Assembly (NCBI GenBank): GCA_003168215.1
Contig: PMSW01000013.1
Location: 5,293 to 55,722 of the forward strand
From: Actinomycetota bacterium
Lineage (GTDB): Bacteria; Actinomycetota; Actinomycetes; Streptosporangiales; Streptosporangiaceae
Direction of reading: 5' to 3'
Length of the DNA: 50,430 bases
A program made the translations under genes and the position numbers. The notes under the pieces are model-generated. The model saw nothing but the letters and a program-made list of their open reading frames with translations, was not told where the DNA came from and did no database searches. This document shows positions 1 through 50,430 of the stretch, one piece after another (the stretch's first letter is position 1; every line of letters starts with the position of its first letter).

Positions 1-912
1 CACGGCGGCGCTGAAGATCCTGCTCCTGGCCTTGCTAGCGCCTGCCTGCTGCTGCGCGCTGTTATAGACCTTCTCGAATACCCGCGGCACGGCGAGCAGG
101 AAGGTGGGCTGGAACCCTGACAGCCCCTGCACCAGCGTCTTGGTATCCGGCCAGTGCCCGAGGATCGCACCGGATTCCAGGCAGCCGACCTCGATGATGC
201 GGGCAAAGGAGTGCGCGAGTGGCAGGAAGAGCATGGTTGAGCCGCCCGCGACATCGAAGATGTCCGAGAGCGGGCCCGCGACCACGTTGCGCACGTCGGC
301 AAGCAGGTTGCCGTGCGTGAGCTCGCATCCTTTCGGGCGCCCGGTCGTGCCGGAGGTATAGATGATCGTTGCCAGGTCGGCAGCGCCGCGCTGGGCCCGG
401 CGCTGCCCGAGCAGGTCATCGCTGACCGATGCGCCGGCTGCTACCAGCGCGTCCAGCTCAGCTATCTTCCAGATGCCCAGGTCAAGGGCCTCAAGCCGGG
501 TGCGGGCGGTGTCGATGATCTGTGCGTGCGAGCTCGTCTCGGCGAACACGGCGCGGGCACCCGAGTCGCCGAGCATCCACTCGACCTGCTCGGCCGACGA
601 TGTCTCGTAGACCGGCACCGTGACGGCGCCCGCCGTCCAGATCGCGTAGTCGATCAGCGTCCACTCATAGCGCGTCCCCGACATCAGGGCGATCCGGTCA
701 CCCGGTTCTATCCCGGCCTCGATAATCCCCCGGGCAAGCGCCGTCACCTGATCGCGGAACGCGGAAGTGGTCACGTCCTCCCACTGGCCGGCGCTGGTCA
801 GCCTCCGCAGCATGACGGCGTCCGGCTCCCTGCCCGCGCGGGTGAAGACGACATCCGCGAGGCTGGCGGTGTCGGGTACTTCTGCCACTGCGGGAGCGCT
901 GTACCTGCGCAC
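1..912 (-). CDS. AMP-dependent long-chain fatty acid--CoA ligase, N-terminal part (gene runs off the left edge)
   Basis: Minus-strand translation from GTG at 912: VRRYSAPAVAEVPDTASLADVVFTRAGREPDAVMLRRLTSAGQWEDVTTSAFRDQVTALARGIIEAGIEPGDRIALMSGTRYEWTLIDYAIWTAGAVTVPVYETSSAEQ, typical of FadD15-type ligases. Confidence 0.85.
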   Translation of the reverse strand, partial: MRRYSAPAVAEVPDTASLADVVFTRAGREPDAVMLRRLTSAGQWEDVTTSAFRDQVTALARGIIEAGIEPGDRIALMSGTRYEWTLIDYAIWTAGAVTVPVYETSSAEQVEWMLGDSGARAVFAETSSHAQIIDTARTRLEALDLGIWKIAELDALVAAGASVSDDLLGQRRAQRGAADLATIIYTSGTTGRPKGCELTHGNLLADVRNVVAGPLSDIFDVAGGSTMLFLPLAHSFARIIEVGCLESGAILGHWPDTKTLVQGLSGFQPTFLLAVPRVFEKVYNSAQQQAGASKARSRIFSAAV

Positions 913-1094
913 GGTTTCTCCTCAGCCAGCCGTTATCCAGATCTCCCTGGACCGTACCGCGCCGGATGACGCTGCGCCCAGCGCAGGTGCGCGGCCGGCC
1001 GGACGGGCGCGGCCATCCGGACGGCCGCGGCCGGCGGGCACTCGCCGTGAGCTGACCGTTTCCCTGGCGAGCCGATCTGCCTAGGGTGGTGATC

Positions 1095-1862
1095 ATGCGG
1101 ATTAACGTGGTCAGCGACGTACATGGCAGGGTCGATGCGCTGGCCACCGCCGCCGACGGTGCTGACGCGCTGATCTGCCTGGGGGATCTGCTGCTGTTCG
1201 TGGACTACGCCGACCACCGGCATGGCATTTTTCCTGACCTCTTCGGCCCGGAGGCAGCCCGGCAGTACATCGAGCTGCGTACCGCGCAGCGATTCGATGA
1301 GGCCAGGGCGATGTCGGCGCGCCTGTGGGCCGGCCTGAACGGTGATCCCGCCATGCACGTTGAGGCCGCGGCATCGCGCCAGTATGCGGAGCTGTTCGCG
1401 GCCCTGCCGACGCCGTCATACCTGACCTACGGCAATGTCGATATTCCGCGCATGTGGGACGCGCACCTGCGGCCGGGCCAGCACGTGCTCGACGGGGAGC
1501 GGGTGGAGCTTGGCGGCTGGTCGTTCGGTTTTGTCGGCGGCGGGCTGCGGTCGCCGTACCGGACGCCGTATGAGATCGACGACGACGCCTACGCGGCCAA
1601 GGTGGCTGCGGTCGGCGAGGTCGACGTGCTCTGCGCGCACATTCCGCCCGCCGTACCCGAGCTGCTCTTCGACACAGTCGCCCAGCGGATGGAACGGGGC
1701 AGTGAGGCGTTGCTCGATATGGTCCGCCGGACGCAGCCGCGGTACGTCCTGTTCGGGCACGTGCACCAGCCGCTTGCCAGGCGGCTGCGGATTGGCCGCA
1801 GCGAGTGCATCAATGTCGGCCATTTCCGTGCCACCGGCACGCCGCACGTGCTGGCCTGGTAG
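1095..1862 (+). CDS. Metallophosphoesterase family protein
   Basis: MRINVVSDVHGRVDAL...ICLGDLLLFVDYADHR...VLFGHVHQPLARR: calcineurin-like phosphoesterase motifs. Confidence 0.85.
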   Translation: MRINVVSDVHGRVDALATAADGADALICLGDLLLFVDYADHRHGIFPDLFGPEAARQYIELRTAQRFDEARAMSARLWAGLNGDPAMHVEAAASRQYAELFAALPTPSYLTYGNVDIPRMWDAHLRPGQHVLDGERVELGGWSFGFVGGGLRSPYRTPYEIDDDAYAAKVAAVGEVDVLCAHIPPAVPELLFDTVAQRMERGSEALLDMVRRTQPRYVLFGHVHQPLARRLRIGRSECINVGHFRATGTPHVLAW

Positions 1863-1902
1863 CACTGGCTAGATCGCGCCGCTCTGGCGGTACGCTCCGA
1901 GC

Positions 1903-2361
1903 ATGGCGGACAGGACTACCTCGAGCATCACTATCGCGGCGCCAAGGGCATCCGTGATGACGGTCATTGCTGACTTCGCCGCCTACCCGGAATGGGCGAC
2001 CGGAGTGCGGACAGCGGAGATCATCGAGCAGCGCGGCGATGGCCGGCCAAGCCGCGTGCGCTTCACCCTGGACGCGGGGCCGGTCAAGGACCGGTTCGTG
2101 CTCCGCTACGAGTGGGAGGGCGATGCGCAGGTCCGCTGGGACTTCGACCCGGCAGAGCCCGGCACGATGATTTCCGAGCTGTCTGGCGGGTACCTGCTCG
2201 CCGATCAGGGCAGCGGCACTGACGTGACTTACGACCTCACCATCGGCGTCCGGATCCCCATGATCGGGATAGTCAAGCGGAGGGCGGAGAAGACCATCAT
2301 TGACACCGCGCTGAAGGGCCTCAAGGAACGGGCCGAAAATGGGAGGGGCGCCACGACGTGA
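1903..2361 (+). CDS. SRPBCC/polyketide cyclase-like family protein
   Basis: MADRTTSSITIAAPRASVMTVIADFAAYPEWATGVRTAEI: START-like domain pattern. Confidence 0.8.
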   Translation: MADRTTSSITIAAPRASVMTVIADFAAYPEWATGVRTAEIIEQRGDGRPSRVRFTLDAGPVKDRFVLRYEWEGDAQVRWDFDPAEPGTMISELSGGYLLADQGSGTDVTYDLTIGVRIPMIGIVKRRAEKTIIDTALKGLKERAENGRGATT

Positions 2362-2888
2362 CCCAGGACTCAAGGCAGCAGGGCAGCGACCCGGTCGGCG
2401 ATTTCCAGCGATGGCTGATGCGGTCCGGCGCGCGCGGGCTGGGCCGGGAGGTCAGCGGCAATCTGCGCAAGACGTTCGGTTACGGCGACGCCCGCCGGGA
2501 TGACGTGTGGGAGAGCGCCACGAACGAGCCGGAGGGCGGGGATCCGCCCGAGTGCGAATGGTGCCCCCTCTGCCGGGCCGCCCGCAAGATGAGGGGCTCA
2601 GGCCCGGGTCTCAGCTCGCACCTGTCCAGCGCTGGGGGCATCTTCGCCACGGTCGTACAGGAGGCCGTTGATGCGTTCGAGGCGGTCATCGCGACCGGCC
2701 CTGGTGCCGGTTCGCCGGCGGGTGCCGCGAACCCTGGCGCTGAGTCGGCTGATGCTGGTGCCGGCCCGCCGGCGGGCGATCCGGCTGCCAGTTCGCCGCC
2801 GGGTGCTGCCGACTCCGGCGCCGGGCAGCAAGCCGCGACGGCAGAGCCGCCGGAAAGGCCTGCCAGTGGACCTGGCGATAGGAGTTGA
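2358..2888 (+). CDS. Conserved actinobacterial hypothetical protein (DUF5304-like) with Ala/Gly/Pro-rich tail
   Basis: ATGA-type overlap with the upstream CDS; WCPLCRAARKMRGSGPGLSSHLSSAGGIFATVVQEAVDAFEA; low-complexity C-terminus. Confidence 0.6.
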   Translation: MTQDSRQQGSDPVGDFQRWLMRSGARGLGREVSGNLRKTFGYGDARRDDVWESATNEPEGGDPPECEWCPLCRAARKMRGSGPGLSSHLSSAGGIFATVVQEAVDAFEAVIATGPGAGSPAGAANPGAESADAGAGPPAGDPAASSPPGAADSGAGQQAATAEPPERPASGPGDRS

Positions 2889-3810
2889 CGTCGGGGGCAC
2901 GAAGGTGGCCGCCGGGGTGGTGGATGAGCAGGGCAAGATCGTAGAGAAGCTAAAGCGCTCCACCCCGGCAGCGAGTCCCGAGCAGACGGCGCACGTGATC
3001 AGCGACACGGTGATCGAATTGCTGGGCCGGCATCAGGTCGTCGCCGTCGGCCTCGGTGCGGCTGGCTTCGTCGACACGGCGCGGACCACCGTGCTGTTCG
3101 CGCCGAACCTTGCCTGGCGTGACGAGCCAGTTAAGAAGAAAGTGCAGGACCGGATTGGCTTTCCGGTGGTCGTGGAGAACGACGCTAACGCCAGCGCCTG
3201 GGCGGAAACCGTCTTCGGCGCTGCCCAGGGCTACGAGGACGTCGTGCTCATCACGGTCGGTACCGGCATCGGCGGGGCCATCGTGATCAACGGTCGGCTC
3301 TACCGCGGAAGGTGGGGAGTAGCGGGGGAGCCCGGGCACTACCGGGTCGTGCCGGGGGGACGCCTGTGCGGCTGCGGCAACCGCGGCTGCTGGGAACAGT
3401 ACGCGAGCGGCAACGCCCTGGTCGCGGAGGCACGCGAGTTCGCCAGGCGCTCGCCGGCGGGAGCTGTCCGGCTGCTTCAGCTCGGCGGTGGCTCTCCCGA
3501 CGGCATCACCGGGCCGGCGATCACGCAGGCGGCAGGCGAGGGCGATCCGGCAGCGCTTCGCTGCTTCGAGATTGTCGGGAGCTGGCTGGGCCAGGGACTG
3601 GCCGACCTTGCCGCGATCCTTGACCCTGGCTGCTTCGTGATCGGCGGCGGGGTCTCTGAGGCCGGCGAGCTGCTACTCGACCCGGCGCGGGCGGCTTTCG
3701 AGGGCGGCCTGACCGGCAGGTATTACCGCCCGTTCGCGGAAATCAGGCTGGCCGAGCTTGGCGAGGACGCCGGCCTGGTCGGGGCCGCCGACCTGGCCCG
3801 CAGAGGCTGA
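2866..3810 (+). CDS. glk: ROK-family glucokinase
   Basis: VDLAIGVDVGGTKVAAGVVDE, VENDANASAWAE, TVGTGIGGAIV, ROK zinc motif CGCGNRGCWEQYASG; GTG start chosen inside a longer ORF. Confidence 0.9.
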   Translation: MDLAIGVDVGGTKVAAGVVDEQGKIVEKLKRSTPAASPEQTAHVISDTVIELLGRHQVVAVGLGAAGFVDTARTTVLFAPNLAWRDEPVKKKVQDRIGFPVVVENDANASAWAETVFGAAQGYEDVVLITVGTGIGGAIVINGRLYRGRWGVAGEPGHYRVVPGGRLCGCGNRGCWEQYASGNALVAEAREFARRSPAGAVRLLQLGGGSPDGITGPAITQAAGEGDPAALRCFEIVGSWLGQGLADLAAILDPGCFVIGGGVSEAGELLLDPARAAFEGGLTGRYYRPFAEIRLAELGEDAGLVGAADLARRG

Positions 3811-3840
3811 CTCCGGACTGCCGCGCAGCGGATGCGAGTC

Positions 3841-4473
3841 CTACAGCACCGCGCCGCTGTCGGGACCAGAGCCGCGGGACGGCTTGTCCCCCATCCGGAT
3901 GACGACGACGGCGAAACCGCCGACGAATGCGGCGACGGCGCCGAATGTTGCCCAGCCGGGTATCACCCAGCCGGCCGTCGTGGCAACGAGCAGGTAGGCG
4001 GGTCCGCCGAAGAGCGCCGTCCATGCGCCCTTGGCGACCGGGTCGAGCGCGGGCAGCGGCGGCGGCGGGGGCGGGATGTAGTGATCGTCCTCATCGTCCT
4101 CGTCGGCCGGCAACTGGACCGGCGCGGCGGGCCTGATGACCCGGGCGCGATCCGCAATCGCGGTCTCCGGCACGCCGGGACTGTCGGCAGTGGCTTGATC
4201 GTCGACACGTTCCTGGCCATCCGCACTGCCCGGCGCCGGCATATCGGCTGGCATATCGGCACTGCCCGATTCCGGCGCCTCGGCAGCCGCGGTGCCTTCC
4301 CGTGCCTCGGTGTCGATCAGCGGCTGGCGGTGCCGGGCAGTGCGCAGATCCTCGCGCTCTGGCCAGGGCGGCGGCATACCGTCAGGGTCGCCAGGCAGAT
4401 CGAACCGGGCGACAAGATCACGCCAGGCCGCGTCTTCGCCACTGATGTCCTCTGCCCGTTCCCTGTCCGGCAA
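3841..4473 (-). CDS. Conserved actinobacterial membrane protein with acidic/poly-Pro N-terminal region
   Basis: DEDDEDDHYIPPPPPPLPALDPVAKGAWTALFGGPAYLLVATTAGWVIPGWATFGAVAAFVGGFAVVVI: two predicted TM segments. Confidence 0.65.
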   Translation of the reverse strand: MPDRERAEDISGEDAAWRDLVARFDLPGDPDGMPPPWPEREDLRTARHRQPLIDTEAREGTAAAEAPESGSADMPADMPAPGSADGQERVDDQATADSPGVPETAIADRARVIRPAAPVQLPADEDDEDDHYIPPPPPPLPALDPVAKGAWTALFGGPAYLLVATTAGWVIPGWATFGAVAAFVGGFAVVVIRMGDKPSRGSGPDSGAVL

Positions 4474-4476
4474 CCC

Positions 4477-5235
4477 CTATTCCTTCCCCGCGCGGCTATG
4501 TGCCCGAACGAACTCCAGACTGCCAGTGAAGATGGCTTGGGCGTTGTTGTCCAGAGTTGCGACGTGAAAGCTGTTTTCGCAGTTTTGTACAGTCAGCTGG
4601 TCCGGCGGCAGCGCCCGCCGCAGGACGTCGAGGCTGGCGGCACTGACGACATGATCCGCGGTGCTGTGATAGACGAGAACAGGCTGCGTAATATCCCCGA
4701 GCCGTTCCCTGGTAATCCGCCACAGCCCGGGCAGCGTCGCCGCCGCCCGCACCGGTATCCGGTCGTAGGCCAGTTCGGTGACGCCTTCCTTCTTGATGTC
4801 GCTGGCGATGCCCTTGAGCGACGGCACGACCAGCTTCAGCAAGGGGGCCAGGGCAAACAGCCTCGTGTCAGCCGTCACCGAAGGGTTCACCAGCACCAGC
4901 CCGCTGACCGCGGAGCCCTGCACCTCGGCCAGCCGCAACGCCAGGCAGCCGCCCATCGACAGGCCCATCACGAAGATCTGGTCCGACCGCCCGCGCAGTT
5001 CCTCGAAGGCCCGGCTGACCTCGGCATACCAGTCTTCCCAGCGGGTCCGCCCCATCTCGCGCCAGGTCGTTCCGTGTCCCGGCAGCCGGGGCAGCGAGAC
5101 GCTGAGGCCCGCATCAGCCAGGTACTCCGCCCAGGCACGCAGCGAATGAGGGCTGCCGGTGAACCCGTGGCAGAGCAGCACGCCGGTGCTTCCGCCGTCG
5201 TGGCTGAAGGGCTCGGCGCCGGGCATCACTGGCAT
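4477..5235 (-). CDS. Alpha/beta hydrolase (carboxylesterase/monoacylglycerol lipase-like)
   Basis: VLLCHGFTGSPHSLRAWAEYLADAG..., nucleophile elbow GLSMGG, HSTADHVV. Confidence 0.85.
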   Translation of the reverse strand: MPVMPGAEPFSHDGGSTGVLLCHGFTGSPHSLRAWAEYLADAGLSVSLPRLPGHGTTWREMGRTRWEDWYAEVSRAFEELRGRSDQIFVMGLSMGGCLALRLAEVQGSAVSGLVLVNPSVTADTRLFALAPLLKLVVPSLKGIASDIKKEGVTELAYDRIPVRAAATLPGLWRITRERLGDITQPVLVYHSTADHVVSAASLDVLRRALPPDQLTVQNCENSFHVATLDNNAQAIFTGSLEFVRAHSRAGKE

Positions 5236-5361
5236 GGGCAGGAGATCCTCTCCGCGCGTTACTGCATCAACTCGATCGTCGCATGCCGTCCCCGCGCGCC
5301 GGAACCCGTGGCGCCAAGCAAACCGTGACGTCCTGCCCTCCCGCGGCAGGCCGCCGGGCGA

Positions 5362-7251
5362 TCAGCGGCGCAGCCGCGACCGGACAGTGGCGGTCAGGTC
5401 GGTCAGCTCGGCAATTCCGAGCGCCTTGGCGAACAGCACGTAAAGCAGCAGCGCTCCGCAGCCCGCCAGCGTCACAGTCACGATCGCGTTGAGCCGTCCG
5501 GTCGGCAGAATCACTGCGACCATCAGCGTCGCGGCAACAGCGAAGAGCACGCTGGGGATCGCCGACAGGTGCAGCCGGATGAGGATGCTGCGGATTGCGT
5601 GGCCGTGCAGGCCGCCGATCCGTCGGCTGAGCACCCACCACGCTGTCATGGTCCCGGCCAGGTTCGCCAGCCCGAAGCCTGCGCCCAGGCCCGCGACCAC
5701 ATGGCGAGGCGGCAGGATCGCAAGCGCGGCAAGGTTGGCCGCGATGTTGACCGCCATGGTGGCCACGCCGATGAGAGCGGGGGTCCGGCTGTCGCGCATC
5801 GCGTAGAAGACGCGCAGCAGCAGCTGAAAAAGCATGTAAGGGAGCAGCCCGAGTGAGAACACGGCGAACACCTCGCCGAGGTAGCGGGCACTCGCAGCCG
5901 AGGTGCTGCCGTACCCGAATACGGCCTCGGCAAGCGGCGCCCCGAGCACGGCCAGGATCAGTGCCGCGGGCACCACGATGACCGAAGCGAGCCGGGTAGC
6001 GGTGGAGAAGTCATCCGAGACGAGCCCGTATCTACGCCCGGCCGCATGCGCGCTCATCCTCGGCAGCATGGCGGTGATCACCGAGATCCCGACGATCGCG
6101 TAAGGCAGCTGGAAGAGCTGCCAGGCGTTGCTGTAGGCAGCGAATCCTGCGCCCACGGCCTGCTGGGATACCTTGGCGCCCGCTTCGTTGGCTACCACCG
6201 TGGTCACCAGGAAGGCGACCTGGGTGGTGAGGACATATCCGAACATCCAGCCGCCCATCCGGCCAATCTCGGAGATCTCGGCACGCCTGAAGTCAAAGCG
6301 CGGACGCCAGCGGAACCCGACCACCCGCAGCGATGGGACCAGCGCGGCGGTCTGCAGAATGATGCCCAGGGTGGTGCCGACGCCCAGCAGCTGAATCTCG
6401 CCTGCCGAGATGTCGGACGGGGTACGGTTCAGGCCGGCCGTCGCGATGAACGCAATCCCGACCAGAATGACCACCATGTTGTTGATCACGGGCGTCCACA
6501 TCGGCGCGCCGAAGCGGCCTCTTGCATTCAGGATCGCTCCGGCAAGCGAGCTGACCCCGTAAAAGAAGATCTGCGGGATGAAGAAGTAGGCGAAGATCAC
6601 CGTCAGGTGATGCGTGGCGGCATCATGGATGCCGTGCCCGTACAGCCCCGCGATCGGCGCGGCGGCGAGCGTGGCGAGCACGGTGATGCCGCCGAGCATC
6701 ATCACGCCTAGCGTGAATATCCGCTGGTCGTAAGCCTCGCCCCGGTCACGATCCCGTTTAGCGGCATTGACGAGAAGCGGTACCACGACGCTAGTGAGAA
6801 TGCCGCCAAGGGCGAGGTTATACACCGCGTTGGGGAGCGTATTGGCGATGTTGTAGGCGTTGCCGAGATCGTGCGTGCCGACGGCGTAGAGGAGAATGGC
6901 TGTGCGAAGGAAGCCGGTCATCCGGGAGGCGAGCGTTCCGACGGCCATGATCCCGCTTGAGCGGACCAGGCTGACATCACCCGGATCCGACGGCTCTGCG
7001 CTCGGATCCGACGGCTCCGGATCGAGCCTGAGGTCGGCCCCAGCCGGCTCACCCCGGCTCCCGGGCGTCGTCATCGGTCTCCTTCCGCTGGCCTTTGTCG
7101 CCTGATCATCATGGTCGCTAGTGCCGGGTCCGTGGGCGGGCTCCCGCGGCCCGCTGGGGGTCGCCGATGCCCGCCGGGTCAGGAACGGCGCTAACTGCTC
7201 GACGGCCTGCACATGCCCGGCGGTCAGCTGGCCGCCTTCCGAGTCTGACAC
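5362..7251 (-). CDS. murJ: MurJ/MviN-family lipid II flippase homologue (true start may be further downstream)
   Basis: SSGIMAVGTLASRMTGFLRTAILLYAVGTHDLGNAYNIANTLPNAVYNLALGGILTSVVVPLLVNA; multiple TM helices. Confidence 0.85.
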   Translation of the reverse strand: MSDSEGGQLTAGHVQAVEQLAPFLTRRASATPSGPREPAHGPGTSDHDDQATKASGRRPMTTPGSRGEPAGADLRLDPEPSDPSAEPSDPGDVSLVRSSGIMAVGTLASRMTGFLRTAILLYAVGTHDLGNAYNIANTLPNAVYNLALGGILTSVVVPLLVNAAKRDRDRGEAYDQRIFTLGVMMLGGITVLATLAAAPIAGLYGHGIHDAATHHLTVIFAYFFIPQIFFYGVSSLAGAILNARGRFGAPMWTPVINNMVVILVGIAFIATAGLNRTPSDISAGEIQLLGVGTTLGIILQTAALVPSLRVVGFRWRPRFDFRRAEISEIGRMGGWMFGYVLTTQVAFLVTTVVANEAGAKVSQQAVGAGFAAYSNAWQLFQLPYAIVGISVITAMLPRMSAHAAGRRYGLVSDDFSTATRLASVIVVPAALILAVLGAPLAEAVFGYGSTSAASARYLGEVFAVFSLGLLPYMLFQLLLRVFYAMRDSRTPALIGVATMAVNIAANLAALAILPPRHVVAGLGAGFGLANLAGTMTAWWVLSRRIGGLHGHAIRSILIRLHLSAIPSVLFAVAATLMVAVILPTGRLNAIVTVTLAGCGALLLYVLFAKALGIAELTDLTATVRSRLRR

Positions 7252-7357
7252 GGATGCGGCAACGATCAGCGGTGACGCCCGTAGTTCCCGAGTAGATCGC
7301 GAGGCCGCTCAGTAGCCCACTAGTCTGGCGGGCGACAGAACACGAAAGGGAGCCCTC

Positions 7358-8401
7358 ATGCGAGTCGGAGTCCTCACTGGCGGCGGTGACTGCCCCGGGC
7401 TGAACGCAGTTATCCGCGCTATCGTCCGCCGAGGAGTAAAAGAGTTCGGCTATGAGTTCATCGGGTTCCGCGATGGCTGGCGCGGCCCGCTGGAGGGCGA
7501 TACCGTCCCGCTGGACGTGCAGGCCGTCCGCGGCATCCTGCCACTCGGCGGGACGATTCTCGGGTCATCCAGGACAAATCCGCTGGCCGACGCTGCAGCT
7601 AGCGGCGGCCGCCCCGGCATTACGCGGATCAAGGACAACCTGGACAGCCTGGGCGTCGACGCGCTGATCGCGATCGGCGGCGAGGACACCCTCGGGGTCG
7701 CGACCAGGCTGCACGAGGCGGGCGTCAAGATGGTCGGCGTGCCCAAGACCATCGACAACGATCTCGGCGGTACCGACTACACGTTCGGGTTTGACACCGC
7801 CGTGAACATCGCGATGGAGGCCATCGACCGGCTGCACACCACGGCGGAGAGCCATCACCGGGCGCTGATCGTCGAGGTGATGGGCCGCCATGTGGGCTGG
7901 ATCGCGCTGCACGCGGGGATGGCGGGCGGCGCGAACGTCATCCTGATCCCGGAGAAGCGGTTCGACATCGAGAAGGTCTGCGCGTACGTGGAACACCGGT
8001 TCCAGACCCGCTACGCGCCCATCGTGGTGGTGGCCGAGGGCGCGCTTCCCGCTGACGAAAGCACCTCATTCGAGAGTCAGGAGCTGGACGCCTTCGGGCA
8101 CGTGCGGCTGCGCGGGGCCGGGCAGATGCTGGCCGACGAGATCGAGAAGCGCACCGGCAAGGAAGCCCGCTGCACGGTACTCGGGCACATCCAGCGGGGC
8201 GGCACGCCGACTGCCTTCGACCGGGTGCTGGCCACCCGTTTCGGCCTGCAGGCGATCGGCGCCGTGCACGATGGCGCGTTCGGCGTCATGGTGGCGCTGC
8301 AGCGCACGGAGATCGTGCGCGTGCCGCTGGCGGAGGCCACCCGCGAGCTGAAGGTCGTGCCGCCCGACCGCTACGACGAAGCAGAGGTCCTGTTCGGCTG
8401 A
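7358..8401 (+). CDS. pfkA: 6-phosphofructokinase
   Basis: MRVGVLTGGGDCPGLNAVIRAIV, GGEDTLGVA, PKTIDNDLGGTDYTFGFDTA, EVMGRHVGWIALHAG. Confidence 0.93.
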   Translation: MRVGVLTGGGDCPGLNAVIRAIVRRGVKEFGYEFIGFRDGWRGPLEGDTVPLDVQAVRGILPLGGTILGSSRTNPLADAAASGGRPGITRIKDNLDSLGVDALIAIGGEDTLGVATRLHEAGVKMVGVPKTIDNDLGGTDYTFGFDTAVNIAMEAIDRLHTTAESHHRALIVEVMGRHVGWIALHAGMAGGANVILIPEKRFDIEKVCAYVEHRFQTRYAPIVVVAEGALPADESTSFESQELDAFGHVRLRGAGQMLADEIEKRTGKEARCTVLGHIQRGGTPTAFDRVLATRFGLQAIGAVHDGAFGVMVALQRTEIVRVPLAEATRELKVVPPDRYDEAEVLFG

Positions 8402-8509
8402 CGCGCGTCTCTCGCGTTGCGCCGTCCGAGACGGCCCGCCAGGATGCCCGGCCCGCGTTTTATGTTGTAACTGTCGAAGTAACAGTCGTCAGTGACAAGG
8501 AGGCAGGCC

Positions 8510-9295
8510 GTGCCAGTCCTTGACCGCCGGGCAGCAGCTGACTGGATTGCCCGCTGGGACATCCAGCAGCTGGGCTACCTGCCGGACCGGGAAGAGCGGT
8601 TCACCGCACTGATTGACGCGGTGGAGGAGGGCACTGCGGTCCCGAACCCGCTCGTACTTGACCTGGGCTGCGGCCCCGGCTCGCTGGCAGTCCGGCTGCT
8701 GGACCGGCTGCCGGGGGCCACTGTGGTCGGCGTCGACGCGGATCCGCTCCTGCTCACGCTGGGCCGTATTGCCTGGCCCGACCGCGCAGGGCTGCGTTTC
8801 GCCGAAACCGATCTCCGCACGGCCGGCTGGTCGGCGGTGCTCGGCCTGGACCGGCAGGCGGACGCCGCGGTGAGCACCACGGCACTGCACTGGCTGCCCC
8901 CCGTGGCGCTGGCCGCGATGTACGCCGAGCTTGGCGCCGTGCTGCGCCCGGGCGGCCTGCTGCTGAACGGCGATCACTTCACCGAAGATGACAAGACCGC
9001 GCCGACCCTGGCCAGGCTCGGCCGCTCCCTGATCGAGCGTGAGGAGTCCAGGCGGTTCCCCGGCGGTCATCCGGAAACATGGAGTGGCTGGTGGGAGGCG
9101 GTATCGGCCGAGCCGGCCCTGGCTGACGAGGTCGCGGCGCGGGCGGGCCGATTCATCGAGAGCGACCATCACGGTTCACCGTCGGGACGGCTCGCCACGC
9201 ACATTGACGCGCTGCGGGCGGCGGGCTTCACGGAGATCGGCACGCTCTGGCAGCGCGGCGAGAACCGCCTGCTGTGCGCCGTCATGGGCGGCTGA
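8510..9295 (+). CDS. Class I SAM-dependent methyltransferase
   Basis: VLDLGCGPGSLAVRLLDRLPGATVVGVDADPLLL; GTG start at 8510 preceded by AAGGAGG. Confidence 0.85.
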   Translation: MPVLDRRAAADWIARWDIQQLGYLPDREERFTALIDAVEEGTAVPNPLVLDLGCGPGSLAVRLLDRLPGATVVGVDADPLLLTLGRIAWPDRAGLRFAETDLRTAGWSAVLGLDRQADAAVSTTALHWLPPVALAAMYAELGAVLRPGGLLLNGDHFTEDDKTAPTLARLGRSLIEREESRRFPGGHPETWSGWWEAVSAEPALADEVAARAGRFIESDHHGSPSGRLATHIDALRAAGFTEIGTLWQRGENRLLCAVMGG

Positions 9296-9311
9296 CCTCC
9301 GCCAGCCGCCG

Positions 9312-10205
9312 CTAGCTGAAGATCATCCAGTCGCGGATGGCGTCCAGCCGGTCCGGTTCCAGCTGCGCATAGGCACTCACTTCATCTGCGCTGCTGAACC
9401 TGCCGAGCTTCGCGCGCGCGGCGAGGACGGCGGCCGTCTCATCGGGCGACAGCCCCAGCTGAGACTGGAGGATCTCGCCAGGCACCTGATTGACGTCGAC
9501 CAGGCCACCGTCGTCGTATTCACGGGCCATGTCGGGCCGGCCGATCCGCAGCTCGCGGCAGAGTATGGGGTTCTTGCTGGCGATCTCGCGCGCCTCGCGG
9601 CGGCGCTCCATCCGGCCGCGGGCAGTCGCCAGCGCCTCCCGGTTGAGCTCCTCGGGCCGGGCAGCGCCGGAGACGGCAGCAGGAGCCGGGTCACTGCCGA
9701 ACGCGACAAAAGAGTGCACAGCCCCCCCGCCAATCAGCAGGATGACGAGCCCGCCGGCCGCCGTTGACCCGGCGCCGCTCTGGCCACCGACCGATACCGC
9801 CACAATCTCCAGTACGACGGCCAGGAGATAGCCGACGAATATCGCCCAGTCCTTCCTGGCGCGCCGGGCCACCGCAAGCCGCAGGAACGGCGCAAAGGCA
9901 AGGAATCCCACCGACCACACGGGTACTGACGCCCACGCGAACTGGCGAAGCCGGGCGGTGCCACGACCGTGGGCTGCGGAGGACCGCGCGCCCGCCGTCG
10001 CCGGAGCCTGCGCCCCTGCCGGGAACTGCGCGCCCGCAGGCGCCGGGAACTGCGCGCCCGCCGAGGGCTGCGCGCTCGCGCCAAACGGCTGGGCGCCTGG
10101 CGTCAGTGGCTCGGCACCCGGCGTCAGCGGCTGCGCGTTCGCGGCCGGGGGCTGCCCGCTTCCTGGCTGAGCCTGTCCTCCGCCATGGTGACTAGGTTGC
10201 GTCAT
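9312..10205 (-). CDS. Membrane protein with C-terminal helix-hairpin-helix-like region and Ala/Gln/Pro-rich N-terminal repeats
   Basis: Repetitive QPLTPGAEPLTPGAQPFGASAQPSAGAQFPAPAGAQFPAGAQ; TM segments; C-term VNQVPGEILQSQLGLSPDETAAVLAARAKLGRFSSADEV resembles HhH. Confidence 0.65.
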   Translation of the reverse strand: MTQPSHHGGGQAQPGSGQPPAANAQPLTPGAEPLTPGAQPFGASAQPSAGAQFPAPAGAQFPAGAQAPATAGARSSAAHGRGTARLRQFAWASVPVWSVGFLAFAPFLRLAVARRARKDWAIFVGYLLAVVLEIVAVSVGGQSGAGSTAAGGLVILLIGGGAVHSFVAFGSDPAPAAVSGAARPEELNREALATARGRMERRREAREIASKNPILCRELRIGRPDMAREYDDGGLVDVNQVPGEILQSQLGLSPDETAAVLAARAKLGRFSSADEVSAYAQLEPDRLDAIRDWMIFS

Positions 10206-10303
10206 CTCTGCCTTCCCTCACATCCTGCTGCCGCGGCCGGGCCGCAGGGACTGAGCTTGCCACAAGGAGCCGTGGCACCCCGCTTAGCTGGCAGACTAGG
10301 GGA

Positions 10304-11635
10304 ATGCCCGCCTTGCCCCTAGCTGATCCCGCCACACCGCAGCGGACGACGGCCCTGCATGAGCCATGCGTGCTGCTCAAGCTCGGCGAGATCGTGCTCA
10401 AGGGCAAGAACAGGCAGCAGTTCGAGCGGCTCCTGCAGGACAACATCAAGCGCGCGGTCCGCGACCTGGGCATCCCGATGCAGCTGCGGCAGCGGGAAGG
10501 CGTGATCGTGCTGACCCTGGCCGATGGCAGCACGCCCGGCGGCAGCATGCCCAGGGGCAGCGCGGCGCCGGGCAGCACAGCGCCGGGCAGCGCGGCGCCA
10601 GCTTGGCCGGCCTGCGGAGCCGTGGACGGGGCGGCCGCGGAAGCTGCGGTCGACTTGCTTGCCGAACGCATGAGCAACGTGATGGGTATCGTCCGCGTCT
10701 GCCGTGCGGTGCGGGTCGCCAAGGATCCAGAGGCGGCCATCGCCGCAGCGGTAGAGCTGACCGCGGGACGGCAGGGGTCATTCGCCGTGCGGGCGAGGCG
10801 CCGTGACAAGCGGTTCCCGGTCACCTCCGCCGAGCTGGCCATCCTCATCGGGACCAGGATCCAGCAGGAGTACGGCTACCCGGTCAACCTGCGCCGGCCG
10901 GATACGACGGTCTTCGTCGAGGTCGACCAGTCCGAGGTATTCGTCTTCACCGAGGGGATGCCGGGCCAGGGCGGCCTGCCGGTCAACATGAGCGGGCGGG
11001 CACTGGTGCTCATGTCCGGCGGCATCGACTCGCCGGTCGCCGCCTACCGGATGATGCGCCGCGGCCTGCGCTGCAGTTACCTGCACTTCTCCGGCATGCC
11101 GCTGACCGGTCCCGAGTCGGTGTACAAGGCGTACGGCCTGGTACGCGAGCTGGACAAATTCCAGGGCGGATCGCGGCTGTTCGTCGTCGCGTTCGGCAAG
11201 GCACAGCAGCGGCTCGCCTCCTCGGGCGCGGGCAGGCTGCAGATCATGGCCCAGCGCCGGCTGATGCTCAAGACCGGCGAGGTGATGGCCCGGCGGCAGC
11301 GGGCGGCGGCGCTCGTCACCGGGGACTCGCTGGGCCAGGTGAGCAGCCAGACGCTGACCAATATCACGGCTCTTGATGACGCCGTGACGCTGCCGATCCT
11401 GCGGCCGCTGATCGGCCTGGACAAGACCGAGATCATGGCGGAGGCACGCCGCATCCGGACGCTCAGCATCTCCGAGCTGCCCGATCAGGACTGCTGCAGC
11501 CTGCTCACGCCGCGCCAGGTGGAAACCCGGGCCAGGATTGAGGATCTCCGCCGGATCGAGGCGCGGCTGGATGCCGACGATCTGGCCGAGGAGCTGGCAG
11601 CCGCCGCGCAGGAGCACACGCCAGGTCGGCCCTGA
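10304..11635 (+). CDS. thiI: tRNA 4-thiouridine synthase ThiI-like
   Basis: LLKLGEIVLKGKNRQQFERLLQDNIKRAV; PP-loop VLMSGGIDSPVAAYRMMRRG; GDSLGQVSSQTLTNI; low-complexity insertion GSTPGGSMPRGSAAPGSTAPGSAAP. Confidence 0.88.
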   Translation: MPALPLADPATPQRTTALHEPCVLLKLGEIVLKGKNRQQFERLLQDNIKRAVRDLGIPMQLRQREGVIVLTLADGSTPGGSMPRGSAAPGSTAPGSAAPAWPACGAVDGAAAEAAVDLLAERMSNVMGIVRVCRAVRVAKDPEAAIAAAVELTAGRQGSFAVRARRRDKRFPVTSAELAILIGTRIQQEYGYPVNLRRPDTTVFVEVDQSEVFVFTEGMPGQGGLPVNMSGRALVLMSGGIDSPVAAYRMMRRGLRCSYLHFSGMPLTGPESVYKAYGLVRELDKFQGGSRLFVVAFGKAQQRLASSGAGRLQIMAQRRLMLKTGEVMARRQRAAALVTGDSLGQVSSQTLTNITALDDAVTLPILRPLIGLDKTEIMAEARRIRTLSISELPDQDCCSLLTPRQVETRARIEDLRRIEARLDADDLAEELAAAAQEHTPGRP

Positions 11636-11744
11636 TTTCATTTTTAACGTGGCCGTCCCGCCCAGTCGCCTACGCTGGCCGGGTCGCCCGCGCTCTCCGG
11701 GCACCAGCCTCGATGTGGCAGTCTCGTCGGCGGAGGTAACAAAC

Positions 11745-12614
11745 GTGAAAATCGGATTGCAGATCCCTGACTTCACCGGGCCGGGCGCGGCCCGGCTCGG
11801 CGCGGACCTGGCGACCGTCGCCAGGACCGCCGACGATGCCGGGTTCGAGTTCATCAGCGTGATGGATCACTTCTTCCAGATCAACATGGTGGGCCCGCCG
11901 GAGCACGACATGCTCGAGGCGTACACCACGCTGGGATACCTGGCCGGCTGCACGTCCCGGGCAAAGCTGGTCACCCTCGTGACCGGCGCCGTCTACCGGC
12001 ACCCGGGAATCCTGGCGAAGATCGTGACCACGCTCGACGTGCTGTCCGGCGGCCGTGCGTGGCTTGGCATCGGCGCGGCCTGGAATGAGGAGGAGTCCAG
12101 GGGCCTGGGCATCCCGTTCCCGCCGGTCGCCGAGCGGTTCGAGCGGCTGGAGGAAACGCTCCAGATCTGCCTGCAGATGTGGAGCGGCGACGAGTCCCCT
12201 TATCAGGGCAGGCACTATCAGCTGGCGCGGCCGCTGAACTACCCGAAGGCGCTGTCGGCACCGCATCCGCCAATCCTGATCGGCGGCTCCGGCGAGCGGA
12301 AGACGCTGCGGTTCGTCGCCCGCTACGCCCAGGCCTGCAACCTGTTCCCCGGCCCGGACCTCGCCCGCAAGCTCGACGTGCTGCGCGCGCACTGCGACGC
12401 CGAGGGACGTGACTACGACGAGATCGAGAAGACCTGCTACTTCATCTTCGATGTCGGCGAGAAGGGGGAGAAGGCCGCGCAGGTCGTCGACCAGCTCGGC
12501 GGCCTCGCCGAGATGGGATTCCAGGCCGCGATTGGCGCGGTGGCAGGCGTCTGGGACGTCACGCCGCTGGAGATCATCGGCGCTGAGGTGATCCCGGCAG
12601 TCGCCGCGCTCTGA
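11745..12614 (+). CDS. LLM-class (F420-dependent type) oxidoreductase
   Basis: VKIGLQIPDFTGPGAARLGADLATVARTADDAGFEFISVMDHFFQ...LLGGRAWLGIGAAWNEEE-type signature. Confidence 0.85.
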   Translation: MKIGLQIPDFTGPGAARLGADLATVARTADDAGFEFISVMDHFFQINMVGPPEHDMLEAYTTLGYLAGCTSRAKLVTLVTGAVYRHPGILAKIVTTLDVLSGGRAWLGIGAAWNEEESRGLGIPFPPVAERFERLEETLQICLQMWSGDESPYQGRHYQLARPLNYPKALSAPHPPILIGGSGERKTLRFVARYAQACNLFPGPDLARKLDVLRAHCDAEGRDYDEIEKTCYFIFDVGEKGEKAAQVVDQLGGLAEMGFQAAIGAVAGVWDVTPLEIIGAEVIPAVAAL

Positions 12615-12664
12615 GCCTTCCGCGGACGCCCGCCTGCCCCGCCATAAGCCCGGCACCACCGGCA

Positions 12665-13708
12665 TCATCCGACGGTCACCGGCTGCGGGGCCTGGCTCAG
12701 CGTGCGGCCCATCAGCTGCGGCATCGTCGACATCACCGCGGCCAGCTCGCGGATGTCGCTGTCCACGAGCGCCTGGTCACCGTCGCACAATGCAGCGGCA
12801 GGCTCCGGGTGCACGTCCACGATGATCCCGTCTGCCCCGACCGCGATTGCCGCCCTGCTCAGCGGCAGCACAAGGTCGCGACGGCCGCCCGAGTGCGACG
12901 GATCCACGATCACCGGCAGGTGCGAAAGCCGCTGCGCGACCGGGACGGCGCTGATGTCGAGGGTGTTGCGGGTAGCCGTCTCGAAGGTCCGGATGCCGCG
13001 CTCGCAGAGCACGATGTCGAGGTTTCCGCGCTGGGCGATGTACTCGGCGGCCATCAGCCATTCCTCGATAGTGGCGTTCATCCCGCGCTTGAGCAGTACC
13101 GGCTTTCCGGCGGAGCCGACCGCCTGCAGCAGGGTGAAATTCTGCATGCTGCGGGTGCCGACCTGGAGCATGTCGGCGTAGGAGCAGACGAGATCGACGC
13201 TGGCCGGGTCGATGACCTCGGTCACTACCGGGAGCCCGGTCTCGGCACGGACCTCGGCCAGGATCTTCAGCCCGGCCTCGCCGAGGCCCTGGAATGCGTA
13301 CGGCGAGGTACGCGGCTTGAACGCGCCGCCGCGCAGCAGTGACGCCCCGGCCGCCTTGGCCATCCTGGCCGCGGCGACGGTCTGCTCCGGTGTCTCGACC
13401 GTGCACGGCCCGGCGATGACCGTGACGGTGCCTGGCCCGATCGGGACGCCGCCTACCTTGATCACCGACCGGCTCGGATGATTCTCCCTGCTGACCAGCT
13501 TGTACGGAACGGATATCCGCACGACGTCGCCGACGCCGGTTCTGCTGCGCAGATTCAGCGTGCCGAACTGCTCGATGTCGCCGACCAGGCCGATAATCGT
13601 CCTGGCGACCCCGCGGCTCACGAAGGCTTCCCCGCCCGCCGTGCGCACCAGATCCACGATCGTGTCAACGTCTGTCTGGGTGGCCTCTGGGGCCATCACG
13701 ACGACCAT
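12665..13708 (-). CDS. aroF: 3-deoxy-7-phosphoheptulonate (DAHP) synthase, AroF/AroA(beta) type
   Basis: VIAGPCTVETPEQTVAAARMAKAAGASLLRGGAFKPRTSPYAFQGLGEAGLKIL; N-terminal FeS/ACT-like DAHP synthase domain; ATG at 13708 preceded by GGGAGG. Confidence 0.9.
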   Translation of the reverse strand: MVVVMAPEATQTDVDTIVDLVRTAGGEAFVSRGVARTIIGLVGDIEQFGTLNLRSRTGVGDVVRISVPYKLVSRENHPSRSVIKVGGVPIGPGTVTVIAGPCTVETPEQTVAAARMAKAAGASLLRGGAFKPRTSPYAFQGLGEAGLKILAEVRAETGLPVVTEVIDPASVDLVCSYADMLQVGTRSMQNFTLLQAVGSAGKPVLLKRGMNATIEEWLMAAEYIAQRGNLDIVLCERGIRTFETATRNTLDISAVPVAQRLSHLPVIVDPSHSGGRRDLVLPLSRAAIAVGADGIIVDVHPEPAAALCDGDQALVDSDIRELAAVMSTMPQLMGRTLSQAPQPVTVG

Positions 13709-13737
13709 GTCACTACCTCCCTGTCTCCACAAATGAC

Positions 13738-13770
13738 GAAAGCCCCGGGCCGTTCCGGCCCGGGGCTTTC
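13738..13770 (-). terminator. Candidate attenuator terminator hairpin upstream of DAHP synthase
   Basis: Perfect 14-bp stem GAAAGCCCCGGGCC / GGCCCGGGGCTTTC with 5-nt loop between the leader-peptide stop and the aroF RBS; U-tract is weak (CTTTCGTCATTTG). Confidence 0.75.
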
Positions 13771-13785
13771 CTTACGTCGCTCGCG

Positions 13786-13860
13786 TCAGTGCAGCATCTG
13801 GCGGGCGACCGTCCGGAGTCCGGGCCGGTAGCAATAAAAGAACCAGTACTGGTTACGCAC
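13786..13860 (-). CDS. Aromatic amino acid leader peptide VRNQYWFFYCYRPGLRTVARQMLH (candidate attenuation leader of aroF)
   Basis: 24-codon ORF with 6 aromatic codons among codons 5-11 (Y W F F Y C Y), directly 5' of a terminator hairpin and aroF; TAGGCT -10-like hexamer at 13868-13873, 7 nt before GTG. Confidence 0.75.
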   Translation of the reverse strand: MRNQYWFFYCYRPGLRTVARQMLH

Positions 13861-14019
13861 GGGCGCAAGCCTAGCGCACATCCGGAACACCACAGCGCGG
13901 CGGGCACCAGGATCGGCCCGGATGGCGAGATGGCAAGATGGCTCCGCCCGCAGGAGCCGATGGTCGCCGGAGTGTCGCGCCCGGCGCGGCGCGAGGGCGC
14001 GAAGGGACAGATCAGCCGG

Positions 14020-14694
14020 ATGAGGCAGCCCGAGACCAGCAAACGGGCAGTCGGCGCGGGTCATCCTGCGACCGGCAGGACCGATCCGGGCGCGTCGCCG
14101 GAGAGCGGGCTGCCGCCCGGCCAGTACATCCCCGCCAGCTGGCCGGTCCTGCACTACGGGCGTGTTCCGGTCTTTCATCCGGAGAGCTGGGGCATGCAGG
14201 TGTTCGGCGCGACGGAGAACGGCCGTGATCACCGCTGGGGATGGGACGAGTTCAGGTCGCTGCCCAGCTGCCGGGTGATCGCCGACTTCCACTGCGTGAC
14301 CAAGTTCAGCATCCCGGGGATCGCCTGGGAGGGAGTGCCCGCGGCGGCGTTGCTGCGGGCAGTGCCACCTGCAGCAGAGGTAACTCATGTCATGGTCTGG
14401 GCTGATTTCGGCTACAGCGCCAACGTGCGAATCGCGGATTTCGCGGCGGATGACACCCTGTTCGCCACCCATCGCAACGGAACGGAACTCACTCCCGAGC
14501 ACGGCTACCCGGTCCGGCTGGTCGTACCCGGCCTGTACGCATGGAAGAGCGTCAAGTGGGTCAGGGCCGTGGAGTACCTGATGGCGGACAGGCGCGGGTT
14601 CTGGGAAGAGCGGGGCTATCACAACACGGCCGACCCCTGGCGCGAGCAGCGTTACTCCTACCAGGAGCGGCCCGGCGAGGGTCCGCCGCTCTGA
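14020..14694 (+). CDS. Sulfite oxidase-like molybdopterin oxidoreductase
   Basis: YGRVPVFHPESWGMQVFGATENG...WDEFRSLPSCRVIADFHCVTKFSIPGIAWEGVP...LVVPGLYAWKSVKWVRAVEYL; Mo-binding-fold features; start uncertain. Confidence 0.82.
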   Translation: MRQPETSKRAVGAGHPATGRTDPGASPESGLPPGQYIPASWPVLHYGRVPVFHPESWGMQVFGATENGRDHRWGWDEFRSLPSCRVIADFHCVTKFSIPGIAWEGVPAAALLRAVPPAAEVTHVMVWADFGYSANVRIADFAADDTLFATHRNGTELTPEHGYPVRLVVPGLYAWKSVKWVRAVEYLMADRRGFWEERGYHNTADPWREQRYSYQERPGEGPPL

Positions 14695-14701
14695 CGTCCG
14701 G
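14592..14701 (+). repeat. Parent copy of a degenerate duplicated segment (partner at 17061-17168)
   Basis: Near-identical alignment of the sulfite-oxidase-like 3' end with 17061-17168. Confidence 0.85.
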
Positions 14702-14793
14702 CAGGCCAGCGCACGGCGGGATGGCTGCGATCATTGCGACCGGCACGAGCAGGCAAATTGCCAGCCCGTCCGGAACGGGATAGGAAGGCTCTC

Positions 14794-15582
14794 GTGCAGC
14801 GCTTCCTTCAGATCGCGCCTGGCGTTATGGTCGCCACTGCATACCGGCTGACCAGCACCAGCACGCTGGTCATTGCCGACGACGGTGCCTGCCTCATCAT
14901 CGACCCGGCGGTTACCGTGGCTGATCTAGCCGCGCTGGCCTGCGACATCCGGGATGCCGGGCTTCAGCTGCAGGCGGGCTATGCGACGCACCCGCACTGG
15001 GATCACGTGCTGTGGAGCCGTGGGCTGGGCGATGCGCCGCGGTATGCGACCGCCGGAGCCGTGGACCTGTTCGAGTCCATGCGCACGGAGATGACCGACA
15101 TGCTTCAGCAGAGCGAGCCCGGCCACGATCTGGAGCTTTTCGGCCGACTGACTGCGCTGCCCGGCGACGGCCGTCAGATCCCCTGGACCGGTCAGTCCGC
15201 CGAGGTGATCGTCCACGACGGGCATACGCCCGGTCATGGCGCGGTGTTCCTGCCAAGCGCAGGCGTTCTCGTCGCAGGCGACATGCTCTCTGACATCGAG
15301 ATCCCGCTCCTCGACACAGTTGCAGACGAGCCTCTCAGGGACTACCGGACTGGCCTGCAGCGCCTCGCGGCCGTGCCGGGCGTCCAGTGGGTTGTACCCG
15401 GCCACGGGCACGTCGGCGACGCGGCGGAGTTCCGCCGGCGGCTTGACGCGGACAGCAGATACCTTGACCTGCTGACCGCCGGCGAGCCGTTTGAAGATCC
15501 GCGGATGACCGCGCAATGGCAGCGCGACTCCCATGCCGAGCAATTGCGGGTGGTGGCCGGGCAGGACGCGGGGTCAGGCTGA
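14794..15582 (+). CDS. MBL-fold metallo-hydrolase
   Basis: YATHPHWDHVLW, HDGHTPGHGAVFLPSAGVLVAGDMLSDIEIPLLD, VVPGHGHVGD. Confidence 0.85.
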   Translation: MQRFLQIAPGVMVATAYRLTSTSTLVIADDGACLIIDPAVTVADLAALACDIRDAGLQLQAGYATHPHWDHVLWSRGLGDAPRYATAGAVDLFESMRTEMTDMLQQSEPGHDLELFGRLTALPGDGRQIPWTGQSAEVIVHDGHTPGHGAVFLPSAGVLVAGDMLSDIEIPLLDTVADEPLRDYRTGLQRLAAVPGVQWVVPGHGHVGDAAEFRRRLDADSRYLDLLTAGEPFEDPRMTAQWQRDSHAEQLRVVAGQDAGSG

Positions 15583-15620
15583 GGAGTTGGCCGGCCGGAG
15601 GGCACGGAAACCGGTAGCGA

Positions 15621-15715
15621 GACGCCCCGTTCCTGAGTGAGCGCTATCACGCCGTCGAAGGGCACGGTGCCTACGCCGGCACCCGGCCGCTGACGGCCAG
15701 CACGACCACCCGCCT
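15621..15715 (+). pseudogene. Orphan 95-bp fragment of an inositol monophosphatase gene (copy of 18983-19077)
   Basis: Direct comparison: GACGCCCCGTTCCTGAGTGAGCGCTATCAC... matches 18983-19077 over 95 bp with 2 mismatches by eye. Confidence 0.88.
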
Positions 15716-15802
15716 CGCCGGCAGTCTCGCCGTCGAGCTCACCAGCACGGAAGTCAGGGCCGCCAGCACAGCGCCCGCCGCAGCAGGAATTGCCACCTTC
15801 AT
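15716..15802 (-). pseudogene. Possible truncated 5' end of a secreted/membrane protein gene (signal-peptide-like)
   Basis: ATG at 15802: MKVAIPAAAGAVLAALTSVLVSSTARLPA then runs into the IMPase fragment. Confidence 0.4.
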
Positions 15803-15837
15803 GCGGCGAATCGGCTAGCCCCGAGGAGGCAGTTCAG

Positions 15838-16461
15838 CTACCCGGTGCACTGCTGGCTGGCATACACCAGACCGAAGCTCACCGGGCCGGTGATGCCTGC
15901 TGGCGGCGGGCTCCCGGTGCCTTGCGCAGACGGGCTTGAGGGCGGCACGCCGCCGCCGGGGTTGTCGTAGATGGATACGCCGGTGCCGCTGGGAAGGGCC
16001 GACGGGTCGACGACGAAGGAAGCGCTCCCACTGCTCGAACTGAGCTGGACGACAGCGCCCAGTACGTCCCGGCTCGTGTCATAGGGCTGGCACGACGTGC
16101 TCAGCGGAGCGCCGGAGAAGCTGACGTTGACCGGCAGGCCGTCCGCGCGCAGCGTGCTCTGCAGCCCGGCCGGATTCTGCAGCTGGTTGATGGTGATATC
16201 GATGTCGCCACTAGCCTGCCTGGCTACCGTCCAGGCCGCTAGCCGGGCGCTGACGGGATGGCCGGGCTGATGGCCAGAGGGCACTAGCGCGGTCACGGCC
16301 AGGGCCGCACCGGCAGCCACGGCCAGCGTTCCGGCCGCTGCAGGAATCCGGCGCCGGGCGCGTATCGTCCGGCTGCGGCGCACGATCTGCTCTTCCGGGA
16401 TGGTCATGTGTACGCCGGTGACGGACTCCCGTACCGCTGTGATCAGCTCGTTGTCGTTCAT
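15838..16461 (-). CDS. Single-pass membrane protein, partner of the ECF sigma factor (possible anti-sigma-like)
   Basis: MNDNELITAVRESVTGVHMTIPEEQIVRRSRTIRARRRIPAAAGTLAVAAGAALAVTALV; start overlaps the sigma factor stop (ATGA). Confidence 0.65.
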   Translation of the reverse strand: MNDNELITAVRESVTGVHMTIPEEQIVRRSRTIRARRRIPAAAGTLAVAAGAALAVTALVPSGHQPGHPVSARLAAWTVARQASGDIDITINQLQNPAGLQSTLRADGLPVNVSFSGAPLSTSCQPYDTSRDVLGAVVQLSSSSGSASFVVDPSALPSGTGVSIYDNPGGGVPPSSPSAQGTGSPPPAGITGPVSFGLVYASQQCTG

Positions 16462-16970
16462 GAGGGGCTCTCCTTCTGTCGTTCGGGCATGAGATCGCCG
16501 CGCAGTGCGGCGAGGGCGCGGCCCATATGCGCCATGACCGTGTTGGGCGTGATGCCGAGCATCTCCGCGGTGCGGTTGGTGTCGAGGTCGAGGATCAGCC
16601 GCAAGGCGACGACCTGCCGCTGCCGGGCAGGCAGCCGCATCAGGGCAGCCATAATCCGCGGATCGACTGGACTGGCAGATGCCGCGCTGATCGTGGGCAG
16701 GTCCGCGGCCACGCCGGGGTCGCGCATCGAAACCTCCCGGCGGCGGCGGCGCCACCGGGAGATGTTCGCGTTCAGCGCGGTGCGGACCACCCAGGCCGCC
16801 GGGGCCGGATGCCTGCCGACGGTCCGCCACGACGCACACGCCCGCGCGAAGGCCTCGGCCACCAGCTCCTGCGCGGTGTCCTGGTCGCCGACGCTGACCA
16901 GGACCGTGCGCAGGCACTCATCCCTGGACGTCCGGTAGAACTCGGCGAAATCCAGTCGTTGGTTGTCCAC
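16458..16970 (-). CDS. ECF (SigE-like) RNA polymerase sigma factor
   Basis: FAEFYRTSRDECLRTVLVSVGDQDTAQELVAEAFARACASW...LPARQRQVVALRLILDLDTNRTAEMLGITPNTVMAHMGRALAALR. Confidence 0.88.
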   Translation of the reverse strand: MDNQRLDFAEFYRTSRDECLRTVLVSVGDQDTAQELVAEAFARACASWRTVGRHPAPAAWVVRTALNANISRWRRRRREVSMRDPGVAADLPTISAASASPVDPRIMAALMRLPARQRQVVALRLILDLDTNRTAEMLGITPNTVMAHMGRALAALRGDLMPERQKESPS

Positions 16971-17060
16971 ACTCCATCAACGCACAACCGGCGCACGCGG
17001 GATTACTCGTCCTGCGGACGATCTGGCCGACGCGCACCACGAGCTCGTGGTCTGGCGGAT

Positions 17061-17168
17061 GCGCGGGTTCTGGAGGAGCGGGGTTACCACACACGGCCGA
17101 CCCGTGGCGCGAGCAGCGTTACTCCTACTAGGAGTGGCCCGGCGAGGGTCCGCCGCTCTGACCTCCGG
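17061..17168 (+). pseudogene. Degenerate fragment of the sulfite oxidase-like gene 3' end
   Basis: Matches 14592-14701 with two 1-bp deletions, substitutions and an in-frame TAG (CTACTAGGAG versus CTACCAGGAG). Confidence 0.85.
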
Positions 17169-17306
17169 CCGGCACGACCGCACGCGAGTCACGCACGAGT
17201 GGCGCCGCGTCCGCTCATCAGGCGCCCGGCAAGCTGTCAGCCCTGGCGGGCCTGACCGCAGGCGATCCCGGTCGCGATCACGCCGCCGGACCCGAAGGCA
17301 CAGGGG

Positions 17307-17579
17307 TCAGGCATCCACGCCGCCGATGATCCACCGCACTTCGCCGCCTGGTTCACGCTCGGCGCGAATAGGCGTGTGGTACCGGTCGTAGATGTTCAGC
17401 CCCGGGACGTAGCGCATGACGGTGACCCAGCCGCGCGCGGGGATGCCAGCGGGAACCGCGTCCAGTGCTTCGAGCATCCGGGCTCGTGCCCGCGGCTCCT
17501 CGTCGGTCACGCCGACGGGTGAGAGCCTGCGCTGCCCGCCGCGCTCGGTGGCAATGCCCCACTCGAACAAGCGCATCAC
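17307..17579 (-). CDS. Small hypothetical protein
   Basis: 90-aa ORF MMRLFEWGIATERGGQRRLSPVGVTDEEPRARARMLEALDAVPAG...; composition looks coding. Confidence 0.45.
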   Translation of the reverse strand: MMRLFEWGIATERGGQRRLSPVGVTDEEPRARARMLEALDAVPAGIPARGWVTVMRYVPGLNIYDRYHTPIRAEREPGGEVRWIIGGVDA

Positions 17580-17771
17580 GATGCATCTCCTCTAGTCAGG
17601 CGCGATCCGGTGCCGCTCTCATGCTGCCGATCATCGCGCCGGTCACGTCGCGTCGTTGCGCCGTAACTGTCGCGTCTCCGGCGTGGTTGTCTCATTGATG
17701 TCTCATGGGCGTCTTAGCGTTCCGCTAGCCTTACCGGGCAAGCGCTTGCGAGCGCGGAACGGGAGCGGCCG

Positions 17772-18638
17772 GTGACCAGGCAGCCAACGGTGTTAGCGGT
17801 GCTGCTGGAGGACAAGAGCCTGCAGAGGTACGGAAGTTTCCGCGTGGCCTACGAGAAAGCTGCTCGGTCCCTGGACCGGGAGCGCGGCGGCAGCGCGCCG
17901 AGCCGCGCCCAGTTCCACCGGTGGCTGACCGGGGACTTACGCGGCCTGCCGCACCCCGAACACTGCCGTGTCCTTGAGCACCTGCTGGCCGGCTACTCAG
18001 CAGCGCAGCTTTTCCGGCCCTGCTCGGACGGCATTCCGGCAGCCGCGGCGAGCACCGGCCCGGTGCCGCAAGTTGCCCGTGGCCTTCTGGCGCACGCAGG
18101 CATGGCTGACGTCGCGGCGGTCTTCGCCAGCCGCTCAGAGTTCGCTGCCAGCGCCGAGCTAGGCGGGCTGTTTGATGGCGCCAGCTGCATCCGGGCCGCC
18201 GGGCTGTCGCTGAACCTGATCTGCCAGCAGGTGCCGGACCAGCAGTTGCGGCGGCTACTGCGTGATGGCGCCCAGCTCACCTGCCTGTTCCTGGACCCCG
18301 GCGGCGAGGCCATCAAGGTCCGCGAACGGGAAGAGGAGCACCCGCCCGGGTACCTGGCCAGCTTCACCAGTCTTAACATCCAGGTCATGTCCCGGTTGCG
18401 AGAGCGCCTGCCCGAAGATGTACGCGACCGCCTGCGCCTTGCTGTCTACGACGAGACGATCCGGTTTAACATCGTCCTGGTCGACGACCGGGCGTGCGTC
18501 GTGCAGCCCTACCTCCCGAAGGCCCGCGGCATCGATTCCCCGACCTTGCTGATCCGCCGTAACGGCACCCGCAGCGGCCTGTACCCGATCTTCGAGCAGG
18601 TCTATGACGCGATGGCGGAACGGAGCAGGCAAATATGA
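17772..18638 (+). CDS. Putative HTH regulator with DUF5919-like C-terminal domain
   Basis: N-term MTRQPTVLAVLLEDKSLQRYGSFRVAYEKAARSLD...PSRAQFHRWLTGDLRGLPHPEHCRVLEHLL; C-term LICQQVPDQQLRRLLRDGAQLTCLFLDPGG...RLAVYDETIRFNIVLVDDRACVVQPYLP. Confidence 0.65.
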   Translation: MTRQPTVLAVLLEDKSLQRYGSFRVAYEKAARSLDRERGGSAPSRAQFHRWLTGDLRGLPHPEHCRVLEHLLAGYSAAQLFRPCSDGIPAAAASTGPVPQVARGLLAHAGMADVAAVFASRSEFAASAELGGLFDGASCIRAAGLSLNLICQQVPDQQLRRLLRDGAQLTCLFLDPGGEAIKVREREEEHPPGYLASFTSLNIQVMSRLRERLPEDVRDRLRLAVYDETIRFNIVLVDDRACVVQPYLPKARGIDSPTLLIRRNGTRSGLYPIFEQVYDAMAERSRQI

Positions 18639-19426
18639 CGGTCGGCCCCGGGTCACTCCTGCCAGTTGCCTTCCAGGCCGCCGACATCGCCAGTGAGCTG
18701 ATACGTACCCGGCGCCCTGCCTCGGTGACCGAGAAATCCGACCGTGACCTGGTGTCCGACGTCGACCTGGCGATCGAGCGTAAGGTCCGCGCCTACCTGG
18801 CGGAGGCCACCCCGGACACGGGGTTCCTCGGCGAGGAAGAAGGCCGGTCAGGTAACCCGGCCAGTGGCTGGCTATGGACCCTTGATCCCATCGACGGCAC
18901 ATCGAACTTCGCCCACGGCCTCCCGCTGTGCGCCGTCTCACTCGCGCTGCTGCACGATGGCCGCCCGGTCCTGGCTGTCATCGACGCCCCGTTGCTGAGC
19001 GAGCGCTATCACGCCGTCGAAGGGCACGGTGCCTACGCCGGCACCCGGCCGCTGACGGCCAGCACGACCACCCGCCTTCGCGACGCCGTGGTGGCGATCG
19101 GCGACTACGCCACCGGGCAGGAAGCCGACCGCAAGAACGAGCAGCGGCTGGCGGTGACCATCCAGCTCACCCCCCGGGTCCACCGCATCCGCATGCTCGG
19201 CACCGCCGCGATAGACCTGGCCTGGGTCGCCGACGGGCGCCTGGACGCCAGCGTCACCCTCGGCAACAAGCCCTGGGACACCGCCGCAGGCGTCCTGCTC
19301 GCCCGCGAAGCAGGCGCCACCGTCACCGACTCCGACGGTCATCCCCACGACCTGAACTCCGCCGCGACCATCGCCGCCGCACCCGCGCTCATCAGCCAGC
19401 TCACCGCCCTCATCCCAGGCCGCTGA
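18635..19426 (+). CDS. Inositol monophosphatase family protein
   Basis: EKSDRDLVSDVDLAIE, GFLGEEEG, WTLDPIDGTSNFAHGLPLCAVSLAL, LGTAAIDLAWVADGRLDA, NKPWDTAAGVLLAREAGATV; ATGA overlap with the regulator. Confidence 0.9.
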   Translation: MTVGPGSLLPVAFQAADIASELIRTRRPASVTEKSDRDLVSDVDLAIERKVRAYLAEATPDTGFLGEEEGRSGNPASGWLWTLDPIDGTSNFAHGLPLCAVSLALLHDGRPVLAVIDAPLLSERYHAVEGHGAYAGTRPLTASTTTRLRDAVVAIGDYATGQEADRKNEQRLAVTIQLTPRVHRIRMLGTAAIDLAWVADGRLDASVTLGNKPWDTAAGVLLAREAGATVTDSDGHPHDLNSAATIAAAPALISQLTALIPGR

Positions 19427-19540
19427 CCTCACCGCCGGTCCCCAGGACGCCCAGACGTGCGTGTCCCCCTTACACGGCATGGACAACATCCTCAGCAGCC
19501 CCGGCACCTCATCTCCGACTTCGAGGCCCGGTCTGCGACC

Positions 19541-20060
19541 TCACCGCGCCATGCCCCCCAACGCTGCCGAAAGGCTCTGCGCAGTCGTCCGCACCGAGAC
19601 TGCCGGCCAGCCAGCGGCGATCGCCACGACCAGCGACCCCACAACTGCGTGGGCACCGGCAATCTGGTCGGCCGCCGTGACCGCCAGAGATGCGGGAAAC
19701 GTCATGTCTTGCGCGCCGTGCAGGAACAGGGTCGGGATGCCAATTTCTGTGAGCGCGTTCTGCGCTTGCGCCACGCCCGCGTCCGGCAGGATTCCGGCCC
19801 GCCGTGGCCGCATCCATTCGGCGCCGAAGTGCACCTGGCTCAGCCGGTCTAAGTATGCCGGCAGCCGGTCTGCCCGCCATACATCGGCCGGGGCTCCGGC
19901 GATGGCTGCCGCGCGCACCAGCTGCGGGTCGTCCAGCTTGCTATCTGCCCAGACAGCCGACCTCGCGGCCGCCCGCGCCGCCCGCTCAGGCCGGTCGGCG
20001 TAGGCGTCATCCGGTACCGGATAGATGCTGCTGGACGCGATGATCAGCCGTCGGAATCGG
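19541..20060 (-). pseudogene. Truncated alpha/beta hydrolase remnant
   Basis: Minus frame: RRLIIASSSIYPVPDDAYADRPERAARAA...IGIPTLFLHGAQDMTFPASLAVTAADQIAGAHAVV; N-terminal half and nucleophile elbow missing; divergent C-terminus. Confidence 0.55.
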
Positions 20061-20459
20061 ACACGGAGTGCAATCGCGTGACCGTGGCCATTCTGCGCCC
20101 GATCGGCCGACTGAAGTTGCGGTTGCGGAGCGGCTTTCCCGTCGCGAGGTCCAGGAGAACCTTGTCGTTGCGGTAGCGAGGCTGGCCCGCCGCGAGGACC
20201 TGGTGCAGGCTGGCCTCTACCTCGGCGAGAACAAAGAGGACCTCGCGCCGCCCGGCGGCCTTTGCTAGACGGTTCGATGGGGCCGACGCGGTCAAGGATG
20301 GCCGTGAACTACTCGCGGGCAACTGGGGGGAGGAACGGCACGACAGCGGTGATGTCGTCTGCCGCGCCTGCGGTGTGCGGACTGATGATCTCCAAGAGGC
20401 GCAGCACGTCGCGGCGCTGCGCCTCGATCTGGTCGCCGTCCGGGCTACCGGTCACGGAG

Positions 20460-20774
20460 TCAGGCGCTGGCGCGCGAGCGGGGGAAGCCGCCCCGGGCCT
20501 TTTTGTGGGCGCTCGCATTGCCGTATCGCTGGCGGGCGGCCTCCCCGGAGGTGCCCAGCATCGTTCCTATGGCGGCCCACGTATGGCCGTCTGCGCGCGC
20601 CGCCTTCACCGCGGCGGCAAGCTCGCGCTCGCTGCCGGCAAGGCGGGAGAACGCGCTGGCAACATCCCGCAGCGCCGACGCGTCCTTCACGTCGCCAGGG
20701 GCCGGCTCGAAGTCCTCGAAACGCCGTGCTAGCTCGTCCGCGTGGGCGAGGATCTCCTCAGTGGATCGCGGCAT
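20460..20774 (-). CDS. HTH-like small protein, putative antitoxin/partner in a TA-like pair
   Basis: MPRSTEEILAHADELARRFEDFEPAP...ELAAAVKAARADGHTWAAIGTMLGTSGEAARQRYG: HTH-like C-terminus. Confidence 0.5.
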   Translation of the reverse strand: MPRSTEEILAHADELARRFEDFEPAPGDVKDASALRDVASAFSRLAGSERELAAAVKAARADGHTWAAIGTMLGTSGEAARQRYGNASAHKKARGGFPRSRASA

Positions 20775-20780
20775 CAGCGA

Positions 20781-21019
20781 TCACCCTCCTCCCGGGAGGT
20801 ACTTGGCCCGGGCTTTGTCGGCATGAATGATGACGGGGCCAGGTTCGCCATCGACAACGCCGACTTCCACGAAGCTGCCGTCCCGGCGCGGCCCCGTGAA
20901 CATCGTGAAGCCCTCGTCCAGCTCGGTGACGCGGAGCGGGTTGCGCAGGCGTGAAGCATGTCCTCGTCGGGGACGCCATGTTTCCGCGCGCTGCCTGCGA
21001 TGACCGGGTCCACACGCAA
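20781..21019 (-). pseudogene. Frameshifted small toxin-like protein gene
   Basis: N-term MRVDPVIAGSARKHGVPDEDMLHA in one frame continues as RNPLRVTELDEGFTMFTGPRRDGSFVEVGVVDGEPGPVIIHADKARAKYLPGG in another; likely 1-nt indel near 20947. Confidence 0.55.
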
Positions 21020-21020
21020 G

Positions 21021-21060
21021 CAAGTTACCTTGTCGCGATCCTTTTTAGCAAGTTAACTTG
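21021..21060. promoter_or_regulatory. Two palindromic operator-like sites: CAAGTTACCTTG (21021-21032) and CAAGTTAACTTG (21049-21060)
   Basis: 12-bp palindromes, one perfect and one imperfect, 28 bp centre to centre, directly upstream of the TA-like pair. Confidence 0.5.
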
Positions 21061-21093
21061 GTAACGAAGGATCGCAGTCCCTCTAGAACATCC

Positions 21094-21132
21094 CCTGCCG
21101 CAGCCAAGCTGGGTGCGCTTAGCTGCGGCAGG
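21094..21132. repeat. Strong stem-loop CCTGCCGCAGC-c-AAGC-tgggtgc-GCTT-a-GCTGCGGCAGG
   Basis: 11 bp + 1x1 mismatch + 4 bp stem with 7-nt loop read directly. Confidence 0.7.
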
Positions 21133-21245
21133 CGGCTTCGGGCATGCGGGTGAGACGATCGGGGCTGGCCTGCTCCGGTCGATCCTGAGTCAGGCTGGCG
21201 TTGCCGTTGAGGAATTCCGTGCCGTCTCGTGACAGGATGAAGCTG

Positions 21246-21470
21246 ATGCGCACGTACACGAGCGTGGTGGAGCCCGAGGATGGCGGCGGCTACTACGTTG
21301 CCGTCCCGGCGCTGCCTGGGTGCTTCACTCGCGGAAGCACCGTCGAGGAGTGCCGGGAGCGCGCCGTGGAGGCCATCGAGGTTCACATTGCCGGCCTGCG
21401 GGCCGATGGCGAACCCGTGCCCGAAGAGGTCGGGGCACCGCAGCTGGTGGCCGTTACCGTCGCGGCCTGA
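21246..21470 (+). CDS. HicB-family antitoxin-like protein (orphan)
   Basis: MRTYTSVVEPEDGGGYYVAVPALPGCFTRGSTVEECRERAVEAIEVHIAGLRADGEPVPEE: canonical HicB N-terminal fold. Confidence 0.8.
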   Translation: MRTYTSVVEPEDGGGYYVAVPALPGCFTRGSTVEECRERAVEAIEVHIAGLRADGEPVPEEVGAPQLVAVTVAA

Positions 21471-21542
21471 CACAACCGAGCGCCGGACCCGTGCCGCGTC
21501 CGCGCAGGCAGCGAGCCACGCGAGTGACGCCGATACCCTGAT

Positions 21543-22433
21543 TCACCGGGACTCCTTAAGGCGTGCGCCCTCTCGTAGCCCGCGGAGGATCGCGATGTCT
21601 TTCGCCTGCGCCTGCTCACCGCCGGGAGTCTCGACGATGAAGGGCACGCCGGCAGTCGCCGGGTGTCTGAGCAGGCAGCCGAACGCTGCAGTGCCGATCT
21701 GCCCGGCACCGATGTTCTCGTGCCGGTCCTTGCGTGATCCGCAGCGGTCCTTTGAGTCGTTGGCGTGAATGAGCCGGAGCCTGCCGCCGGCCACTGACTG
21801 CAGTTCGGACAGCATGCTCGTCACTCCGTCCGGCGGGCCGAGGTCGTGGCCGGCCGCGAAGACGTGACAGGTATCCAGGCAGACGTTCGCTCGCGGGTGC
21901 AGGTCCAGCGCGGCAAGGTAGTGCCCGAGCTCGGTCACAGCGGAGCACAGCATGTGTCCCTGCCCGGCCATCGGCTCGAGCAGCAGGTCGGGGCCATCGT
22001 CATGGATCTCGTCGAGCAGCGGCAGCAGGCACTCCCTGACCTGCCGGAGTGCCGCGGCCCGGTCACCGCCGACCGCGGACCCCGTGTGGACGACGACACC
22101 GCGAGCGCCGATCTGCGCGCCCCGGATGAGGGAATGCCGGAGTGAGCCGGCCGACAGATCCCGGATCCGCGGATCCGGTGAGCCGAGATTGATCAGGTAA
22201 GGGGCATGCACGAACACCGGGATCCCGGCCCGATCCGCCTGCTCGCGCAGGCCCGCGTCGTGCACGGCGTCCCCGGCCGGCAGCGCCCAGCCGCGCGGGT
22301 TGGAGACGAACACCTGGATTGCCTCGGCCCCGACCGCGACCGCGTACCGCAGGCCCCCGGCGGCCAGCCCGCCGGTCGACGGCACGTGCGCGCCAATGGG
22401 CCGCCGGACCATGGGGAGCGAGTTGTCCGGCAC
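21543..22433 (-). CDS. nfo: Deoxyribonuclease IV (endonuclease IV)
   Basis: PIGAHVPSTGGLAAGGLRYAVAVGAEAIQVFVSNPRGW...VCLDTCHVFAAGHDL...LIHANDSKD...HENIGAGQIG. Confidence 0.88.
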   Translation of the reverse strand: MPDNSLPMVRRPIGAHVPSTGGLAAGGLRYAVAVGAEAIQVFVSNPRGWALPAGDAVHDAGLREQADRAGIPVFVHAPYLINLGSPDPRIRDLSAGSLRHSLIRGAQIGARGVVVHTGSAVGGDRAAALRQVRECLLPLLDEIHDDGPDLLLEPMAGQGHMLCSAVTELGHYLAALDLHPRANVCLDTCHVFAAGHDLGPPDGVTSMLSELQSVAGGRLRLIHANDSKDRCGSRKDRHENIGAGQIGTAAFGCLLRHPATAGVPFIVETPGGEQAQAKDIAILRGLREGARLKESR

Positions 22434-22576
22434 GGTCCAGCAGCCTAATACCCCAGCCCCAGATCGTGATCTTCGTGTCGGCGCCTCCGTGTGCGCGCCT
22501 CCGTGTACGCGGGCAAGCGACGACCGCCATGGTGGCGGCCATGGCGGCGGTCACGAGGCCGGAGCGCTACATCCCG

Positions 22577-24916
22577 TTAAAGGCCGCCGAAGCCCACGAA
22601 GATCGTGATCGTGCTGCCTTTCGGCGCCTGGCCGTTCGGGCTGTAGTTGAACACGCGATGGCCGGGACCCACGGTGTTGACGTTCACCTGGAATCCACTC
22701 GCCTGCAGGATGCCGATGGCACGCTGCACAAACTGTCCGTCCACATTCGGAATATTGACCATCGGCGGCCCGGCAGAGACCCGGATGGTCACGACCTCGC
22801 CGGGGGTGATCGGAGTTCCAGGTCGCGGCGACTGGCCGGTGATCGTCCCGGCGGCCTGATTGCTTTTTGCGTCCTGCTCCGGGTTCAGCTGGAACCCCTC
22901 CTGCTGCGCCTGCGATTGGGCGGCGGACTGCTGCTGGCCGACCAGGTTCGGCAGCGGCGTGCCCGCGCTCTCCACGATCGCCACTGGCCTCGGCTGCGGC
23001 CAGGAGAGCCCGGCGATGGGATTGGTGCTGATCACGACGCCAAGCGGAATCGTGGTAGAAGCCGCGCTCGTCACCCTGCCGGGAGTCAGGCCTGCTCGGC
23101 TGAGGGCTGCCTCGGCGTCGGCGAGCTTCAGGCCGGTCACCGACGGGACCTGGATCAGGGTCGGCCCGAGCGACGGGATGAGCGTGATAACACTGCCGCG
23201 ATGGGCGCGCGATCCGATTGCCGGATCAGTGCGGATGACGTCCCCGCGGGGGACGGCGTTGTCATGCACGCCATGGCCGGTATTCACCTTGAAGCCGAGA
23301 TTCCGCAGCTCGGTCTTAGCGGTAGCCTTCGTCAGCCTGCCCACCTGGGGGACCGCCACGTACTGGCCGTCGACAACCCACCAGGTCACCAGGCCCATGA
23401 TCAGGATGACGGCAAACGCGAGAGCCAGATAGACAAGCCGGCGGCTGAACAGCCAGCGTTGCAGGCGCGGCTCCCGGCGGCCGTAGCCCGGCGGCCCGTG
23501 CACCCGGCCGCTGATCGGCTCGTCTCCGTGGCCGCTGGTCAGTCCCGCGCCCGGCACGATGAGCGTGTGGTTCATGCCGTCGTACGGATCGGCCAGTTGT
23601 CCCGCGGTCACCGCGGGCAGGATCTCGACTGCCCTGCCGCGCCCTGATTTCCCGTGCCGCGGTTCGCCGCGGCCAGCCGAGCCGCCTTGCGATGAGGACG
23701 CGCCCGGCATCGCCGACGCGCCCGGTAGCGACGATGCGCTCGGCCAGGACAATGCGCCGGGCGGGGACGATGTGTCCGGCCAGGACGATGCGTCCGGCGG
23801 GGACGATGCGTCCGGCCACGACGACGCGCCGGGCAGAGACGCGCCGCTTGGCCAGGACGACGCGTCGGGCGGGGACGATGCGTCCGGCCAGGACGACGCG
23901 CCGGGTACCACCGGGGCGGCCGCTCCCAGAGCCCCGGCCGTGGCCGCGGGAGCGGGGCCTGCGCTCGTGCCCGGCAACGGCTGGCCGGGTGCCGGCTGGC
24001 CGGCCGCGAACCGCGGCTCGTACTCGCCGCCCGGGCCGGCGGCCTGGCCCGCGGGGTCCACTGCGGCGATCGGCAGCCCGCGGCGCACATCGGTGACGGC
24101 ATGCAGGAACTGGCCGGCGTCAGCGGGGCGCAGCTCGGGGTCCCGGCTGGTGGCCAGCGCCACTAGCGCGTCGAGGGCCGGGGGCAGTCCCGGCGTGATG
24201 CTCGACGGCGCCGGGACTACTTCGTTGACGTGCTTGTAGGCGACCTCGAGGGCCGACTCGCCCCGGTGCGGCTGCACTCCCGTGAGCAGCTCGAACAGCA
24301 TCACGCCAACCGCGTACACATCGGTCCGCGTGTCGGAGGCGCTCTGCGATACCTGCTCGGGCGCCAGGTAGGCCGCGGTACCGATGATCATGCCGGTCTT
24401 GGTGCGGCTGGCCCTGGCGGCGGCCCTGGCCAGCCCGAAATCGGCGACCTTTACCGCGTGACTGGCCGCAATCAGCACGTTCTCCGGCTTGACATCGCGG
24501 TGCACGATGCCCGCCTGGTGAGCGGCTGACAGCCCGGTAAGGACGCCCTCGATGATGTCCAGCGACTCGCGCGGGCTGAGCCTGCCGCGGTCGGTCAGCA
24601 GCTCGCGCAGCGTCCGGCCTGCCACGTACTCCATCGCGAGGAAGAGGATCTCGCCGTCGGCGCCCTGGTCGTAGACGGCGACCACGTTCGGGCTGGACAG
24701 CCTGGCCACTGACCTGGCCTCATCGATGAACCGCCGAACGAAGTCAGCGTCATTGGCCAGCTCCGGGTGCGCGACCTTGAGCGCCACCGTGCGTTCTAGC
24801 CGCGTGTCGGTACCGATGTAGACGGTGGCCATCCCGCCGCGCGCGATCCGGGAGTCCACCCGGTAGCGTCCGTCGAGCAACTGCCCGATCGGCAGGCGCG
24901 CCAGGGTCGTATCCAT
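22577..24916 (-). CDS. PASTA-domain Ser/Thr protein kinase (PknB/PknL-like)
   Basis: LDGRYRVDSRIARGGMATVYIG, HRDVKPENVLI, DFGLA, GTAAYLAPEQ; TM FAVILIMGLVTWWVVDG; repeated C-terminal PASTA-like modules. Confidence 0.92.
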   Translation of the reverse strand: MDTTLARLPIGQLLDGRYRVDSRIARGGMATVYIGTDTRLERTVALKVAHPELANDADFVRRFIDEARSVARLSSPNVVAVYDQGADGEILFLAMEYVAGRTLRELLTDRGRLSPRESLDIIEGVLTGLSAAHQAGIVHRDVKPENVLIAASHAVKVADFGLARAAARASRTKTGMIIGTAAYLAPEQVSQSASDTRTDVYAVGVMLFELLTGVQPHRGESALEVAYKHVNEVVPAPSSITPGLPPALDALVALATSRDPELRPADAGQFLHAVTDVRRGLPIAAVDPAGQAAGPGGEYEPRFAAGQPAPGQPLPGTSAGPAPAATAGALGAAAPVVPGASSWPDASSPPDASSWPSGASLPGASSWPDASSPPDASSWPDTSSPPGALSWPSASSLPGASAMPGASSSQGGSAGRGEPRHGKSGRGRAVEILPAVTAGQLADPYDGMNHTLIVPGAGLTSGHGDEPISGRVHGPPGYGRREPRLQRWLFSRRLVYLALAFAVILIMGLVTWWVVDGQYVAVPQVGRLTKATAKTELRNLGFKVNTGHGVHDNAVPRGDVIRTDPAIGSRAHRGSVITLIPSLGPTLIQVPSVTGLKLADAEAALSRAGLTPGRVTSAASTTIPLGVVISTNPIAGLSWPQPRPVAIVESAGTPLPNLVGQQQSAAQSQAQQEGFQLNPEQDAKSNQAAGTITGQSPRPGTPITPGEVVTIRVSAGPPMVNIPNVDGQFVQRAIGILQASGFQVNVNTVGPGHRVFNYSPNGQAPKGSTITIFVGFGGL

Positions 24917-24970
24917 CGTGTCGAGTGTATTGGTGCTATCTCGTCCCCGCCCAGCTAACGGCGGTCCTGG

Positions 24971-25925
<955 letters not shown>

Positions 25926-25935
<10 letters not shown>

Positions 25936-27302
25936 AGCCGGGCGCCTTCGTCCGCCGCATCCAGCTGATCTGCCGGTGGTGGCTGGCTGTCCCCGGGCTG
26001 CGCGGCCGCGGCCGGCCCGGCTGGCCTGCGCGATGGTCCGGCTGGCCTGGGTCCGGCTGGCCTGGGTCCGGCTGGCCTGGCGAAGCGCTGCGGGGTGAAG
26101 GGAGCGGCCAGGCCCGGCAGCCGCTGCGTGGTCAGGTAATCGGTGATGACGTCGGCCGTCACCGGGGCCAGCAGCACTCCGGCGCGGAAGTGACCGGTGG
26201 CGAGCACCAGCCCGGGCAGCGCGGACGGGCCGAGCACTGGCGCGTTGTCCGGAGTGCCCGGCCGCAGGCCCGCTACGGCCTCGGTGAGCTCGAGTTCGGT
26301 GATCCCTGGCACGATCGTCCGGGCATCCCGGAGCAGCTCCCAGACGCCGCCGGCGGTGACCCGGGTGTCTGCGCCCAGTTCCTCCTGGGTGGCGCCGATG
26401 ACAAGCTCGCCGCTGTCCCTGGGGACAAGATAGACCGAGGAGCCGCGGACTATTCCGCGCACTGATCTGGCGAGCAGGCCGGGGGGGCTGTCCTGGCCGC
26501 CGATACTGGCCTCGCCCGCAGCGGTCTCACCCGCGGCGGTCTCGCCCGCGCCGCGCCTGCCTGGGGCGGGTCCGCGCGGAACCGACCTGAGCCGCAGGAT
26601 CTGGCCCTTGACTGGCCGCACCGGCGGCACTGCCCCGGCTGGCAATCCCGCGATCGATGCCGAGTTCCAGCCAGCGGCGAGGACTACCCAGCGGGCCAGG
26701 ATCGGGGTCCCGTCACCGAGCAGCGCGCCGGCGGCCCGGCCGCCGGCGCTGAGAATCTCCGCGGCAGGCTGCCGGATGATGTCTGCCCCTGCCATGGCCG
26801 CGGCCGCCAGCAGTGCCCTGGTCAGCAGCCTTGGATCAACGGACGCGTCATCCGCGGCCAGCAACCCGCCGCGGATGGACGGGTCGAGCATGGGCTCCTC
26901 GCGGCGGCATTCGCGGGCGGTGAGGCGGTGCGCTGGCATCCCGAAGGCCTGCTGCAACGCCTGGTACTCGCCGAGGATTGCCAGGTCGTCAGTGTCATAG
27001 GCAACCTGCAGCGTGCCGGTCTGGCGGTATCCGGTCGGCTCGCCGGTGAGTTCTGCGAGCTCGGCAGCGAACGCCGGATAGCGGCGCTGCGACTCCCGGC
27101 CGAGGCGGAACAGGGCCTTCTCGGCATACGCGGCCTCCGAGATGGGCGTGATCATCCCGGCCGCGGCGCGGGACGCGCCGCCGCCGGGCTCCGGATCGGC
27201 GACGGTCACCCGCATCCCCCGCTGGGCGGCGCGCCAGGCAATGCTCAGGCCGATCACCCCGCCGCCGATGACCAGCACGCCGTTGCTGGCTGAGGTGCTC
27301 AT
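25926..27302 (-). CDS. thiO: Glycine oxidase ThiO (FAD-dependent)
   Basis: VLVIGGGVIGLSIAWRAAQRGMRVTVADPEPGGGASRAAAGMITP; position in thi operon; low-complexity insertion and repetitive C-term. Confidence 0.9.
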
Positions 27303-27403
27303 TCCGCTCCCTTCGCCGGCATGACCCGGATCAGGTTCCTGCGGTCGGCGGCTTCCAGCCGCCCTCTCAGTCCGGTCAGTACCGGACTCCCGCGCGCTGG
27401 TCC
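27303..27403 (-). ncRNA. TPP riboswitch (THI element)
   Basis: Minus strand: GCGCGCGGGAGTCCGGTACTGACCGGACTGAGAGGGCGGC...GACCGCAGGAACCTGATCCGGGTCATGCCGGCGAAGGGAGCGG; conserved CTGAGAGG and ACCTGATCYGGRTMATRCCGGCGWAGGGA. Confidence 0.93.
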
Positions 27404-27411
27404 TAGCCTAG

Positions 27412-28596
27412 GTGATCGTGCGGATTGAGCGAGTCGTGATAGCCGGAGCCGGGCTGGCGGGCCTGCGCACGCTGGAGGAACTGCGGGCCAGGGGTTACCA
27501 GGGCGCAGTCACGCTGATCGGCACCGAGGCCCGGCCGCCGTATGATCGTCCGCCGCTGTCCAAGGGCGTGCTTGCCGGGGCGGTGGATGACACGACGCTG
27601 CGGCACGACCTCTCGGCGCTCGGCGCTGACCTGCGGCTTGGCGAGGCTGCGACCGGCCTTGCCGACGGCGTGCTGCGCACCGGGCGGGGCGAGTACGCCT
27701 TCGACCGCCTGGTGCTGGCGACCGGTGCCGCGCCCGTGCAGCTGCCCGGTCCCGGCCCGCAGCGCATGCTGCGGACTCTGGATGACGCCCTGAGCCTGCG
27801 CGCAGTGCTGAAGCCTGGCCTGCGGCTCGCCATCGTAGGGGCGGGCTGGATCGGCGCCGAGCTCGCCACCGCGGCAGCGGCGAGGGGCTGCCTGGTCACC
27901 GTGGTGGAGGCCGGGCCGGCGCCGCTGGCAGCGGCGATCGGCGCCGAGGCCGGCGCGAAGACGTCACGCTGGTATGCGGCGGCAGGGGTGGACCTGCGGA
28001 CCGGGGTGCACGTGGCCTCAGTGCAGCCCGGCGGGCTGGCCCTGGCCGGCGGCGAATGGCTGGCCGCCGACGAGATTGTGACGGCGATCGGGGTCAGGCC
28101 GCAGGTGAGCTGGCTGGCCGGCTCGGACGTAGCGCTGGACAACGGCGTAAGAACTGATGAACAGCTGCGCGCCTCGGTGCCGGGCGTCTTCGCCGCCGGC
28201 GACTGCGCCGCGTTCTGGTCGCTGCGGTACCGGCGGCTGCTGCGTTTCGAGCACTGGGACGTCGCGCTGCGCGCCCCCGAGGTGCTGGCGGCCAACCTGC
28301 TGGGCGGCAGCGAGAACTACGATCCGGTGCCGTATTTCTGGTCGGAGCAATTCGGCCGGATGGTGCAGTACGCCGGGTACCACGGCGGGGCGGACCAGCT
28401 GATCTGGCGGGGTGACACCGGCGGGGAGCGGTTCGCCGCATGCTGGCTGGCCGCAGGCAAGCTAGTGGCCCTGCTGACGGTCGCGCTGCCCAGGGACCTC
28501 CAGCAGGGCCGCCGCCTGATCGCCTCCGGGCAGCCGGTCGACGCTGCCGGGATCGCCGATCCGGCCGTGCCGGTGCGGGATGCCGTGCTCCGCTGA
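27412..28596 (+). CDS. NAD(P)/FAD-dependent oxidoreductase (ferredoxin reductase-like)
   Basis: RVVIAGAGLAGLRTLEELRARGYQGAVTLIGTEARPPYDRPPLSKGVL...VFAAGDCAAF. Confidence 0.88.
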   Translation: MIVRIERVVIAGAGLAGLRTLEELRARGYQGAVTLIGTEARPPYDRPPLSKGVLAGAVDDTTLRHDLSALGADLRLGEAATGLADGVLRTGRGEYAFDRLVLATGAAPVQLPGPGPQRMLRTLDDALSLRAVLKPGLRLAIVGAGWIGAELATAAAARGCLVTVVEAGPAPLAAAIGAEAGAKTSRWYAAAGVDLRTGVHVASVQPGGLALAGGEWLAADEIVTAIGVRPQVSWLAGSDVALDNGVRTDEQLRASVPGVFAAGDCAAFWSLRYRRLLRFEHWDVALRAPEVLAANLLGGSENYDPVPYFWSEQFGRMVQYAGYHGGADQLIWRGDTGGERFAACWLAAGKLVALLTVALPRDLQQGRRLIASGQPVDAAGIADPAVPVRDAVLR

Positions 28597-28734
28597 CCGG
28601 GCCGCCTGATCCAGGGCCGTCGGGGCGCCCGATCCCGGTGCCGGCGCACGGGCAGCTGCCCTGGTGCGCCTGAATCCGATCTGATCGGCGTTGCCCGTGT
28701 TTGGACTGAGCACTGGTGTGGGAAGTTTGGAGAT

Positions 28735-29097
28735 GTGGCGCAGATAGACCCCCTAGCCGACAGCATGATCGGCAATTGGCTCACCCTTCCCGAAGCTGCT
28801 GACCGGCTCGGCTTGTCCGTTAGCCGGGTCAGGCAACTGCTCCGCGACCGCAAGCTGCTCGCGGTGCGGCGCCCGGACGGCAGACTCTGCGTGCCCGCGG
28901 CACTCCTGGATGGCGATCAGGTCATCCGGGGCCTGCACGGCACGCTTACCTTGCTCTTCGACTGCGGGTTCGACGAAGCGGATGCGCTGCTCTGGCTGTT
29001 CACGGCCGACGAGTCGCTGCCGGGCACGCCGATCCAGGCAATCAGCGAGAATCGCCGCACCGAGGTGAACCGCAGGGCGCAGGCGCTCGCGTTCTGA
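28735..29097 (+). CDS. Rv2175c-family DNA-binding protein
   Basis: [88 protein letters not shown]. Confidence 0.85.
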
Positions 29098-29108
29098 GCG
29101 CCGCGGGC

Positions 29109-29759
29109 ATGGCCGGCGACCCGCGGGCCAGGCTGGCCGCCGCCCGGTTGTACCTGTGCACCGACGCGCGGCAGCGGCAGGGAGACCTGGCAGACTTCCT
29201 CGACGCCGTTCTCGGGGCCGGGGTAGACGTCGTTCAGCTGCGGCAGAAGGGCCTTGAGGCCGCGCACGAGATGGCGTTCCTTGCGGCGTTCCGCCGGGCC
29301 TGCGACCGGCATGGCGCGCTGCTCGCCGTGAACGACCGGGCGGACATCGCCCGCGCGGTCGGTGCCGACGTGCTGCATGTCGGCCAGGACGACCTGCCGG
29401 TCGCGGTAGCGCGGCAGATCGTCGGGCCGGGGATGCTGCTCGGGCTGTCCGCGCACTCGGAGGATCAGGCAGCCGCGGCCGCCGCGGCGGCCGTCGACTA
29501 CTTCTGCACCGGGCCGGTCTGGCCGACCCCTACCAAGCCGGGCCGCCCGGCCCCCGGGCTCGGCCTGGTCAGGTACGCGGCCGCGCTCGCCGCGCCGGTG
29601 CCCTGGTTCGCCATCGGCGGGATCAGCGCGGACAACATCGGCGAGGTGCTTGACGCGGGAGCACGCCGCGTCGTCGTGGTGCGGGCGATCACGGAGGCCG
29701 CCGATCCCGCGGCGGCGACCGCCGCGCTCGCCGCCAGGATCCGCGCGGCAAGCCAGTAA
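29109..29759 (+). CDS. thiE: Thiamine phosphate synthase
   Basis: [35 protein letters not shown]...[28 protein letters not shown]...GLSAHSE...[24 protein letters not shown]. Confidence 0.92.
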
Positions 29760-29793
29760 CCGCGAGGCTGGCGGGGCGGCGGGCCGGGCTGCC

Positions 29794-29855
29794 AACGTGG
29801 TGAATCCGGTGTTTGACCACCTGTGATGGTGATCGCTCCCGGGATTCACCACGTT
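29794..29855. repeat. Inverted-repeat element AACGTGGTGAATCC ... GGATTCACCACGTT
   Basis: Perfect 14-bp terminal inverted repeats with 34-bp spacer; related sequence at 49905-49937. Confidence 0.8.
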
Positions 29856-29936
29856 GGGCCGGAGGCACAGCCGGAGGCCGGCGGGGCGGCGGGGCTGAGG
29901 GCTGGGGCTGGCGGGGCGGTTGGGACTGGCGGTGGG

Positions 29937-31058
29937 TCAGTCGGGGCGGTCGGTGGCAGTTCTCGCCAGCTCGGCCAGGGCAGTCTTGGCCTCGTCGGTA
30001 AACGGCGCATCCGCCAGGGCGGTGAGCGCCTCGCGGACGCTGTCGCGGATCATCTGCTCGCATTCCGCCAGCGCGCCGGTCTCGGTGAGAACGCCGCGGA
30101 CCTCGGCGGCGGCCGCCTCGTGGAGCCGCGGATCACCGAGATGGCGGCTCAGGACGCTGGCCTGCGCGGCATCTGCCCGGTCGCTGGCGATGGCCACCAG
30201 GACGGTCCGCTTCCCCTCGCGCAGATCGCCGGTGACCGGTTTCCCCGTCTCGGCCGGGTCGCCGAACACGCCGAGCACGTCGTCGCGGAGCTGGAACGCC
30301 ACGCCGAGCGGGATCCCGTATGCGGTGCAGGCGGCAGCCACCAGATGCCCCGTTCTGGCCGTGCTGCCCGTTGCTCCGCTGGCAGGTCCGGCCGGTACCG
30401 GGGCCAGCGCCGCGCCCAGCAGCAGCGGCCGCTCGACGGTGTACTTCGCCGACTTATATCTGATGACCTTGAGCGCGCTGGCCACGGAGCCCGGGCCGGC
30501 GGCCTGCCCGAGCAGGTCCAGGTACTGCCCGGCGATCATCTCGGTGCGCATCGCGTCGAGCACGGGCTGACCGCGCCGCAGCGCCGCCGCGGGCAGCCCG
30601 CTGGCCCGCAGCAGCTCGCCGGCCCAGCCGAGCAGCAGATCGCCGAGCAGGATGGCCGCGCCGGTGCCGAACGAGTCAGCGGAGCCACGCCAGCCGCCGG
30701 CGGCATGATCCGCCGCGAACCTGCGATGCACGGCAGGCTGGCCCCGGCGGGTCTCGCTGCCGTCGATCAGGTCGTCGTGCACGAGCGCGCTCGCGTGCAG
30801 CAGCTCGAGCGCGGCCGCGGCGGTCAGGATGCGCCCGTCGTCAGGCGGGCCGGCGCCGCCCGCTGCGCGCCAGCCCCAGTAGCAGAACGCGGGCCGCAGC
30901 CGCTTGCCCCCGGCCAGCAGATCGCTGATCGCGTCGAGCCCGGGCACCAGGTCCTCGTCGATGCCGGCTAGCACCGCCCGCTGCCGGCCGAGGAAGCCGG
31001 CGAGCGCGCGTCCGACCTGTTCCCGTACCTGGTCTAGGGCCGCTGGGCTGCTCGTCAC
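29937..31058 (-). CDS. Polyprenyl (geranylgeranyl-type) diphosphate synthase
   Basis: GGKRLRPAFCYWGW, LLHASALVHDDLIDGSETRRGQPAVHRRF (DDxxD), YKSAKYTVERPLLLGAAL, FQLRDDVLGVFGDPAETGKPVTGDLREGKRTVL; start placed at GTG 31058. Confidence 0.9.
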   Translation of the reverse strand: MTSSPAALDQVREQVGRALAGFLGRQRAVLAGIDEDLVPGLDAISDLLAGGKRLRPAFCYWGWRAAGGAGPPDDGRILTAAAALELLHASALVHDDLIDGSETRRGQPAVHRRFAADHAAGGWRGSADSFGTGAAILLGDLLLGWAGELLRASGLPAAALRRGQPVLDAMRTEMIAGQYLDLLGQAAGPGSVASALKVIRYKSAKYTVERPLLLGAALAPVPAGPASGATGSTARTGHLVAAACTAYGIPLGVAFQLRDDVLGVFGDPAETGKPVTGDLREGKRTVLVAIASDRADAAQASVLSRHLGDPRLHEAAAAEVRGVLTETGALAECEQMIRDSVREALTALADAPFTDEAKTALAELARTATDRPD

Positions 31059-31130
31059 TCCCGCGAGGGTATCCGCGCGCGTCCGGTCTTCGGTTACTCG
31101 GCGTCGCCGCCCAGCGACTAACCTGGGACG

Positions 31131-32075
31131 ATGCTGCAGCCCTGGCCGCATCGCGCGCCTGCCATTCGCGACCTGCTGGCGGCCGGCGACAGGTCCTTCT
31201 CGTTCGAGTTCATGCCGCCGAAGACGGCCGCGGAGGAGCAGAAGCTCTGGCTCGCGGTCCGTCAGCTTGAGCCGCTGCAGCCGACGTTCGTGTCCGTCAC
31301 CTACGGGGCCGGCGGCTCGACCCGGGACCGGACGATCCGGGTGACCGGCCGGATCGCGGCGGAAACGACGCTCACCCCGGTCGGGCACTTCACCGCCGTC
31401 AACCACTCGGTCGCCGAGCTGCGGCACGTCATCGGCTCCTACGCGGCGGTGGGCGTGCGCAACGTGCTCGCACTCCGCGGTGACCCGCCCGGGGCGCCGG
31501 ACGGGGAGTGGGTGCCGCATCCGGACGGGCTGCGCTACGCCGAGGAACTGGTCCGGCTGATCAAGGCATCCGGTGACTTCTGCGTCGGGGTGGCGGCATT
31601 CCCCGAGGGCCATCCCCGGCGGGTGAGCATGGAGTCCGACATCGCCAACTTCATCCGCAAGTGCCGGGCCGGAGCCGACTTCGCGATCACCCAGATGTTC
31701 TTCTACCCGGACGACTACCTGCGGATGCGCGACAGGGTCGCCGCGCTCGGCTGCGACGTGCCGATCATCGCCGGGATCATGCCGATCATCAGCGTGGCGG
31801 GGATCGAGCGGGCGGCGCTGCTGTCCGGTGCCAGGTTCCCGCCGGAGCTTGCGGAGCGGCTGCACTCCAGGGCCGGTGACAAGGCGGCGGTGCGGGAGAT
31901 CGGCGTGGACTATGCGACCGGCATGTCCGAGCGGCTGATCGCCGAGGGCGCGCCCGGGCTGCATTTCTACACGCTCAACGGGTCACGGGCGACCCGCGAG
32001 ATCTATCAGCGGCTCGGCCTCGGCGGGCCGGGCGCCCTGTCCCGCAGCGGCAGCGGCGCGCCCATGACCACGTAG
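31131..32075 (+). CDS. metF: Methylenetetrahydrofolate reductase
   Basis: [46 protein letters not shown]...[10 protein letters not shown]...AFPEGHP...[13 protein letters not shown]. Confidence 0.93.
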
Positions 32076-32671
32076 GGCGGGCCGTTGCCGGGGAAGCTGA
32101 AGCCGGTCAGCAGGTCGGTGAATCCCAGGCTGCCGTAGAGCTGCCGGGCGGGCGACGCCGCGTCCAGCGTGGAGAGCACGGCCGTCCGGTACGGGCATCC
32201 CGCGGTGAGGCTGAGCAGCATGGCCCGGCCGATGCCCTGGTGCTGATATTCCGGGCGCACGTGCACCTCGGCGATCTCGAAGGCGTCGGCCAGCCAGGCG
32301 GCCGCGGCGCGGTCTCCGGCCGCAGCCGTGATGCCCGACCTGACCACGTCGTGCCACCACTGCCCGCCGGCACCGCGGAAGCCGTAGGCGAACGCAACGA
32401 CCTGGCTATCCGGGCCGCTGCCATCTCCGCTGTCCTCTCCGCTAGCGGCTCCGCCCTCTGCGCTGGCTCTGGCGCCGGCCTGGGCATCGCCCCTGGCCAC
32501 GGTCACCGCCCGGAAGGCCGAGTAGCCCGCATGCCGTTCCATGATCGAGCGGCGTCCTTGCAGCTGCTGCGGCGGAGGGCGCATCGCGAGGCCGTAGACC
32601 GCGATCAGCGCATCGAGCCCGGCCAGGAACCCGGCCTGGCTCAGCACCCGCGGCGCGGCTCCGTTGCTCAC
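32006..32671 (-). CDS. GNAT-family N-acetyltransferase (convergent overlap with metF 3' end)
   Basis: [56 protein letters not shown]. Confidence 0.8.
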
Positions 32672-32737
32672 GGCGGCAAGCGTATGCCACCCGGTACGGG
32701 CTGCGGGCAGCCGTTTTGTCGTACCCGCCTTGTAACT

Positions 32738-32785
32738 TCGAACGCAGGTACAAAGAGGTGGACGCAGACGCGAATTTGTGTTCGA
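32738..32785. promoter_or_regulatory. Two LexA/SOS-box-like sites: TCGAACGCAGGTACAA (32738-32753) and GCGAATTTGTGTTCGA (32770-32785)
   Basis: Comparison by eye with actinobacterial SOS box TCGAAC-N4-GTTCGA; second site retains CGAA..N..GTTCGA. Confidence 0.35.
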
Positions 32786-32908
32786 ATAAATCTGAGCGAA
32801 GCCGCCCGGCAGCCCTGCCCCTCCGAGGGCCAGGCCGGGAGGCCTGCCGGGCGGAGCGCCGGGAAGCGCCTCGCCCGGCCAGGCTCGAAGGCGATGGGAG
32901 GAACGGTC

Positions 32909-33361
32909 ATGAACTCGGTCGCGCAGGTGCGCCCTGACAAGCCACGATGCAGGGTAGCGCCGTCGGCGCTGGCGATGCTCGCCGCTGCCAGGCAGGGACT
33001 GGCGGGCGCCGAGGACGAGCGTTCAGCTGGCGGCCGCTACGTTGCCGCGCATCTGGCGGCGCTCCGGGCGGCCGCGGCGGTCGTTGCCGCGAGGGCCGAG
33101 CCGGCCCCGTCGGCCCGGCGGAAGAGGCCCCGGAGCGTCTGGGAGCTCCTGCCGCGCGTGGAGCCCGCGCTGTCCGAATGGGCCGCGTTCTTCGCGGCCG
33201 GCGCAGGCAAGCGCGCCGCGGCGGAGGCGGGGCTGCCGCGCGCCGTCTCCCTGCGCGAGGCTGACGACCTGCTGCGCGACGCGGAGACGTTCCTTTCGCT
33301 AGCCGAGAGCGCCCTCGGGGTTCCCGGCCAGACGCCGCTGCCGCTCCGGACGGCTGGCTAG
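32909..33361 (+). CDS. SAV_6107-family HEPN domain-containing protein
   Basis: AMLAAARQGLAGAEDERSAGGRYVAAHLAALRAAAAVVAARAEP...SVWELLPRVEPALSEWAAFFAAGAGKRAAAEAGLPRAVSLREADDLLRDAETFL; GGGAGG RBS. Confidence 0.8.
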   Translation: MNSVAQVRPDKPRCRVAPSALAMLAAARQGLAGAEDERSAGGRYVAAHLAALRAAAAVVAARAEPAPSARRKRPRSVWELLPRVEPALSEWAAFFAAGAGKRAAAEAGLPRAVSLREADDLLRDAETFLSLAESALGVPGQTPLPLRTAG

Positions 33362-33393
33362 GCCAGCCGGAGCGGCAAGGGCGCTGCGGCAGC

Positions 33394-33888
33394 TCAGAAG
33401 GTGTCGATGGCTCCCCGGGCCTCAGCGTCCAGGATGCCCCAGCTGATCAGTTCCTCGGTCAGGTCTGCCGGTGACTTGTCGTAGATGACCGCAAGCGAGC
33501 GCAGATCCTCCTGGCGAATAGACAGCACCCTGCCGTTGTAGTCCCCGCGCTGGCTCTGGATCGTGGCGACGTACCTGGCAAGGGGGCCTGCCTTGTCCTT
33601 CGGCAGCTGGTTCATCCGCTCAAGATCGATCACGAGCTTGGGGGAGGGCGCGAGAAGGGCGGGCAGCACGTCGCCGGGCAGCAGCTCCGAGACGGGAACT
33701 CCGTAGAACTCGGCAAGTTCGGCAAGTTTCTGCACCGTGACCGAGCGGTCGCCGCGCTCGTAGGAGCCTACGACGACGGCCTTCCACCGGCCACGCGACT
33801 TCTCTTCGACTCCGTGCAGAGAGAGGCCCTGCTGGGTGCGGATGGCGCGCAGTCGCGCGCCCAGGGTTTTGGCGTACTCAGATGGCAT
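33394..33888 (-). CDS. bldD: Developmental regulator BldD (XRE family, c-di-GMP-binding type)
   Basis: EYAKTLGARLRAIRTQQGLSLHGVEEKSRGRWKAVVVGSYERGDRSVTVQKLAELAEFYGVPVSELLPG...ATIQSQRGDYNGRVLSIRQEDLRSLAVIYDKSP; RGD-X8-RQxD motif. Confidence 0.92.
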   Translation of the reverse strand: MPSEYAKTLGARLRAIRTQQGLSLHGVEEKSRGRWKAVVVGSYERGDRSVTVQKLAELAEFYGVPVSELLPGDVLPALLAPSPKLVIDLERMNQLPKDKAGPLARYVATIQSQRGDYNGRVLSIRQEDLRSLAVIYDKSPADLTEELISWGILDAEARGAIDTF

Positions 33889-34142
33889 TTCGTCGGCCCC
33901 CAGGCCAGCTTGTCTGATCGGTGAGATGGTTACGCTCAGTGACGGTAGGCCCGCGAGGGCGACAAGGTCAAGCCGAATGGCAAAAAGCGGTCGAACTTAC
34001 CCCCGATGCCCCATCTCAATCGGCTGGTTCCTGTCATGCGCGCCAGCCCCGGGAAGTCCGGCCAGCCCTGGCCTGGCAGCGTTACGCGCAGGTCGCGGGG
34101 GGTCTTCCGCTGGTTATCAAGCCAGTCGGAAGAGTGACATGA

Positions 34143-34158
34143 TGTGATATAAATCACG
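34143..34158. promoter_or_regulatory. CRP/GlxR-like site TGTGATATAAATCACG
   Basis: 9/10 conserved half-site positions of TGTGA-N6-TCACA, in the bldD/pyrR divergent intergenic region. Confidence 0.5.
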
Positions 34159-34359
34159 TAACTACCGCCAGGTACCCCAGCCTGGCATGGCTGGTCACGC
34201 ACTTGCGGCCCGGCTGAGGGGGCCGGTCCGCAAAAGCCGGGGTTACCGTCCGCCGTAGCCGGCGGCGCCCGTCCGCCGGAGATCTGGCGTGCGCTGCGTG
34301 TCCGCCGATGTCGGCTCGGTCCTGACTGTTACGGTAGTGCGGTCAGACGTCCTTTAAGG

Positions 34360-34377
34360 CCCGTCCAGAGAGGCGGG
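34360..34377 (+). promoter_or_regulatory. PyrR-binding RNA loop
   Basis: CCCGTCCAGAGAGGCGGG stem-loop containing the PyrR recognition core UCCAGAGAGG, immediately 5' of RBS AAGGAGGT and pyrR start. Confidence 0.82.
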
Positions 34378-34395
34378 AAAGGAGGTCCAAGAATC

Positions 34396-35103
34396 ATGCA
34401 CGCAGCTCATCAGGAAGACCGCGATCCCGGCTCAGGCGACGGCGCGCCCGGCAGCGCCCGCGCCGGGAGCTACCAGGCCGGGAGTCCCAGTGCCGGAAGC
34501 CGCGAGGCCAAGGGCTCCGGGGCGGAAGGATCCAGGGCGGCGGGCCGTACGGTCTTCGAGCCTGCCGAGATCGGGCGGGCGGTCACCAGGATCGCGCACG
34601 AGATTCTCGAGCGGACCAACGGCGCCGGCGATGTCGTCCTGCTCGGCATCCCGACCCGCGGCGTCCCGCTCGCGCACCGGCTTGCCGGGCGCATCGAGGA
34701 GGTCGAGGGCCATCCCGTCCCGGCAGGATCACTGGACATCACCATGTACCGGGACGACCTGCGGCTCCGGCCGGCCAGGGCGCTCGGCCACACCGCGGTG
34801 CCCGCGTCGGGCATCGACGGCAAGATCGTGGTACTGGTCGACGACGTGCTCTACTCGGGTCGCACCGTGCGGGCTGCGCTCGACGCTCTCGGCGACATCG
34901 GGCGTCCGCGCGCCGTGCAGCTTGCCGTTCTTGTCGACCGCGGGCACAGGGAGCTTCCGATCCGTCCTGACTACGTGGGCAAGAACCTGCCCACCTCCCA
35001 GCGCCAGATCATCCGGGTGCTGCTCACCGAGGTGGACGGCGAGGATGCAGTGCTGCTGAGTGACAGTTCCGGCGCGCCCGGCGGCGACAGGGCGGGCCGG
35101 TGA
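34396..35103 (+). CDS. pyrR: Bifunctional pyr operon regulator/uracil phosphoribosyltransferase
   Basis: [23 protein letters not shown]...[22 protein letters not shown]...[13 protein letters not shown]...[20 protein letters not shown]; low-complexity N-terminal extension. Confidence 0.93.
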
Positions 35104-36023
35104 ACCGTCACCTGATTTCCGCCGGAGACCTGACCAGGGCCGATGCCCTGCTCATTCTCGATACGGCCGATGAACTGGCCCAGACCGCCACCCGGCCGAT
35201 CAAGAAGCTGCCCACCCTGCGCGGCCGGACGGTTGTCAATCTGTTCTTCGAGGACTCGACCCGGACGAGGATCTCCTTCGAGGCGGCCGCCAAGCGGCTG
35301 TCGGCCGACGTGATCAACTTCTCCGCCAAGGGGTCCAGCGTGGCGAAGGGGGAGAGCCTCAAGGACACCGCGCTGACGCTCGAGGCGATGGGCGCTGACG
35401 CGGTGGTGATCAGGCACGGCGCGTCAGGAGCCCCGCACCGGCTGGCCGGCTGGGTCAGGGGCAGCGTCGTCAACGCGGGCGACGGCAGCCACGAGCATCC
35501 CACTCAGGCGCTGCTTGACGCGTTCACCATGCGCCGCCGGCTCGGCAGGCTGGACGGGCTCCGGGTAACCATCGTGGGCGATATCCTGCACAGCCGCGTG
35601 GCCAGGTCAAACGTCCTGCTGCTGAGCACGCTGGGCGCCGAGGTGACGCTGGTCGGGCCGCCGACGCTCATCCCGGTGGCGGTCGGCGCATGGCCCTGCT
35701 CGGTCAGCTATGACCTCGACGCGGCGCTGCCCAAGAGCGACGTCGTGATGATGCTGCGGGTGCAGCAGGAGCGGATGAACGCGGCGTACTTCCCCAGCGT
35801 GCGGGAGTACAGCCGCCGCTATGGCCTGGACGGCACCCGGATGGCGATGCTTCCCGGGCATGCCGTGGTCATGCACCCGGGCCCGATGAATCGCGGTGTC
35901 GAAATCGCCGCCGACGTCGCGGATTCGGCTAGGTCGACGATTGTGGAACAGGTCGCCAACGGGGTCAGCGTGCGCATGGCGGTGCTGTACCTGCTGTTGG
36001 GCGGGTCGGAGGCGCGGTCATGA
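35100..36023 (+). CDS. pyrB: Aspartate carbamoyltransferase catalytic subunit
   Basis: [32 protein letters not shown]...[13 protein letters not shown]...[11 protein letters not shown]. Confidence 0.95.
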
Positions 36024-37435
36024 CCGGAACGGGGAGCGGCAGGATAGACCCGGGGATCCCGCCCGGCCCGGGAACCTGGCTGATCAGGGGCGCGCGGCCG
36101 CTGGGCGGTGATCCGGCCGACATTCTCATCACGGACGGGCTGTTCGCCGAGTTCGGCACCGGCACCGGCACCGGGGGAGGCACGGGCTCTGGCGGAGGCA
36201 CGGGCTCTGGCTCGGGGGGAGGCACGGGCTCCGGGACGAGCCTGCCCGCCGGGCGCGGGAACGTCATCGACGCGGACGGCCTGATCGCGCTGCCCGGCCT
36301 GGTAGACCTCCACGCGCATCTGCGGGAGCCGGGCAGGGAAGACGCGGAGACCGTCGCCAGCGGCACGGCGGCCGCGGCGCTGGGCGGGTTCACCGCGGTG
36401 CACGCGATGGCCAACACCGAGCCGGTAGCCGATACCGCCGGGGTGGTCGAGCAAATCTGGCGGCTTGGCAGGCAGGCCGGCCGGTGTGACGTGCAGCCGG
36501 TCGGCGCGGTCACTGCCGGGCTCGCCGGGAGCCGGCTGGCCGAGCTCGGCGCGATGGCAGACTCGGCGGCCCGCGTCAGGGTGTTCTCCGACGACGGGCG
36601 GTGCGTGTCCGACGCCGTCCTGATGCGCCGGGCGCTGGAGTACGTCAAGGCGTTCGGCGGGGTCATCGCCCAGCACGCGCAGGAACCCCGGCTTACCGAG
36701 GGCGCGCAGATGAACGAGGGCGAGGTATCCGGCATCCTCGGCCTCACCGGCTGGCCGGCCGTGGCCGAGGAGGCGGTGATCGCCCGCGACTGCCTGCTCG
36801 CGGCGCACGTCGGGTCGGCGCTGCATGTCTGCCACGTCTCCACGGCCGGCTCCGTGGAGATCATCCGCTGGGCGAAGTCGAAGGGATGGCAGGTCACGGC
36901 CGAGGTAACGCCGCACCATCTGCTGCTCACCGACGAGCTTGCCGCCGGCTACGACCCGGTGTTCAAGGTCAATCCGCCGCTGCGCACCGCCGCTGACGTC
37001 GCGGCCCTGCGGGCGGGCCTCGCGGACGGCACGATCGACTGCGTGGCCACCGATCACGCGCCGCACGCGGTGGAGGACAAGGAAACCGAGTGGGGGGCGG
37101 CGGCGTTCGGCATGACCGGGCTCGAGACGGCGCTGCGGGTGGTGCACGAGGCCATGGTCGGCACCGGCCTGCTCGACTGGGCAGCCGTCGCCGACCGGAT
37201 GTCGGCCCGCCCGGCGGCGATCGGCCGGCTGCCCGCGCACGGGCGCCGGCTCGCAGCCGGCTCCCCGGCGAACCTGGTCCTGTACGACCCGGCGGGCCGG
37301 GAGGTAGTGGACCCGGCGGCGCATGCGTCCAAGGGGCGCAACAGCCCGTTCGCCGGGATGGCGCTGCCCGGCCGCGTGGTGGCCACGTTCCTGCGCGGCA
37401 GCCCGACGGTGCTCGACGGGAAGCTGGCGCGATGA
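36020..37435 (+). CDS. pyrC: Dihydroorotase
   Basis: [49 protein letters not shown]...[14 protein letters not shown]; Gly/Thr/Ser-rich N-terminal tandem repeat. Confidence 0.95.
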
Positions 37436-38682
37436 CACCCACAGCCATCCGGCCGGCGATGCTGATTCTCGAGGACGGCCTGACCTTCCGCGGCACGGCC
37501 TACGGCGCCGCCGGGGAGACCTTCGGCGAGATGGTCTTCAACACCGGTATGACCGGCTACCAGGAGACGCTGACCGATCCCTCCTATTGCCGGCAGATCG
37601 TGGCGATGACCGCGCCGCACATCGGCAATACCGGCGTCAATGACGAGGATCCCGAGTCCGGGCGGATCTGGGTCAGCGGCTACGTGATCAGGGAGCCTGC
37701 CAGGATCGCGTCGAGCTGGCGGTCGGTGCGGACCCTGGAGGAGGAACTCCGCGCCCGCGGCGTGACCGGGATCGCGATCACCGGCACCCGGGCACTTACC
37801 CGGCACCTGCGGGAACGCGGCGCGATGCGGGCTGCCATCAGCACCCAGGAGCCCAATGCGGCTCAGCTGCTTGAGCGCGTCCTGGCGAGCCCGCCGATGG
37901 CCGGCGCGGACCTCGCCCGCGAGGTCTCGACGCCGCATGCCTACATCATCAACCCGCCCCCCGGCACGGCGACCAGGCTCGTAGTGGCAGCCGTCGACCT
38001 CGGCATCAAGGCCGCCACCCCCCGGCACCTGGCGCGGCTCGGCTGCCGGGTGCACGTGCTGCCGGCCACGAGCACGGCCGCGGAGATCCTGGCCATCAGC
38101 CCGGACGGGGCGTTCTTCTCGAACGGGCCCGGCGATCCGGCGGCGGCCGGCTACGCCGTCGAGGCAATGCGCGGCGTGCTGGAGGCCGGCCTTCCCGTCT
38201 TCGGCATCTGCCTGGGCAGCCAGGTCCTCGGCCGGGCACTCGGGCTTGGCACCTACAAGCTGCGATTCGGCCACCGGGGCGTGAACCAGCCGGTCAAGGA
38301 CCTGCGGACCGGGCGGGTGCAGATCACCAGCCACAACCACGGGTTCGCGGTGGCGATGCCCGGGCAGCCGCCGGAGCCCGCGGCGGCGGCGGCCGGGGAT
38401 GCTGGCGCCGGGCGGGACGGCCCGGCGGCCGGCCGGGGCACGGCCGGCGGCAGGAGCCTGCCGGGGCTGCCTGGCGGCTTCGCCGAGCCTGCGCCGTTCG
38501 AGACTGCGTACGGCCCGGCGGTGATCAGCCATGTCAACCTCAACGACGGCGTCGTCGAGGGACTGCGCCTGCTCAGCGCGCCCGCCTTCAGCGCCCAGTA
38601 CCACCCGGAGGCGGCGCCGGGCCCGCACGACGCGGCCGGCCTGTTCGGCGAGTTCTGCGATCTGATGGAGCGTGCCCGGTGA
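37432..38682 (+). CDS. carA: Carbamoyl-phosphate synthase small subunit
   Basis: [44 protein letters not shown]...[12 protein letters not shown]...[15 protein letters not shown]. Confidence 0.93.
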
Positions 38683-38727
38683 CGGCGCGTGGTCCCCGGG
38701 TCCCGATGGCAACCGGGAGGCTGCATC

Positions 38728-41700
38728 ATGCCGCGTCGCGCTGACCTGAACTCGGTCCTCGTCATCGGGTCCGGCCCGATCATCATCGGCCAGGCCTGCG
38801 AATTCGACTACTCCGGCACCCAGGCATGCCGGGTGCTGCGGGAGGAGGGCCTGCGGGTCAGCCTGGTCAACTCCAACCCGGCGACGATCATGACGGATCC
38901 CGAGTTCGCCGACGCCACCTACGTCGAGCCGATCACGCTGGACGTGCTGGAGAAGGTGATCGACAGGGAGCGCCCCGACGCCATCCTGCCCACGCTCGGC
39001 GGCCAGACCGCGCTGAACGCAGCCGTCGAGCTGCATGACGCGGGGGTCCTGGCCCGCTACCAGGTGGAGCTGATCGGCGCCGACATCGAGACGATCAGGG
39101 CAGGCGAGGACAGGAAGCGGTTCAAGGAACTCGTCATCGGCCTCGGCGCGGCAGTCCCGGACAGCCGCATCTGCCACGACCTGGAGGAATGCGAGCAGGC
39201 GGCCGCCGAGCTCGGCTATCCGGTCGTGCTCAGGCCGTCGTTCACGCTCGGCGGGTCCGGCTCCGGCATCGCCCGCGGCGAGCACGACCTGCGGCGGATG
39301 GCCGGCGCCGGGCTGGACGCCAGCCCGGTCTCGGAGGTGCTGCTGGAGGAGTCGATCATCGGCTGGAAGGAGTTCGAGCTCGAGCTGATGCGCGACCGGG
39401 CCGACAACGTGGTGGTGGTCTGCTCGATCGAGAACATCGACCCGATGGGAGTGCACACCGGCGACTCGGTGACGGTGGCGCCGGCCATGACGCTGACCGA
39501 CCGCGAGTACCAGCAGATGCGCGACACGGCGATCGACGTGCTGCGGGCGGTCGGGGTGGACACCGGCGGCTGCAACATCCAGTTCGCCGTGCACCCCAGC
39601 ACCGGCCGGCTCGTGGTCATCGAGATGAACCCGCGGGTGTCCCGGTCGTCCGCGCTGGCCTCGAAGGCAACCGGCTTCCCGATCGCCAAGATCGCCGCGA
39701 GGCTCGCGATCGGCTACACGCTGGACGAGATACGCAACGACATCACCGGCCAGACGCCGGCCAGCTTCGAGCCCGCGCTCGACTACGTGGTGGTCAAGGT
39801 GCCGAGGTTCGCCTTCGAGAAGTTCCCCGGCGCGGACCCGGTGCTGACCACGCACATGAAGTCGGTCGGCGAGGCGATGGCCATCGGCCGCAGCTTCCCC
39901 GAGGCGCTGCAGAAGGCGCTGCGCTCGCTGGAGCAGCCGGGAGCGCCGTTCAGCTGGCAGCACCCGCCGGCGGCCAGGGCCGACCTGCTCGCCCGCTGCG
40001 CGCTGCCGCACGACGGCCGGCTGACGACGGTGCACCAGGCGATCAGGGCGGGCGCCAGCGTGGCCGAGCTCGTCGCGGCGACGGGCATCGATCCCTGGTT
40101 CATCGACCAGATCAAGGGCATTGAAGAACGGGCAGAACGGATGACCCGCCGCCAGTCGCCAGGGCTCACGGCTGCCCATCTGCGGGCCGCCAAGGCCGCC
40201 GGGTTTGCCGACGCGCAGATCGCCCAGATCCGCGGCACCACCGAGGACGCGATCCGCCGGTTCCGGCACGAGCTGGGGATCCGGCCGGTCTACCACATGG
40301 TGGACACCTGCGCGGCTGAGTTCGCCGCGAGCACCCCGTACCTCTACTCGACCTACGACGAGGAGACCGAGGTCCCGTCCGGGGACCGGCCGAAAGTGAT
40401 CATCCTCGGCAGCGGGCCGAACCGGATCGGCCAGGGCATCGAGTTCGACTATGCCTGCGTGCACGCCTCCTTCGCGCTGTCGGCGGCCGGCTACGAGACG
40501 GTGATGGTCAACTGCAACCCGGAAACCGTATCAACGGACTACGACACTTCCGGGCGGCTCTATTTCGAGCCGCTGACGCTGGAGGACGTCCTGGAGGTCG
40601 TGCACGCCGAGCAGGCCAGCGGGCCGGTCGCCGGCGTCATCGTCCAGCTCGGCGGGCAGACCCCGCTCGGCCTGGCCAGGGCGCTCGCCGCGGCCGGGGT
40701 GCGAATCGTCGGCACCCCGCCGGAGGCCATCCACCTGGCCGAGGACCGGGGCGAGTTCGGCGCGGTGCTGGCGGCGGCCGGGCTGCCCGCGCCCCGGCAC
40801 GGGACCGCCAGGTCGTACCAGGAGGCCAGGGCCATCGCCGACGAGATCGGCTACCCGGTCCTGGTGCGGCCCTCGTACGTGCTCGGCGGGCGCGGCATGG
40901 AGATCGTCTACGACGACGAGACGCTGGAAGCCTACGTGCGGCGGGCCGCCCAGGCAGGCCCCGAGCATCCGGTGCTGATCGACCGGTTCCTCGATGACGC
41001 CATCGAGATCGACGTGGACGCGCTGTACGACGGCACGGAGCTGTACCTGGGCGGCGTGATGGAGCACATCGAGGAGGCCGGGATCCACTCCGGCGACTCG
41101 GCGTGCGCGCTGCCGCCGATCACGCTCGGCCATGAGTACATCAACCTGATCCGCGAGTCCACCACGGCGATCGCCCGCGGCGTCGGCGTGCTGGGCCTGC
41201 TGAACGTGCAGTACGCGCTGGCGGCCGGGGTGCTGTACGTGCTGGAGGCCAACCCCCGGGCATCGCGCACGGTGCCGTTCGTGTCCAAGGCGACCGCGGT
41301 GCCGCTGGCCAAGGCGGCGGCCAGGATCATGCTCGGCGCGACCGTGGCCGGGCTGCGGGCCGAGGGCATGCTGCCCGCGTCGGGCGACGGCGGCACGCTG
41401 CCGCTCGACGCGCCGATCGCGGTCAAGGAGGCGGTGCTCCCGTTCGGGCGGTTCCGGGACGCCGAGGGCAGGGGAGTGGACACCGTCCTCGGCCCGGAGA
41501 TGCGGTCGACCGGCGAGGTCATGGGCATCGACGAGGTGTTCGGCACCGCGTACGCCAAGTCCCAGGCTGCCGCGTACGGATCGCTGCCGGTCAAGGGCAG
41601 GGCCTTCGTGTCGGTGGCGAACAAGGACAAGCGGTCCATGGTGTTCCCGGTGAAGCGCCTCGCTGACCTGGGCTTCGAGATCTGGGCGACTAGGGGAACC

Positions 41701-42057
41701 GGGGAGATTCTGCGCCGCAACGGCGTCCGTGCCACGATCGTGCGCAAGCACGGCGACGGTCGCGGGCCCGACGGCGAGCCGACCATCGTGGAGCGGATCA
41801 TGGCCGGCCAGGTTGACCTGATCGTCAACACGCCGTTCGGCAGCCCCGGCCAGTCAGGGCCGCGGCTGGACGGCTATGAGATCCGCACCGCCGCGGTCCG
41901 CCGCGGCATCCCCTGCGTCACTACCGTGCAGGGGCTGGCGGCCGCCGTGCAGGGCATCGAGGCGATTACCCGGGGAGAGGTGGGAGTGCGGTCCCTGCAG
42001 GAGCACGCGGCGCGATTGCGGCGCGGCCCGGCCGCGTCCGGGGGTGCTGGCGGATGA
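38728..42057 (+). CDS. carB: Carbamoyl-phosphate synthase large subunit
   Basis: [59 protein letters not shown]...; two ATP-grasp halves; C-term MGS domain. Confidence 0.96.
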
Positions 42058-43073
42058 GGGCGCAGGACGCCGACGGCGACGCGGGACCGGTGCAGGTGCG
42101 GGGCACCGTGCTGACCGTCCGGCGGGTCGATGCCTATCACGCCATGACCGTCGTGGCGCCCGGCATCGCGGCGCGCTTCCGGCCCGGGCAGTTCGTCGCC
42201 GTCGCCGTCGGCGGCCCGGACAGCGCGATGCTGCTCCGCCGCGCTTTCTCGATTCATGACGTCAGGCCGGACCACGGCGGCACGGTGGAGTTCGTGTTCT
42301 CCGCCAGCGGCCCGGGCACGCGCTGGCTGGCCGGGCTGCGGTCCAGGGACGTGCTCGATGTCGCCGGACCGCTCGGGCGGCCGTTTCCCGTTCCGCGCGA
42401 CCCGGTCAGCTGCCTGCTGGTCGGCGGCGGCTACGGCAGCGCGCCGCTGTTCGCGCTCGCGGGCAAGCTGCGCGACCGCGGCTGCAAGGTTGATTTCCTG
42501 CTGGGCGCGGCGAGCGGCGACCGCGTCTTCGGTGCGCTGACCGCGCGCCGGACCGGCCGCACGGCCACGATCACCACCGAGGACGGGTCGCTGGGTGCCC
42601 GCGGCGTCGTCACCGACATGCTCGGCCAGGTGATCCACGAGGCGAGGACCGACGTGATCTACGCCTGCGGGCCGATGCCCATGCTGCGGCAGGTGACCCT
42701 GCTTGCCCGCCGCTACGACCTGCCGGTGCAGGTCGCGGTGGAGGAGGCGATGGCGTGCGGGATCGGGGTCTGCATGACCTGCGTGCTGCCGGTGGTCGGC
42801 ACCGATGGCATGACCCGGATGGTGCGCTCCTGCGTTGACGGCCCGGTGTTCCGCGGTGAGCAGATCCGCTGGGACGACGTGGGCACCATCCCCTTCGATG
42901 CGGTCGGCGCGCCCGGCTGGGAGCCGAGGTCAGGCCGCCTGCCGCGCGGCGGCCAGGCAGCCGCCGGCGGCCGGGCGGGAGCAACCGGACCCGGGCACGG
43001 GGCACGCGAATCCGGCGGGTCCGGGCAGCAGGCGCGGCCCGGCTCGCCGGGAAGGCCGGGTCATGGGCACTGA
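42054..43073 (+). CDS. pyrK: Dihydroorotate dehydrogenase electron transfer subunit
   Basis: [73 protein letters not shown]...[17 protein letters not shown]. Confidence 0.88.
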
Positions 43074-44028
43074 CATGCGCACCAGGCTCGGCCACGTCGA
43101 GCTGCCCAACCCGATTCTCACCGCGTCCGGCTGCGCGGGCGCGGGCCGTGAGCTGGCGCAGTTCATCGACGTGTCCAAGATCGGCGCCGTCGTGACCAAG
43201 TCGGTGATGCTCGCGCCCCGCGCCGGGCGGCCGACGCCGCGGATGGCGGAGACGCCGAGCGGCATGCTCAACTCGATCGGCCTGCAGGGTCCTGGCATCG
43301 ACGCGTTCCTGCAGCGGGACCTGCCGTGGCTGCTGTCGCGCGGCGCGCGCGCGGTGGTATCCATCGCGGGCGGCACCGTGGAGGAGTTCGCCGAGCTGGC
43401 TTCCCGGCTCTCCGACGCGGCCGGGGTCACCGCGATCGAGGTCAACATCTCCTGCCCGAATGTCGAGCACCGGGGGCAGGTGTTCGCCTGCGACCCGGTG
43501 GCCGCCGCCGCGGTGATCGAGGCGGTACGGGGCCGCGCGCGCTACGACATCCCGGTGTTCGCCAAGCTCTCGCCTGACGTCACCGACATCGTGGCAGTTG
43601 CCCGGGCCTGCGTGGCGGCGGGCGCGGATGGGCTCTCGATGATCAATACGCTGCTGGGCATGGCCATCGACTGCGACACGATGCGCCCGGTGCTGGCCGG
43701 CGTCGCGGGCGGGCTGTCCGGCCCGGCGATCCGGCCGGTCGCGGTGCGGTGCGTGTGGCAGGTGCGCGAGGCGCTGCCCGATGTGCCGATCATCGGGATG
43801 GGCGGGGTGCGGACGGGAAAGGACGCGCTCGAGCTGATCCTGGCCGGGGCCGGCCTGGTCGCGGTCGGCACGACGATCTTCCACGACCCGTCCGCGTGCG
43901 AGCGCATCCTGCGCGAGCTCGACGAGGAACTCGCGCGGCGCGGGATCGACCGGCTGTCCGACGTCGTCGGGCTGGCGCACGAGCCGCGGACAGCAACCGG
44001 GCGCAGGCTCGCCAGGAACGTGCCCTGA
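43063..44028 (+). CDS. pyrD: Dihydroorotate dehydrogenase (class 1B)
   Basis: [80 protein letters not shown]...EVNISCPNVEHRG. Confidence 0.93.
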   Translation: MGTDMRTRLGHVELPNPILTASGCAGAGRELAQFIDVSKIGAVVTKSVMLAPRAGRPTPRMAETPSGMLNSIGLQGPGIDAFLQRDLPWLLSRGARAVVSIAGGTVEEFAELASRLSDAAGVTAIEVNISCPNVEHRGQVFACDPVAAAAVIEAVRGRARYDIPVFAKLSPDVTDIVAVARACVAAGADGLSMINTLLGMAIDCDTMRPVLAGVAGGLSGPAIRPVAVRCVWQVREALPDVPIIGMGGVRTGKDALELILAGAGLVAVGTTIFHDPSACERILRELDEELARRGIDRLSDVVGLAHEPRTATGRRLARNVP

Positions 44029-44167
44029 CCGCCGGGAGCATGCCCGGGTGCGGGTGCGTGCCTGCTGCGCGTCACAGTGCGCCTGCGGCGCGCTACGGCC
44101 CCGCGTCGGGCGCATGGCGGGGCGGGGAACGAACGAGACGGGAACGAATTAAGGGAAGGAGCATGCG

Positions 44168-44875
44168 GTGAGCTATCGCGCACCTGTTGCCGTCGCGCTC
44201 GACGCGCCTGATCTGGAGACGGCAGCGCGCTGGGCGGACCTGGTCACGCCCTACGTCAGCACGGTCAAGATCGGGCTCGAGCTCTACCTGCGCTACGGGC
44301 CGGAAGCGGTCACCTCGATCCGGGGGGCCAGCGGCGTCCAGGTATTCCTCGACCTGAAGCTGCATGACATCCCGGCGACGGTAGCTGGCGCGGCCCGTGC
44401 GGTGGCACGGCTGCGGCCGGGGATACTCACCGTGCACGCGGCCGCCGGGCCCGCGGCTATCCGCGCCGCCGTGCAAGCAGCACCGGATACTCAGATCGCC
44501 GCCGTGACGGTGCTCACCTCGCTCGGCGACGACGATCTGGCCGCCATCGGGATGGCCGGCCCGACCCGAGATGCCGTGCGCCGGCTCGCGGTCCTGTCGG
44601 TCGCGGCCGGGGCCACGGGGCTGGTCTGCTCGCCGCGCGAGGTGGCCGTCCTCAGGGCCGAGGTCGGGCCGGACATCACCCTCATCACGCCGGGGATCCG
44701 CGCGGCCGGGTCGGACGCTCAGGATCAGGCGAGAGTTTCCACGCCGGAGGAGGCGCTGGGCGCCGGTGCCGACCTCCTGGTCATCGGCCGGCCCATTACC
44801 GGCGCGCCGGACCCGGGGGCGGCAGCGGCGGCGGTCGGGACGTCGCTAAGGCGGCTGCTGGCAGCCTCAGGCTGA
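44168..44875 (+). CDS. pyrF: Orotidine-5'-phosphate decarboxylase
   Basis: VAVALDAPDLETAARWADLVTPYVSTVKIGLELYLRYG...VFLDLKLHDIPATVAGAARAV...LITPGIR. Confidence 0.93.
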   Translation: MSYRAPVAVALDAPDLETAARWADLVTPYVSTVKIGLELYLRYGPEAVTSIRGASGVQVFLDLKLHDIPATVAGAARAVARLRPGILTVHAAAGPAAIRAAVQAAPDTQIAAVTVLTSLGDDDLAAIGMAGPTRDAVRRLAVLSVAAGATGLVCSPREVAVLRAEVGPDITLITPGIRAAGSDAQDQARVSTPEEALGAGADLLVIGRPITGAPDPGAAAAAVGTSLRRLLAASG

Positions 44876-45098
44876 GTTCCGGCCGGTTTACCATGGCCCG
44901 ATCTATCCGTCGGGCACCCTGACGCGAGGGACATATGGTACAGCATATGGCTACTTTTAGTAGCGGAGTATATACGCAGAGTAGTATCGGATAAATTGTG
45001 GCACGACAAACGGGGGTTTGCATTGCCGTGACGGTCTGAACTCGCTAGTTTCCCCTCGCGGAGCGACTTTTTCGATACGAAACCCGAGGTGACCACGC

Positions 45099-45419
45099 GT
45101 GGCTCTTCCCCCACTCACCCCCGAGCAGCGGGCCGCGGCCCTGGAAAAGGCTGCCAAGGCACGCAAGGAGCGTGCCGAGGTCAAGAACCGGCTCAAGCAC
45201 GGTTCGACGACCCTGCCCCAGGTCCTCAAAGAGGGCCAGACCGATGACATAGTCGGCAAGATGAAAGTGTCGGCATTGCTCGAGTCCATGCCGGGCGTCG
45301 GCAAGGTACGCGCCAGGCAGATCATGGAGCGGCTCGGTATCGCGGAGTCGCGGCGCGTCCGCGGCCTCGGCGCCAACCAGCGGACTGCTCTCCAGAACGA
45401 GTTCGGCGGTGATATCTGA
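45099..45419 (+). CDS. mihF: Actinobacterial-type integration host factor
   Basis: [97 protein letters not shown]. Confidence 0.95.
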
Positions 45420-45463
45420 CCGACGCTGGGGAGCCTAGGGGCGGGGGCGAGGGGCGGAGGTCC

Positions 45464-46072
45464 ATGGCCGGTCCGTCGGCCGACCGCGCGCGCGGCCAGG
45501 CCCTGGCCCCTGTCCCTGCACGGCTCACCGTGCTCTCCGGGCCCTCCGGCGTCGGCAAGAGCACGGTCATACGCTGCCTGCGGCGGGCGTCCCCGCAGAT
45601 CTGGCTCTCGGTTTCCGTCACCACGCGGGCGCCGCGGCCAGGCGAGGCTGACGGCCGCGAGTACTGCTTCGTGAGCGAGCGCGAGTTCGACGCGATGACC
45701 GAAAGCGGCGAGCTGCTCGAATGGGCGCACTTCGCGGGGCACCGGTACGGCACGCCGCGGGCCCCTGTCGAGGAACGGCTGGCGGCCGGCCTGCCGGTGC
45801 TGCTCGAGATCGACCTGGCGGGCGCGAGGCAGGTGCGCCGCGCCGTTCCTGGCGCCCTGCTGGTGTTCCTGGCGCCCCCCTCCTGGGCGGAGCTCGTCCG
45901 CCGGCTGACCGGCCGGGATACCGAATCCGCTGAGCTCATCCGCCAGCGGCTGGAGGCAGCTCAGGTGGAGCTCGCCGCTGGCAGCGAGTTTGATGTCACG
46001 ATCGTCAACACATCGGTCGAGGACGTCTGCCACCAGCTGGTAGAGTTGACCGAGGCCCCATCGGGCCAGTGA
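45464..46072 (+). CDS. gmk: Guanylate kinase
   Basis: [58 protein letters not shown]...[17 protein letters not shown]. Confidence 0.93.
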
Positions 46073-46111
46073 CGCGGTTCTTGCCGCGCTCCCGAAACTG
46101 GAAGGCACAAC

Positions 46112-46372
46112 GTGGCTGGCACTTCCGTCCCGGAAGGCATCATCAACCCGCCCATCGACGACCTACTTGATGTCGTGGACAGCAAGTACGGCCTCGTCAT
46201 CATGGCGTCGAAGCGGGCACGTCAGATCAATGCTTACTACGCCCAGCTGAGCGAGGGCCTGCTGGAGTACGTGGGGCCGCTGGTCGAGACGCGCGTTCAG
46301 GAGAAGCCGCTCTCGATCGCGCTCCGCGAGATCAGCGAGCGGCTGCTGACCGTGGGCGCGGTGGAGTCCTGA
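46112..46372 (+). CDS. rpoZ: RNA polymerase omega subunit
   Basis: [66 protein letters not shown]. Confidence 0.95.
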
Positions 46373-46401
46373 CCGGCTGACTCCCGGCCGGGCAACCGCC
46401 A

Positions 46402-47601
46402 GTGCGCATTGTCCTCGGGGTCGGCGCGGGAATCGCCGCCTACAAGTCATGCGAGCTGCTCCGGCTACTCACCGAGTCCGGCCATGACGTCCGGGTGGTG
46501 CCCACCCCTGACGCGCTCCGGTTCGTCGGCGAGGCAACCTGGGCCGCGCTGTCCGGCCATCCCGTTACCGCCACCGCGTGGGACGAGGTACACGACGTTC
46601 CGCATGTCCGGTTGGGCCAGACGGCTGACCTGGTCCTGGTGGCACCGGCGACCGCGGACCTGCTAGCCCGCGCCGCGGCGGGGATGTCCGGCGACCTGCT
46701 GACCGCGGTGCTGCTGACCGCGCGCTGCCCGGCTGTTTTCGCGCCCGCCATGCACACCGAGATGTGGGAGCATCCGGCGACCCAGGCGAACGCGGCCACG
46801 CTGCGCGAGCGCGGCGCCGTGGTTCTTGAGCCCGCGGCGGGCAGGCTCACCGGCAAGGACACCGGGCCTGGCCGGCTGCCGGAGCCCGCTGAGCTGATGC
46901 GCATCGCGGAACGGGTGCTGGCCCGCGGTGCCGCCGGGCTCGCGCCGGATCTCGCCGGGCGCGTGGTCGTGGTGTCGGCAGGCGGTACCAGGGAGGAACT
47001 CGATCCGGTCCGGTTCCTCGGCAACTGGTCATCGGGGCGGCAGGGCTACGCGCTGGCCGCGGCGGCCGCGGCCCGCGGCGCCAGGGTCACGCTGGTGGCA
47101 GCCAACGTAACCCTCGCCGACCCGGCCGGGGTGCGCGTCCTGCCGGTGACATCCGCTGCCCAGCTGCGTGACGCGGTGACGGAGGCCGCGCGGGAGGCTG
47201 ACGCCCTGGTCATGGCTGCGGCGGTCGCCGATTACCGGCCCGAGACCAGGAGCGAGACGAAAATCAAGAAGACTCCCGCGGCACCTGAGCCGATCCGCCT
47301 CTTGCAGAATCCCGACATCCTCCGCGAGCTATCAGCCCACCGGCTGCGGGCGGGCCAGGTCATCGTCGGCTTCGGCGCTGAGACTCAGGACCTGCTCGGC
47401 AACGGCCGCGCGAAACTCGCCGCAAAGGGGTGCGATCTGCTTGTCGTCAATAAGGTGGGGCCGGGAATCGGATTCGGCGCGAGCAACAACGAGGCCGTGA
47501 TCCTTGCCGCTGACGGGACGCAGACCCAGGTCCCTCTCGGTTCCAAGGAGGCACTTGCCGACGTGATCTGGGATCTTGTCGCGACGAGACTCGCTGGCTG
47601 A
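46402..47601 (+). CDS. coaBC: Bifunctional phosphopantothenoylcysteine decarboxylase/phosphopantothenate--cysteine ligase
   Basis: VLGVGAGIAAYKSCELLRLLTESGHDVRVVPTPDALRFVG...VVVSAGGTREELDPVRFLGNWSSGRQGYALA. Confidence 0.94.
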   Translation: MRIVLGVGAGIAAYKSCELLRLLTESGHDVRVVPTPDALRFVGEATWAALSGHPVTATAWDEVHDVPHVRLGQTADLVLVAPATADLLARAAAGMSGDLLTAVLLTARCPAVFAPAMHTEMWEHPATQANAATLRERGAVVLEPAAGRLTGKDTGPGRLPEPAELMRIAERVLARGAAGLAPDLAGRVVVVSAGGTREELDPVRFLGNWSSGRQGYALAAAAAARGARVTLVAANVTLADPAGVRVLPVTSAAQLRDAVTEAAREADALVMAAAVADYRPETRSETKIKKTPAAPEPIRLLQNPDILRELSAHRLRAGQVIVGFGAETQDLLGNGRAKLAAKGCDLLVVNKVGPGIGFGASNNEAVILAADGTQTQVPLGSKEALADVIWDLVATRLAG

Positions 47602-47635
47602 CGGCCCGGCGCCGCTATCCCGGCTAGACTTCGGC

Positions 47636-47686
47636 GAGTCTCAGGCCCACTGAAGAGTCTCAGCCCCCCACTGAAAAGGGAGTCAG
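47636..47686 (+). promoter_or_regulatory. metK 5'UTR tandem repeat (GAGTCTCAG..CACTGAA x2 plus GAGTCAG) with potential RBS-sequestering structure
   Basis: Copies at 47636-47654 and 47655-47675, partial third at 47680-47686; TAGACT -10-like at 47625-47630. Confidence 0.5.
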
Positions 47687-48880
47687 GTGACCGGTCGTCT
47701 ATTTACCTCCGAGTCTGTGACGGAAGGCCATCCGGACAAAATGGCCGACCAGATCAGCGACGCCATTCTTGATGGCATGCTCAAAGGCGACCCGCGCAGC
47801 CGCGTCGCCGTGGAGACGATGATCACTACCGGGCAGGTCCACGTCGCAGGAGAGGTGACAACCTCGACCTATGTGGACATCCCGGGAATCATCAGGGAGA
47901 AGATCCTCGACATCGGGTACGACTCGTCCGCGAAGGGATTCGACGGGGCCTCCTGCGGGGTTTCCGTGTCCATCGGCTCTCAGTCTCCCGACATCGCCCG
48001 CGGCATCAGCGATGCGTTCGAGCACCGGGAGGGCGAGGGCGCGGACGAGCTTGACCGCCAGGGCGCCGGTGACCAGGGAATGATGTTCGGCTACGCCTGC
48101 CGGGAGACCCCCGAGTTCATGCCGCTCCCGATCATGCTCGCGCACCGGCTCTCCCGTCAGCTGTCGCAGGCCCGCCGCAGCGGCGCGGTGCCGTACATCC
48201 GCCCGGACGGCAAGACCCAGGTGACCATCGAGTACTCCGGGATCAGGCCGGTGCGGCTGGACACCGTCGTGATCTCCACCCAGCATGCCCCGTCCATCGA
48301 CCTGGACAAGCTGCTGGCTCCCGACGTACGCGACCACGTGGTGCAGCCGGTCGTGGCCGGGCTCGACCTCGACACCGCCCACTACCGGCTGCTGGTCAAC
48401 CCCACCGGGCGGTTCGAGGTCGGCGGCCCGATGGGCGACGCGGGCCTGACCGGCCGCAAGATCATCATTGACACGTACGGCGGGATGGCCAGGCACGGGG
48501 GAGGGGCATTCTCCGGCAAGGATCCCTCCAAGGTGGACCGCAGCGCCGCCTACGCCATGCGGTGGGTGGCCAAGAACGTCGTCGCGGCAGGCCTGGCCGA
48601 GCGATGCGAGACGCAGGTCGCCTACGCGATCGGCAAGGCGAAGCCGGTCGGCGTCTTCGTCGAGTGCTTCGGCACCGAGCGGGTGGCGGTGGAGCGCATC
48701 CAGGACGCGGTGCTCAAGGTTTTCGATCTCCGCCCGGCGGCGATCATCAGGGACCTGGACCTGCTCCGCCCGATCTACTCGCAGACAGCCGCCTACGGCC
48801 ATTTCGGCCGGGAGGAGCCGGACTTCACCTGGGAACGGACCGACCGGACGGAAGCCCTCAAGTCGGCTGCCGGCCTCTGA
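47687..48880 (+). CDS. metK: S-adenosylmethionine synthetase
   Basis: [33 protein letters not shown]...[18 protein letters not shown]...[19 protein letters not shown]. Confidence 0.96.
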
Positions 48881-48937
48881 CCGGCCGCCAGGGGCTCAGC
48901 CTGAAGGTAGTGAATCCGGCTGCTAACTTGACGTCCC

Positions 48938-49879
48938 ATGGTTGATGCGCGAAGGGTGCTGGTCACCGGCGGAGCAGGGTTCGTGGGCGCCACTCTGGTC
49001 CGGCGGCTTGTCGACAGCGGGCACTCGGTCCGGGTATTCGATAACTATTCGACGGGGGACCCCGGCCAGCTCGCCGGGGTCGACGCTGAGCTGGTCGAGG
49101 GGGACATCCGGGATGTCGCGGCGCTCGATGCCGCACTCACCGGGATACAGGGCGTCGTCCACCTCGCGGCCGCCGGATCGGTGGTCATGTCCGTCGAGGA
49201 CCCGGTGCCGAACTTCGACGTCAACGTCGTCGGCACCTTCCGCGTCCTCGACGCCGCCCGGCGGGCCGGCGTGGAGCGGATCGTCCAGGCCTCGACCGGA
49301 GGCGCGCTGATCGGCAACGCCGCGCCGCCGGTCAGCGAGAGTTCCCTGCCGAGGCCCATCTCGCCCTACGGGGCCAGCAAGCTCGCTGGCGAGGGCTACG
49401 CGTGCGCGTTCGCCCACGCCTACGGCCTGTCCACGGTGGCGCTCCGGTTCGCGAATGTCTACGGCCCGTGGAGTGCCCGCAAGCGCGGCGCGATGACCAT
49501 GTTCTTCCGGGCGATCCACGCTGGCGAGCCGATCGTGATCTACGGAGATGGTGCTGCATCGCGGGACTACACGCATGTCGACGACATCTCCAGCGCGCTG
49601 CAGCTCGGCCTGACCAGCGACGTGCCGGGCGGGACCGTGCTGCACATCGCATCCGGCGTGGAGACGACGGTGCGCTGTCTGGCCGACCTGTGCCGCGTCG
49701 CGGCCGGCAAGCCGGATCATCCGGTGGAGTACCGGCCCAAGCGTCCCGGCGAGGTGGAGCGGAACTTTGCTTCTTATGAGCTGGCCCAGAAAGTGCTCGG
49801 GTACGCGCCCAGCATCAGTCGCGAGGCCGGCATCCCCAAGACCTGGCGGTGGTTCCAGGATTCGGTGTTCCGTCCCTGA
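48938..49879 (+). CDS. NAD-dependent epimerase/dehydratase (UDP-glucose 4-epimerase-like)
   Basis: RVLVTGGAGFVGATLVRRLVDSGHSVRVFDNYSTG...SPYGASKLAGEGYACAFAHAYGLSTVALRFANVYGPWS. Confidence 0.9.
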   Translation: MVDARRVLVTGGAGFVGATLVRRLVDSGHSVRVFDNYSTGDPGQLAGVDAELVEGDIRDVAALDAALTGIQGVVHLAAAGSVVMSVEDPVPNFDVNVVGTFRVLDAARRAGVERIVQASTGGALIGNAAPPVSESSLPRPISPYGASKLAGEGYACAFAHAYGLSTVALRFANVYGPWSARKRGAMTMFFRAIHAGEPIVIYGDGAASRDYTHVDDISSALQLGLTSDVPGGTVLHIASGVETTVRCLADLCRVAAGKPDHPVEYRPKRPGEVERNFASYELAQKVLGYAPSISREAGIPKTWRWFQDSVFRP

Positions 49880-49904
49880 CCGGATGACCCGGCCCACGGA
49901 ACCT

Positions 49905-49937
49905 TGCAAGGTGGTCGAAAGCCGGATTCACCATGTT
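49905..49937 (-). repeat. Second copy of the GTGAATCCGG dispersed element
   Basis: Minus: AACATGGTGAATCCGGCTTTCGACCACCTTG versus 29794: AACGTGGTGAATCCGGTGTTTGACCACCTGT. Confidence 0.75.
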
Positions 49938-50047
49938 TCGTGCCGGGGATGGCGGCGCTGCTTCCAGCGAGAAGGCTGACTCCCGAGCGGAGCCCGGCGC
50001 AGCCTCGGGTTGCCCTGGCTGCCGGACCTCTCTGGTAGGACAGAACC

Positions 50048-50430
50048 GTGGCAAGTCCAGCGCGACGGGGCGCAAGCACGCGGCCGCGGCAGGGCCGCCC
50101 CGTCCCGGCCGCAGCTGTCAGCCTGCCGGTCGCGCGGGTGGCCGTCGACGTTCCGCTGGCGCATCTCGACCGGCCCTTCGACTACCTGGTTCCTGAGCGG
50201 CTGACGCTGGACGCCGTACCTGGCTGCCGGGTCCGGGTGCGGTTCGCCGGGCGGCTGGTCGGCGGTTATCTGCTGGGGCGGGCAGATGCCAGCGATCATC
50301 AGGGCGGCCTTGCCTTCCTGGAGCGGGTGGTGTCGCCCGAGCCCGTGCTCACCGCCGAGATCGCGGGCCTTGCCCGGGCGGTCGCGGACCGCTACGGGGG
50401 CACGCTGGCCGACGTGCTGCGGCTGGCGAT
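50048..50430 (+). CDS. priA: Primosomal protein N' (PriA), N-terminal part (runs off the right edge)
   Basis: GTG at 50048; ...PVARVAVDVPLAHLDRPFDYLVPERLTLDAVPGCRVRVRFAGRLVGGYLLGRADASDHQGGLAFLERVVSPEPVLTAEIAGLARAVADRYGGTLADVLRLA. Confidence 0.88.
   Translation, partial: MASPARRGASTRPRQGRPVPAAAVSLPVARVAVDVPLAHLDRPFDYLVPERLTLDAVPGCRVRVRFAGRLVGGYLLGRADASDHQGGLAFLERVVSPEPVLTAEIAGLARAVADRYGGTLADVLRLA

Follow-up and report, generated by a model that had tools for sequence, protein, structure and literature searches.

Organisation of the DAHP synthase locus

The DNA studied here, referred to as the window, is a whole stretch of 50,430 bases from an Actinomycetota bacterium of the Streptosporangiaceae (GCA_003168215.1, contig PMSW01000013.1, positions 5,293-55,722). 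It carries on its minus strand a gene for a type I DAHP synthase (DAHPS), the protein of which matches DAHP_synth_1 (3.3e-78) and has an N-terminal DAHP_snth_FXD domain. Between this gene and its divergent neighbor lie a short aromatic reading frame and a hairpin, with the following features:

13987-14694, plus strand: divergent neighbor, molybdopterin oxidoreductase (start codon position provisional)
13868-13873, minus strand: -10 box TAGGCT, ending 7 nt ahead of the leader start codon
13786-13860, minus strand: leader ORF VRNQYWFFYCYRPGLRTVARQMLH, GTG start, probably leaderless; kept in 64/80 DAHPS relatives and in ten further families
13837-13848, minus strand: predicted control codons TAC TGG TTC TTT (Y5 W6 F7 F8), 8-17 nt before segment 2
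13820-13828, minus strand: segment 2, CCGGCCCGG, antiterminator 5' arm, with co-varying pairing to segment 3
13805-13809, minus strand: inner antiterminator stem, 5' strand GUCGC, predicted by folding
13776-13780, minus strand: inner antiterminator stem, 3' strand GCGAC, predicted by folding
13755-13763, minus strand: segment 3, CCGGGCCGG, common to antiterminator and terminator
13738-13770, minus strand: terminator hairpin, perfect stem of 15 bp closing a GAA loop of 3 nt, then GTCATTTGT
13716-13720, minus strand: Shine-Dalgarno sequence GGAGG of the DAHP synthase gene
12665-13708, minus strand: predicted target, aroF-like gene for a type I DAHP synthase that has a ferredoxin-like domain, ATG at 13708

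The leader ORF extends from the GTG at 13860 to a TGA ending at 13786 (24 codons plus stop), and the position that an earlier, sequence-only reading had given for it, along with the succeeding aroF ribosome-binding site and ATG, was confirmed on the minus strand. No other ORF of 10-40 codons on either strand of the whole window has four or more aromatic residues in seven, and this one also has a perfect stem of at least 12 bp within 70 nt downstream. The terminator stem, previously counted as 14 bp, comprises 15 bp. The complementarity claimed between the segment after the aromatic codons and the terminator 5' arm and loop was exact, segment 2 (13828-13820) being the reverse complement of segment 3 (13763-13755) at every position. 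The leader stop codon falls between the two strands of the inner antiterminator stem. A scan for terminator-like sites returned two, against 0.3 expected by shuffling, and the hairpin at 13770-13738 was the strong one; its U-tract (GUCAUUUGU) is weak. No Rfam family reached its gathering score in the window or at related loci, the best match being F6 sRNA at 30.6 bits (cut-off 46), which covered the hairpin only. A search of a phage collection gave no match.

Conservation and co-variation in relatives

The upstream regions of the best 80 relatives of the DAHPS protein were scanned, and 64 of them contained an aromatic leader ORF, usually with a motif resembling YGDGP or YGYRP, and with a C-terminus that is basic. 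The 16 regions lacking one include two contigs that end just upstream and gene copies directly after another coding sequence; the latter are likely biosynthetic-cluster or operonic copies. An alignment was made from 63 of the 64 leaders plus the window. This comparison, which the sequence-only reading had put forward as one test able to refute its proposal, found the ORF, its position, and both helices conserved, so that the proposal passed.

In 63/64 leaders a -10-like TAnnnT ended 5-8 nt ahead of the start codon (ATG or GTG), an arrangement expected by chance in about 2.5% of cases per 11-nt interval searched. The T and G of the extended motif TnnGnTAnnnT were nearly invariant, and in the window T13878 and G13875 together with TAGGCT fit it. 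Because this -10 spacing before the start codon is conserved, the leader ORF is probably translated by leaderless initiation, as has been reported for several actinobacterial leader peptides (PMC8079986).

Pairing of segment 2 with segment 3 (columns 77-83 with 158-164) was preserved in 91.7% of cells, with 51 double-changed cells; none of 500 shuffles was as good, and shifting the register by one lowered the pairing to 54-58%. The terminator helix was paired in 98.7% of cells across the 64 sequences, with 65 double-changed cells and four pairs showing double changes. Mutually exclusive antiterminator and terminator folds, proposed earlier from the window by itself, are thus kept and co-varying in relatives. 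Column 162 is common to both helices, and at columns 79/162/177 the combination G-C-G occurs in 36 sequences, A-U-A in 25, and A-C-G in three, a three-way change that should be the pattern left by one arm taking part in two alternative helices. Most double changes fall between two sister groups, hence few independent events are represented; as these groups are clades, the three-way change traces back mostly to a single evolutionary event or a few.

Folding of the RNA before the terminator 3' arm paired the 5' arm with segment 2 in 62/64 sequences (mean z -2.2), and segment-2/arm pairs swapped between groups were weaker (-13.5 and -15.4 kcal/mol) than cognate ones (-18.1 kcal/mol). RNAalifold applied to the whole alignment recovered the terminator alone, since the groups align poorly with one another at the inner stem. 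Group-wise folds displayed the inner stem in three groups; they did not recover it in the mixed remainder and did so only incompletely in Streptosporangiaceae. Analogous inner stems were predicted in the Thermomonosporaceae, Nocardiopsaceae, and Streptomyces groups, and the two strands change together between groups (GGUCUG/CAGACC, GUUCGCC/GGCGAAC, GUCGC/GCGAC). A conserved segment 1:2 hairpin was not seen in the window's family, and a possible one was noted by eye in Streptomyces leaders.

These data bear on three other explanations. An ordinary terminator preceded by a meaningless ORF would be in keeping with the GC-rich hairpins common in the window's genome; however, the neighbor on the other side is divergent, so that the hairpin closes no upstream minus-strand gene and none there requires a terminator. 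The conserved ORF, spacing, and antiterminator co-variation already contradict this explanation, and we consider it extremely improbable. A metabolite- or tRNA-binding riboswitch, whether a T-box or another kind, is brought to mind by the T-boxes known upstream of ileS in Actinobacteria (PMC1262725), but it would have no use for the conserved aromatic codons and reading frame, and together with the Rfam result this makes it highly unlikely. Nascent-peptide arrest by the conserved leader C-terminus (TVAxQTLR, then stop), triggered by a free metabolite in the manner of TnaC, would account for C-terminal residues shared across genera. Those residues are, however, encoded by the co-changing inner stem and loop, so RNA structure can explain much of their conservation, and C-termini differ in other families; peptide arrest therefore appears very unlikely. 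Conservation in relatives is the decisive evidence that the element exceeds chance, and we judge with high confidence that it would function as a ribosome-mediated transcription attenuator of type I DAHP synthase.

Predicted switching and the amino acids probably sensed

To follow the predicted switch, stalled ribosomes were modelled on the assumption that they cover 11 nt beyond the A-site codon. With the ribosome placed on codon 5, 6, or 7 (Tyr, Trp, Phe), the full antiterminator remained at -40.5 kcal/mol; on codon 8 the value was -31.2 kcal/mol, and from codon 9 onward the antiterminator was lost. In RNA ending before the terminator 3' arm and carrying no ribosome, the antiterminator was the predicted fold, whereas in the full-length RNA the terminator always won by minimum free energy (-54.8 kcal/mol). 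The choice between them must then be kinetic and co-transcriptional, given that the terminator is energetically favored in the complete RNA.

We infer from these folds a kinetic competition that would answer to starvation. RNA polymerase would start at or beside the GTG, and a ribosome would load directly onto the leaderless ORF. Under shortage of charged Tyr-, Trp-, or Phe-tRNA, the ribosome would stall at codons 5-7 and leave segment 2 free to pair with segment 3 before the terminator 3' arm is made, allowing read-through into aroF. With all of these tRNAs charged, the ribosome would pass segment 2 and reach the stop codon inside the inner antiterminator hairpin, a placement found in the window and, by inspection, in sister groups; there it would unzip the antiterminator, the 15-bp terminator would form, and transcription would end. 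As the antiterminator is predicted to form without a ribosome, leader translation would be what triggers termination, and absence of translation would mean read-through, unlike in E. coli trp. Points against an attenuator are the energetic preference of the full-length RNA for the terminator, the antiterminator predicted for untranslated RNA, the small number of independent events behind the double changes, the poor U-tract, and a ribosome at the stop codon that leaves segment 2 uncovered, in contrast to E. coli trp.

The sequence-only reading had proposed a sensor of all three aromatic amino acids. We defined the stall zone as codons 8-20 nt before segment 2; a Phe codon occurred there in 64/64 leaders, Trp in 40/64, and Tyr in 21/64. 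All three were present in just four of the 64, the window among them with Y5, W6, and F7 at the right distance, and in 52/64 when the zone was widened to 2-20 nt. By their stall-zone codons, most leaders could sense Phe together with either Trp or Tyr. Sensing of all three is consequently plausible for the window, but not for the leader family as a whole.

An alternative is that the attenuator in practice responds mainly to Phe (and Trp) and does not sense Tyr, and that Tyr codons close to segment 2 serve the RNA structure or the peptide. In addition to the stall-zone counts, this is favored by the position of the usual Tyr codon, a conserved TAT so close to segment 2 (about 5 nt) that a ribosome stalled on it would cover that segment. 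It also agrees with Corynebacterium glutamicum, for which a review reports aroF transcription unaffected by Tyr availability despite the Tyr codon in the aroR leader (PMC11802643). Against it, the 17 nt that separate Y5 of the window from segment 2 are a distance at which this genome could well sense Tyr, and the footprint length behind the stall zone is an assumption. We place this alternative just short of an even chance. For the window's genome we infer that the effective codons would be Phe surely, Trp likely, and Tyr possibly.

The leaders also differ from their genes in codon usage. Among the 64 aligned leaders, TTT makes up 75/130 Phe codons and TAT 64/88 Tyr codons (in the window, for example, at 13834-13839), versus 0/352 and 4/285 in the DAHPS genes at the same loci. 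The idea that TTT and TAT keep the RNA open was rejected, as replacing all 139 with C-ending codons left the predicted structure unchanged (p 0.42 and 0.53). A role in decoding speed is a guess.

Related leaders and known systems

A covariance model built from the leader alignment gave a strong full-length match in 57/61 genera of the window's family. Matches of 25-45 bits were for the most part terminators alone or attenuators of other genes (thrS, valS) and were left uncounted unless the leader was read directly; antisense matches to the terminator palindrome were discarded. Outside the family, comparable leaders precede DAHPS in 24/60 further genomes from ten families of the class, always together with a GC-rich hairpin and a -10 close by, and the remaining genomes had none.

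Type I DAHPS was not found among the listed genomes of the Streptomyces-like family (f18), where the enzyme is of type II. There, the same leader type (FxFTYGNRPxGCHGRAA, then stop) with a terminator precedes a small chorismate mutase (L129:1121-1598, L130, L132, L133, L137, L138, L231-L245), and Trp occurs in the core of 2/21 of these leaders. This leader is absent from the S. lividans leader peptide list (PMC8079986). Four chorismate mutase loci in the window's family have short Phe/Tyr leaders lacking Trp (L265:620-1752, L269 on the minus strand, L260, and L261, the last counted although the gene directly after its leader is provisional), with leaders such as MAHYFTFTQPVPGGPVAGA and VYRRYDVFSKPAPEQPAART and terminators near chorismate-mutase-domain genes. 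At L265 and L269 the gene joins a partial DAHP_synth_1 domain to CM_2. No chorismate mutase was found in the window's own genome, an assembly that is 75% complete.

A Trp codon was present in 54/64 leaders of DAHPS versus 2/25 of those at chorismate mutase (Fisher p 2e-11, relatedness not taken into account). This contrast fits the biochemistry, because DAHPS feeds all three products, whereas chorismate mutase supplies Phe and Tyr alone. The chorismate mutase leaders also use TTT (21/41) and TAT (21/24). We suggest tentatively, at somewhat under even chances, that Actinomycetes possess class-wide, product-matched attenuators, with Phe/Trp/Tyr at DAHPS, Phe/Tyr at chorismate mutase, and WWW at trpE, the TTT/TAT codons of the DAHPS and chorismate mutase leaders possibly sharpening sensitivity to tRNA charging.

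Three further leaders were observed during the search. One, MKRAxxTTTPExVPAR followed by a stop, has Thr codons and a terminator before a gene reading as thrS (L122-L124, L126-L128, L139-L141) and is a probable Thr attenuator, comparable to thrL of S. lividans. Another, MQRHQHVVVPGLREGLVP, from a different class of the phylum (L272:1519-1660), has three Val codons and a GC-rich hairpin before a valS-like gene. Finally, a Streptomyces-like WWW leader, MFAHSTQNWWWTAHPAAH, similar to the S. lividans trpE leader, lies divergently beside a type II DAHP synthase gene (L249-L251).

The flux toward every aromatic compound, many actinomycete antibiotics among them, is set at DAHP synthase, and a conserved switch at this point that is absent from Rfam and from published surveys (PMC1262725, PMC8079986) would tell engineers what to remove. 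The element would also permit testing how one leader weighs three amino acids, and the chorismate mutase leaders, with their loss of Trp codons, offer a natural way to examine whether the codons of a leader follow the branch of the pathway.

The E. coli trpL and pheL attenuators combine a leader peptide, an antiterminator, and a terminator and follow the same logic as the element of the window. They are Shine-Dalgarno-led, respond to a single amino acid, and employ a 1:2 pause hairpin and masking of segment 2 by the stop-codon ribosome, neither of which is evident in the window. The trp attenuators of Corynebacterium and Streptomyces (PMC1262725, PMC8079986) share with it a short leaderless ORF (as in S. 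lividans trpL1; PMC8079986), a GC-rich terminator, and a competing antiterminator; in contrast, their leaders have only Trp codons (WWW) and control trpE or the trp operon, whereas the window's leader would act on the common pathway. Acholeplasma uORFC-13-1, upstream of aroF (PMC8632094), likewise places a uORF with Phe codons and a terminator before DAHPS, but belongs to a different phylum, is led by a ribosome-binding site, and has only Phe codons noted.

The closest known case is aroR-aroF of C. glutamicum, of the same class, in which a leader with aromatic codons precedes DAHPS and ribosome stalling raises transcription (Neshat 2014, J Biotechnol 190:55, via PMC11802643, PMC7356990). In these secondary descriptions AroR contains Phe-Tyr-Phe with no Trp reported, unlike the window, and the likeness drawn here follows the descriptions. 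A DAHPS attenuator as such is not new in Actinobacteria; at DAHPS in the present lineage the element is new. When attenuators in Actinobacteria were surveyed in 2005, other amino acid pathways yielded no conserved structures (PMC1262725). Of the eight leaders in the S. lividans list, not one belongs to DAHPS or to chorismate mutase (PMC8079986). Judged against the open-access literature, the mechanism is classical, and what is new is its broad distribution and the matching of leader codons to the target.
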